A stretch of 64,000 bases of DNA from Verticillium longisporum (taxonomy: Eukaryota; Ascomycota; Sordariomycetes; Glomerellales; Plectosphaerellaceae), in NCBI GenBank assembly GCA_019188255.1, contig JAETXT010000014.1, positions 1,798,001-1,862,000 on the forward strand, read 5' to 3'. Within the stretch, counting starts at the first letter, position 1; each line of letters starts with the position of its first letter. A program made the position numbers and the translations under genes. The notes below the pieces were generated by a model. It worked only from the letters and a program-made list of their open reading frames with translations. It was not told the origin of the DNA and made no database searches. Shown here one piece after another: positions 1-64,000 of the stretch.

Positions 1-3000
1 TTCTTCTAGAAACAACGCAAAACGCCCCAATCGGGGGCAGGGCACGAGGGACCTCATGCTCCGCACGGGACTTTCAAAGTCGTGACTGTCAGCTCACACT
101 TTGGGCCCGCGCGCCCCTAATGTAGGTACCTTAGGGACAGCAGCTTCTGCTCACTTGGTAGGCACCCTTCGACAGCCTCCCCTCCTGCTCCTGACCCCGG
201 CTCGTGTTTCTTTGATGTGCCGAACCTTCAATTGGGCCCTCCTCGTGCGCGCGCGCCCTCCAACTTGGCCCTCCACTTCGCTTACTCGTGTGTTTCCAAG
301 TTACCCCGAGTGTGTTGCGCATGGGGGACAGGAGGCCACACCCTGAAATAGCCTTCCGCAGGTCATGAAGCCCGCGAAGGGACAACCACTGGGAGGGCTT
401 GTTTGCGCAAGGTCGTCTCTGCATCGCGTGCAAAGTAAAAAAAGGACCATCGACTGACGTGCAGTGCATGTGCATAGGCTCCCACAGTGACTAGGAGCAC
501 ATGCTCTCTGCAATGGCCCTTTTTCCCACCTGCCCACTCGCGCTGGAGACCGTCTCGGAGCACTGGACAAAACTGGCGGATCGTCACCAGCCCGCAGTCC
601 AGTCAACGGGAGGAGTAAGACCCTCGCCGGAACGATTTCACACCAGCAACAAATATGAAGACACAAAAAAGTGGGTTCGCCTTTGTTCTGTCGTCACCTG
701 TGCCATCCTCTTTCTCCATTCGGTCGCCTGCTTTAGCTCGGGGTTTCGTCTTCTCCAACTTTGGTGTTTCTTGAACCACCACGCTTTCGGGTTGCTCGCT
801 GTCCATCCTCTCCGGCTGCTACCAAATTGCCGGTTTTTGTCAGCGCTGAATCATTGCGGCAGGGTCCCCGGTCCCGATATTGAATGGTTCTGAGGCACTC
901 GTCAGATCAATTGGGAGTGAAAGTGGACTGCGCCTCAGCCTCCGCGAACCTTTTTTGATTTGTTTTCCCCTCGCTGTGCGGCCGTGTCTGCGGACCCGGC
1001 AAAAGACATCAAAGGTGGCAGAATGGCACTTGATGCGCCTTCAGGGGTGCCGCGCCTGGCGGCCTGGGGGCTCATTCCGTTCTTCCTAGCTCCATTTGCC
1101 CCCAGTCCCTGTGCCGCCAGCCCACCCTGTCCTGGTCATCATCCCGACCACAAGCGGGCCTGTCCGTCCTACTTCTTTCGCCCTTTGACTGGCCCGCCTC
1201 GAGCCCGCTCGTTCGGGGTGGCCTGTAGCGCTCGGGCTCTCGCGGAACTCTTGGAATTAAGGAACAGTTACTTGGGACCGACTGATGTGAGCATGCGCGA
1301 AGGCATCACCAACCTCTTAGCAAACCCACATATAGTTCATCACCGCCAACTGACCACCTTTTGGGTCTTAGTGCCGCAGACCTCTCGCCTTTGGCATCAG
1401 GCCGTCTGCGCTGCATAGAACCCTGCCAACGAGCAAGAAGTACGGCGGCGGTTCGGGCGTCAATTCAGGAACGGGACGGAAGCCATGGTCCTACATTCGA
1501 GCTGTCAACCGTCATCTGCTGTGCTCTCCCTCTCTCTCTCTCTTTTTTTCTCTCTCTCATGAGATCCCACTAACAGAAGAAGCAATGTTGGCCTCTCTCG
1601 GCAATGCCACTCCAGCCTATAACCCTCATGTGAAGTTGAGTCAGTGGTGAAGCGAGGGGCAGCCGGGAGGTCACTCGAATCAGGAGGTCGACCCATGGTT
1701 GTCCGGAAATGGTCGTCGCCCTTCTCCGCCTGGAAAAGCCCGTCGTTGAGGTGTGGAAGAACAACATGCAAGGAAACGGATCCAGCTTTTGGCTGCAGGA
1801 GCGTACAGAGCCTACCTGTACCTGCCTAACTTTGCAAGGATTGACGGAATACAGGGCGAGGCGGCCATGGCCGATACCCCAGGAAGAAGAGAGGTCCTGA
1901 GAAACCGATCTAGGCGAGATTAGGGGTTCGTGGGATGCGTTTTGTCTGGCAAGTAACGGTCGCCCCCACGACATCATTTGAATTCGCGCTTGCCGTGCAT
2001 ATTGCCATCGCAAGCAAGGGTGGCTCCGATACTGGAAGTCGGGCAAATTGCTAAACACCAAGCAAGAGAAGTGGCACTGGCGCAGTTCCACGTGGGTGGA
2101 CGATTTCTCCGATTGAAGGGAGGGCGTTTGCTTGCCACCGCCTCGTGTGAATGAGAGTACAATCGGATTGCTGTTGTGGCGTAAGAAGGGCCGAGGGGGG
2201 GGGAAAGTATCGAGTCGTTCAAACGAATCCTTCGGACGAAATATCTGGTGCGTACTGGCTGACAGCAGTCGCTCGACTATTGTATGTCCCTTGCTGAATA
2301 GTCTCTCGGAGTGCATAGTAACATTGAAGCTGACTCGGACTGATGTTACTTCGCCATGTTGTTGACCCCAGCTACAAGACGACCGAGGAGTCTATTGGGT
2401 CGGACCCCGACCCATCGAGGCGGCGAGCACGGCGGACATCGCCCCAACCAGGTGTGTTGTCAACATGGATTTCCGCTTGCTCTTCTCCGCCATCCTTGAC
2501 CGAAGTTGTGGCGACTCTGAATCTTCGATATGGTAGCATGGACGGCTAGAAAGAAATCTCGAGCCGAAGGGGGTGTTTCGAGAGCAACCGAGGAACCAAG
2601 GGATCGGCTGCGCACAAATCAGCTTGCAGGCGGATGTCTCCCGCTGAAGACTTGAGACGATGATTCTCCCCACAATGATGCAGCCACATTTCAGACCCCC
2701 AGTGCAGCGTGGGGCTTCTGGACCAGTGGCCGAATGGCTCCAGCTTCGAATTTGGTCCACAGTGGAAGGGCAAATGACAGTGTCGCCAGCCCGGAACATG
2801 GATCAGTTATGCAGTGTTCATAAGATCCCGAGCGCAAGGGCACTCGTTTCTCTCAGCTTGTCCCTGGCTGACACCATGCGAATGAAGAGGTCGCGTCGCT
2901 GTTGGGAAACGGGCCGAGTTTATCGACAGGGAACCCAGTTGGGGGTTACCAATGCCAGATGGCAGGGCTTGACCAATAGTGGCCAAGGATGCCCATGTGA

Positions 3001-6000
3001 GGAAAGGATGTCTGGCCGAACTGTGTGTGATCCCAGTACGTTGTGTCTTTCTTGAATCCATTCCCAATGGAAGGTGCCGGAAAATCAGCCAAAAACGTGC
3101 GCCTCATGTGGGTTGCCCTTGTTCGTGGCATCCGACTTGTCTACTTCGCGTGCCCCTAGCCTGACGGCGCCACAGGTAGGAACCCACGCAAATGGTACGC
3201 TCGGTAGCATGCCGTCTCGCTGTGCTCCAGGTGGCCCTGACGATGTTGTCAGGGATGCAATGGTCACAGCTTTCACAAGGGAGGTATCCAGAACCGCCGC
3301 ACGTTGTGGTGGATTCGCTCGCATGTTTCTTTGTCATGTGGGTGTCGTAGCCGGCGCGCGCGCGCAGGTCGTCGACTCAGGATGCAACGCCTCCCCCTTG
3401 AGGCTTCCTTAGCAAGCAGCCACAGATAAGTTGCCCAACCGCCCATTCGAGCATTCTGGCTTGGTCGATGGGTGCATCGTGCTCATCAGAGCTGAGGACG
3501 ATCTTGGCCCGTTTGCCGGCAGAAAGGCGTTCTTTCAGCGGCACGCATGGCCACACAGACAAGTGGTGGCTTCTCCACCGTCAAGGCGTGCAGCAAGCTA
3601 CGTGTGCCGGGTGTGCGTGCAGCCAACGGCGTCCACTGGCAAGGCATGTCCATACAAGCCACGCTCGCTCAAGGTTTCGGGTTCCGAATTAAGGCGGCCT
3701 TTGCCGTCAGCCGTGTCAGTTTGTCGGGATAGGTGCTGGCGAGGCCAGGCTGATCCGTGTGCGATTGTGGTCGGGCTACCTCGGACGGAGGAAGAACAAG
3801 GGGCATGACAGTATCGATCGGGGACGGTAGTAGAGACGATCCCGCTCCACTCGTCAGCTGCTAGCCACGAGGCGAGAGTGGTGTTGGAATGATGGGCATG
3901 GGAATTGATGATAGCCGGCTCGCTGACGCACATCAATCTGGGGGAGGAGCCGCGATCCACGTGAGGCCAGGGAATCACCAATTCGCCCATCAGAAACACA
4001 TTTTGGGTCTTCAGAAAGGGGCGCAGATCGACGAGCTGCGCCGGCGGCTGGCTCTGATCGCTGCGAGAAATCTGAGATTCCGTCATTTCCACGGATTACG
4101 CGAAATGGGGAGGGCAACAAAAAAAATCATCCCCTGCCAGGCAAGTGGGAGCCCAACCAGGTAATTTGTCGGACCGGTGGACAATAAGGACCAAGCGGAC
4201 GCGGCCAGCTTGGGCAAGAGATCGACAACACCAGGGCGTTGGGGCTACAGCCACGTGCGGTAACCTTGTTCGATCGACCTGGGAATGTCGTGGCCGCCTC
4301 GTCGGTTCCTGCACCGGCCGGCCTGAACCGAGGTCGGGGTTCTCTTTGATGTGCCCGTGTTGGGCAGCTTGACGAGGACCGAGAAAAACGGGACGCGATG
4401 GTGTGAAGCAGTTGGCGATGATGGAAAATAGGGTCGACTACAGACCGAGCAACGAGGCGAACATACCTACCCAAGGACATACCTTGCCTCAGTAAGCGAG
4501 CTGCATGACAGGTGCTGCAAGCCGAAAGACCGCCACGGGTTGGGCCTCCACGACAGGCTTGTAGGCTGGAGTAGGCTTGGAGGCTTGCAGGCTTTGCTGG
4601 GTAGGTCCTGAGTCGGTGCAGAAGCGAAGGAGGGGGTGATTCACTAGGTCGGCTGGTGGCTTGACGGCGGATGCCTGTATCATGCGCCGCTCCTGCGCCC
4701 GCCAGTTCGCTCCTGCGGTTGTGACGGCGAGAGGCCTTCCTCGAGGGGGTTACCTATCCGCCCCGCCCGGGAATGGTCTCGGATTTTGGGTCTTCTCCTG
4801 GAGAGCGTTGCCCATCGCACCATCACTCTCGCCCATTTGACGAACCGTACAGACGTGACCATATTCGATGGCGCTCCAGAAAAGACTGCCAAATTCAATG
4901 CTGCGGTCCCACGTCCAAGCGCCGATGCGTCAACCTGATTCTGGCCCTCATTGCGTCGATTTGGTAGAGCCAATGAGCCGTTCAGTCCGCACAAGGAGTG
5001 CCAGGATGTAGGCTCATTCGGTACCGTGGTTGGCTCAAGCGGAATGGCACTGACTCTATCATTGTGTTCTATCGATCCATTTCGGGGCTCGCCATTAGAC
5101 TTCGCAAGCCGAAATAGGCACTCACGAGCCGGCGCCAGTCGAGGATGCTTGATCTCTGGGTCCAGCCGTTAAAAATTTGCACGATTCGTGTTTCGTCGAA
5201 CAGTCGTCTCCTTCACTGTTGCTCACTGGAGCATCCAATTTCCAGCTGTCAATGGTCTTCTGGAGTAGTCCTCTTGGCTTTCTCGCCTACAAGGAAGCAT
5301 GCGGATGGACCATTGACGGCACGAACCGTTTGGTGGTCAAGAGCAAGAGGATCGGGCATCTCTAGCTTCGCAAGCCGCGACCCAAGCAGAATCACTAATC
5401 TTGCAAACTTCCTGTCCATTGATGGGACACGAGTCGATTTTCAGCTTGGAGAGTCCTCCGAATGAGACACCCTTCATGGAACGAATCGATGCGCGCGACA
5501 ATTCTTGTGCAGATGCCACGTTTCGCCGCGGCACCTTCTCAGCCCGAGTGCGTGCATGGCAGTGGGAATGTCTTACACTTCATCTTGAACATGGCAACCT
5601 TTTTACTCGACGACTCCTCAAAAGGGGGCATGCGTGGCCGAAGGGTGCGTCGCCGCGCACCATCACCACACCATCAGAGTGGCGGGGGCCACCTTTTTGC
5701 GCTCTTCTCCGAGCCAAGCACTAGTGTGTAGGCCGTTGCTGCTTTCAACCCGCTTTTCATCTGACACCGGCCGTCCGTGGCCCGTAGACAAGATCTTCCA
5801 TCTGATGCTCCAAGATGACGAGGAATGTGGCCAACGTGGTGAGCAGGGGCCACCGCTGTTGTTGTGCTAGACCCCCCTCTTCGTCGACAGACGTCAAACA
5901 GTGTGGTGTACCCTGAATTTTCGAGGCTTATGGGGCATTTTAGCCAGGGACCACACTCATGGTCAATTAGGTGAACGATCCCTAGTCCATTTTTCTTGAT

Positions 6001-8842
6001 TATGCCCATAGCTCATAGGCAATCTTCGCAGCGCCAACTTCGAAGCAAGACCAGGCGTGGTATGCAAGCTCATCGGCAACTTTACGAGGTATTCGTAATA
6101 GTCACCGAGAGGTCGTTTCAGGTCCGTGAATGTCGTCGGGACTCCTTCCCCCTCTTCGATGAACTCTCCTCCCCTCCACGACGGATCATTCTTCCTTTCA
6201 ACCGTACGGTCTCGACCCGGGCGGCCCCTGTCGATCACAGATGGCTGTGCGAGAATGATTGCCCGGAACGCGAGCCACCATGAATCGCCGGGACCAGGCA
6301 TCCCCTACCAACGGCGAGAGTGTGGTTCGGTGGTGAGCCTGAATCCTGAGCAGACAGCCAGCGCTTGTGGCACCCCCAGATTTTTGCTCTCGGTCTGGTG
6401 TCTCAGCCTGGGGAGGCTAGCCAGCATCGATGACCCAGCACCCGGATCGACCGAAACCCATCGTGGGTGATCGTCGTGGCACAGACGGCCATGGATCTGG
6501 TATCGCCCACAGACGTTGCCAGTTTCCCCGCTCCTCTGCGAATTCATATTTCAAATGGTCAATATCTAGCGCTTCCTATTGCTGCCTGACAAGCATATTC
6601 TGCCCGACAATTTGCGCAGAACCAGGAGGCTGGACCACGAGGATGCCAAAGTCCGCATGAAGGGCTACGCAGGGGGGGGTGGTCTGGCATCGCCCGCGGT
6701 GGTGGTTCGCGCGAGTCAGCCTCGAGACCTTGATCAGCTTACCCTCCCGTCGGACAGCAGCGACGCAGCGATGTCACGCCGGCAGTCCATCCGCCTGCCA
6801 AACCCCGATGAGCCCTGCCTGAGGGACTGAGACTTCGGATCGTAGATAGAAGACGTATCCGTCTGTTCAAGCAACGCATGATCGAGGTGACACGATCTGC
6901 TGCTGGACCGCCCTGCACCGGCCATGGTATTGGCGAGTAATGGGTCGCCTTAGGTCCAGAGTCGACATGCCCGACTCTCGCTACATTCACCATCGAGCTT
7001 GAGTGTTGCGTTGATCTGAGAGGCGTGTAACGCAGCTGCAAGTACCAAATCCGACCATCTTGCTCAAAGTGCCTTTGCCACTGTGTTCAATTCGGGTGCT
7101 GACGGGGCACAGATCCCGGAACCATTGGGTTCTCGCGTGGAAGGGAAGTCCTTGCGAGGTTTCAGAAGGCATGAACCACAAAGCTTAAAAGTCTGTTGAT
7201 GTACGCGTAGTGGTCGTTAAGGCCGTTTACTAGTTCAGGTGAATGAGCCGCAGGAATTCTTAGTTCAGCATACCCATCCGGGCAGGGGTCTACCGAGCAG
7301 CAGCAACTTAGACTTTTTGTAGTAATCGCGCTTCGTTCCACAAGTTCGAAACTAGATACGAGCCCCCTCCCCCCCTTGACTTGCATAATAAGCTCAGCAC
7401 GCATCCATGAGGGGGGGGGCTGTGATCCATACTATGATGCTGTTTTGGGCCGCAACTGGGTTGACTTCAAAATAGGGGTGTTCAATGGTATGGTGTTTGG
7501 GGTAATGTAGGCGACATTTACTTTCGTTAGATCAAGAATTACTAAAACTTTTCGTCGGAAAGGCTCGAAGAGCTTCCAGCTTTTCTTTGTGACGTTCTAT
7601 CACGTTGGTTTTCGCTTCTCAGCACGAGAGTGTGTAAAGGCTTCGTGGCCGCGTTCATCTCAGGCCGACCAACTATGTCATCATGAGCCAAGGGAACAGA
7701 AGCTTAAGCACAGACATGGTTTCAACCCTGAGCTAGCTAGTCATCGACCTTGACTATATGTCGTGAAAAGAGAATAATGATCAGATAGATGGCCTGGTTC
7801 CTCATCGCTAGTGACACTTAATATTGGAAAAGGTTTATTACCAGCGTGACGGATCATGATCTTGACCCCTGTCCTCGCGTAGAAGCTCGGGTCTTCCTAC
7901 CCATGAGGGTAGTCAAGCTTTTCTGAACTTTGACTCGGCTAGCCTGTGTTGACTACCAGGCAGCCATATACGAAGTTCCACCAGTGTCTCTTCAGATATG
8001 CAGCCCTGTGTCAACCGATTGACTGGCCTTGTACCAGTCGTCCCAAGATTCTTGTTGAAGGATGGTTTTTCTTCTTTTTACCTTGGGTCATAACCTTATT
8101 GAACAAGCTTCCGCTTCCGAGAGTTCAAGTCGTCATTGAGGCGTGGAGATAACATACACGGGGTCGTTGGAAGCATGCGGTCCACCACTTCAGAGTCTGA
8201 CCAGCTCGTGGATGAGTTTTGCGGTCAAAATGCATAGTTGGGACGCGGCGGCGAACAGTGACAAGTTTGAACTATTTGAATAGAACTTCTGATAGAGTTC
8301 CCTTGCCTTCGATATCAATAATCTCTTGGGCATCTTTTGTTTATGCACTGACCAATGGTTCGACGCCCTCCAGAAAACTTTACGTATCAGCGTGTACAGT
8401 GTATTGCGTAACGGAAGGAGATAGTCCAGCTCTATTGATTTAGACTTGAAGTAATTCTTACTATTGATGTTTGTTAGTGAAGCTCGATGCAAAACTGGGT
8501 AACTAAATCATATGCACTGCACAGTGGTGCTCGTTTCGTGTGAGAGATGAGTCTACTGTTGTGGTCAATGTCGTACGATCATAATGCGAGTATAAGTCGA
8601 CCCCTGAAGACAACCAGGCGAAAGCACGTCCAAATGCCCTGGGTCAACTTTGCCGAGAAGAAAGAAAGCTTCGATACTTGATATTTGTTGCCTAGCTGCG
8701 GATGACCAGTCATAGGGCATGAAAGTGCCCATCTGACTGCCTTGGCCCAGAATCTCGTTCCGTGGTTGTAGTTTGGTCGAATAGCCCCTACGATCTTTCG
8801 GATGTGCTTGTCTCCCCTCTGATCCTCCAGGACCAGGGTCTG
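1..8842. other. Gene-poor region, no supported gene
   Basis: About 8.8 kb in which every frame on both strands is broken by frequent stops. The longest open stretch (about 250 codons, minus strand, 1570-2316) has no recognisable domain and looks like chance. From about 1 to 7.1 kb the base composition is moderately GC-rich; from about 7.1 to 9.8 kb it becomes visibly more AT-rich. Several pure G or C runs (around 2194, 6668, 7362 and 7409) and a CT tract near 1524 are present. I see no long terminal repeats, transposase or reverse transcriptase motifs, tRNA or rRNA. It could be decayed repeat, regulatory or subtelomere-like DNA, or it could hold non-coding transcripts. Confidence 0.6.
1524..1559. 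repeat. CT-rich microsatellite
   Basis: A pyrimidine tract made of CT dinucleotides interrupted by a seven-T run. It lies in the gene-poor left arm and belongs to no gene I can recognise. Confidence 0.8.
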
Positions 8843-9274
8843 CTAGTACTTTAGGCGAATAGCGCGCTCATCACCTGATTGAGTCCAGAACACGTTGAGC
8901 TTCTTACCAGGGATTAGGTAGATGATGGTTTCGGCTGCTATAAACCACGCCGGGGATTGAGTGCCCGGTTCTTTGTCCGTGATTTGGTTCAATAGCGAGA
9001 AGTCACTAATGAACTTCTTATCCGGTATGGTTTGGAGTCGGCGCACTGCTCTATCAACCTTGTCTTGCGCCGCAACGGTATACTTGCAGCTCTAGTCCAC
9101 CCATCCTCGACCGGGATCTCCAGTAAATGGAGTCTTGGGGTCTATTGCTTCCATCGGAGCATCAGGGTCGGAATCTCCTGCGTCAAATATGTACGGGGCC
9201 GGGGGCAGTTCGGACAGTGATTTCGACTTCGCCTTCTTCTTTGGGCCCGGTTTCTTCTTCGCCGCGGCCATCAT
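8843..9274 (-). pseudogene. Decayed lysine-rich ORF with in-frame TAG
   Basis: One minus-strand frame stays open for about 143 codons apart from a single TAG at 9092-9094 (codon 61). This is unusual for this stop-rich region. The N-terminus is strongly basic (MAAAKKKPGPKKKAKSKS). It is followed by an acidic and proline-rich stretch, and after the TAG by a segment of globular character (PGTQSPAWFIAAETIIYLIP). I do not recognise a family. It may be a nonsense-broken gene, one exon of a lost gene, or a chance frame. No splice sites remove the TAG convincingly. Confidence 0.35.
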
Positions 9275-9349
9275 CTGGCCTACGAGTCCTGTAGTCCGTC
9301 GCTGTTCGTCGTCGTTTGAGGTATGGTCTGCGAAGGTAGCTAACATCAA

Positions 9350-10021
9350 TACCTATTGCCTCATAAGCCACCTAGACTTCACTTTATTGTCATCCAGCAT
9401 TCGCCGAAATACAAGCGGCCAGCTGTTGATGATGATTGCTGGCAGGACTAGCTAACACGGCGTCGATATGCAAACATTTCGATGTCTCCTGGTTAAGACA
9501 AGTCAAAGCTGGGCGTAGAGACGAGAGCGAATATACCAATGAATATTCAGACCCCAAGACTAGGTCTAATACATAATTCGGAGCAAGTTGCACTTTCTCA
9601 ACGAAGAGAATCTGACATCATGGTAATATCGAAATATAGCGTCCATGTGCCAAATGCACTCAAGGCAATTATCTGTGAACGCGTCCGAGCTCAAGCTCAT
9701 TAGACAATCATCTCTTGGGCGAAATCTATACATGGATCAAGTTAAACAGCCCACATTCGACTGAGCATCCATGCAGTGTGGACATTTCCGACGCCACTCT
9801 GTTGTTGGCCGTTGAATATGCGTAGTCCAACCGCTGGCAACCCCAAGGTGGCTATCACAGCCGTGAGAATGTGGGCACGCGTTCACGGGGGATCCAACAC
9901 AAGGTATTCATCAGAGCGTTCTGTTCCGGTCCATCTATAGGGGATATCTTGACATGACTTTTGATGTATGTAGCGATCCTCTCGGCCGACTCAAAAACTC
10001 CACCTTCACCTTTCGAATCGC
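9350..10021. other. Intergenic, 3' flank of CCT8
   Basis: AT-richer sequence between the decayed ORF and the end of CCT8. It should contain the CCT8 3' UTR. I see nothing else in it. Confidence 0.6.
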
Positions 10022-11926
10022 TTAGTCCTCGTCCCAGTTCTGCGGCAACACAGATTAGTACATTGGAGACAAGATGGGGACAGCAATGAGCTCGGAAACA
10101 TACAGGGTTGGGCGCGGGAGGCTTAGGGCCTCCAGCCTGTCGAGCCACGATGATCTGGTCGACAGACAACACGGTCCGCGCGGCCTCGGTAGCCAGCTTG
10201 ATAGCCCAGGCCTTGGGGGCCAGGAGATCCAGGATACCGTCCTTACGAGCATCCAGGGTACCGGAGCCATCCTCGTTCTGCGCCGTGTTAGTTGTGAGTC
10301 TTGATAGGCAACTTCGGTCTACTCGACTCACCTCGATGTCTACGCCAATCGCCCAGTCATCCTTCTTGTGATGCGCCATGTAGAGCCTGCTGAGGACCTC
10401 GGTGGCATCGAGACCAGCGCTCTCGGCGATTGTCCTGGGGACGACCTCGAACGCCTCGCCGTACTTCTTGATGGCATACTGGGCAAGACCAGGAGTCTTC
10501 TCGCCGAGGGCGGTCAGCCTCTCGACAAGCTGTGTCTCAGTGGCACCTGCTCCGGGCACGAGCCTGGGGTCTTTTGTGATAGCCTTGACGACGTTCACAC
10601 CGTCGTCGACAGCTCGCTCAACGTCCTCGAGGTGGTTTTGCGTCGCGCCTCTCAGCACAATGGTCGCTGTCCTCGTGACGTCGTTCTCCTGACGGAAGAC
10701 GGTAACGCGGTCACCGCCAATCTCTAGCTACTCGACATTGTCGATGGAGCCCATCACGTCGGGCAGGGGGGCACCCAGGCGGGACAGGGGGGTAGCGCCG
10801 ACAACACGGCATATTCTGCGGAGCTCAAACTTGCTGAGAATCTTGATGAAGAGAATACCGTACTTGTTGAGGTAGTGCTGGGCCAGGTCGCCGACGGTAG
10901 AGCCGGCAATGACGACACGCAGGCCGACGTCGTGGAGCTCCTTGATGGCGGCCTCGAGCTGGTTCTCCTCGCCCTTGGTGAAGTCCATCATCTCCTTGGC
11001 GTTGTGCAGGAGAACGGTTCCCTTGGTCTCGGTCTGGCTGGTATCGATGGGGCAGGAGAAGACGCCGACCTTGGCGCGCTTGACCTTCTTGATGGTGCCG
11101 TCAGGTTGCTTGGGGAAGACCATGCCCTTGACGACACGGCTCTGCTCGAGGCTGCCGCCCATGATCTTGACGACACGGATGTTGTCGACGTTGAAGCCGA
11201 GGGGGTTCTTAGGGAGGACAGACAGGACAGCCTCAGCAACGAGATCACCAAGGAAATCCTCGTGGCCGTTCTGCTTGCTGGCGACGACGGTGCGGATGGC
11301 CTTGGCAAGCTCGTCTTGGTCACGGATGTCCTCGACCCTGTCGACGGAGAGCTCCTCGAGAGAGTCAAGGGCCATCTTCTGCGCCTTCTCGTAGCCGGTC
11401 ACGATATCGGACGTCTTGAGACCCATGCGCAGGAGGTCCTCGGCCTTGCGCAGCAGCTCACCAGCCAGGATGATGACCAGGTTGGTGGCGTCTCCCATCT
11501 CGGACTCTTGCTGCTGACTGGCCATGACGAGCAGCTTGGCGGCGGGGTGGACGACATCGAGTTCGCGGAGGATGGTGGCGGCGTCGGAGGTCAGAATCAT
11601 CTTCTGCAGATGGTTGATGACAATCTTGTTGCGGCCGTAGGGGCCGAGAGAAGTCTGGACGGTCGACGTGATGGCCCTGCAGGCGTCGATGTTGCGCAGG
11701 ACGGCGCCATCTTCGGAATCGTAGCTATGGGAAGATGGGTTAGTATTGCGTTGACGTTGTGGTTCTGTCTGCCATCATGTTGCAAAGGTGGGGGGAAGAG
11801 CTGCAACAGGGGCTACCGGAAGAAGCTTGAGGAAGGCGACAGAGGAAGAGAGGGGAGGGTGTAATACTTGTTGTAACCCCCCTTGAACAGGTTCGCGTTG
11901 GGCGCGTTGGGGATATTGAGCGACAT
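10022..11926 (-). CDS. CCT8: T-complex protein 1 subunit theta (CCT8)
   Basis: Subunit theta of the cytosolic group II chaperonin TRiC/CCT, which folds actin, tubulin and WD40 proteins with ATP. Four exons: 11868-11926, 10332-11724, 10104-10277 and 10022-10039, giving 547 codons, the usual length. It starts MSLNIPNAPNANLF, reads TSLGPYGRNK in the ATP-binding equatorial domain, GDATN at the catalytic loop, and ends PNWDED like other fungal CCT8 proteins. The frame is preserved throughout except for one TAG at 10728-10730, between DNVE and LEIGGDRVT in the apical/intermediate region. Related proteins have a sense codon there. CCT8 is essential in yeast, so a true null is unlikely. A base error is the simplest explanation, and stop-codon editing or readthrough are alternatives. 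The family call is firm. Confidence 0.95.
10728..10730 (-). other. In-frame TAG within CCT8
   Basis: The codon after DNVE reads TAG. The frame before and after it is identical and encodes conserved CCT8, so a base substitution rather than an indel is implied. Confidence 0.9.
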
Positions 11927-12824
11927 GATGGGTACTGCCGGCCGGATGTGTCGTGGTCTGGTCGGTGTATATGGGGGTGGGATGAGGTAGTGGTGGTGGT
12001 AGTGGTGGTGGTAGTGAGGGACCTCTTTGGTGGGATGTGGTCGTCGCTGGCAGACGAGGAGCTCTAGTCCCTGGCCCACCGACTCAAAAAAAAGTCTGGG
12101 TGCGTGGAAAGCCCGGTGCCTGACGCAAAGTGGCAGCGCGACGGGGTGGTGGATGGCCAATCAGAGACGGTACCTGGGCACTGTTGATCCGTTCCGAGCT
12201 GTGTCGTCCAGTAAATTCTGAAGCATCTCACTGGAGCGTCTCGACAGGGGGGCCTACAGCGCTACAGCCTTGCATCTGCCCTTCCCTCGCGCCATCGACT
12301 GTTGGTCTGCATTGAAGGGATTCGCGACGGGGACGTACCTGCGCTGGCCCGGGAGGTTTTCAGCCTCTGACCGCTCTGTTGATGGCGAGTTCCAAGATTC
12401 TACTTATTGACATGGACGCCCATCTGCTACACCATCTATGCATTTTGTATGATTTTTGGCCATTTCTCTTTTTAATTGCCTTGTCTGGAGTGCATCTTAC
12501 CATTTCGTGTCTTAGACCACAGCTCTCTGCAGCAAGTCCTCTCCGGGTCTGGTCTGGTTTGTCCTGACTGCCACGATGGCTCCGCAATCTTCCTACTGTG
12601 AGTTCCACCTCCACACCCAGACACCCAGACCACGACATCCCATACCTAGGTACCTTACCTACCTACCCATCCATCCATCCCCTTCCCACCCCCCATTTTG
12701 TTCCTCCATCTGTCCAAACGCGCGATTGAACGTAGTTTCGCCAATCTACCCACCCAGAAGCTCGGCGCCTCCATCCATCTTATTTTCCATCTCGTTCAAT
12801 CCCCATCTACACGACCAACTCGCG
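11927..12824. promoter_or_regulatory. Divergent promoter region, CCT8 / HMG-box gene
   Basis: An 898-bp head-to-head spacer. Near the CCT8 start there is a TGG/TAG-type trinucleotide tract (about 11985-12020). On the HMG-box side, about 160-180 bp before its ATG, lies a CCTAGGTACCTTACCTACC element (about 12644-12668) followed by CCAT repeats. Similar ACCT/AGGT-rich elements recur elsewhere in the window. No exact transcription start can be assigned. Confidence 0.5.
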
Positions 12825-13988
12825 ATGCCGCCCAAGAAGATCCCCAAACTCAAAGAGAAGCCCCAGGCTGACCACCCCGTCATTGACCCGACAGCCATCC
12901 CCCCGGCGCTGCCTCCATCCGTCGAGGAGGCCTATCGCCGGAAATGCATTCAGCTCAAGCAGCGCACGAGCGAGGTCGAGGACGAGAATGATGCCACGCG
13001 CGTCCGTCTCGCCCGCATCAGGCGCCAGGTCGAGAAGATGCGCCTCGAACGCGCCATGCTCCTCGAGCAGCTCACCCGCCGCACCAGCACCAACGTCGAG
13101 GACTCTGACGGCAGCCCCAGTCCACCACCCACTGTAGGCGACGACCTTTACTTCCCCGACAATCTCAACCCCGACACCCCGACAGGCCATGGCCGGAGAC
13201 AAACTGCCAGAATCTTGCTGACGCCCTCCCAGCCGAAGGAGAAGCCCCTGCGCACCAAGCGCGGCCACCGCAAGCCCTCCCTGCTCGCTGACATTGACGC
13301 CGCCGCCACCAAGTCCGCCGCCGCTTCGCCCTTGGTCAACCAGCATCCCGCCACCCAGTCCCCGAGCTCCGAGGCCTTCTCCCACGCACAAGGCAACGCC
13401 GACTCGGCCGCCGCTGCCGCTTCCGCCACGACCAACGGGGTCTCCAAGCCGCCCAAGCGCCCCGCCAGTGCGTTTGACATGTACTGCGAAGAATCGCGCC
13501 CCGCCCTGCAGAAGACGCGTGAGGACAAGCCCGACGAGGACGCCACTCACACGATCGAGGAGGAGCTCGCCCGTGGTTGGAAGGATCTCTCCGACGACGC
13601 CAAGGAAGCTTTCCAGAGCCGCCACGACGATGCCTTGGCCCAATACCAGAAGGACAAGGCCGAGTACGACGCCACCAAGGCAGCAGATACCGCCGCCGCC
13701 GACAAAACGGCCGCTGCGGCCGAACCCGAAGCTGAGACCAAGGACGAGGCCGCCGAGAAGAGCGAGAACCTTCCCGAGGCACCCAAGGACAAGGACGATG
13801 AGGACGACATGGACGACAAGGATGACAAGGACGACAAGGAAGACGAGGCTAAGGCGGCGACCGAGGCCGGGAAGGCGGCATCCAAGTCTCCCGCTCCGAC
13901 TCCAGCCCCAGCCCAGGACGAGGACGTCGAGATGACCAACTACGACACCGAAGAGGCCGAGGACACGCCGGCTGCTGACGACAGGTAG
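12825..13988 (+). CDS. HMG-box protein, NHP10-like (INO80-associated type)
   Basis: An intronless 387-residue protein. The frame is open further upstream, but the ATG at 12825 (MPPKKIPKLKEK) is the first that avoids a low-complexity leader made from CCAT/ACCT promoter repeats. About residues 25-80 form a charged coiled coil (RKCIQLKQRTSEVEDENDAT). About 208-285 form one HMG box beginning KPPKRPASAFDMYCEESRP. The C-terminal 100 residues are an acidic, lysine-rich tail with DDKD repeats. N-terminal coil plus single HMG box plus acidic tail resembles yeast Nhp10, a DNA-binding subunit of the INO80 chromatin remodeller. That role is inferred. It could also be a general HMG chromatin protein. It is transcribed divergently from CCT8. 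Confidence 0.8.
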   Translation: MPPKKIPKLKEKPQADHPVIDPTAIPPALPPSVEEAYRRKCIQLKQRTSEVEDENDATRVRLARIRRQVEKMRLERAMLLEQLTRRTSTNVEDSDGSPSPPPTVGDDLYFPDNLNPDTPTGHGRRQTARILLTPSQPKEKPLRTKRGHRKPSLLADIDAAATKSAAASPLVNQHPATQSPSSEAFSHAQGNADSAAAAASATTNGVSKPPKRPASAFDMYCEESRPALQKTREDKPDEDATHTIEEELARGWKDLSDDAKEAFQSRHDDALAQYQKDKAEYDATKAADTAAADKTAAAAEPEAETKDEAAEKSENLPEAPKDKDDEDDMDDKDDKDDKEDEAKAATEAGKAASKSPAPTPAPAQDEDVEMTNYDTEEAEDTPAADDR

Positions 13989-14532
13989 GGCCTGATTCCC
14001 CAGTCACCACGGTATCGTTCCAGTTGGAGATTCTAGGCTCTTGGTTTTCCGGTTCGGCGTTCCGGTTTTGGTCTTTTCAAAGGGAGGAACTCGGTCGGGA
14101 CGCGACAGCATCACGCCGGCCCCACGTTTGTATCATTATGTTTATCAGAGGAAGCCTTGTTGTCCGGCCTCGGTCTCTTTATTCCAGGAGAGGAAGGATG
14201 ACGGAGGAGGAAGAAAACCCCATTTGTTTGATGATTTCGATTCCCCGAAAAAGAGAAACAAAGATCGCTTTAATTACCATATCCTGTCTGCTGTTTGCGT
14301 GTGTGCTTGCGCCTTGAAACGCCCTTTCTGTCTACGAAGGCTTCAATGCAACCCCCCATCCCCTCTAGGCGGAACGCCGGCAAGTGCTGTGTCCATGTTC
14401 GGTTCCTTGCCCCAGATCGCCTCTCCTGCCCGAGGCATTCGCGAGATCCCCCAAAACCAAAAGACGACACAGGCGACTTGATAAATACTACACAAGCGAA
14501 TACACACATCCTACGCACCCCAGTGTCTGGGC
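13989..14532. other. Convergent 3' intergenic region
   Basis: A 544-bp tail-to-tail spacer between the HMG-box gene and the RMD1-like gene. It should hold both 3' UTRs. No other feature seen. Confidence 0.6.
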
Positions 14533-16235
14533 TCACTCGCCGGCGTACAGATCCACCACAATGTTGATCGCCGCGACGACAATTTCAGCCGCGATCAGTA
14601 CGATTACTGAAACATGTCAGCATATGTTCAATCGCAGGCAAAATCGGTAAGAAACTGCAATAGAAGGGGGCGGAGCAAACTCACCAATCCACTCGAGCTT
14701 CTCGCCGTGGCCGTGACTCAGCTCTCCCTTCAAGACGGCCAGCAGGTCGGCAATGACGTCCAGCCTCTCCGTCAGCAGGCCCACGCGCTGGTCCATCTCG
14801 AGGTAACTTCGCACGGCCTGGTAGACGGGTTCCAGCTGCGGCTCGACCCAGAAGAGTTCGGGCGTGTCGAGGACGGAGCCGTTCAGGTGAATGTTGATGC
14901 GGAGGATGAAGAGCTCGCCGATCTGCATGTTGATCTGCTTGCGGCTCAGGTCGATTTTGCCCGTGTTGGCAATCTGCGTAGGAATATCCTTGCACGTCTC
15001 GACCGTTGAGGCGATCAACTCTTCGAACAGGGATGTCTGCTGCTGTCAGTCTGGGGGGGGAACAGATGAACCAAGAACAAAAGGCACGTGGGTCGTGTGC
15101 CGTGGGACGCCCTTACCTTGACGCTCTGCGCGAGCGCGTGCGAGATGGCCAGCTTGGTCATGTAGTTGTTCTTGTCCCGCAGCGTGATAAAGTCGTTGTA
15201 GATGCGGGCCTGGTACTCCCGCGTGTAGTAAAAGTTGAAGAACTCGGCCTCGACATCGTCCGGCGCCAGCTTCTCCGTCTCAAACTTGGAGATCTCCTTC
15301 AGGAAGCGCTTCTCCTGGTCGAGCGTCATGCCCCATATCACGACGACGCCGTACTCGAAGAGAAACACCTCGGGCGTGTGTATCTCCGTGTCAAAGTCCT
15401 GGCTGTTCTCGATCGGCGCCTCAATGTCGTGGGCGCCGTCGTGCAGGAACCCTTCCTCGAAGCCCGAGTCCTGCGGGCCCTGCGCGGCGAGGTCGAGGAG
15501 GCCCTGCCGCTCGAAGCCGTCGGAAAAGTCGCCCGTCGAGTGACGCCGCTCGTACGCCTGGACGGGGTTCGGCTGCGCGCCGACGCGGCGGTCACGCCTG
15601 TTCTCGACGCTGTGGCCGTAGGTGTACGCCGAGTAGAGGCACTCGTCGATGAGTTTCGGGTTGGCGCCCCGTGACTTGCCGCGGCCCTTCATGAACCGCA
15701 TGAGGCCCTCCATCTCGTACTTGTTCGCCGTGCTGTAGGCCGTGACGCGCGGCAGGCGTTCGCGGTCGGCCTTGCCCAGACGTGCCGCGTCGCGCCGGGC
15801 CGTGGGGTCCTTGATGCGGGTATACTGGGAGTAGACGTCTCGGCCGCTCTCCTCATCCTCCTCGCCGGGTTCGGGGTTGGGCAGGAGCTTGAGCTTCTGT
15901 GCGTTCTTCGTGCTTCGCTGAGGACCAATCTTGGGCGGTAGCGGGAGAGGCAGGGTGTTGGACGGGGAGCCATGGCTGTTTCTCCTGCGCAGCTTGTTGT
16001 TGATGGAGGAGATGGCCGAACTCTGGCCGGGGGAGGCAGTGGCGAGGTGGAAAGAGTGGGAGTGTCGGGGGCGCGGCTGGGCTGGTTCTGGTTCTATCGT
16101 CTTGGACACAGGATTCTGGTTGAATGTAACATTCCGGGCCGTCTTTGGTCGCGGCGATGTGGGAGAGGTGGCAGGTGGGAGGAGCGGCGTATTCTCGCTG
16201 GCTTCGCCGGAACTTGGGGTCGTCTGATCGCCCAT
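14533..16235 (-). CDS. RMD1/RMND1 (DUF155) family membrane protein
   Basis: Three exons (15117-16235, 14685-15036, 14533-14606) give a 514-residue protein with no frame problem. The first ~170 residues are Ser/Pro-rich and low complexity. The conserved DUF155 core follows, with the family motif EVFLFEYGVVVIWGMT and a helical stretch (ELFILRINIHLNGSVLDTPE). The last exon encodes a hydrophobic C-terminal segment (IVIVLIAAEIVVAAINIVV), a single tail-anchor-like membrane helix. Yeast relatives Rmd1 and Rmd8 are linked to meiotic nuclear division, and human RMND1 acts in mitochondrial translation. The long N-terminus and absence of an obvious mitochondrial presequence favour the Rmd1/Rmd8 branch. 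The biochemical function is unknown. Confidence 0.88.
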
Positions 16236-16744
16236 GCTGATCTCTGGCTCAGGAATTGCTGGGGTATCACGGTGGTTTGAGACAAGAGAGAAAGAGGCGC
16301 ACGTCGGGGCGTGGGAGCAAAAGAACGATCAATCAATTGGGTTCAAAGCATGTCGTACAAGATATCAGCTCACAGCGGGAGGGCAGAGGCTCCGTCGGAG
16401 ATGGTTTGACGTTGAGAGCTGTTGAGCAAAGACGGGGGATAAGAACGTGCGGCGTAACAAATCGAGAGGTGGACGGACGCACCTAAGCACAAGTATGGAT
16501 GACGTCTGAAGTCATTTTCTGCATTGGGACTGGGCTGGAGCTTGAGCCCGTTGTTTGGCTGGCCATATGTACGTGCCCCGCTTTCCCACACCGACCCTGA
16601 CCGACGGGCAGTCATGGCATCTTGTCTGCGAGTATCTATACGTGACATTCCACCTACCAATGTTAGCCATTTGGGTTTCAATGAAAGATGGCCGAGGCTT
16701 GGGTCATATAAGACTGGCGTTGGCATGTACTATGGTCTGGTACG
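16236..16744. other. Intergenic, RMD1-like promoter
   Basis: A 509-bp spacer containing the upstream region of the RMD1-like gene and the 3' flank of the next minus-strand gene. No motif stands out. Confidence 0.5.
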
Positions 16745-17481
16745 CTACCGGCCGGTTTCTTGTGCCTCCTGTGCCACCATGTGCTCGTGAATTGACGCAA
16801 GAGCCTCCCGATCGCGGAACACCTCGTCGAACCTCTTCAGCAATCCTTCATTATCTGTCAAGCATGTCCTGGCTTCGTCCAGAGATTCATATACGACGCT
16901 CCGTTCAGATTCGGCATCTTGCATCCTCTCGAAACACGCGTTGTACTTCTCGTGCTCCTCAGGATTGAGTTGTTCCTGCAATGACAGTGTCCCAACTTAG
17001 CACGCTGTACAACATCCACCAACCTTGTGCAGTGGCCGGACGAAGACGAACCTTGATGTCTTCTGAGAAGTGAATCCCAGGAACCCACCACTGTGTATCT
17101 GGTTTGACGTCCAATTCTGGATGCTCTCGCTGAACCTTGTCGATGTGTGCTTGCATTTGCTCGAGCAGTTGCTCCCGAGTCGGGGACTCAGTTGGGTCGA
17201 ACTGGGACTGCTCTTTTACAAAAATCATTGTAGTCAGTGGTGCAGGAAGCTCCAAGTACACAGAATGATCCAACGCGCCGACACGAATGATCACCACTGA
17301 ATCTGCAGTGAATCTAGGAGGATAAATAATATTGGAGGATGACTCACACCCACGGCAGCAGCCCTTCCATAAACATCTCGAGACACAGGTGTTCTGAACT
17401 AAGGCGGATCAGATAGGGAAACAAGAGAATTAGGGAAGCAAGCAAGAAAAGTGGTCGCTTGTAGATGAAGCTGAAAACCAT
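16745..17481 (-). CDS. Small hypothetical protein with N-terminal membrane anchor
   Basis: Best model: exons 17348-17481, 17052-17313 and 16745-16975 (208 residues). The N-terminus MVFSFIYKRPLFLLASLILL is a likely signal anchor. The rest is charged and helical, with a coiled-coil-like C-terminus (EQLNPEEHEKYNACFERMQD). Intron 2 is convincing, with donor GTTCGT and acceptor TTGCAG. Intron 1 would be only 34 nt (17314-17347), shorter than normal fungal introns, so the 5' part is uncertain and the true start may be further in. The ATG lies 6 nt downstream of the neighbouring oxidoreductase's stop on the same strand, so they may share a transcript or overlap in UTRs. I recognise no family. Confidence 0.5.
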
Positions 17482-17487
17482 TGCCCC

Positions 17488-19009
17488 TCAGGGCGTCATC
17501 AACTTGACCTCCATCTTCAGCCCCGCGTCACCCACTCTGTCTACAAACTTTTGCCCCAGGCAAGAAGCCGTATATACGCCGCCAGGCAGCTCCACATTAT
17601 CCTCGAGAAGAGAAAGCGCGCCTTGAGCCATCATCATGCCACTCACTGCCATGTTGTCAACTCACAGACCTCCTCCAAGGCGTCAAGATTGGAGAACTCA
17701 CAATCGTACATGCTGCCGTCGAACCAAAGACGACTGAAAGCAATCTTGTCTGACTTGGGCGTCACATCAGGGATGGCAGTCGCCCGATACTCGACCCTGT
17801 CCTTCTTGCCGTCGGCCTTGGCTGGCCCCTGTCCGGGTTGGTACACGAACCTGTGAGCAACACGTCGAAGCGGGGTGCCCAAGATGATTATGCCGAGGAA
17901 CAGAGCAATGTGAACGAACACACCGTGAAGCAGGTTCCGCACCCGGAAATATTCCTTGAATGAAAAGTTGGGCCCGTAGGATTCTTGCTCGTTGAGGGAT
18001 GTGTGGAGACCCCATGATCTCTGCACAATGGCGGCGTCGGTGGTGCCAGCGAGGGAAGTGGTCACGGTGCCAAGTTCGGGGACATGTCGGGCACCAAATA
18101 TCTTCGTCAGAATAGTATCGCGCGACGGGGCCCTAGTTGGATTTGGGATGGGGGAGAGGGCATAGGGTTTGAAGGATGCCTGGACTTCTTGCATTGAGAA
18201 GTTATCGAGCAGAGTGAGGACTGTGGCCAAAGTACCCCCAGACGGGGCGGCACTGAGTCATTGCGTGTAAGTATCAATGAAGATCGCTGTGTGCAATGAG
18301 AAACTCACTCGAGGGTGTGAATCGAGACTGTGACCTCGCCCGTTTTGGCAGATAGCTTTTCGCGGATAAGTTTGGCCATGGCCCAAGTCATGAGATCGGG
18401 AGGGGCCGACTCGAGACCAACTTCAGGAAACATCAAGGCGCCGCTGGCCTGAGCGGCCTTGCCATACTTGGAGATCATCTTGGCGACAAAGGGCACCTCG
18501 CCCGTAACGTCAAAGTAGTGGGTGCCATTCTCAGCACAAGCCTTGAACGCATGCTCCCCATATTTACCATAGGGGCCGACGGCTGAGATGAGAACAAATG
18601 TCTTCTTTGCAAGTTCTTGCAACTCTTGGTCATTGAGATTGCAGATCTCAACCTCTGTGATGCATGTAAGCGTGTGCCTACCAGTGTCATGCGGGAGGTG
18701 AGACGGGTGAGACGTCAAAATCCTAGCACCATGGTGCACGCACCTGGTTGGACTCTGTCAGGGTTCAGCTTTTCACAGTCCGCAACGCCCGTCTGGAGCT
18801 TGGATTCTGAACGGCCAGCAACAGCCCATTTCAGGTTCGAGGGAAGATGGGTTGCTATGTGCTCGGCTGCAAATTGACCGGTGTAGCCTGCGAGTCGTCA
18901 TGTCAGCGGAATTGGTCGTTATGAGAGGCCAGTCCACTATGGCCATACCTGTCGCGCCAAAGACGACCACATCGTACTTCCGGCCATGTTTCTTGAATGC
19001 CATGATCAA
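17488..19009 (-). CDS. Saccharopine dehydrogenase-like oxidoreductase (SCCPDH family)
   Basis: Five exons (18949-19009, 18744-18887, 18309-18654, 17702-18252, 17488-17645) give an intact 419-residue protein. The N-terminus has the Rossmann nucleotide-binding motif (VVVFGATGYTGQF). The middle has the family signature AVGPYGKYGEHAFKACAENG with HYFDVTGE. A hydrophobic segment (GVFVHIALFLGIIILGTPL) gives a single membrane helix, as in lipid-droplet SCCPDH proteins. The C-terminus has LPGGVYTASCLGQKF, matching the family end. The substrate is not known, and this is not the lysine-pathway enzyme itself. The last intron (17646-17701) has to be spliced to reach the conserved C-terminus; reading through it gives a premature stop. 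Confidence 0.92.
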
Positions 19010-19613
19010 TATTGCGAGTAAAAGTGATCTTGCGCGGGGAAATTGGCTCGACAGCTGTTAAGTAAAATGCTGAATGTTTGTGTTGCAGGCTGCCAAATAG
19101 AGGGGGGAGATGGGGCGAGGACCTTACTTACCCTTGGGATGAGTAGTTCTACGCCGTCTTCCTTCAAAGCCTGTGTCCGTACCTCTCAATTCGCCTCCTC
19201 CGACATGTCATTCTCGAAGGGGCCATTTGGACCGGTCTTCTTTTGAGGAAGTTTATTTACTCATGAACACGGTAGCAGAGCTGCTCGGAGAAAACATCTG
19301 TCGTGTCTACACAACAGTGGTCATTTCATCGCTTGACAATCATGCCATTTCAGTGAAGTGACCAGATCATGCCACTGATGCACTGTGTTTCACTCCATCA
19401 TTGAGTCATGAAACCCAAATCGACCTTTGATAAGCTTGATCTTCAGTGCCTTAGCAATACCTGGGGCATCGCCTCTCGGTTGGAAAAGCCGCCCAAGCAC
19501 TACATTGATGAGAAGGGCAATCTCGAAATGACGCGAAGACGCTGTGAAGCATCTCGAGTGGAACCAGCTGGTGAACCAACTGGCGGCAGCTGGAGGTGAT
19601 TCCCCAGGTCACG

Positions 19614-19742
19614 TTGAAGGAAGGGACTCCTGTGATTCAGTTAGTCAGCAGGAACTATATAACGTAGCCCTGGGGGCACGTTGGCGACTAAACTAAGCCA
19701 GATACAACAACACTTATCCACCTAATACCATCAACTGTTTTT
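19614..19742 (+). repeat. 129-bp direct repeat, copy 1
   Basis: Starts TTGAAGGAAGGGACTCC and ends TCAACTGTTTTT. It is identical base for base to 20089-20217, with 346 bp between the copies. Flanking sequence diverges at once on both sides, so the unit boundaries are sharp. Confidence 0.97.
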
Positions 19743-20088
19743 GGTGACCACAGCAGGGCCTCGATAATCAATGCCAGTACCGACCTGGTTCCTGCATCTC
19801 CTGAAGTTTCCGTTTTCCGATTCAAGTCAAGCACTGAGCATGAAGAAAAGACCCTAAGGCTACCTACTCAACTTACCTACGGGTACTATACTACCGTCCT
19901 ACCTACTCAAACGTACATTACCGACAGTCACCTACGACTGAAGAGTACCCCGACCCGCTTGTATTACCGTTGGTCCTTGCCTTGGTCGTGAAGAGATGTA
20001 ATTCTCTGAGGAATGGAAGAAGAGGATGGATGTCTGGACGTGGGAAGATGAAGATATGGCCGTGGGCGTCCTCTTGTGAGGGGGTGAC

Positions 20089-20217
20089 TTGAAGGAAGGG
20101 ACTCCTGTGATTCAGTTAGTCAGCAGGAACTATATAACGTAGCCCTGGGGGCACGTTGGCGACTAAACTAAGCCAGATACAACAACACTTATCCACCTAA
20201 TACCATCAACTGTTTTT
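20089..20217 (+). repeat. 129-bp direct repeat, copy 2
   Basis: Identical to 19614-19742. It contains a TATA-like ACTATATAACG and a pyrimidine-poor leader, placed about 195-320 bp before the RPL43 start codon, so it may be the functional core promoter while copy 1 is the duplicate, or the reverse. Confidence 0.97.
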
Positions 20218-20412
20218 CACGTCAGCTCGCTAACCGATAAGATAGAAAGCTCGGACCACGCACATCTGGCTCCGCACAACAAGCCCTACCACAGAAACCG
20301 CATCGACGGGCAAAATTCTTTTCGTATGTGAACCGCGCCTGACGAACCCTTCTTCAATCAACCACCCATCGTCGACAACTCCCTACCGACTACCCCTCCA
20401 ACATCATTCACA

Positions 20413-21322
20413 ATGGCCAAGCGCACTAAGGTTCGTCGGACTCTTCACTCACCATAGGCACGCTCGTCCGCCGTCGATTATCGTATGCTCTCGAAAATCC
20501 GTACCCCTCATCCAAGTATTCAATGTCGAATCGGGATCCTGACCCGACCCGGACCGCGACCACCCTGGAGCAACGTCGAGAAATATGACGTGCACCTAGC
20601 TGAATGTCAACGCCGGAGATCTCGGCTTGCCACTGAGAAGAACGCCCTTTGTGGCTTCCCGACCAGCGGTTCAATGTTATCTACCAACCTCTCCTAAACT
20701 GGAATGCCGTTATACAACATATGCTTCGAGCACAACCACCGCATTCGGGTCGAAAAGCGCAGCACTACACGACTTTGCTGTCTACTGTCGTTGAGACAAT
20801 GGCAAGGAAGATCTCCTCGACCGACGGCTCTCTGCTCACGGGAGCACTCTCGATTCGACACTTGAATACATGGAACGGACTCGAGCATCGTATCACGACG
20901 GACGGCAGCCCCTTGAGACCACAAGCTGACCCCCACCACAGAAGGTCGGCGTGACCGGAAAGTACGGTACCAGGTACGGTGCCTCCCTGCGTAAGCAGGT
21001 CAAGAAGATGGAAATCTCCCAGCACGCCAAGTACACCTGCACCTTCTGCGGCAAGCCTACCGTCAAGCGCCACTCCACCGGTATCTGGAACTGCCACTCC
21101 TGCAGGAAGACTGTGTATGTTACTCTCCAACGTCAATTCGTTGCAAGGTCGATTGCTAACATCTCTCCAGTGCCGGCGGTGCCTACGTCGTTGCGTACGT
21201 TGTCACGGACATGATGCCCCCTCGCTCATTAACCCGCATACTAACATGCTCTCCACAGCACTCCTGCCGCCGCGGCCATGCGCTCCACGCTGCGTCGCCT
21301 GAGGGAGATTGCGGAGGTTTAA
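20413..21322 (+). CDS. RPL43: 60S ribosomal protein L43 (eL43, L37a family)
   Basis: Four exons (20413-20430, 20942-21114, 21171-21194, 21259-21322) encode an intact 92-residue protein. The start is [21 protein letters not shown]. It has the C4 zinc ribbon (CTFCGK and WNCHSC) and ends RLREIAEV, as expected for eL43. Intron 1 is long for this genome (511 nt) and uses an unusual GTTCGT donor. It carries stops and no recognisable snoRNA. The short 18-nt first exon is typical of fungal ribosomal protein genes. The gene stands at the left end of a four-gene translation-related cluster. Confidence 0.97.
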
Positions 21323-22029
21323 GCGAAAGACGATGTCTGGTGGACGGTTTCTGCTTTGCATTTTCGGGCGGTGTATGGGAAAACCCGGGTATTGCAGCCT
21401 ACATCTTCATGAGGACGGACGGACCCGGTCTCAATGGTCTTCGGTCAGCTGCCCATAGACACCAAATGGTCAGCAATGGAAAAAAGGGAAATGAACGAAT
21501 ACCCGACCAGCAGCCCGCTGGCCCCAAACACGACTTGATGCATGATGAATCTGTCTCATAATCTCGTGACGATGAAATGTATCTTGACTGTGACGTGAAA
21601 GATTGCGCCGGCACCGTGGGTCATGATACTCTTGAGGACCTTGTTCCTTTTAGTGATAAAGAGAGTACCTCATTTCGCGATACCCAAAGTGTGGTTGATG
21701 CCCGCGCCTCCTGAGCCTTCCGTCAGGGATGGATCTTAAATGCTTGAGACGATACGAACGCTTGCAAGCACCGTCCCGCATCTGATACTCCGAGTAGCGT
21801 GATGCCCGAAGATAGTAGGCTTACTTCCAAGATATTCAGCTTTGCTGAGTTTGCGCCCATAACTATTCTCTGCTGGAAATCTATATCTATTGTGTGGTTC
21901 CAAAGACCATGAGAAACTTTGCGGTCTGCCTTATGTAAGCCGAAAGCCGTCTTGTAAAGCAATCATGGAAAACGTCAACCCACCATTCCCCCACCTGCGC
22001 ATCAGTAACTCTGAACTGGATCTACAAAG
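21323..22029. other. Intergenic between RPL43 and parvulin
   Basis: A 707-bp spacer with the RPL43 3' flank and the parvulin promoter. No gene or repeat seen. Confidence 0.5.
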
Positions 22030-22569
22030 ATGGGGAAGAACGACAAGAAGCCCGCCGGCGATAAAAAGGCCGGCAAGGGCTCTGACACGAAGGATGCCAG
22101 CAAGGTCAAGGGCGCGCAGTCCATTAACGTCCGGCACATTCTGGTACAATGCACCCACACCGAGTCCTTCAGGCCTCCGTCGTGCCTCGCTAGTTTTCAC
22201 AAACACCATACTAACGACATGCCAGTGCGAGAAACACGGCAAGAAGGAGGAAGCATTGGCGAAAATCCGTGACGGAGCCAAGTTTGACGATGTAGCAAGA
22301 GAATTCTCTGAGGACAAGGCACGTCAGGGAGGCTCTTTGGGTTGGAAGAGCCGGGGAAGCCTGGATCCGGCGTTCGAAGAGGTGGCCTTTGGGCTCGAGG
22401 CGAGCTCAACGGGCAGTCCCAAGTGGGGAGAAGCCAAGACAGGATTTGGGTATCACATTATCATGGTGAGTTGCATCGTCGCTCTTTGTTTGAAGAGTGG
22501 GCCATGAGTTGCCAGCTCCGGAGACTGTTTGCTAACAATGAGTGTCATTAGGTCGAGGGGAGGAAGTGA
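22030..22569 (+). CDS. PIN4: Parvulin-type peptidyl-prolyl isomerase (Par14/PIN4 family)
   Basis: Three exons (22030-22143, 22226-22465, 22552-22569) give an intact 123-residue protein, the normal size. The lysine/glycine-rich N-terminus (MGKNDKKPAGDKKAGKG) is a nucleic-acid-binding tail typical of Par14. The single rotamase domain follows (INVRHILCEKHGKKEEAL, then EFSEDKARQGGSLGW, ending GYHIIMVEGRK). There is no WW domain, so it is not the phospho-specific Ess1/Pin1 type. The human orthologue Par14 associates with pre-ribosomal particles, which fits its position among three ribosomal protein genes. This symbol refers to the animal/filamentous-fungal PIN4 parvulin, not the unrelated yeast gene of that name. 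Confidence 0.95.
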
Positions 22570-23127
22570 TGGTTTGGTATTCTCCCCATGGGATGGCATT
22601 CCTGATCAGACGTGAGCCCTCAATCACACACTCCGTGTATGAACAGTATTTGGCACCTTATGCGGTGCATCCGAGGCTCATGCCCATGTTGTTTGGTAAT
22701 TCCAAAAGAGTGTTGTGACACGCCTCTGGGAGGTAGCTTCAAGTAGCGATGAGAGGTTCTACGTTTGGCTTAGTTGTGCCTCACGAGTCTAAAGCTGTCG
22801 TCGTGTGGTATTCACGTGAAAACCACGAGTAGCTGCGAGTCAAATGGGTGCTCAAGAGGACATCATAGTCTTCTGCACAATTAATTGCGAGACACATGCG
22901 AACACACTGTACTGCAGCGAGATGCCCGAGTGAGGTGCGCCCTGACGGGCATTTTTTGTCTTTTTGTCTTCCATACGTAGCCATACCCAGGTAACCGTCA
23001 TGATGCGCAACGCCAGCTGAAAAAGCTAGAGTACAACCCAAATCGTCGCAATGACGGATGAATGCCACATCCACACTGCCTCTATACCTTTCCTGCCTTT
23101 GACGCCCATCTAAGCCCGGCGATCTGT
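22570..23127. other. Convergent 3' intergenic region
   Basis: A 558-bp tail-to-tail spacer between the parvulin gene and RPS12. Nothing else recognised. Confidence 0.5.
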
Positions 23128-23845
23128 TTACTGCTCGGTCTGGAAGTAGTTGAGGAGGATGGAGCGCTCCTGCGACTCCTCACCCCAGTCCTTGACGACG
23201 ACGCAAGAGCAGTTGACGACCTTGCGCGCGTTACCCTCACGGTCGAGAACGCCTGAATATGGCATTAGTTCATATCCATAGCTGGTAGATGTGTGAAGAA
23301 CTTACAGAGACCGGCCCACTCGCCGAGCTGCTTGCCATCGGGAACCTTGATCAGGGGGATCTTGTGCTCAGAGCAAAGGGCGATGACGAGCTTCTTGTAA
23401 GCCTCCTCCTCGCAGGCCTCGTTCAGGACGCACATGTGGGCCTGGCGACGGTCGAGGGCCTTGGAAGCCTCACGGAGACCACGGGCAAGGCCGTCGTGCA
23501 TCAGGGAGAGCTTGAGGACACCCTTGAGGGCATCCAGGACAGACATCTGGCCCTTGGAGCCGCTCTCGGCGGAAACCTCGACCTCATCGGCGACCTCGGG
23601 GGCGTTGTTCTCTTCTACGTCCGACTGTGATGCGACAGAGCGCCGTTAGTCATGGCTCCTTGGGAGTATTGTGTGGTTGACGATCGATGCGCGGGGTCCT
23701 TCCAGGCGAGAGCGAGGCAAGCAGGTTGCCCACCCGTCGTCTTGTACCGGGGAGGGTGTTTGGCGGCATTGCCGGGTCTTCACGATACCCCGCGCATGCT
23801 ATCTTCTCCCGCACGATACCAGGGATATTCAGCAAAACTTACCAT
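23128..23845 (-). CDS. RPS12: 40S ribosomal protein S12 (eS12)
   Basis: Three exons (23843-23845, 23306-23624, 23128-23252) give an intact 148-residue protein of the L7Ae/eS12 family. The first exon is only the ATG codon, followed at once by a GTAAGT donor; the second exon continues [17 protein letters not shown]. The core contains [21 protein letters not shown] and [15 protein letters not shown], and the end is [11 protein letters not shown]. The acidic N-terminus and the eS12 core agree with fungal homologues. The promoter region is shared with the divergent RPS22 gene, which suggests coordinated expression of two small-subunit proteins. Confidence 0.95.
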
Positions 23846-24619
23846 CTTGGCTGATTTTCGGTGCAAGTGGCAGTCGGTGCGATCCTCGAAGAGTGTTGTA
23901 GTTGGTGTATGTGGTTATGTAGTAGTAGGGTTACAGGTGACCTCTGACTTTTGTCAATTCGCGACTGAGGCGGAAAGGTGGGAGTGGATGACAGTGCACG
24001 CTGAGGTTTGTGTGCCAGCCGTCACGAGTGCTGATTGGTGGACGAGGTGGATCTAGGGCAATTTTTCGATTATTTTCAAGGCGCACCAAATTTGGGCGGT
24101 GTGCAACCCCATCTCGCGAAGCTCGGCCCTCTTTGACTCTGTCTTGACTTTTCCCCCCTCTCCACCCAACTTCTCTCGTCTTTCCTACTCTACAACCTTC
24201 TACGGAACTTTTGTGAGGTATGTATTATCAACCTGGCCCGCCTTGGGCACTTGATTGAAGCAGGACGGCACATGCATTTTCACGATGGCAGAGGAGAGCA
24301 ATCAGAGGAGTCGACCATAGCGAGCGAAACCGACAAGGAGTGATGTGCGCGCAAACGCAGTGCGAAAGCTCTTGCATCGCAGCGAGCCTCGAGGCCACCC
24401 GACTTGGAAGCACGCCGCAACGGGACGATGATGACCTCTGATACGCTTCTCCTCTTCAGCACTGAGCGGCAGAACCCTCCTTGCGACATGCATCATGCGC
24501 GCCTTGGAGGGCACTCTCCCTGCTCACGAGCCTCGAAGGCTAACCTCCAACCCTCATTTGGCAGATACCTCATTTCCACTTCCTCGACTTGAGAATCTCC
24601 ACCTCCGACAACCGTCAAG
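23846..24619. promoter_or_regulatory. Divergent RPS12/RPS22 promoter region
   Basis: A 774-bp spacer between two 40S protein genes transcribed outward. It contains pyrimidine-rich stretches (around 24140-24200) typical of fungal ribosomal protein promoters. A GTATGT near 24219 and a CAG before the RPS22 ATG could mark a 5' UTR intron of RPS22. This is not proven. Confidence 0.45.
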
Positions 24620-25272
<653 letters not shown>

Positions 25273-26076
25273 AGAAAAGGGCCGAGGGAATGGGTTATGA
25301 AAAAAAGTACGGACGGAAGGGTTCTGGACTTGGGTCTGCATCACGCGGCGTTAGGGGTTTGCCAGTTTTGGCCGATACGATACCACTTGAAGCTCTCAAG
25401 CTAGTTGCATATTGAGCACACTGCAATCAACCCGCGCGAATGATCCGATACTACGTGCTCCGTTGTACCTGTGAATGTCAAATGGTGAATGAGTTTGATG
25501 GTGCGTGTACAAACGTGGATGCCATCGGGCACGCGCTTGTGGCTACATCTACAGGAACCCCCAACCCCCAACCCCCCAAAGAGAGAAAACAACAACAACG
25601 CGGATCAGGTGTGTAGTTCAATTCAGGCGCTTTAAAGACAAACAACCGTGGTCTTTCCTCGCAGCCATTGCCAGTCTGTGGTGCGTCTTGGAAGCTCTAC
25701 AATGGGCACTGGGGGTGTGGTTTTGGGGGGTGAGAGGGGTGGAGTGCTCGCTAAAGTGACCTACTGGCCAATGGAGCTCAATTTAATGCAGATCCCTAGA
25801 CTTGAACCTTGGCGTGCCAGCACCTCAGGAGAGACAACCGCGCATCTTATCTGGGCCTTCTGAAATTGAGGTATCACCTTGGCCTCGACTCGGTCCGCAC
25901 CAAGTAACCCGCATCCCACCTTGCGACGAAACAAATGCTCCGATGAGATCCAGAATCAAACTCAGTCGACCTGCACCAGTGTAACGACACCGGGAGCACC
26001 TGTCTTGCCGCCCTTCTACGACTCCTCGAGCGGATACATCCAGAACCAAGACCAGCGACCTCAAAGCTTGGCCACC
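25273..26076. other. Intergenic between RPS22 and GT90 gene
   Basis: An 804-bp spacer with the RPS22 3' flank and the GT90 promoter. An open frame runs into the GT90 gene from 25879 but has no domain signal before the ATG at 26077. Confidence 0.5.
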
Positions 26077-28029
26077 ATGCGCCGAAGACGCCAGCTCACT
26101 GTCGTCGGCCTCATCGTCTTCTTGACCCTCTGTGCCTGGTCCTTGATCCGCATACCGGCCAACAGGGCAGCCGCCGAAGAAGTCCGTGCCAGAAAGGCAA
26201 GGGATCGAGCAACGTTCCCGTCCGAAGATGGTCCCCGCAGATATCGCAGGACGCCGCCGGAGATGCGCCCCAAGGCGCTCTCCGACAAAACCGTCCACCC
26301 GGTTCTCCAGCTCATGTCCGAAGCCGAACGCGAGATAGAGAAGCTCAAAGCCCGACAGTCCAAGACTTTACAGCAGGCTGTAGACGAGTACAAGCGTCGC
26401 AATAATCTCCCGCCGCCACCACACTTCGACAAGTGGTTCGAGTTCGCGAAAGCCAACGGTGTCCAGCTTGTGGACGAGTTCGACATGATCAACGAGATGA
26501 TCACGCCATTCTGGGGTCTCAAGCCGAAAACAATTCGTTCGAGGGCAAAGGAAGCGCTTGGCCACGATAACCAGCTCGTCATGATGCTGATCCGCGATCA
26601 TCAAGTCACCCATGTCCAGGGTGCGCACACCTGGCAGCGCGAGGCGACCGCTGGTATGGTTTCAAAGTTCATCCAGTACCTGCCCAGCATGGACCTCGCA
26701 TTCAACATTCATGACGAGCCACGTGTGGTGCTGCCCCACGAGGATCTTGCACGCCTTATAAACATCGCCAAAAACGTCAACATGCCCAAGGCCAATGCCG
26801 CGAAATGGCTCAAGAACAAATTCTCTCCCAAGCCCAGGGAGGTCGGTCGTGGCGACGGCATTAACGAGGTCAAGACTACGCGCTTCAATGTATATGCACA
26901 CCAGCCGGTGTGGACCACATCCCGCATGTCCTGTCCTGCAGACAGCCCCGCCCGTTCTCTCGAAGACGAGGGCAACTATGATGATGCATCAAAATTTGGC
27001 GTCACGGAACTGGGTTTCGTCTACAACATCACCGCTCTCTCTGATATCTGTCTCTCGCCGTCATTGGCCACCACCTATGGATTCTTCGACGCCCCAAACG
27101 CGTATAATATTGCCCACGATCTCTTCCCTATTTTCTCGCAATCAAAGATATCCTCTTATCAGGACATCCTCTATCCGTCCCCGTGGTACTGGTACGAAAA
27201 GGTCGAGTACGACGACAAGGTCGACGCGCCCTGGGCCGAGAAGAAGGACCAGCTCTACTGGCGCGGCTCGACCACGGGCGGCTACAGCCGCGAGGGGGGC
27301 TGGCGGCGCCAGCACCGCCAGCGTTTCGTCCAGCGCATCAACAGCAAGGCGCATGCCCAAATTCTCGTCGACGTCGCCAACGAGCCGGCCCCCGGCGCCG
27401 AGCCCGAGACGCCGCCAACCACGCCGAACACGCCACAGTGGGAGGTCCGCGAGGTCGCCCGCGGCGACTACCGGGACGTCGTTGACGTGGCCTTCAGCTA
27501 CGTCGGACAGTGCGACCCTGGCGACTGCGACGCGCAGCACGAGTTCTTCAAGGTCCAGGAGCACGCCGAGCAGACGGACGCGTGGGCCTACAAGTACCTG
27601 CTCGACATTGACGGCAACGCCTTCTCCGGACGGTTCTACGCCTTTTTGCGGTCCAAGAGCCTGACGTTCAAGTATGCCATCTTTCGCGAGTGGCACTTTG
27701 AATGGATCAAACCGTGGGCTCACTACATCCCGCTCAGCCTCCAGGGAGATGAGTGGCTCGAGAGCATCCGCTTCTTCCGCGAGGATGAGGCCGGCATCAA
27801 GGAGGCGGAGAGGCTGGCCAAGGCGAGCACCGAGTGGGCTGGGAAGGTGCTCAGGAAAGAGGACATGGAGGTGTGGTTCTTCAGGATGCTGTTGGAGTGA
27901 GTACCCCTTGCGATATGCAACTTGTGGGATGTCGCTGGCATTGACGCTAACTCGGTCGCTAGGTACGCTCGCGTGATCGACGACAACAGGGAGGCAATCG
28001 GCTTTGATATGAATGCTGCAAGCAATTGA
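26077..28029 (+). CDS. CAP10-type glycosyltransferase (GT90), type II membrane protein
   Basis: Two exons (26077-27896, 27963-28029) give 628 residues. The chosen ATG has a good context (GCCACCATG) and is directly followed by a type II signal anchor (RRRRQLTVVGLIVFLTLCAW). Upstream ATGs in the same open frame would place the anchor internally. The CAP10/GT90 domain fills the C-terminal half, with the signature WAEKKDQLYWRGSTTGG, GGWRRQHRQRFVQRIN and the late motif FKYAIFREWHFEWIKPW. The second exon adds YARVIDDNREAIGFD, as in relatives. CAP10 of Cryptococcus is needed for capsule, and the family includes xylosyltransferases. Golgi lumen location is inferred. The substrate in this fungus is unknown. 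Confidence 0.92.
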
Positions 28030-28445
28030 GGCTTGTAGACCGTTCATCTTCTGACCGAACGCGTACATGCTTGCGAATTTATAGTATGGGTTGGACTGCA
28101 TATGTTTACGCTCGGAGTTCGGTCTATTGTATTATCAGGATATCAGGCATCTTCCGCTGCAGAGCACGGGACGCCATGTTGAGGCTGTACAATTCTTCCA
28201 TCATGAGTCCTGTGAGACCGGATGCACTTTTGACGGAGCAATGAATTTCACGACTGTTTGACTTTTCATGTGGATGAAACTTTTGGGCATCTCGACGATG
28301 AATACTAACTGAACCAGGCTCAAAACGTCTCGTGCAAGGCAGCCAACCCCAACCTGAACATTCATATGCCCTTTTTTACATTTGTGCACGCATCTCGCAA
28401 CCTGAACACCTCTGCACGCCTAAGAGACCCCAGGCCAAACGCTCA
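28030..28445. other. Convergent 3' intergenic region
   Basis: A 416-bp tail-to-tail spacer between the GT90 gene and PAF1. Nothing else seen. Confidence 0.5.
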
Positions 28446-29973
28446 TCAGTCTTCTTCGCCCTCAGCGTCGCCGTCCTGTTCCGATGGGGAACGGCTCGCT
28501 CGCGCGCGCGACTCCGCCATGTCATCATCGGCATCGTCTCGCCTGCTCCTGCCACCGACAGTCTCGTCCCCGTCCTCGGCGTTGGGGTCCTCCGTTGCCT
28601 CGGCGTGACCAAGGTAGGGGTTGGCCTTGTACTTGGCCGCCAACTCGGCAAACGAGGCGTCGGGGTCCTCGAGGGCCACGTCCATGTGAGTTGTGACCTC
28701 CCTGTCGTCCTCGATCTGACTCTGCGAGCGAAGGATGTTCTTTGCGCGCTGGGGCCGGATGGTGGCGCGCTGGCTGACGGGAGATAAGAAGGCAGCGCGC
28801 TGGCGGCCGACATCGGAACCCTCACTGACGGGGCCCGCCTGGTCGAAGAAATTGACAACGAGGTCATCAGTATACTTATCGGCGGCGGCAATCTCGGTTT
28901 CCTTTGTCGTCTCGTAGGAGCGTAGGCGCGTGAAGCGGAAGCAGGGGCCGCCGAGGGTGCTCGAGCTGTGGGTGTAGAGCTCAGGAGAGTTGCGCTCCGG
29001 GTTGTCAATGTCAAAGGCGGAGCGGAAGCGCTCGCCGGTCTGCTGGCTGATCGGGAGGAAGAAGTGGTAGTCGAGGAGGTTGGAGGGGCGAGGGAAGTTT
29101 TCCGGGTCGCGGTTGTGGTCCTCCAATGCGGCTGTGAAGGCCTCCTCCTCTTCGGCCGTCTTTGCAATGGGCTGCAGGATGGCGCTGAGCAGACGATCAT
29201 CGTACGTCTTGTCGGTGGAGACGGGGTTGGTTTGCAGCTTGATTGTGACGTACGCACCGAGGTCGGGGAAGGCATCAAGATCAGGCAAGAATGGGCGCGA
29301 TTCAACAACTGACAGGCCAGGCTTCTTCGATGGATGCTGGAGGGAACGCGGCTCCTTAGCGTAACGCTGAGCCGCTTCGAAGGACTTCTCAATCTTGCGA
29401 CGGATGGCGGCAGGCGATCCAATATCAACTTCCTGCGCGACTCGCTTCTCAGGTCTCTTAATCTTGGGTTTCAAGAAGGCACTGGACGATGTCGGTCCTC
29501 GTTTGGAGGCGACAGAGGAGATGTATTCGGTACGGCGAAGGAAGGAGACAGACGTGTCGCCGCCCTTGGACCTGCCGAGCGTAGATAGCGGTCGGAGAAG
29601 TGCTCGATCGTGGGGATGGACATGCGGCTGAGTGGATGATGCTTGAATGGCTAGAGACGGTGTTAAAAAGAATTTTCATCACGTTCAACCGTGGCATGCT
29701 ACTGACAGCTTTCGTCTCCGTCGAAAATGCCAGGCATGCCCACGAGGTCAAGGGGCATGCCGAGCTCGGCATCAGCCTCGATGTTCAGCGGTTGTTCCCT
29801 CACAAGTCGCGACGCAAAGCTCGGGTTCGTGTATTGGCCGCTGGCGAGGCCAGTGTTGGGTATGTCGAGGAGCTTGGGGGATTCGGCGGGGGGAGCGCAT
29901 TGGAATATCTGATCCTCGCGATGAAATCTTGGTGGATGTTGCGCTCGCCGCTGCGAGGCGCAGAGGACGACAT
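28446..29973 (-). CDS. PAF1: RNA polymerase II-associated factor 1 (Paf1), with apparent 1-nt frameshift
   Basis: The core subunit of the Paf1 elongation complex, which supports histone modification during transcription. Two exons: 29707-29973 and 28446-29650. The start MSSSAPRSGERNIHQDFIAR leads into the conserved RIRYSNALPPP and then PKLLDIPNTGLASGQYTN, LNIEADAELGMPLDLVG. Later are DYHFFLPISQQTGERFR and an acidic tail ending EGEED. The frame breaks at the six-G run 29888-29893 (minus-strand C run) inside the proline run. One added C joins NALPPP to AESPKLLD and gives 490 residues. The pattern matches other homopolymer under-calls in this window. The terminal 120 residues are charged and probably disordered, as in other Paf1 proteins. 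Confidence 0.93.
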
Positions 29974-30713
29974 TTCGGAGGTTCAGGCCTGATGCCTTGC
30001 TATTCGGACTGCGCGCCTGGAGTCTGAGGGGCAGGAAGGGGTGACAATGGTTAGAGGGAGCAGACGGCGTGGTTGGCGTGGTTGCGAGATGGTGTAGTAA
30101 GAAACATTGGTGCTCCGACGACGTGAAGCTCAACTTCGTGGATAAGTGGGTCCGGATTTGAGGCCCAAGTGCCCGTCTTCTCTCAAAGCCGCGGCCAGCA
30201 ATGAAAGCTACCATCCGCCTGCCTCCTACAGCACAATCATACAATATGCGTCAATATCCCACAGCGGATCTTGAAGGAATTGGCCATTATCTAGGCATTT
30301 TTATTCATTCCTATGTCGGCTTATCATCGCCTCGAGGCCCTCAGCCCTGTCTGTTGCGACACGGGGAGCTAAGGAAGCGTGACAACAGATCACCTTGTCA
30401 TCATTGAACACGCTTATTATGCCAATCAAGTCAAAGAGTAATATGACTGTCGGCAGATCATCAACTCATTCCTCCCTCGTTCGTCCGTTTCGTCCCCTCG
30501 AACCACGGACTTTGACTGAGCGTCTAGTCATACATGCATATCGACTCGCCCAAATACAAAGGGGGAGGGGAGAGAGAGAGCGTGTGTCTCATTCTTTCCG
30601 CGTCGTATCCGTCTATTCGAGTGTTGTACATAGTTAAAGAACACACTGCATCGTCGTCGAGCTCGTGCTCTTACTCGAGCATGATCTCCGGATTGCACGT
30701 CTCACCCAGCGCT
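29974..30713. other. Intergenic, PAF1 promoter and RER1 3' flank
   Basis: A 740-bp spacer between two minus-strand genes. It has a short purine-rich GGGGAGGGGAGAGAGAGAG tract near 30560. No other feature. Confidence 0.5.
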
Positions 30714-31477
30714 CTACGTGCTGCTCTTGCGATAGTTCTTCTTGCCAAACGTAAAGGGAACGTATCGGTACTTGATCATGTGCTGAATTTGCTTGCGCAC
30801 TGGAGATAGAGTTAGCCAGGTTCACTTTGTGGCGCGGCGGGGGGCACCGCGAGGCTGAAGAGCCCACTTACTCGTCAGGATGAACAGCATGAACCAGTAC
30901 ATGACCAGAACGGGCCAGAAGACGGGAACGTTGAAGACCTCGAACCAGCTGCACATGAAGCCGATGCAGATGGCGCGGGTAGCCCAGTACCAGAACTTGA
31001 ACTCGGGCAGGCGGCGGATGAAGGGGCGGAACTCCTCGTCCTGCTTCGTGGGAAGGGTCCCGACGGAGCCGTCCTCCATCTCGTTGTCGATGGCCTCATT
31101 TGAGGGGTCGAACTTGGGCTGCAGGAAGGCGAGGAAGAGGTTGAGAAGATAGATGCCGAGAGCGTAGGCCACAATGTACCAGCCTTGGGCGAGAAGAATG
31201 CGCAGGAAGAAAGCGACGAGGCAGACGCCGGTGCCGACCCAGCGGTAGAGCACGTGAGGGGTCGACTGGTCGAGTAGTGCTTGGTATTGCTGTTGATTTG
31301 TGAGGTTAGCGATCGTCTTGGTCGATCTGAGGCTGAGGTGCGCATTGCGCACCACGGCAACATCGGGGGGCGCTCGCGACAAGGGGGGAAAGGGAAGAAG
31401 GGGCGTACCCTCTGGATCTTGGTGCCTTGCGCACTGACGGCGGCGAAGGGGGAAGGCTCCGGCTCCATGTTGTCCAT
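30714..31477 (-). CDS. RER1: ER retrieval receptor RER1
   Basis: Three exons (31409-31477, 30872-31289, 30714-30799) give an intact 190-residue protein. Rer1 is a cis-Golgi receptor that returns membrane proteins to the ER through COPI vesicles by recognising polar residues in their transmembrane segments. The sequence starts MDNMEPEPSPFAAVS, has four hydrophobic segments (including VCLVAFFLRILLAQGWYIV and VFWPVLVMYWFMLFILT) and the conserved FLQPKFDP and EFRPFIRRLPEFKFWY motifs. It ends IKYRYVPFTFGKKNY, a conserved cytosolic tail. An ACCT/AGGT element (31754-31800) lies about 280 bp upstream of the start. Confidence 0.96.
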
Positions 31478-32027
31478 TTTCGCAATAGGAAGAGGTGGTG
31501 CTAGAAGGTAGTCGGGCGATGGGAAGGGAGTGAAGGTTGGGTTGAGGTTCTGTCGTCTTGAAGCACCACGTCGCGATAGCTTTCCAGGATGCCTCCTAAA
31601 AGTCCGCCACGTTTAACACGTTACGGCAGGCTGACTTGTGAGAGCAGCTACCCGAGATTCTTCCGGGATCCCAACCGGGCTGCTTGTGCCAGCTGCTGGC
31701 GGGTGCGGCGTGGCTGTGCACTGTAGAAGGAGCGAATGGAGCTCATGCCTGACTACCTACCTTACCTACCTTACCTACCTAGTTACCTTGGGTAGGTACC
31801 TGGATGCCAATTACATGGCACCAGGATGCTTCACCTACTGAAATCACTGTCCTTCAAAAAAGATGAATCATTGTTGATAGTCATACAAGTGTATCAAGAG
31901 TATATGCCGCCTTTGTACGACCGAGAAATGAAATCTATTTTGCACCACGACCCAACGAACGACCGACTGGATCCCGCCCGGATTGATGGATCCCGAGCAA
32001 CATGCAAACTCCCCCTTGACGACTTCA
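31478..32027. other. Intergenic, RER1 promoter
   Basis: A 550-bp spacer between RER1 and the 3' end of the kelch gene. It contains the repeated ACCTTACCTACC element at 31754-31800. Confidence 0.55.
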
Positions 32028-33929
32028 TTACCTGTGCCCTGGCGCCTGCTCACCCACGCCTGTCCCATCTAGCTCGACCGCAAGTTGTTGTGGAGCCGCC
32101 AGCTCTGGTTTTGGTGATGAGTCGTGCATCTCAACCCGGTGAGTCTGGTCCAGTTCCGACGCTGCCATGACCGACGGCGAAACCGGCATGTAGGAGGCCT
32201 TGCTCGGCGACGAATGGCTGACCCCAGCCTCGCTGCCTCCAGTGACGCCAGCAGCAGCTCGCTGACGCGACCGGCGGCGGAGGAACCAGAAGAGGAGACC
32301 AGCGATCGCGACAGCCGCTACGCCGCCCACAACACCGCCGGCGATGGCACCAACAGGGGCTGAGCTAGAGTTATCAGACCCAGGATCAGTACCGTTTCCG
32401 CCGCCGCCGCCGCCACCACCGCCGCCGCCGCCATCGTCCGTCTGTTGGAACAGTGCCGCGACGCCGGACGTCCACTGAACGTCATCAAGTCCGCTGCTTA
32501 GGTTAGTGGCTGACGATCCTCACGCAGGAGAGAGGCAAACATACCCATCGGCGTACCACGACTTGATGACCTCGGGTGAATCATAATCCTCGGCATCGGC
32601 ATTGTACTCATTCGTCCATTTCAGCTCCGTTATGTCAAAGACACCGAGGCCCTGTGGCCACGGGTCACGGTCTAGCCACAGGTCGGGCATGCCAGGTTCG
32701 TGGTTGACTCCACCGATGCTGAGCATCTGGCGCTTGCCGACGACGAGACAGGCGTGTCCGCTGCGAGGACTCTTCGACTCGTAATCAATCTTTTCCCAGT
32801 GGAAGCCGGGCAGAGTCAGGACGTAGGCGTCGTCATACGCCTGGTTATCGCGCTGATTGCGGCCGCCGAAGACAAAACTGCTTCACGTCAGCGTTGGATC
32901 GATGATGGCACCTGGCCTCGCGGCACTCACATCTCATACGTCCCGTTCTTGCCCTCGACGCCGACACTGCAGTGAAAGATCCGCCCCGACGGCGCATTGC
33001 CGGTTGTCTGCTGGGAATGGAAGTCCCTTGTGACTGGGTCCATAAAGGTCAAGTTCTTGAAGTCAAGCAAGCCACGGTTCCCGCTACTGCCGCCGAGATC
33101 GCGTGTCTCTCCGCCGAGCAGCATGATGAGCCCATTGGGCCCAAAGGTCGGGACGTACTCGGCAGACGCAGCATAGATGGTCCTGAAGGCCGACCAAGGC
33201 CCCTCGGTGTAGTTGGTCCACGCCTGCGTCGTAAAGTTGATGTGGATGAAGCCGGGCGCGGGGCCGGAGTAGTTGACGTCGGTTGCGCGCGTGGCCACGC
33301 CACCAAAGTGGAAGGCCGAGTCCGGTGTGTTGCAAAAGGCACCACCCTCCGTGCGCCTGAGGTCACTGAACGAGTCTGGGTTGGCCGGGATCCGCGTCGT
33401 CCAGCCCCTCCACCGGAGCTGTCTGCGGTGAATCGCCAGAGCTCCTTCTTCGGCACCGGGGCACCCCAAGACATGTGGCCGCCCCAGATGTAGAATGAGC
33501 CGGTGGACTTGTCGGTGAATAAGGCCTGTCTGTTCGTGTTGGGAGACGTCTTGCGAATCTCGTTGATCGTGACGTCTGAGGGCTTCCATGACTTTGACAT
33601 GTCGATAGAGAGCGTACGGTTCACTGAGGGACAATCGAGTAAGTTTCATGGCCCATCTCGTCGACCGAAAAGATGGCGCACTTACTTGCGTTGGACGGGC
33701 GGTCCTCGCCGGGGCTTTTGCCGTCGATGAGCTGCGAGACCTCGCCGCCATCGAGATAGACATAGTCGCCGATCTGGGTTGCTCGTGTGGTGGCCCTGCG
33801 CAAGAAGTCTGCATTGGAAGGCACAGCAGCGAGGCCAAGCTCGTTGTCTTCGGCATCATTTTGCGCGCTGCACATGCCCAACCACAAGGCGAGGACTACG
33901 GCAACGCTACCCCTCATCGGGCGCACCAT
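32028..33929 (-). CDS. Secreted/membrane kelch-repeat protein, with apparent 1-nt frameshift
   Basis: Four exons (33686-33929, 32931-33623, 32545-32877, 32028-32496) give 579 residues once one base is restored. An N-terminal signal peptide (VAVVLALWLGMCSA) precedes a kelch beta-propeller with blades such as SFYIWGGHMSWG, FHFGGVA, IMLLGGE, IFVFGGRNQRDN and MLSIGGVNHEPG. A poly-glycine linker follows, then one membrane helix (AIAGGVVGGVAAVAIAGLLF) and a basic cytosolic tail. This is a type I membrane layout seen in fungal surface kelch proteins of unknown ligand. The frame breaks at the four-C run 33405-33408. One extra base rejoins FTADSSGGG to WTTRIPANPDSFSDL. Splice phases agree only with that correction. 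Confidence 0.88.
32398..32433 (+). repeat. CCG/CCA trinucleotide tract
   Basis: On the minus strand it encodes the poly-glycine linker of the kelch protein, between the propeller and the membrane helix. Length is likely to vary between strains. Confidence 0.85.
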
Positions 33930-35553
33930 ATCGACGACTTTCAATTAATGATTGCTACTCGACGAGATAAGACAAGCCGAGAGGGGAATTCGGTCGCTTC
34001 GCTGGATCAAGGTTCGACGGCAAGCCTCGCCTCGAGGACGATTCAAGAAAGAGACTACGATTAACGTTGGCGATCGGGGGAAAGAGGGACGCAAGAGGGC
34101 ACGGAAACACAGAATACAACAATGGGGCCATAGCCTGACGAGACAGATATTTCCCCAAAGGCACCTCAACCAGGGATCTGTCGGAAGTGGGTGCCAACCT
34201 GGCCATCCCCTTGTCGAATTACATGGATCAACGCTGATCACACTGAAGCGAAGGATCGCGGAGGCAGTCTTGGCAGTCTGAGGATGACAGCGATTGCCAC
34301 TGTTCGTGCCCGCGCCCCCAGCACAGCGAATGATGCCTGGTACCTGAGTGCCTGGGCCGTCGGCAGTGTTGGTCAAACGGCTACTGCCTCCGCGCCAAGA
34401 GGGTTCGGCGCGATGGGGGCGGCTGCTATTTCGGATGACAGTAGGCGTCTTCGGCGCTTGTGAGGGCGTTTCTGTAAGGCTTCATTGGTGGTCTGCTTCA
34501 GCCCTATCCCCTGCCAGGTACCGTTGTTCGATACCGTTGAGACGCTGAGCACCGACCCTGGCCGCCTTTCAGACAAGTCAGTACGCGAACCCTGATTCCC
34601 TCTCACAAAGGCTTCATGCGGTTCAGGTCAGAAGCATCCTCTTGATAATTTCCCTCGATACACCCCCATCACAGACCAAGGCATCACGACAGAATGATCG
34701 CATACGCGTGTCTCGACCGAAGGCCGACAGATGCAACCATGTGGCTGTACATCTGGGCGGTGATACACACGGCAGATTGGCCAGCTCGGCGTGCTAACAA
34801 GGCCGAAAGCACCCCTGCTGTACTCTGCATGGCCCTGCGACTGGTCGACAACATGGGGCATGGCTCGAAAGTTGATGCCCCATTCGGATAGCCAAAATAG
34901 TGTTGTATCCAGGCGGGTCGGCGAGCTGCGGCTAAGATTGACAGCGTGCGATCCAATCACGAGCAAAAACCAGTTGTCGAAGGCCTATTTCTGGTCGCTG
35001 CGCCCCATGATCTCACCTCGCATCGCTGACGCAGCTGAGTGAGGTGGAAGCCGTCGCCATTTTCCTTTCAACTCAAATTCACTGACCAACCCTCTCATTG
35101 ATTCCGCCACATTTTATAGGAACTACCTAGTAAGGTAAATACTCCTATAGGCTGGTTCAGTTCTCAGGCTTGTATCCTGAGTTGATCTCAGGACTTCGAG
35201 GCCAGAGCAGCAATTTAGACCGCCTACTATCTCCAGCCCCTGACGGATATGCGAAATGACGCAAGGGCCGGCGTTCAGAAGAAGGGTTTTGACTCTTCGA
35301 GTTAACATCATCTTCGTCATAAGCGACTACAGCTACCAAGGTTGTGAAATGTAGGGTATACCCCTTTCGTGATCAATACTTCGCCTCCGTGGCTCTACCA
35401 GCTATTCCAGCGTACCTGGTAGTCACATTCGCGACACATCAGCACCAAAAGTAATGTCACAAGTTGGAGAAAGGATTCAATACTTTTAACACAAGCAACT
35501 ATGGCACAAAAAAAAACATCAACGCTGTGTAAAGAAGCAAATCTCGTCAACAT
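33930..35553. other. Long intergenic region, kelch promoter and flavohemoglobin 3' flank
   Basis: 1.6 kb without a supported gene. Short open frames here lack domain signals. A small ACCTAGTAAGGT-type patch is near 35126. No other structure seen. Confidence 0.5.
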
Positions 35554-36933
35554 CTAGAGGTCCTCAGCATCGCCCGTGCCGAACAGCTCGAGCCTGACGC
35601 GCGCACGCTCAACGCCCAGCGCCTCGAGCTTGTGCAACACTTCGACCATGAACGCCTGGGGACCGCAAACGAAGTAATCCGTCTCCTTGGAGTTGAGGCC
35701 GAGGTCCTGGGCGCCGTCGAGGACGTCGAGGTCGAGTCGGCCCTTGAAGTCGTAGGCCCGGCCCTGCTCCTCGCCCTCGACGACAGTGTTGAGGAACACC
35801 TTGGACTTGACGTTGGCGTTGTCGGCCGTCACCTTTTTGATGTGGGCGGCAAAGGCCATCTGGTCCGTCCGTCGCGCGGCGTGGACCCAGCGGATGGGGC
35901 GCTTGGTCATCTTGGACTCGGGACCGGCGAGGACCGCGTCGAGGATGGAGGTCAGGGGTGTGACACCCACACCGGCGGAGAGGAGCACGAGCGGGGCGTC
36001 GGCCTTTGTGGCGTCGTTGACGTCGATGAAGAACTCGCCGCGCGGGTAGGTAATCTCAATCTCGTCGCCGACCTGGAACTTGTCGTGCAGAATGTTGGAC
36101 ACGACGCCCGGGTGGTCGGCGGACGTGGCGCCGGCGTCCTCGGCCGCGCGCTCCCGCTTGACGCTGATGCGGTAGTGGTCGCCCTGGGGCGCCTCGCTCA
36201 TGCTGTACTGGCGGCACTGCCAGACGTCGCCGTACTCGGGCACGCGCACGCGGACGCTGACGTACTGGCCGGGCAGGAAGGGCGGCAGCGGGCCCGACGT
36301 GTCGCCCTCGGCGGGCTTGAGGTAGAAGCTCGTGACCGTGTTGGACTCTTGTTGGCGGCGGTCGATGCGGAACTTGCGCCAGCCGCGCCAGTCGCCGGCC
36401 TGGTCGTAGAGGTCGCCCTCGCGCTTGACGAAGATGTCGGCGAGCTGGCCGTAGGCGGCGACCCAGGCGTCGGCCACCTCGGGCGTCAGGCCGTCGCCGA
36501 GAACGGTGGCGATGGCCTTGATGAGATGCTCACCGACAATGGCGTACTGATCCGGGGTGACACCGAGACTGACGTGCTTCTGGGCGATGCGCTCGACGGC
36601 GGGGCCGAGCTTCTGGAGCTCGTCGATGTGGGTGGCGTAGGCGAGCACGGCGTTGGCGAGAGCCTTCTGCTGGGCGCCAGAGCGCTGGTTGCTGAGGTTG
36701 AAGACGTTGCGGAGCTCGGGGTGGGCGCCGAGCATGCTCTTGTAGAAGACGGTGGTGATGGTGGTGCCGTGCTCCTTGAGAATGGGCGCCGTCGATTTGA
36801 CAATGGCCGTCTGCGCTTCGGTCATGGCCATGTTGGGCGTTGTCGACGAGAATGTCCTAGCTATGGTGGTGGGCAGGCGAACAACGGCGCGAGAGTTGCG
36901 CAGGAGCGAGCGGGATGAGGCGAGATAGGACAT
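35554..36933 (-). CDS. Flavohemoglobin (nitric oxide dioxygenase) with mitochondrial presequence
   Basis: An intact intronless 459-residue protein that converts NO to nitrate with NAD(P)H and oxygen. Residues about 36-180 form the globin domain, ending in the helical GQLADIFVKREGDLY. The FAD-binding domain follows (FLPGQYVSVRV, QCRQYSMSEAP), then the NAD-binding domain (LVLLSAGVGVTPLTSIL, YFVCGPQAFM). The first 34 residues (MSYLASSRSLLRNSRAVVRL and on to ARTFSS) are Arg/Ser-rich without acids and look like a mitochondrial targeting peptide. A second start (MAMTEAQTA, around residue 35) matches cytosolic flavohemoglobins, so dual targeting by alternative starts is possible. A further upstream ATG (37095) opens a His-rich leader and is less likely. 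Confidence 0.95.
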   Translation of the reverse strand: MSYLASSRSLLRNSRAVVRLPTTIARTFSSTTPNMAMTEAQTAIVKSTAPILKEHGTTITTVFYKSMLGAHPELRNVFNLSNQRSGAQQKALANAVLAYATHIDELQKLGPAVERIAQKHVSLGVTPDQYAIVGEHLIKAIATVLGDGLTPEVADAWVAAYGQLADIFVKREGDLYDQAGDWRGWRKFRIDRRQQESNTVTSFYLKPAEGDTSGPLPPFLPGQYVSVRVRVPEYGDVWQCRQYSMSEAPQGDHYRISVKRERAAEDAGATSADHPGVVSNILHDKFQVGDEIEITYPRGEFFIDVNDATKADAPLVLLSAGVGVTPLTSILDAVLAGPESKMTKRPIRWVHAARRTDQMAFAAHIKKVTADNANVKSKVFLNTVVEGEEQGRAYDFKGRLDLDVLDGAQDLGLNSKETDYFVCGPQAFMVEVLHKLEALGVERARVRLELFGTGDAEDL

Positions 36934-38285
36934 GCGGGATGCTACCGATGTGTAGAGAGTGCGGAGGCTTGAGAGACGCCTTGGGGTGGAGAGTTGTCGT
37001 GGGAGTTGTAGTGGTTGTGGAGTAGGCAGATGGGGAATTGTGAATGCGGTCAGTGACCTATGATAGTAGTGATGATGATGATGCTCGTCTTTCACGATGG
37101 ACAGGAGGTGGGTGGGCCAACAACCTATTTATCAGACTCCAGGACGGCCGCGTGCGGCCAGCATGTCTTGCTCGACCCCAGACCATGGCGACTGACGGCT
37201 CGTTTCACGGTCGACGTCAACAGGCCACTATTCCCGTGCGTGAGCGAAAAACTGACAAGAGAATCGAGACTCATCGGGCGTGACCGCGCCTTGCGGCTCC
37301 GCAGGTTCTCCGTTCCGCTGAGGTTCTCCGGGTGGCATGATCTGCCGACGATACATCTCCGCGGCCCCGCAAAAGCCCTGTCCCGGCCGGGCTGGCGGGA
37401 GGCTTCGTTAGCAGGCTTCGTTAGTTGTTTTTCTCTCCCTAGGAGAGACAGCTGTACTGCCACTCGTCAAGGCGTTCCCCACGTCCTGGGTAGGTCATGG
37501 GCCCGTCGCCGTGCTGGCATTTGTCATGTTCGCATGGAGATGCGCGGAGCGATAGAATGATTTCTTCGGGCCATGCAGGTCTTGGCCTTCGTAGGCAGAC
37601 TACGTGTGCGCTCTCCCGAGGACTACCTAGAGACCCTATGCCCAGATTGACCTTTTCCCGACTGCGTACGAACAAGGGCCTTGCCAGGACAACCCAGGAC
37701 AACCCGACCGGAGATGTACATTCTGTCATTCATCAGCAGGTGTAAGCAGACCACATCTCACAAGGCCATTGAGTCGGTCAGACAGTCAGACAGTCAGCAA
37801 GAAGGCCGGCCAGGCAGTCTGTCGCACTGCCATTCATTCCGTCACGCTCCCAGAAAAGACCAACATGTGAAAAGGCGAGTCCCGGGAACGTGGCCCTGGT
37901 GGTCAGAGCAGTCCGTGACAAAACATGGACTGATTCCTCGCTCACGAGGGGTTCGGTGGGTCGGCGAATCCCGGGATTGTTCCGCCCTCTCCAACCAAGC
38001 CAAACAAGGGAATAGGGCCTCTTCTTCCCGCGCCCCAACGCCAACCACGTAACGCCAAATGGTCAGCTCCACGCGTGTGTGCCATGCCCTCGCGAACGCC
38101 ATCTTACGATCCGTCGTCTGGATCAGCATCACGCCTTCGCTGGTGAACGAGGGAGGGTGCTGCCAGAAGACGAGCGGCCGTACGATGGCGTTTTCCCTCA
38201 AACGCCTCCCTCCTCTACCTCCCTAGGCATGTACATTTACCTACCTAGGTAGGTAGGTAGGTGCCTTACTCTACGTAGTCGCTAT
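36934..38285. other. Intergenic, flavohemoglobin promoter
   Basis: A 1.35-kb spacer upstream of the flavohemoglobin gene, reaching to the 3' end of the CCCH gene. A GAT/ATG repeat sits near 37072. A palindromic ACCTACCTAGGTAGGT element is at about 38238-38262. No gene supported. Confidence 0.5.
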
Positions 38286-39944
38286 CTAGAGGACAGCCGA
38301 AGAAACGTCAATCCTATGCTGCGCTTCAGGAAACTTGCACTTGGCGCCTTCACACGAGCAGTGATGTCCGTAACAGCACGTCCGGTCCCGGCAGCCCGGT
38401 CCGACGTGACACTTCTGACGCCGCATCAGCGATCGGTACACCATCCTCTCCTCCTCCGACAGCGTCGCAGGGCTGTATCCGCAGGCCATCTTGTTGGCGC
38501 ACCTGCCCGACAACTGGAATGTGCGGCAGAACCGCATGCCGCACTCGTTCGTCTTGCGGTTCCAGCTCGTTGCGGCGCCCGGCGCCAGAGCCGGCAGCTC
38601 TGCATCGACGCGCTGGCCCTGCGCATTCACGAGAATGGCGCCGCTCTCCAAGTCGAGAAACCTGCGCGCCGTCGCGGCCGACGGCGGCGTGTGGCCAGTG
38701 CTGCCGCCGCCGCCGTGCTGGGCCGCGCCCTCGTCCGATGGAGACGCTGCTGCTCGAGCCCACGTGGGTGCCTGGTGCGCGGCGTGGCCCTCGGAAGAGA
38801 CGCCGCTGCTGCTGGCCGTCGGGCTTCGGCTGACCGCCGTTGTCGTCGAGGAGAGCAGCGGGGAGACGGGCCCCGACAGAAAGTCGGTGCGGAAAATACT
38901 CTCCATCCTGACGGTCTTTCTGACGCCGAGGGACCGATACTCCCGTCCGACCTGGAACGATTCGAGCAGCGTCAGACGGTCCCTGGCTTCTGGCGAGGGG
39001 AAGCGCTTCTCCAGTTCGCGAACGTAGCCGTTATCATGGCATGCGCCAAAAATGACGTGACGGCACGTCGGATTCTTGTGGAACAGCCTCAGCAGCTCTG
39101 TACACCAAGTCAGTGCCTGTTTCGTGAAAATGCGAGGAAGCGAGAGAGAGAGGCCACGCACCCTTGATCTTCTCATCCGCCCTGTCCTTGCCACTGCCGA
39201 CAAGGACAAAATCAAACGTCTCACACGCCTGCGAAAAGCTCATGGCAAAATCCCACAGGTCCTTCCACGTCCGCGTCATCTTTGTGCGCACCAGCGTGTC
39301 CGCGAGCCTGTCGGCGTTGGCGAAAGCCTTGAGCACGATCGGCAGCCCCGACAGCTCCGGCATCGTCTGGCCGACGTACTGCCTCAGCGCCGCCTGGAGA
39401 TCGCGCGCCGCGCCCTGGCCGCCGTCACGTCGTGCGTAGTACTCGCGTCTGAACTGTCGGCCGCGGACGCCGTCAGCGAGGTGCTCAAGCTTCGGCACTT
39501 GTGGCAAGACGCTAGGGATGGGGGGCTACTCGCCATGTATGCGTCGGCGTCGGCGTCGAGGAGGACGAGCACGAACGCGCTCTCTTTCTAACGGAGGCAT
39601 TGGACTTCAATCTTCTGCTTGCTGTATCATGCTCGCGAACAGGGCGTACTCACAACTGACTCCTCCAGCTTGGTAAAACGATCCTCCCAGCGCTTGGAAT
39701 CGGTCTGCAACCCGCGCCCGGCAATCTTCTCTCGCTCCAAGTCACCGCACAAATTTTGGTACTTATCCGTGATATCACACAACTCTTGGTGCATGCTCTG
39801 GTACGCCGGGGTCAGGATTGGACGGGTCGCATCGCATTGGTTGTATCTCGTCAAACTCACCCGCAGCCATTGCATGCGTTGATCATCTTGAGCCTGGAAA
39901 GCTCCGAGGCGCGCCGCAAAATCGTTAGTCGCCACCGCAGCCAT
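38286..39944 (-). CDS. CCCH zinc-finger protein with N-terminal nuclease-like (NYN/DUF7923-like) domain, apparent 1-nt frameshift
   Basis: Four exons (39861-39944, 39654-39797, 39162-39587, 38286-39097) give about 488 residues after one base is restored. It begins MAAVATNDFAARLG with a coiled coil. A compact alpha/beta region starts SAFVLVLLDADADAYM, includes FDFVLVGSGKDRADEKIK and CRHVIFGACHDNGYV, and resembles the PIN/NYN-like fold with acidic residues at strand ends. A Ser/Ala-rich linker follows. The C-terminus is rich in Cys and His (CGMRFCRTFQLSGRC and CHVGPGCRDRTCCYGHHC), forming CCCH-type fingers. RNA binding is likely; nuclease activity is only inferred. The frame breaks in the six-G run 39520-39525; one extra base joins YMASSPP to IPSVLPQVPKLEHL. 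Confidence 0.8.
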
Positions 39945-40636
39945 GTTGAGATCAGGTGCTCTGAAGAAGTAAAAAAGAAAAAGTAGATGGGCCGTCATTC
40001 AGTGGTAGAAGAGCTTTCCCGGCGGTCTTATTTATTGCACCCTCTCGCCCACCAGCCCAGGTAGACAGACCTATCGGGCTGGCTCTGCAAGACCTTTGAA
40101 ACTGCCCTCCCACATGCCCATCAGGCTGTCCTGCAGTTGGGCCCTCTGTGAACACGCGCGTCAACCAACAAGCCATCATCATTTGTCCTCCTGCGGCCGC
40201 CCTGAGTGGCCTAACTCTCCCAAGGCTCAGCGAGCCTTGGGCCGATGCTCACGGCCAACAGCCGAATCGGTGAACTGTACGCGCTGGCTTTTTACACTTT
40301 GTGCTATAGTACAAGGCACCCATCAGGAGAAGCGTGCAGTAATGCACCGAGCTTGCCGCCAATTGCTAGTTTTTCATCAATGTCATGAATTAACAGCTTT
40401 ATCTACGCCGAGGCGGGAGTACGGCCAACCCATTTCCATAGCTCATGCAAGGAGTAACACCCTGCTTGCCGCCCAACCCGCCATAAGAGAATCAATATAG
40501 AATGGGTATGATTCCGACGCCGATGATATGCAATCGCAGAAACCAAAGCACCTACCCGTCGAGGCGGACAGCCTACCTCGTCGAGTCCTTTGCGCTCAAA
40601 GTGAGCTTTTCTCATAGCCTCATCGGATGAGACTAT
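39945..40636. other. Intergenic, CCCH promoter and Stu2-like 3' flank
   Basis: A 692-bp spacer between two minus-strand genes. Nothing else recognised. Confidence 0.5.
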
Positions 40637-43415
40637 CTATGGACGAGCAAGTCCTTGTTTCGCCTGTCACCATGTTAGCAACGCGCATCAGAAATGCAGC
40701 AGGGGAAGGCTTACCTTCATCTGCTCGATTCGCGCCTTGAGCTGGCTCGTCACCTCGGCCGCCCGCTTCCAGCTTTCAACACCGTTAGTGCCAGCGCCTG
40801 AGCCCGACGCGGCTGAATGGTGAGAAGAGCCGCCATAGTCCTCCACTGGCGGCGTTGCTGCCGCGCTGCGGAAGCCCCTCGCTGGGCTGCCGCGACCTGA
40901 CGACACGCCGGTCGGCCCTTGTCTGAATTCGGGGCTGAGCTTCGACCTAGGATAGCTTGACTCGCCGTTCTCCTTCTCTTCAGACATGGTGCTCGTGAAG
41001 CTCATGCGACTGCGACTCGTAGGACGCCCGTAGTCGCGGTAGATGCCTGCATCGTCATGCGTCGGAGACGCAATGCCGGGGCTCGTGACGCTCGCCCGGG
41101 AACCAAGACTGTCGGCGTTGTTGAGAGCTCTCTTTAACCTGTCAAGTTCGCGTCGCAGTCGCTCGTTGACTTGCTCGGTCGCTTCGGCATCGCTCCGTGC
41201 CCGAACAAGTTGCGTCTCCTTGGCTTTGATGCTGAGCACATCCCGTGTGTGGTCCTCAATCAGACCGGCATTTTGGTTCTTGAGTTCTTGAATCTCCGAC
41301 ATGAATTTGCTCCGCTCGTGTCGCATATCATCCACTTGACGTGTCAGTCTCTCATTCGAGGCACGGAGCTCCTCAAGCTCTGCCCGCTCAAGCGCTGTGA
41401 GCCCGCTCGAGGGTGGTGGCGACGATGGGGGCATCTGGATGGGCGCTGCTGAGGGTTTCAACAGTGACCTTCCAGCCAATCCTCCGCGGCCGAGGCCAAG
41501 CCTGGGTTGCGGTGGTGGTGCTGGTTCGTCGTCCTCGGGCGGCATGATCGGGGCTGCTGCAGGCGCGCGTCGGGGCGAGGCAGCGCTAGGGGCCCCAATG
41601 CGCTTCTGAGGTCCCTTGAGGCCGCCCAGAGCGGACGGCTTCGGCATGCCGAGCTTGCTTCCTCCTGGTGTGGGGCGGGACGACGTTTGAGGGGCCAGAG
41701 GGGCAGACTCTGCCGGGGTTGCCGCTGGCATGACAGGCTTCTTCACACCGGCCGGCGCCTTCTTGACCATTTTCTTCGGGCCAGCAGCCGGGGGTGGCTT
41801 TGCAGCTGGGGGAGGCGGCTTCGGCTTGTCCTTGGCCTTGACCTCGGCGGTCTCGAAGAACTCCTTGATCTTGGTCTTTCGAATGTCATCGAGGCCCTCG
41901 AGATGGGGGTTCATGCCACGCTCGCCGATAATCTTCATCACCGTTCCCAAAACCTCCGCACCTCCAGAGCGCAGACCCTCGCTAGACTCGGAAAGGAGCT
42001 TTTTGCCAGACTCAACGATGGTACCAATCTCTGGCTTGCTAGGAACGTCGCGTGTGGTTCTCAAACACCGGATGAGAAATTTCATGGTTCCCTCCTTGAC
42101 CTGAGGGTTCTTGTGCGACAAACAGGCCACAATATCCTCCATACACTCCGTCAGGGAAGTGGCAAGGAAAACCTGGTCCAGAGCGGCGCCGAGCGCATCG
42201 GCTATGGCCTGCTTCTTCTCCTTCAGTCTCTCCATGATGGGAAGCATGACGACGGTTCGGTATTTCCCGTAGCTCTTGCGCAGACCCTTGGCGAGAGCCT
42301 CGATACACTGGGCGGCCTGGGTAACGACAGCTACGTTGGCATCCTTCATCGACTTGGCGAGACCCCGGTTGACTTCGTTGAAATCGCCATCCTTGATACG
42401 CGGAACGTTGACCGCCGCAAACAGCGCCTCGAGGGCTTCTTTCCTCTCCTTCCACTTCGACGAAGCAAGTGCTTCGGTAAAATTACCCGGCACTTTGCTC
42501 AAGACATCTTGTGGTTCAGCCAAGTCAAAAGCGTCAACCTCGGCAGGCTCCTCCTCTTCATCGCCGCCGTAGTCGCCCTCGCCTTCCTCGCCTGGCGGTG
42601 GTGCTCGTGCCATGATTTCTTGCTGCGTTCGGAGATAGCGCTCCTGCTTAGGCGCGGGCTCGGCCTTGATCTTTTCAAACTGTGCCTCCAAGTCGGTCTG
42701 TTGTGTGGGCTTGAGTTCTCCCCAGAACATGGGCTTCATAGCCTCCCGAAGCCACCTGTAAAATTCGACGGCTAAACTCATCGCAGCTGCTCGGACATTC
42801 TTGTCGGCATGGCCGAACGCCTTGGGCAGAGCTTTCAGGACGGGCTTGGGGTCGACCGTCTTGCAACCATAGTTGTGATATATGGTGACGAGCGCATTCA
42901 ACGTGGCGGCGACCACCTTCGGCTGCTTGTTCGCGAGAGCCGGCAGCATGTCTTCGATGACTGGCGCGGCGACATCGACCTCGACGAGGAGTAGTAGAGC
43001 CTCGAGTGCCGACTCCTTGGCCGCGGCTCTCGTAGACGGCAGGCCTTTCTCGACGATGGGGCCGATCGTCTGACCGCGTGTCCTCGTGCCTTGCTCCTTG
43101 CCGCCGAACTTGAGAAAGGCGCAGTATGCGGCCAGGCCTTCTTGCTGCGCTGCCACGTTCGAATCGGCGACAGCGCCCTTCCAAAGGCTGGCATCTTGGA
43201 GAAATGGTTTGAAAGCGGCATCGTACTCGTCAGCGGTGGCAGCGAACTGCTTGGCTCCCTCTTCATATGCGCCCTTGCGAACTTTCCAGACCTGGCATCG
43301 GGCACGCGTTAGCTGGGTCCGCGTCGAGAGGGGCATGCCTGCATTCGAGGCAGCGTACCTTGTGCACCCACTGGTCGGTCAGTGGCAGCGAGCTGTAGTC
43401 GGGCTCGTCACCCAT
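40637..43415 (-). CDS. XMAP215/Stu2/Alp14-family microtubule polymerase
   Basis: Three exons (43359-43415, 40715-43291, 40637-40663) give an intact 886-residue protein. It begins MGDEPDYSSLPLTDQWVHK|VWKVRKGAYEEG, the start of TOG1. A second TOG array follows an acidic linker (EEGEGDYGGDEEEEPAEVDA) with KVPGNFTEALASSKWKERKE. A basic Pro/Ala/Lys-rich region then gives microtubule-lattice binding. A coiled coil (ELEELRASNERLTRQVDDMR) provides dimerisation, and the tail KARIEQMKAKQGLARP corresponds to the C-terminal end of fungal Stu2/Alp14. Two TOG domains plus a coiled coil is the yeast-type layout. It promotes plus-end growth and kinetochore attachment. The last 27-nt exon is needed for the true C-terminus. 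It is divergent from PAC1. Confidence 0.94.
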
Positions 43416-45326
43416 GGTGGCGGTCTTTGCGACAAGCGCTCGGTGTTTGGAGGGTGTGTCTGGGAGGGCAGGTTGTTTCGATCCTCGTGCGGCGTTGTGA
43501 TAATGGTGCGGGTCGGCGTCTGAACCTCCTGGACTGGCAAACTTCTTGATTAGCTTCAGCAAGGAACGAGCCGACTTTTGGCGGTCCATCCTGTCACACC
43601 GCTGGACCTGGAGAAACCCGAGGCTGCGGACAGGGCGGGAGGCAGGGGAGCACAGCGACGGCGGCGACGGCGAAGGCGACCAAAACGCTGAAAACTGGAA
43701 ACCTACATACCGGATAATCAGAGCATGCAATCAAGGACGGCGTCGGGGTCGAGGTCGAGGTCCCTGAGGATTCGGGCAGTAGGTTGGTGGTCAAAGCAGG
43801 GGTCTTGCAGGGTGCCGAGAAGGGTTGTTGCAGGCGGCAAGGAATGTGTGCTGAGAAGTAGCTGTTTCCTCTGGCGCTGCTGGTATGTGGAATCGTTGAC
43901 GGGACGAGGGTGAGAAAGTGCGGCTGGCCGTGGATGTCTCGGTCGTGTGGTGTGTTTGGAGCTCGTGCTCGACTCCCGATACTGGAGTGTTGTTTTTGAT
44001 GTGTCGAGTGTGGGGGGGAAGATGTCGTTGGTCAACGGGCGGCATTCAGTCGGGATTGGACCCCCCCAAAAAGCATGCCGGACGCCAACACCAGTGGTTC
44101 CTGCTTGGGTTGTATCAAGGCGTTGCTTGGTGGGTGCGGGACGCCGTTGCCACAACGATCGCAGTCCGATAAGGGATAAGGTACGCTGCGATAAAGACCC
44201 AATGGATAATGACGCCCCGACATTCAATCTGCCATTTCTGTAGCCCGTCTTTAGCACGAGGGCAAGGTACATGAGCTAATCTCAGTCACTTTCCTTATGT
44301 AGTCATGACCAAAATGCCACCCTTGTTCAGTTCCTGACATCGATCCCTCGACAGGCAAAGGAGGGGTCGTCTCAAGAGAGATGTCGTAGACCAAAGTGAT
44401 GTCACCTGTCACCTTGCGCTCGGAGTGTGGAGGTGTTCTTCCCAGGGCAGGGGCGAGGAGCACGGCGGGCACTAGCCACTGTAAAGCCCCTGAAGGCCGA
44501 TGCGTGGGGAACGTGCTTTGGGAGGGCTTGAGCGGTGCTGTACCACATACAGGGCCCGGGACCTGAGCGGAGGCCGGGGAGGGGAAAGGGGGAGGGGAGT
44601 CGCTTGTCGAGCAGCAGCACACTTGAGGCTAGTGGTGGGATGTCCCGCGGGCGGGGACGGGGAATGGGTGAGGTGAGGTGTACCTGAAAGACTAAGGTAG
44701 TAACTGTAGCCAGTCTGTTTGTGCGCGTCGCATTGAAACTCGACGTTTCTTCCCCGTGCTTGTCGTCTCGGCTCCATCCGGTTCGGAACTTCGGCAACAT
44801 CTTCACCACCTGTCGCCTTTCTTCACGCAGTTCTGGTGGACATCTACACGACTTGCTGGAGGTAGCACGACTTGCTGGAGGTAGCACGACTTGCTGGAGG
44901 TAGCACGACTTGCTGGAGGTAGTCCACGATTGGAGGCAGATCTGATCCACAACTGATTGAAGTACCTGGCCTTGCTGGACGGTGGACCACCGAACTTCAT
45001 TTCGCCTCTTCCGTCGTCGTCAGAAACCCACTCCGACCGCCTTCCCTCCGAAACAGCCTCCGTCAAAGAAGGGCCCTCCACGTCGTCTGTCCCTGCCAGC
45101 ATCACCAGGGCACATTGTCACCGGCTCTTTGTACGTCTCGACGTTTCCCTCCTGGCATACTATCGGACGCCAACCCCACGCCGATCCAGGAGGTCAACAC
45201 CGCCCCGCGATCGATGCCCAGCTGCTGCCGCTACAAAAGTCCAGAAGCACTGCCGCCAAACTATACAGACAGGTTCTGCACCTGAATTTGCGCCTTGCCC
45301 GACGAGATACCTGTAGCCTACCCACC
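43416..45326. promoter_or_regulatory. Divergent promoter region, Stu2-like / PAC1
   Basis: A 1.9-kb head-to-head spacer between two microtubule plus-end genes. It contains a 19-bp tandem repeat at 44848-44922 and several short chance ORFs. No core promoter element can be placed with confidence. Confidence 0.5.
44848..44922 (+). repeat. Tandem minisatellite, 19-bp unit, about 3.9 copies
   Basis: Unit ACTTGCTGGAGGTAGCACG repeated at 44851, 44870, 44889 and 44908 (last copy partial). Copies are identical, so the array is young or homogenised. It lies about 400 bp upstream of the PAC1 start codon. Confidence 0.97.
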
Positions 45327-46839
45327 ATGAGCCAGATTTTGACCCCTCGGCAAGCAGAAGAGCTGCACGTCTCGCCCCTCCGAGCGGTCACCGCCCAAGG
45401 TTCCCTTTCGCTGACCGGTTCCCAGGCACAAGGCCATCATAGCATATTTGTCGTCTAGTGGTCTCCCGAGCACGGCCACGGCCCTTCGACAAGAGCTCAA
45501 CATCGGCGACACCTTTGACGATGCGACGTCCAAGAAGTATGAGGGGCTGCTCGAGAAAAAATGGACCAGCGTCGTGCGACTACAGAAAAAGGTGCGTGCC
45601 AGGGGGTCTCTATCGCGACCCCACCATGCCGTCGTGTGCGCTCTCTTGGAGTTGGAGCTCGTCTGACCCGGCCTCGCAGATCATGGAACTCGAGACACGC
45701 GTCGCTTCCCTGCAGTCCGAAATCGACAATGCCACACCGACATCCCTCTCACGACGCAATCAAGACCCCTCGGCCTGGCTGCCCCGCGCCCAGGCCCGCC
45801 ACACTCTTCAGTCGCACCGCGAACCCGTCACATGCGTTGCCTTTCACCCTGTCTTCTCGTCTCTCGCCTCTGGATCTGACGACTACACGATCAAAATCTG
45901 GGACTGGGAACTCGGCGAGCTGGAACGGACCATCAAGGGCCACACGAACGCCGTGCTCGATGTCGACTTTGGTGGGCCACGGGGCGGTACACTGCTTGCC
46001 TCATGCTCCAACGACCTGACCATCAAGCTGTGGGACCCCTCGGACGAGTACAAGAATATCCGCACACTGCCCGGCCACGACCACAGTGTCAGCTGCGTCC
46101 GCTTCATTCCTAGCGGTGCGGCCGGCGCGCCGAGCTCGGGCAACCTGCTCGTGTCGGCGAGCAGAGACAAGACGTTGAGGATATGGGACGTATCGACAGG
46201 GTACTGCCTCAAGACACTGAGGGGCCACGCCGACTGGGTACGTGACGCGTACCCTTCGCCGGACGGCCGCTTCCTTCTGTCGGTGAGCGACGACCGCATG
46301 GGTCGCCTCTGGGATATCAGCGCCGCCACGCCCGAGACGAAGCTCACCCTCGTCGGCCACGAACACGTCGTCCTCTGCTGCGCGCTGGCTCCAGCAACCG
46401 CATACCCACACCTCGCGCCGCTCGCGGGGCTGAAAAAGCACCCCCAGCATCGAGCGGGACCGAGTTCATGGCCACCGGCGGCCGCGACAAGACGATCAGA
46501 CTCTGGGACGGGCGGGGCAACTGCATCAAGGTCCTCGTAGGCCACGACAACTGGGTGCGCGACCTCGTCTTCCACCCGGGCGGCAAGTACCTCATCAGCG
46601 CGTCCGACGACTACACGCTGCGGTGCTGGGACCTGACGCAGGAGGGCAAGTGCGTCAGGACGGTCCAGGGCGTGCACGGCCACTTTGTCTCGTGCCTGCG
46701 TTGGGCGCCGAGCATCATTCGGGAGGACGCGTCTGCCAACGGGTTGGGCGAGAACGGAGCCAACGGCACGCCGAGCAAGAGCGCGGCAGCGCCCGCCACG
46801 ACGGAACAGATCCGGTGCGTCATCGCGCACGGGAAGTGA
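45327..46839 (+). CDS. PAC1: LIS1 homologue PAC1/NudF (dynein regulator), with apparent 1-nt frameshift
   Basis: Three exons (45327-45364, 45426-45591, 45680-46839) give 454 residues after one base is restored. LIS1 binds the dynein motor and is needed for nuclear migration in hyphae. The N-terminal LisH motif reads [29 protein letters not shown] coiled coil follows ([20 protein letters not shown]), then seven WD40 repeats (for example [19 protein letters not shown] and [18 protein letters not shown]). The frame breaks at the five-C run 46441-46445; one more C joins LAGLKKHPP to [15 protein letters not shown]. Intron 1 appears to use a rare GC donor (GCACGT) with a normal CAG acceptor. The C-terminus ends [11 protein letters not shown]. 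Confidence 0.94.
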
Positions 46840-47502
46840 CGACATGAAGGTGCGCGTGATTGCGCAGTAGGCGGCGGGGTAGCCTAGGTCGAACGGCGGA
46901 AGGAAAATTCGAACTGGGGAGAGAAGACAAACCCAAAAAGGCGCCGTCACGGGAGGCAGCGATGGCGGCCCAAGCATTGAATCTGAACAACAGCACTGGA
47001 ACGGCTCGCGGGGCTGATGCCATGATGAGAAATGAGATTAGATTTAGGAGCGGTTGTACATGACGGAATAGATACCCGCATAATGCCGCTGTTGCTTCGT
47101 GCTCTCCGCTGCTGCTTTTGTATGTCGAGCCAAAGGCTCGTTCTTAAGAGTATCTGGAATCCGGGGCCACGGGTTGGGTCATAGACTCGTGGCCACAAAC
47201 GAGAACATGAGGAGCGGTATTCTCACAAAGGGAATGCATTGATGAACTATGATGTATGCCAAACTGGCTCGAGGGGAATCTTCCAAACGCATGCTACCGG
47301 GGTATACCAATCTGTCCGTCCTCCGCTGCCTCCTGAATCACACCAACTCCCGACATGGAAAACAGCTTCACTTCGAGCGTGCCGCCTGTGTCCTCCGCAC
47401 CTGTCCGGTACTCGACGCTCTCGACACGCTTTGCACGCGGTCTCTCCTCGCAGCCTGCCGCTGCTCGTGATCGTTGTCGGCTGAACCAGAGCACGTAGGC
47501 TC
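46840..47502. other. Convergent 3' intergenic region
   Basis: A 663-bp tail-to-tail spacer between PAC1 and the LITAF-domain gene. Nothing else recognised. Confidence 0.5.
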
Positions 47503-48114
47503 CTAGCCGCTGAGGTGAACCTCGGTCCTGCCACTGCGGTGATACGTGGCAAGGGGAATGCCGCACTAGATGTCCCAAGTTAGTTTGACAATTTTCTCTC
47601 AAACTGCATCAGGAGACGGAAAGGGCGAGACGACGACATACCTTGGCGCACTTATGCGTCGCATCCTTGAGGCTCGTGAAGAAGTACGGGATACAGCCCA
47701 GGCACGTCACAAAACAGGCCAAGGCACCGAGGGCGTGGGTGAAGCCGCCAGACGAGTACTCGACGGCCGTGATGCCGCTGTGGCGGCAGTTGGGACAGTT
47801 GATAGGCGCCGGGTGGGGGCCTAGCGAGGCGATGGGTGTGCCCTGGGGGCCGTGAGGGTGGCCACCAAAGCCGGGACCCGGGCCAGGGCCGTTCATGTTG
47901 TTCATGGGAAAGCTGTTCTGAGGGGAACGCCGCTGTGAGGAGGAACGGCTCCCTGGTTGGGAATGCCGTGGCGGTCATTGAAGAAGTCGGGTGGCGGGGG
48001 ACCAGTCGAGTCGACGGGTACGGGCTTTGGCTCGTAGGACATGTTGGCGGCAGGGTGGGCCTGGTCGAGAGGCTGCTGTGATTGTTCGTCCTTCTTCTTA
48101 GAGAAGAATGGCAT
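47503..48114 (-). CDS. LITAF-domain (SIMPLE-like) membrane-associated zinc protein, apparent 1-nt frameshift
   Basis: Two exons (47642-48114, 47503-47565) give 178 residues once one base is restored. The N-terminal half is Pro/Gly-rich (MPFFSKKKDEQSQQPLDQ, with PPPP stretches). The LITAF domain begins INCPNCRHSGITAVEY, has the hydrophobic membrane-inserting stretch ALGALACFVTCLGCIPYFF, and closes with THKCAK|CGIPLATYHRSG, supplying the second zinc-binding cysteine pair across the intron. Such proteins sit on the cytosolic face of endosomes. The frame breaks at the four-G run 47922-47925 (minus-strand C run); one added base joins HSGVPP to QNSFPMNNMNG. Confidence 0.85.
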
Positions 48115-49254
48115 GCTGGAGAGGAAGTGTGTAGATAGGTTTGGAGGTAGGTGGGTAAGAACTATTGACAAGGGATGTAGAGGTGGTTGTTGAAGAGAGC
48201 TGACGGTGAAAAGGCAAGCAGTCAACTAGCAGATGGGGATTGGGGTAGTCTATCGTATTAAGACAACCCACTGAATCAAAGCAGGGACCAAGGCCCAAGG
48301 TTAATTTAGGGAAGCCGTGTTGCCTCCCAAATCGAGAACTGCCAAGGAAGGCCTCCCACGTCCCTGCCCTAGTAGCGAGTCCTCCTCTTGCCTCTGCTTC
48401 TGGGGAAACTACAGGGACTCCAAGACCGATCCCACCGATGTCTGAGTACCGATTTCTGGACTGCCCAGGTGGGCGAGGGAGGATCGCAATCCTTCGGCAT
48501 CTTACTCTCTTGGCTTTCGCTGTTTCTTTATTCGTCTGCCGGGGCTCACATCAGACCCGGATTACAGCGCTCCTGCCGGCGCTCTGTAATGTTGAAAACC
48601 CAGGCCATCGGACTCTTCGCTCCAGCTCTGTCTTGAGTTGCCTTTCCCGAGCCGATCGACGCGACTCCAGACATGGTTGGTACAATGAAATTGAGGCCTT
48701 CCAAGCGCCGAGACGGATGAAGTCATCCAAGGGTCCTGGACACGCGGCAGGGGCCACCTACAAGGTGACGTCGCTCGGAGACTTGTCATTGGTCGGCCAT
48801 CTCTGGGGCTGTGGCGGTGCCAAGAAGGCGCCACGTTACCCTGGTCGACGTTGCCACGCCGCTGTGCTTCAGGCAAGCCAACTGCACTGCAATCCGACAC
48901 GACCACCGCTCCTCGGCTTGTGGAGCAAGACATGATGGCCGTAAATGTATTCTGTGAACGTCGGCGTCTGCGTTCCTCCAGGCTGCATGTTAGGCCCCCC
49001 ATCATGATCCTAGACGAAACGCTGACTGGGGCTGAGACGGTTCCCAGAATCTCACCACCCGCACTCCTACAATGCCTCATCACATGCCATCATAATAGCC
49101 CAATCGTGACATCCGTGACATCCTCATTCGTAGCTTACTGTACACGAAATCACGGCGTTACGGACATACATTATAGTACACGGCTGACCACGCAACAAGC
49201 CCCTTCCAGATTTGTTTCGAACCACACAACCCATCGCATCACACGCCACTCCCA
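48115..49254. other. Intergenic, LITAF-gene promoter and SAPS 3' flank
   Basis: A 1.1-kb spacer between two minus-strand genes. Short ORFs here carry no domain signal. Confidence 0.5.
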
Positions 49255-52200
49255 TCACACGCTCGTTGGCTTCTGCACCACAACCTCCTCCTCATCCGGA
49301 TCCTCGATGCTCGTCCGTCGCTTGGCCTCTACTGCCTCCTGCACCCTGTTCTCCCGCGCCGTCATTGGTCCGACGTCTTCTCCGCTGTCCTCTTCCTTCT
49401 CCCCCTTGTCATCATGCGGCTCTGCGCCGGCCGTCTCATCCTTCTCGTCCTTGGTCCCGAATGGCCACAGCCCGTTGAAAGCCGTCTTGCCCTGCACCTG
49501 GCTGCCCCCAGGATGCACGGCTAACGGCTTGAGCAGTACCTTCTCGTTGGGATCTGTGCCGGGCGCTGACTCGACCTCGGGCATGGCAAAGTCGCCAAAC
49601 TCCTCGTCATCGTCGTCTCCTTCACGCTCCGAGTCTGAATCCTCCGCCGTTTCGAACCGCTCGTTCTGCTTCCTCCGCACCATGCCACGCCACCAGGAAC
49701 CGCGCGCCGAGGCACCCCACGTGTCCGTCACCGCGTTGGCTGTCCGGCCACCCGAGCGCCCATCATCCTCATCGTCACTGTCGACATCGTCGTCCTCGTC
49801 ATCGGCAAACGGGTTACGGTTCTGATCAGGTTCGTCGCGCGACCCGGGCCGGTGACCGTCCCCATCCTCACCGTCGTCTCCGTGCCCGTCACCACCACCG
49901 CTGTTTTTCTGGTGCATGGCGAGCCGTGCCGCCAGCTGCAGACGAGCCCGCGAGGGCGGAATGTTCAGAGGAGGCGGCGGAGGCGGCGGCGGCGGAATCG
50001 AAGGAGGGTTCATCGACGTCGATGACGATGGGTTGTTCAGCGGGTCGGTGTAGGCTCGAAACTAACGCGGCTGTGTCAGCATAAAGAACAGCCCAGATGA
50101 TGTGCTTGAAGACTGAAAGGAAAACCCATCCACAGGGCGATTCATTGTCGTGGAGCCCACAAAACCCGTACACCCTACTCGTACAACAACATAGCCCCAG
50201 CCATCCATCTCATTAGCCCACTAATATTACAGGTCCCCGTCCTGGAAAATGTCCAGGACACCCGTCAACATCCCCACTGCCCGCAACGCCCCCTTGTATG
50301 TTGTCCCTCGTCTCTTTCGTCTCGTACTCAAACAGTGCATCGCTCATGTCGTCGCATGCCGTGGCTTCACGGTTGCCATGTTTCAAATAGGCCTCATACT
50401 CATCAAGGAGCTGCCTGTGGTCGAGCATGGTTTCCTGCACTTTCGCCATGTGTGACTCAACGTCGGGATGTTCCGTAATCCATGGGTCCCAACCAGGAGG
50501 ACCAGCACGGCATGCGTACTACGCTTGACCTCTGGCAGCCTCGTCCTCCGCGTCCAACCCGTCGGACAGGGGATAGCGGGGCGGTTCTGCCGCCGTGTGA
50601 TGGGAACTCCAGAAGTCGGAACTCACCTCGTTAGCAACGTCTTCATCGTTGTCATCTGCGTCGTCATCGTCTTCGTCACTGGAGCTCCCGAAGCCTGACA
50701 TCAAAGTGCCGGCGCTGATAGCGAATGGCCCAATGCCGTTATTATCCTGCTGTTCGAGGCCACCGTTGAGGCCAGCTTCGGCCAGGGCATTGGAGCCACT
50801 GTTGCTCTGTGAGTTGCTGTTGAAAGACGAACCCAGCCCGGACAGACCAGCCGAGGCAAGCCCGTTGCCGGACACACCGGCACGGTTGCCTAGCGCGACT
50901 TCGGGCCGCACGCCTCCCAGGATTGCGTTGTCTCGTTCCCTTGTCTCGGCAAGGGCGCCCTCGACATAACTGATCCAGTTCTGATCCATGACGCGGTCGA
51001 GGACAGTTTCAGACAGCAGCTCGGGCGGATGGCGTTCCGTAAACTTGACCACTTCCTCGGCGATCAGAGTTAGATGGCCCATGTAGCCCATGCGTGTCTT
51101 CATCCTGGCTTGCGACTCGTCGCTGGCTAGCTGGCCGTTTATGATGGCAGTAGTAATGTCGGCAGCCTCGAACAGCGAAATGGCCAGGGTTGGGTTGAAG
51201 CCCCGGTCCATGGGACCATTGAAAACCTGTTGCACAATATCATAGACAACGTTGTGCAAGAAATTGTTCCAGGGGTAGCCAAAGAAGAAGGACTGCGTCT
51301 CGTCAGCTATGGGCCGCTGCCGGGGGTTTGGGGGAGAATTTAGTTGAGGCTGGACTTACGAGAATGCTGGGAACCACACGATACTCTACGAACTGCATTT
51401 TGAGATAATCGCCAACAACAGGGCTCAAGTCTTCCTGTTCCGGTCTCTGGGGGATAGCTGGAGGCTCTGTGGGCGGTGAAAGCGCTCTCGGAATCGCTTC
51501 ACCAGTCATGTTCGTTTCGCCAGTCGTCACGTCTTCAACCGCAGAACTGGCAGGCGTAGCGGCATCGGGAACCTTTGATGCCTCGGGCGCAGGCGGCGCC
51601 GGGAGTGGTTTGTCCGTGTCGAGCTTGTCGACGGTTGTCAACTCCTCCTTGTCGATCACAGATTTGGCAAACAAAGGAGCGGGAACATCTGCTGCGTTGC
51701 TGACGTGGAGGGGTACGGGTGCCGCCTCAAGGGGTGCAGGTTCCTTATCCGAGGGCAGCTGTTCTGGCTCGGATACAGTGGGAGTGTAGGTGACGGACGA
51801 GTCAGTTTCGTCACCCTTGGCACTCTGGTCGTCAGAAGAGGCGCTTGAGTTCTTGTCCAAGTCAAGCTGTCGCACTTGTACAGTGGTCTTGTCAAGCAAT
51901 TCGTGCGCTGCATCGCCAGAGGTATTTTCGTCAGTTTGATTTGCAGCTACCTGCGCAGCTTCCTCAGGCTTTTTATCAAGCTCCTCAGACTCCAGTTTGG
52001 GGTCTGATTCTGCCGAAACTGCTGATGAAGTCTCAGCTGGCGGTGCTGCTGCCTTCGCTTTGGTTGGTGACAGTGGAGCGACGACGAGGTCGGGGTCCTC
52101 AAAGAGAGGTTCTGTAGCCTTAATGTCCGCAACTGCTGGTCTTGGCGAGCTAAGAGGTTCATCAACGAAATCGTCGCCGTTCTTCGCCAGGAAGCTGGAT

Positions 52201-53742
52201 GAGGCGGGCGCCACGGAAATCTCTTCCTCGGCTTTGACAAACTCGTGCGATGTGTCTTCATTCATCTCGCGGCTGGGTTCGACTTCTTCGAAACCATCAT
52301 CATCCGAGATGTTGGTCACCTCGAGACGTCGTCCTTCTTCGGGCGAAGACTGGCTGACGCGCATTGTCATGTCCTCCATGGTTGACGGCGCTTCCTCGCC
52401 CCTATTAGGAGACAGTTTGCCTTCAGTTCTCAGTCGCTGGCGCTCAGCATCTCTGGTCGCAATGACTTCCTCGGAGCCGACCTCGTTCAGGAGACCCATA
52501 TTGCTGCAGTGAAGCAGCTCGGCCATGAGCTCGCATGTCTTGAATCTGTCGAAACCCAACGGTTCAATCTTCTCGCCGAAGGTGGAGTTGATCTTTTGCT
52601 TGTGCGAAGGTGCGTGCATGATCAGGTTGACGAAATCAGGCACATGCTGGGCGAACAGGCGGAGTAGCGTGCCAAGGTAGATCGGATCCCGACTCGACGG
52701 AACGGAGTGCGTCTCAGCGCCGACGTCCGGATCATAATCAGAGTTGTTCTTCCGAATCACCTCGATGACGATACCGACACCCACTGTGAGAGGGTTGCCT
52801 CCGCTCAGCATATACTTGATGAGCTGCTCCACACACTGGTGAGAGACGAGTTGCCTGGTCAGTTCATTGGGGCCAATGCACTGCTGGTCATTCTGGGAGG
52901 CGTTTGCCGAAATGGTGATGATGGCCTTGATAAAGTCACCAGCCGCCGTTTGGACAACCCAATTGTGTTCGGGCCCCAGACATGACAGCAAAGTAGGAAT
53001 CACGTCCTGAGAGTACAGCCACTGTTGACAATATTAGCAAAAGAGCATGTTGAGGAAAATGCGCACAATTCACCTCCACGATCCCATGTCCACCTTCGGT
53101 ACGGTCGAGAGCGATAATCTTGAGCAGGAGGTCCATGATCATGGGACATTCGACATGACGAAGTAGATCGGCTGTCGCATCAGGGAGTGACTTGAGCAAG
53201 GCGATCATTTCCTCCGTCTTCTTATCAAATAAGGCCTCATTGACCTTGGTGAAGTAGCTGGCCTGAAGGGGGTCCAAGGGTGTCGGGCGCTTCAGAAAGG
53301 TCCAAAAATGTCGCACCAGGGGTTGGTTCTCCATCATGGCCTCGTGGATGGACCAAGCGTCAGAGGAGAGGACCTCGGCAGCCACGTATGCGTACCGGTT
53401 GCGCTTCTTCTCCGACTCCTCCTCTGCATCGCTTTCGGAAGCCTTGGACGAGGCTCGTGGGCGCGAAAAGGGGCGCAGGAGACCCTTGCCTTTGTTATCT
53501 TCATCTTCCGTGTCGTCGTTCTTAGGCGGGGCAACAACTTCGAGCTTCGGCGCTACAACGTAGGCCAGGAGCTTCTGGAGGACTTCGTCCCGGCGGAGGT
53601 AATCTATGAGTTTCGCATTATGCTGCTTGAGCTCCTGAATGAGGTCGCTCTCATCGAGTAGATCCTCAACCGTGAACTCGGGCTTCTCTAGGATGGTATC
53701 GATTGTGGAAATGTTGGCGTAACCGCCAAATCGCCAGAACAT
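49255..53742 (-). CDS. SAPS-family regulatory subunit of Sit4/PP6 phosphatase
   Basis: Four exons (53074-53742, 51360-53021, 50627-51292, 49255-50061) give an intact 1267-residue protein. The start MFWRFGGYANISTIDTILEK is the SAPS signature. The SAPS helical domain runs on through VRHFWTFLKRPTPLDPLQAS, IMDLLLKIIALDRTEGGHG and WLYSQDVIPTLLSCL, and resumes after a long Ser/Glu-rich insert at LKMQFVEYRVVPSILSFFFG and MGYMGHLTLIAEEVVKF. The C-terminal exon begins FRAYTDPLNN and includes PPPPPPPPPLNIPPSRARLQ with acidic, Ser-rich stretches. It targets Sit4/PP6-type phosphatase in G1/S and nutrient signalling. The last intron (50062-50626, 565 nt) is unusually long and contains protein-like open sequence (see findings). 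Confidence 0.93.
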
Positions 53743-55683
53743 GGTGACGGTTGTGGCAGGCCTCGTGGGTCACAGCTCCGGCGAGACCGTTCCGGGGCTG
53801 TCTAGACGGGGTATATCGTTGTCGGGATTGATTCGACTGCGCGGCGCAGGGACACGTGCGACTCAGAGAGGTCCTGACGAGCGACAGCAGCTGCGTTCGG
53901 GGTCGTCGATAACTTGTGTCTATACGTTCGTCCTCAATGATGAAAATGCCGGGTTGGGTATCGATCTGCCGCTGTAGATGTAATCAGAACTGCGGCCATG
54001 TGTTAGCAAGAGGTGAGCACTGCGGGGTGCGGCATTAGGACTCCTTCGTCGAGGGTAAAATGCCCAGTGGCTTCGCAGCCTTGCAGATTGAGGCAGCAGT
54101 GCCGCAAAGTAGAGCAATCGGCATAGTCCGCAGTAGAGACAGGTCCATGGGCGAGATGGATAGGGTTCACTGCACATACAAATGAAGATATTGTACAGAA
54201 GTATGTCCTCTGAAGCAATGTTTGTCGCACCAAATCGACGTTCGCGGGGCGGTGCGCCGTTCTGACTGGGAATTCCGGTCCTCGGTCGCCGTAAGTTTGT
54301 TAATCCGAGGTCTCGGAGAGGCCTTTGTCCTTTGTTGTCGTTGCGTTCGAGCAAAGAATGCTTGCGCGAAAAGGCGTCGGGCAGTCAAGCAGCCAAACGA
54401 TTGTTCGTCGTGTTTTGCAGACTCCAGGTCGGCGGAGATGAGTCAAAAGACGTCGTTGGGTCAAGGAGGGTTGGGATCGCTCGCTGTGGGATGCAGAAGG
54501 TGTAGCGTGGTGGTGACCAGATTGGGCCGCCAGAGAACAACCAGTTCGTCAAGGGGGCCTTTGGCACTGGTCGCACAGTCCGATGACTGAGACGGGCTCA
54601 ATGTGGGTGTGATGAGGGTGGTGCCTTGACCTGGGTCTGACGGTGCTCCGAGTCGAGGTCACGGTGGTAGTGAGGAGGCACTGGCAAGTTGTTTCTGGTT
54701 GGGCTGAAGTGCAGTGCCAGCGTGGGATGAAGGTGCTAGCGCTGGGCTTACCTAATGCAGGTGATGTATGTGTGTGTGAGGAGACGATTGGGGTGTCTGC
54801 GGCGCCTCTGAACCTCGAGGATGAAAGGTGAGGGAGAGGTCGATGTGGAGCGACCAAGTGGGTGAGAGGGCAAGGCAACTGAACCGACTCGGGTGGGTGA
54901 AGGAGAAACAACCAGGCATGTGCGATCGATCATGTTCCGCAAAAAGAAACAGGCTTGTTTCTTGCGACGGCCAGAATTGGGAACTGCTGCTCGGCAATCT
55001 CCTCCCTTTCGCTGCCTTCGCCGTACCAAAGGCAAGGTTCGTACCTGGCCTTCCGATACCTTCCCGCGTGCGTTGCCAGGGATCATGAGTCGGAACATTC
55101 GCCGAGGTAGTTCGGCACCATTTTCATGCGCGAAGGTACTTACGAGCATGTCACTGACCCAAATCAATAGGGGGCATCTGCTGCCTGCCTCCCCGCCCAC
55201 GCGTCAGCACATGCCACGCTTGCACACGACAATTGCATGTCGAGGATGACGGCATGGTATGCGTATCTCCCTTCCTAATTCTAGCCTTGCATATGTCCAA
55301 ATATTAACATAATCACCGATACTGAATGAACAGAAAAGGCTAGGAATGCCTCTCAGTTCAAGACCCCCCGAGCAGCTTGACCTACGTAAAGTCCCTTAAT
55401 TAGGTAGGTACCTGAGCTACGGTACTAAGGTACCTAGCTCCCTCATCCGCGGGGGCTGTGGCATCCGGATGACATACCTTGACGGATGTGTCACGTGAAG
55501 ATAAGATAACCGATAAGCTCATTGACCCCATCCGCCTCTCTACCTACCTCGTACCTGGCAGGCATTACATAGTAAAAAGAAAGTTGTCACGTCCTGCCTC
55601 GAAGGGGCTCTCACCAACACCACCTGGTCTACGCGCCCCTCCTCGCACAGCACACATTTGGTGGTGCCCAGGAATCCGCGACC
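53743..55683. promoter_or_regulatory. Divergent promoter region, SAPS / TFIP11
   Basis: A 1.9-kb head-to-head spacer. An AGGTAGGTACCTGAGC-type element and more ACCT repeats lie at about 55400-55440 and 55540-55560, 120-290 bp before the TFIP11 ATG. No gene supported. Confidence 0.5.
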
Positions 55684-58113
55684 ATGTCTGCGTTTCCTAC
55701 GTTCGATCCCTCTCGCCTCACGAAGAAGTCTGCCGCCGCGCAATACTCGTCTGATTCTGACGAAGACAACGACGACGAGTTCACCACTCCTATTGTCGAT
55801 CCCGCCGCTGGAGATGACTTCCACAACTCGTATCCTCGGAATCGCCGTCGCATCGGCGGGTCCTAGGACCGCGCGGCTTTGGGTATCTATTGCCTCTGAC
55901 AGCGAGGATGACGGCCCGGGCAAGCGCTGGAAAAGAAGACGCTTCGCGGCAAGGGCATGAGTTTCGTATCTACAGGGACAATGGCCAACGCCCAAGACGA
56001 AAAAGAATACTCGGACGACAGCGACCGAAACGGACCACCAGCAGCCGAGGAGGATGACGAGGAAGCGGACGAGGAAGAGGACGAGGAAGAGGAAGAGGCC
56101 GCTGGGGTTGGCCTGGGATTTCGGTCAACAACGTATGGCGGGCTCGGCTTCGCACCGGCGACTAAAGACGAAGATACAGAGATGCAAGGCCAAGATGAAG
56201 CCCCATACAAGCCTTCCTTCGTAAAAACAAAGTTTGACGGACGCAACCCACTGGGCCGTGGCTTCGTACCATCGTCAGCGCGACAACCTGTGTTAACGAA
56301 CTTCGAGGATGATGAGAAGCCGAAGAAACCGACCATTGCACGGCCAAGTGCTTTTGCGCCGTCTCGAGACGGTACGGGCAGCACAAGCAAACCGAACCCC
56401 AAATCTTTCGGAGCGCGCATGATGGCCAAGATGGGCTACGTCGAGGGTACCGGTCTTGGTAAAGAGAGCCAGGGACGAAACGTCATTATTGAAGCCAACC
56501 TTCGACCTCAAGGTGTTGGTCTCGGTGCGGTCAAGGAAAAATCCGTGTCTGAACGGCGTGAAGAGAAGCGGCAGGCCGAGCTGCGCGGCGAGGTCGTCAT
56601 CGACTCGGATGAAGAAGAGAAGAAGAAGAGGCGCGAGAGGAAGAAGAGGCTGGGCGCCAGTGGTATCAGCAGTGGTACCAGTACTCCTCGACGACAGAAG
56701 ACGGCATTCATGACGGCAGAGGAGATCAAGAGGGCGGCGCCTGGTCTACACATTCCTGATGCTTTTGCGCCCATTCTCGACATGACAGGGCCAGGCAATA
56801 AACTGCTGACATCGATATCGGGATTGTTAACACCCACATCTGCTACCGCGCCTGAGTCGGCTGAAGCGATAGAAGCACGCAAGATAGTCAGGCGAGCGCA
56901 TGCCGACTTGGCGGCTTTCTCGGAGGAATGGCGGAGTCTCGAGGAGCGGAAGAGCTGGGTCGAGCTAGAGCTGCGACAGCACGAACAGGAGACGGCAGAC
57001 TTGGCCGCTGACCTGGAAAGAATGCGTGTGTTTGCCGGCATCGTCACTAACGAGCTGCCGGCGGCCACCGAGTGGCAGGACAAGATCCGATGCCTTCAAA
57101 AGGCCATCGATGCCGTTGGCTCTCCCAATAGCGAGGTCACGGATATCGCCGTCTCGGCGATCCACCCATTCTTCCGTGACCCAGATTGGGTTCTGCTGGA
57201 AGAGCCGAAACGCTTTGCTACCGAGCTCAACGATATGCGTGGCCTTCTGACCAAGTCTGCAACGAACGAGAAGACCATTGATAAGCTGAACGCCACGGCG
57301 AACGGCCTCAACGACACGGACCTTTATCGCCAACATCACAAGGCGACAACACCCTACGAGACTATGATGTACAAGCTTTGGTACCCCAAGGCCAGGGGAG
57401 GCATCCGAAACTGGGACGTGTACGACCCTGCGCCCCTACTAGCGGTGCTAGAGGCATGGAACTCTCTACTGCCAGCGTTCGTGCGCGCTCAGTTCCTTCA
57501 GGACGTGGTGCGGAAGCTGGAGACAGCCGTCAGCGAATGGAACCCGCGCAAGAAGCGCCAGAGCTACAAGCTCCCTCATCTGTGGCTTTTCCCCTGGCTG
57601 CAGTACCTTCCGTCCTACCATCTGGATCCAAAGGGCACCGGCCTTGTGGCCGATGTGCGGCGCAAATTCAGGCAACTTGTTGACGTGTGGGAATTTGACA
57701 GGGGCGTTGTGCCTGGTCTCACGCAGTGGCGCGACGTTCTGGGAAGTCAGTGGCAGCCGCTCATCATGTCCCATGTTTTGCCGAGCATGGGGCGCTACCT
57801 GCGGGAGAATTTCCGCGTCGACCCTGGCGACCAAGAGCCTTACCTTCCCATGCTCACAGGGACGCTCAGGTGGTCCAGCGTGTTGGGATCCAAGGTCCTG
57901 GCTGAAGTCATCGTGGCCGAGGTGTTCCCGCTCTGGCACGACAAGCTTGGCGAGTGGCTTCAGCTGGAGGAGGTCAATCTCGAGGAGGTGTACGCATGGT
58001 ACGAGTGGTGGAGGGACCAAGTCTTCCCCAAGGAATTGGCCACGCTGCCTGTGATTACAAAGGAGTTTGACAAGGGATCACTGACAATCGAGAGGGCGCT
58101 TGAGAGGATGTAG
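55684..58113 (+). CDS. TFIP11/Ntr1 (Spp382) G-patch spliceosome-disassembly factor, broken near the N-terminus
   Basis: About 809 residues. It recruits and activates the DEAH helicase Prp43 to release the spliced-out lariat. It starts MSAFPTFDPSRLTKKSAAA with acidic stretches. The G-patch is at FGARMMAKMGYVEGTGLGKE and the GCFC-type domain fills the second half (for example MMYKLWYPKARGGIRNWDVY). The main uninterrupted frame runs from 55957. Upstream, homology continues but three lesions occur in about 75 bp: a TAG at 55864-55866 (after RRRIGGS, before DRAALGI), an apparent extra base near 55889, and a missing A near 55936 (KRWKR to KTLRGKGMSFVS). The two shifts cancel. No intron of normal size removes them. 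This is either a local cluster of sequence errors or an N-terminally damaged gene. Confidence 0.9.
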
Positions 58114-59956
58114 TAAGCAGAGGAGAGCGCCAGAAGACAGGCGCCTCAGAGTGCAATAGATACCCACAAACCATGCGTCTCCCAATCATGAACATTTACC
58201 CAAGGCGAAACAAGTACAAGCAAGCACAGTTGAAAATGCAGAGGCGCCCAACGACCAGGAACAACGCAGAGTGATGGGAATCAAACGGCGCATGAATAAG
58301 ATAAGATCAGGGCGTCCGGGGCAGTTCCGAGCAGTGGATTCCACTGGGCGCTTCCAGCTCTCTGTGTGAAGGGCTACATCCACGCCAGAGAAGGCGCCGG
58401 TGTAGTCAACATTGGGTTTTAGAGCCTTGTGGCTTCCCCCCGTGTGTTTTGGGGCGACACCCCGGCTGGGGAGATATCCAGACTAAGGTTATGCCGACGT
58501 GACTGGCGGTCGGCGTCGAGACCAGACGGGACAGGGATCAAGGCCTGCAGGATGAAACGACAATAGTAACGACGCCACGTCGGGCGACTTTCTGAGGCCC
58601 ATTCTCCTCCTCTGGCGCAATGGAGTGGCTTGCGTTCAGGATATCAACCCGGGTTGTGGGGGTCTGCAGGAGTCACACCCTGAAGCTGCAGTCTGAGAGC
58701 TGGCGGACAAACTTCCGATTGCGGTTCAACAGAAGTGCGGCGAGAGCCTGTGACCATGCTGCATGCTAGAACTGCTGCTATCGTGTATCCTCTGCATCAA
58801 CTTAGTCCTGGTAGTAATGCCCTTCTGCTACTTGATCGGACATTGGTAGAGTTAGAGAAAAAGAGGAAGAAGGAAAACAAAAGAGGCAGCACAGAAATGC
58901 ACCCATTGCGCCTCCGTCGCAGGTTTGAACCGGGGAACGGCGATCAGACCCGATGGACCAGGGCTGGCTGGCTGGGCGCTTCTACTACTGTCCCAACCCT
59001 GGCTTCTTGTGGCCTACAGTTGCATCCTACGGGCATTATTTAACCAGACGATCGGTGGGATCTTCGCAACTCCCCCACCCAGCCGCGAGCGGAACGTGCC
59101 TGTGATGGCGGCTCCCGAGCTGCTTGTTGTACATGTACCATTCAACGTCGTTCATTCATATGCATCGAGCTGAGCTGGATGGTTGATCGAGATCTGGATT
59201 GACCGTTGTTTGAGCATGATGATGCCTATGTGTCTAAATATAGCTTGAAAGTATCCATGACGATCGCAGCATATCCTTTGCACGCATGACAGAATGATGC
59301 TTCTTTTACATTTCAAACTTAAGCTCATCATCTCCAACCCAGTAGTAGTTCCCGTCATTACGTGCCATCTGATTTTCCTGTTGACTTGACCAGACGGTTC
59401 CACCATCCACACACGACCCTGCCTCTGCAACAGCACGCGGCGCTTGGCATCGTCTCATCACGGTCCCAAACATGGGGGTTTCGACCGGGGTGTCGGCACT
59501 TGAGCCCACATGCGCAGGGCCAACAACCAGCAGTAACACCCAGCATCGTCTCAGTCCAGCGCATGGCCAGCTTTGCAGGCTGCCACAGGAGCAGGCCCTT
59601 GTCTCTTGCGTCCCTGTGGCCGATGCGTACGGGCCTGAACCCGAACTTGGCTGAGCTGCCTTGGATTGTACGGCCAGACTCTGGACTCTCGCCACCACCC
59701 TGGTTCACTGCCTGGGCACCTACATATCATCGGCCACGCGCCTGGCCTGGTTACCACATGGCTTTATTTCTGAAGTCTCGAGTCTTCCAGGGCTACGACG
59801 ACGTCGATTTGCCAACCTCTCCCACCACATTCCTTTCGTGCGTACGCCTTGAAGGCTTCGTTCATTAGCCCAGGCGGTTCTTTTTTTCTTTCGTCCGGTT
59901 TGATTTCCTTTGAGACGAGTTCCAGGCGGGTTCCTGGTAAAAGAATTATTGTAATC
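58114..59956. other. Intergenic, TFIP11 3' flank and fusion-gene promoter
   Basis: A 1.84-kb spacer. The 330 bp before the fusion ATG hold pyrimidine-rich stretches, including a T-run near 59880. No gene or repeat supported. Confidence 0.5.
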
Positions 59957-62900
59957 ATGTCGGAAAGATCGTGTCCCGTGTCCGGCTCCCTCGGTGGAAG
60001 ATGTCCGGCTGGAAACGGTTCCGTTGCTGGGAATATCTCCAGACAGCGCGTCGGTCCACGAGGCTGTTCCTTTTCAGGCTACACACAACCGGGCGATCTT
60101 CACTCTGCCTTTGATGTAAGTTTTGCTTATAACAAGGGTCCAAGAGAAGCTCCCGGTCACCTGCTGACTCGACGACCTCAGATCCCCCGCGGTGTCGACG
60201 TAGATGAGTGGCTACGTGACCGCGAACGCAAGGCCATCAACGAGATTCTCTACTCCGACATTCCCTCGGCCAACTTTGTCGCCCAGGTCAAAAACGTCGA
60301 CACTCTTGTCGCCGATGACAAGGACCTGCTTGCCGTCGCACTCGGCGCTCCCGCTCGCCAGGTCATCCTTCGCGCCGAGAGCATCGGCCAGCGCACAGGG
60401 TGGAAGGACGGTTATCTCAGCGGCGAGTATGGCTTTTGCGCCCCGGACTCGAACGAAGCCGCTGGGGCTGTCGCTGGATGCCCCGGCCGCGTGTGGTCCG
60501 ATCTTTGCGAACGCATGCCCGGCTGCGTGTCCCGCGGCCGTGTGCGCGAATCCGTCGCCGCCCTACCCCTCGTCGAAGGCACTGAAGACATTATTCCTGA
60601 CCAGGCTCTGTGGGCGGCAATCGTCGCTCTGGGCATGCTGTGCTCGATCTATCGCTACGAGGACAAGAATGACGGTTACGACGGCGTCAGCACCAATACG
60701 ACATCGACCAAGCCCAACGTCGAAATGAGCGACGATCTCGGCCCCGAGCTCATCGGCATCCCCCGCAGCATCGGCCTCCCCTACTGGCAGGTCTCCCGCC
60801 GCATGGGCCGCGCCATCCCGCACCTGACCTTCTTCGACCAGGCCTCTCACAACATCCGCGTCCGCGACCCGACCTCGATCCACCCCTACGTGGGACGCTT
60901 CGACAACACCGACCTGCGATGGCCCATGTTTGGCGAGCGCACCGAGATAGCCTTCCTCAAAGGCTGCGCCGACACATCAGCCTCGTTCCAGCACGGGCCC
61001 GACGCCATCGCCGCGTGCCAGGAGCATGTCATGAACCGCAATATCGAGGGTTTGCTGCGCGAGATGGTCCGCCTCAAAGAGATCCTTGAGCGCATGCCCA
61101 ACGCGTTCCATTCCATCTCGACCAACCCCAACTCGGGCGACAACTTTGTCTCAGCCATGGAGTGGGTGCGCTGGGGCAAGTTCTCGGCGCCCCTGTCAAA
61201 GAGGTGCCCTGCTGCCTCGGGACTTCAGTTCCCGCCCTACCTGCTCATGGATGCTTTCCTCGGAAGGAAGAGATACGACTCGTTCCTCGGCAACGAGGGC
61301 CTTCACCTGCGTGCGTGGCTGCCCTCCAATCTGCGGGCTTTCATAGCTGCCGTCGAGTACCACTACCGTATGCCCGAGTTTGTCTGGCAGTCGGGCGATC
61401 CCCGTCTCATGGGGGTATTGGATGGCATCATCGAGGCTTACACGGGTGAGCGTGGCTTCATGGGCACGCATCGGTACAAGGTATTCGGCATCCTCGAGGA
61501 CGCCTCCTAGACGGGCCGCACGGAGACCAACGGAGCTTCTGGTGCCGCCGATGGCACGGGCCGGCCATGGGAAGAGGTCCATCGTCAGTTCTCGGACGCC
61601 ATGAAAGAGCGCCTCGAGCCGTTCCGTGGCAACATCCCCGTCGAGCCGCATCAGATGCGTGGTACCTTTGAGGAGTGCCGGTACAAGTCGCGCGTGCTCC
61701 GCCGTTCCTTTGTCGATTCAGACTCCGAACGGTCCATCGCCTGTGTGACGCTCGATCTCCACAACACTGGCATAACCTTCCAGCCCGGTGATCGCCTGGC
61801 CGTCATGCCACTGAACAGCTGGGAGGAGTGCGCCAAGGTAGCTGCCGCCCTTGGTCTCGACGACATGTTGGACGCGCCGGTACAGCTTGACAGCCGGTGG
61901 TCCCGATTCGCAGACCACTTGGACACCGTCGCCAACCACGGGGTCGCCCGCCTCCCAGGCAGCGCCAAGCTGACGGTCAAGGACGTTCTTCGTAGAGGAC
62001 ATCTCGCGCCTTTGACCCAGGAACTCGTCCTCAAGATTCATTCTTTGCTGCGCGCCTCCTCCAACACAGTTCTCCAGGCCCTTGCCACGGATGAGTGGCC
62101 CGTCCGTGGCACTCTGGGTGATCTTCTCCAGGCTGCCGTGCTTGACACGCCCATGCACGTCTGGGACCAGGCGTTTGAATTATCGAGGGACGTTGCCTGG
62201 TTGACCGACCTTATCCCCGTCGAGGTCCCACGGACATATTCCATCTCCAACTGTCCCGACGAACTGCTGCCCAGCACTGTCGACTTGACAATCTCACGCG
62301 CCGAGTACAAGCTCTGCTCGACCTTTGCTGGCAATGCTTCTGTTCCCAGGCCTGGCGTCAGCAGTGGTTTTCTGAACCCAACCGTCGGCTCGGCTGGCGA
62401 CTTCATCACGGCAGAAGACGACATTCTCGTGGGCGTCTCTCGTCCTGTCGCCTTTCAGCTGCCCCTTGACGAGGCAGCACCCTGCGCCTTCTTCGCGGGC
62501 GGCAGCGGCATCGCACCCTTCAGGAGCTTCTGGCAGTCCCGCGCCGGGCGAGCCGTCGGGCGCAACATTCTTTACCTAGGCGTACAGAACCGTGAGAAGT
62601 TCTGCTACGAGGACGAGCTGCGGCGGTATGTCCATGCCGGCTTCATGGAGGTCCACTTGGCCTTCTCTCGCGACAGCCGGGGTCTTGCCTACGACAGCGT
62701 CTCGCGCGACCTAGTCGAGCGACGCATGGAGCCACGGTACATCGACGCGCTCATCGCCGAGCAGGGCGCTACCGTGTGTGATCTTACCATGTCCAAGAAG
62801 CAAGGCGGACTCGGCGGGCATTTGTACATTTGCGGATCCGTTGCTGTCTTTGATTCCGTCATGAACGGCCTGCGCAAAGCCATCTACAACCACCGCACAG

Positions 62901-64000
62901 CCACGATGGAGTCAACTGACCTCATTATCAACACAGCCTTTGCCGAGCGGCGCATCATGCTCGACGTCTTCATGACGCCCAAGCCCTTACCCTGCAACAA
63001 GCCTACAATTCCCCTATCACAGCTTGCGCTCCACACGGGCCATCGCCCCGGAAGCCGAATCTGGATCGGTGTGCACGGCAGTGCTTACGACGTGACCGAC
63101 TTTTGCCCGATGCACCCGGGCGGCACGTTGATCCTCAAGTCCAACGCTGGCGTTGACTGCTCCAAGTCGTTCGACAACCTCGCGCACACCAACAACCCCG
63201 AGGTGGCAAGCCTGTTGACCAAGTATTTCGTCGGTCACCTCACGCCGAAGCCCGAGTTTCACGATGGCGGCGAGCTCAGTGGACTGTACGACCTGTGGGC
63301 TGACTACCTCAAGACGACGGTTGAGACGCTTGTGGCACAGCAGTTTGAAATGGAAGACCTCATGGGCTCGTCCTTGTGGTTCCAGGAGAACATGATTAAC
63401 ATCATGGGAGTGCGCATCTTCTACCAATATCAGTCCCGCCTGCTACAGTCGGGCTTCTCGGCACTTTTCGGCCCCAAGTTCCAGGAGCTCGTGCTCAAAC
63501 TGTCATTCGCCATGGCCAACGCAGCGTCAGCGGCGGGGTCTGAAACACAGCTGCCGGACATTCTGGGTGTGGTTGCACGCGCCAAGACGTCAGCGGATGC
63601 CGTGGCAACGTCCAAAGAGGTGGCCCTCGTCGGGCAGTACGTATGCAACAGCGAACCGGCGCGCTTCCAGGAGCGAGGCATCATGGACTACGCCAGCCGG
63701 TCCGTGAGCCTTGATATGGCGCTGCTCGAAGACATCAGGGAGGAAGCATGCCATGGTATGGACGCCTTCGGAACCGTCATGGAGCTCGAAGCGACATCGG
63801 ACGCGCAGCGTGTGGCGGCCATGTGTTCGTTTCTCATGCAGGTGCTGGAGCGCATGGCGAAGCGGCTCGAAGTGTTCTATGCGCAGCTGGCGCAGTGCTC
63901 CATCTACAGGCCCGAGCTTGAGCGCAACCCGGCACGGACGCGCTGGGAGCTCGTCAGGCGGCGCATTCGAGACGGATCACTGTTCGTGCTGGCGCGGCGA
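59957..64000 (+). CDS. IDO/PrnB-like heme dioxygenase - FAD/NADPH reductase - cytochrome b5 fusion (partial at window end)
   Basis: One frame, 1348 codons to the window edge, no introns, broken only by TAG at 61508-61510 (codon 518). About residues 60-515 resemble the indoleamine 2,3-dioxygenase/PrnB heme-dioxygenase superfamily: IPRSIGLPYWQVSRRMGR, HPYVGRFDN, and GFMGTHRYKVFGI with candidate proximal His505. From about 550 comes a P450-reductase-type module without an FMN domain: FQPGDRLAVMPLN, RTYSIS (Arg759) for FAD, GGSGIAPFRSF (848 on) and HLYICGSV for NADPH. A cytochrome b5 follows with MHPGG (His1053) and LAHTNNPEV (His1077). Residues from about 1090 are helical and unrecognised, and continue past the edge. 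The inferred electron path is NADPH, FAD, b5, heme. The substrate is unknown. Two Cys-Pro dipeptides (residues 6-7 and 16-17) lie at the N-terminus. Confidence 0.85.
61508..61510 (+). other. In-frame TAG between dioxygenase and reductase modules
   Basis: The sequence reads FGILEDAS, TAG, TGRTETNG, then PWEEVHRQFSDAMKERL. Both flanks are in the same frame and both have coding character, so the TAG is a substitution relative to a fused ancestor, a sequencing error, or a functional stop. Confidence 0.9.

Follow-up and report, generated by a model that had tools for sequence, protein, structure and literature searches.

A candidate self-sufficient heme oxygenase of fungi that joins an IDO-type domain to its own reductase and cytochrome b5, with one of two copies interrupted in Verticillium longisporum

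Does this locus encode a heme oxygenase that carries its own electron supply in one chain, and is the gene intact? The gene lies at the end of the window, the 64,000-nucleotide stretch of DNA analysed here (C6:1798001-1862000, in a 16-contig genome that totals 72,013,526 bases). A preliminary description had read it as a single frame linking an IDO/PrnB-like heme dioxygenase, a P450-reductase-type FAD/NADPH module, a cytochrome b5 and an extra helical domain. The analysis bore out the modules and their order but not the uninterrupted frame, which is broken by an intron (60116-60181) and by an in-frame TAG stop (61508-61510).

Gene layout and the interrupted frame

All features of the gene are read on the plus strand. 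Translation showed that exon 1 (59957-60115) holds the start codon and an N-terminal leader with two Cys-Pro dipeptides and the stretch GPRGCSFSGYTQPGDLHSAFD. The start at 59957, already proposed in the preliminary description, is matched by P0002, P0003, P0004, P0005 and P0008, all of which begin with MSERSCPVS; the predicted start differs from this type in six of the 12 relatives whose starts were inspected. Two CP dipeptides were present within the first 80 residues of 75 of 120 proteins (the best 120 of 370 relatives). The intron that follows is 66 bases long and carries GTAAGT, CTGAC and CAG in this order. It was recognised from the sequence and from relatives that are continuous across it, P0001 and P0002 reading SAFD|IPRG directly without an intron gap. 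The second exon opens with a heme dioxygenase-like domain of the IDO superfamily (60182-61507), in which the candidate proximal heme histidine, conserved in relatives, is encoded at 61469-61471 (H430 in the numbering from 60182; ERGFMGTHRYKVF).

The TAG falls just past the heme domain, between dioxygenase and reductase and in the same frame as both halves, and it ends the first half of the window copy. The second half contains a FAD/NADPH module of the P450 reductase/sulfite reductase/NOS type (61634-62977), with a connecting domain and a C-terminal end RxMxDVF but without flavodoxin; a cytochrome b5 domain (63014-63247) with its heme histidines at 63113-63115 (HPGG) and 63185-63187 (LAHT); and, judged from the frame and predicted helices, a helical domain that begins at 63272, runs through the window end at 64000 to about 64036 and is followed by a low-complexity tail. 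The C-terminus lies past 64,000, as had been expected: the frame was followed to about 64786, beyond the window (3511-6786 in the coordinates of locus L009, to which 58000 is added to give window positions).

All three relatives compared at the TAG site read through it. Removal of the TAG by splicing was considered and rejected, as none of 16 frame-keeping GT..AG segments (45-160 bases) contained the branch pattern CT[AG]A[CT]. With a stop between dioxygenase and reductase, the window copy cannot simply make the fusion; it is broken or misassembled.

A sister copy (L010, contig C16) is open at the TAG site and has a frame of 1339 residues, which is lost in the distal tail through a one-base length difference; its intron shows a one-base length difference and a stop inside. 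These two copies, both in the P0001 clade, were the only fusion loci found in this genome. Comparison of the two over 1587 codons, with the tail counted in the frame of the window copy, showed 130 synonymous and 20 non-synonymous differences and one stop, and the b5 domain had no non-synonymous difference. This ratio suggests strong or long purifying selection, implying that the stop is recent or is an assembly error. Two points would agree with a sequencing or assembly error at the TAG, the window copy then being intact: the purifying selection in the rest of the gene, and the match of this genome in size and chromosome number to the nanopore-based V. longisporum PD589 assembly (72.0 Mb, 16/17 chromosomes), which the accessible part of PMC8406199 describes as that of a hybrid between two haploid species. 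However, the TAG is a substitution-type difference that coincides with neither of the two sites where the copies differ in length, in the one assembly compared, and we regard an error as unlikely, if still plausible. The stop in the window copy would leave at most a lone heme domain, and the fusion in this strain would come from the sister copy. In this hybrid-type genome with its two sister copies, the window locus is a candidate case of loss of function in one of them.

Domains of the fusion and their conservation

The N-terminal part matched the Pfam profile IDO (PF01231) at 34.9 bits against a cut-off of 26. IDO1 in the PDB was matched at E = 0.0018 by the single sequence and at E = 8.6e-15 by the family profile, and human IDO1 scored about 57 bits with the profile of the fusion. 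Judged by these sequence comparisons, the N-terminal domain is homologous to IDO. The heme is probably histidine-ligated: His430 is histidine in 59 of 59 aligned rows and in all 229 readable relatives (of 237, eight being unreadable). It lies three residues downstream of the position aligned with the heme ligand of IDO1, His346, and that position is itself non-histidine in the alignment. At the positions aligned with Ser263 and Gln266 of the IDO loop, Ser and Gln were found in 58 of 59 rows, the remaining row being a gap, and the Ser167 position is Cys or Val in all 59 rows. The loop AxSGL was present in all 199 relatives that matched the loop pattern (355 searched). A stretch similar in appearance to the IDO1 small-domain motif (chain 42-68) gave a non-significant match (-0.1 bits). 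The heme-domain part of a 1044-residue structural model was poor (block mean pLDDT 32-85; whole model 63.4), and the fold searches with this model listed 50 rows each, all over the reductase; the assignment of the heme-domain fold therefore rests on sequence.

The other half of the IDO/PrnB-like label did not stand. The N-terminal part gave no PrnB row in Pfam at E up to 10 (PF08933, DUF1864), and the PrnB/DUF1864 identity was rejected. No NOS row was obtained for any part at E up to 1 or for the N-terminal part at E up to 10, no cytochrome P450 or globin row appeared in the Pfam scans, and NCBIfam gave no match for the heme domain. The genome has three strong IDO-type loci of its own (best exon scores 558, 403 and 296 bits) and a weaker pair elsewhere. 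With filters off, and with intron-containing loci searched as exon pieces (two of the three strong loci), these loci scored at most 6.0 bits with the profile of the fusion. As the profile barely recognises them, the heme domain does not appear to be a recent duplicate of the genome's own IDOs.

The Pfam profiles FAD_binding_1 (43.1 bits), NAD_binding_1 (34.7 bits) and Cyt-b5 (49.7 bits) all scored over their cut-offs, and the reductase and b5 modules were matched in the PDB as well. Fold searches showed that the predicted fold of the reductase and b5 parts agrees with the domain calls: a FAD/NADPH module of diflavin type with its connecting domain is present and ends in an aromatic residue, and so is a b5 fold with two heme histidines. 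The FAD/NADPH residues and the b5 heme histidines are conserved in 59 of 59 aligned rows, and the motifs RTYSI, GGSGIAPFR, FSRD and CGS were found in 235-244 of 355 relatives, fragments included. Flavodoxin gave no Pfam row, and a crude flavodoxin motif occurred in none of the 355 relatives, many of them fragments. As the flavodoxin domain is absent, the fusion was not filed as a diflavin reductase; its NCBIfam sulfite reductase score was far under the cut-off (93.3 vs 432). The helical domain consists of long helices at high pLDDT in the predicted structure and had no Pfam match over cut-off and no usable PDB sequence match. Its fold search was filled by b5 rows. The P450-reductase-type module without flavodoxin, the b5 with both heme histidines and the additional helical domain of the preliminary description were all confirmed in this way.

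The fusion order also proved to be conserved in relatives, a point that the preliminary description had raised. By pairwise matches, the order heme domain-reductase-b5-helical domain was found in 120 of 120 proteins, a count biased to fusions because the query was a fusion, the length of candidates was restricted to 0.55-1.75 times that of the query, and the 120 are the best of 370, among them P0001, which the listing assigns to the same kind as the window. All four Pfam domains were named in 119 of these best 120 of 370, P0016 having no b5 row. When the reductase half was used as query, 88 of the best 120 of 281 matches showed the complete order and the heme domain was missing from the other 32. 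Of these 32, 31 have a reductase match that starts no later than residue 61, so early that they look like truncated or exon-limited gene calls, and the remaining one, P0314, is a chimeric model.

Among the matches listed, the fusion query found Sordariomycetes, Leotiomycetes and Dothideomycetes, and the reductase-half search added Eurotiomycetes, a Pezizomycete and partial proteins from two basidiomycetes, Serendipita and Rhizoctonia. Identity was 70-87% among the named matches listed for the fusion query and fell to about 48% for the reductase-half query. Six divergent proteins were scanned. Four of them (49-56% identical over the reductase half) match all four Pfam profiles, with IDO at 45.5-51.5 bits and, in P0339, FAD_binding_1 just under the cut-off (31.6 vs 32.3); the other two, P0348 and P0355, have no IDO row, and the beginning of the heme domain is missing from both. 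Colletotrichum sublineola and C. tofieldiae each have two paralogues, split over two clades in a tree of 27 proteins in which several deep nodes have low support. The alignments comprised 58 of the 120 listed proteins (A1), 22 of the 115 heme-domain matches (A2) and 59 of the 240 listed from both searches (A4). In the heme-domain search, 88 of the 115 matches were of the heme domain alone, mostly in metagenome or short gene calls, and 27 had a further module; no true stand-alone relative of the heme domain was established among the 115. A search for prokaryotic relatives in a genome-contig collection, a weak test that used two narrow A2 peptide patterns, matched 60 stretches, none of which encodes a relative. 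The recurrence of the fusion across fungi indicates more than chance, and the fusion is real, widespread in fungi and apparently uncharacterised.

Proposed electron path and rival readings

We propose that the fusion is a self-sufficient oxygenase whose IDO-type heme would be fed by electrons passing from NADPH through FAD to b5. NADPH-driven monooxygenation of a small, possibly aromatic, molecule appears the most likely activity, and we hold this reading with somewhat better than even confidence. NADPH would reduce the FAD, the FAD would hand single electrons to the b5 heme, and the b5 would in turn reduce the His-ligated IDO-type heme, the presumed site of O2 activation; the helical domain may position the b5. 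The flavin-to-b5 electron step would be as in nitrate reductase and b5 reductases. The purifying selection, the conserved order and the conserved cofactor residues would all speak for a self-sufficient oxygenase.

For IDO, one reducing equivalent is described as enough for continuous dioxygenation, and the monooxygenase path as dependent on re-reduction, in the accessible part of PMC12921851; monooxygenation by MarE is promoted by ascorbate, according to an excerpt of PMC12312684. As dioxygenation needs one priming electron and monooxygenation needs re-reduction at every turnover, a reductase tethered 1:1 favours, without proving, a monooxygenase. The preliminary description had proposed a self-sufficient dioxygenase. 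That interpretation is partly borne out: the fusion is real, and dioxygenation would be one of two open readings, of which monooxygenation seems to fit better.

The main rival of the monooxygenase reading is a true dioxygenase, in which the reductase and b5 would serve only to maintain the ferrous state of the IDO-type heme, with N-formylkynurenine or a relative as product. The IDO homology seen with Pfam and the PDB profile match agrees with this, as do the Ser and Gln seen at the Ser263 and Gln266 positions in 58 of 59 rows and the suggestion in the available text of PMC4191572 that b5 is the physiological reductant of IDO; the same text reports that the activity of human IDO1 was lower with b5 than under the conditions of the methylene blue assay. 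However, three strong IDO-type loci, barely recognised by the profile of the fusion (best 6.0 bits), already exist in the genome, all 59 aligned rows have Cys or Val where IDO has Ser167, and stoichiometric electrons are unnecessary for dioxygenation (excerpt of PMC12921851). We consider a true dioxygenase rather improbable. The heme domain could also be a sensor or only an oxidase.

An enzyme related to NO, peroxide or superoxide, such as a flavohemoglobin-like NO dioxygenase or an NADPH oxidase, would bind a gas rather than an organic substrate at its heme. The heme-FAD-NADPH order, which is that of flavohemoglobin, and database names such as 'NADPH oxidoreductase A' are consistent with it, but a flavohemoglobin-type gene is already present in the window (35554-37095, minus strand) and the conserved active-site loop (AxSGL in 199 of 199 pattern-matching relatives) fits an organic ligand, leaving this reading with little probability. 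Hardly credible is a window copy in which heme dioxygenase and b5 reductase are independent genes, each with its own start, for which the in-frame TAG (61508-61510) and an ORF with an in-frame ATG from 61601 may be cited, but against which stand the unchanged frame past the stop, the open sister copy, relatives that are single proteins of the same domain order and the truncated or exon-limited look of 31 of the 32 listed relatives without a heme domain.

Beyond the monooxygenase reading itself, the fusion may, as a tentative suggestion that we put at somewhat under even chances, represent a further class of self-sufficient heme monooxygenase beside P450-reductase fusions and NOS, widespread in Ascomycota, present in Basidiomycota and hidden by misnaming. 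In its boldest form the proposal would have the fusion produce a small oxidised molecule that acts as a signal, or even account for some of the unexplained NO of fungi; no evidence of NO formation by the fusion protein was found.

Known systems and names in the literature

Self-sufficient heme oxygenases are a known principle, of which this architecture is a new variant. Its heme domain is homologous to IDO (PF01231) and the heme-dependent aromatic oxygenase superfamily (TDO, PrnB, MarE), and it shares with the IDO superfamily the S..Q loop before D..LG. The conserved histidine lies near the His346 position of IDO1 but is shifted by three residues, and the fusion differs from IDO in its fused reductase and b5 and in Cys or Val at the Ser167 position; all IDOs known to us stand alone. 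The FAD/NADPH module and connecting domain are shared with the diflavin reductases (P450 reductase, NOS reductase and sulfite reductase flavoprotein), whereas the FMN/flavodoxin domain is missing and the C-terminal b5 is the likely one-electron carrier. As in P450 BM3, P450foxy and NOS, an oxygenase heme domain stands N-terminal to its own NADPH reductase in one chain, but this heme domain is of another family, would have a His rather than a Cys ligand, and is paired with b5 rather than FMN. The heme-FAD-NADPH order is shared with flavohemoglobin, although the fusion has no globin, another reductase subfamily and additional b5 and helical domains. Nitrate reductase and Ncb5or also pair b5 with a FAD/NAD(P)H module, but in another order and with another reductase type, and the molybdenum domain is absent from the fusion.

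If the electron path is right, the fusion would be a natural test case for what makes a member of the IDO superfamily perform mono- or dioxygenation, which is under active study for human IDO and MarE, and it would offer a self-sufficient biocatalyst in ready-made form. A function would also be assigned to a protein that retains 70-87% identity among the named matches listed, and down to about 48%, and a large block of misnamed fungal genes would be corrected. Database names of the relatives include 'sulfite reductase flavoprotein alpha-component', 'related to nitric-oxide synthase', 'NADPH-hemoprotein reductase', 'putative indoleamine 2,3-dioxygenase' and 'NADPH oxidoreductase A'. This misnaming may feed into the fungal NOS question.

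No description of the fusion was found in the open-access literature, to which the survey was confined. Neurospora NCU05185, which we take to be a P450foxy, and NCU05006 were set aside as members of the fusion family on the P450-type descriptions of NCU05185. The gene is called 'P-450-related' in the accessible part of PMC6738131 and 'NADPH-P450 reductase' in that of PMC6468284. Both genes are given as strong matches of Magnaporthe NOL2/NOL3, with knock-outs in which NO, growth and conidiation were unchanged, in the available text of PMC4948021, and excerpts of PMC10607626 and PMC4778047 repeat or parallel this NOS-like account. In view of the P450-type descriptions of NCU05185, these knock-outs were not used as evidence on the fusion gene. 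The available part of PMC10889981 takes up how fungi form NO although they have no clear NOS genes, and the passages seen of PMC4557397 deal with b5 fused to b5 reductases, not with an IDO-type fusion. NCU05006 lies beside a polyketide cluster, according to an excerpt of PMC9239088.

Sister copy and further IDO-type loci

The sister copy of the fusion gene on contig C16 loses its reading frame in the low-complexity tail, at about position 7412 of the C16 stretch L010, and this loss results from a one-base length difference. Given the in-frame TAG in the window copy and the frame loss in the tail of the C16 sister, each copy therefore carries one lesion or error. A pair of genes with weaker IDO matches (79 bits each) was also found in the genome, at C10:6370885-6371706 and C1:3360483-3361319, separate from its three strong IDO loci.

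N-terminal Cys-Pro dipeptides

The N-terminus of the fusion contains two Cys-Pro dipeptides (window 59969-60010), which also occur in 75 of the best 120 of 370 database relatives. Cys-Pro is a known heme regulatory motif, and its presence here would suggest that the fusion is controlled by heme.

Gene models of relatives and window genes

In the candidate heme histidine motif of the relatives P0231, P0234 and P0235, the residues THR are the last before the sequence diverges, which is how a read-through intron at that place would look; such read-through may be the reason why the heme and reductase parts turn up as separate gene calls. The database model P0314 joins a GCFC domain (PF07842) to part of a fusion-type reductase-b5, and the same domain is found in the GCFC/G-patch gene adjoining the fusion (window 55957-58113). 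P0314 looks like a gene-prediction artefact. About 23 kb from the fusion, the window contains a flavohemoglobin-type gene on the minus strand (35554-37095; Globin 59.4, NAD_binding_1 50.9 and FAD_binding_6 25.4 bits).
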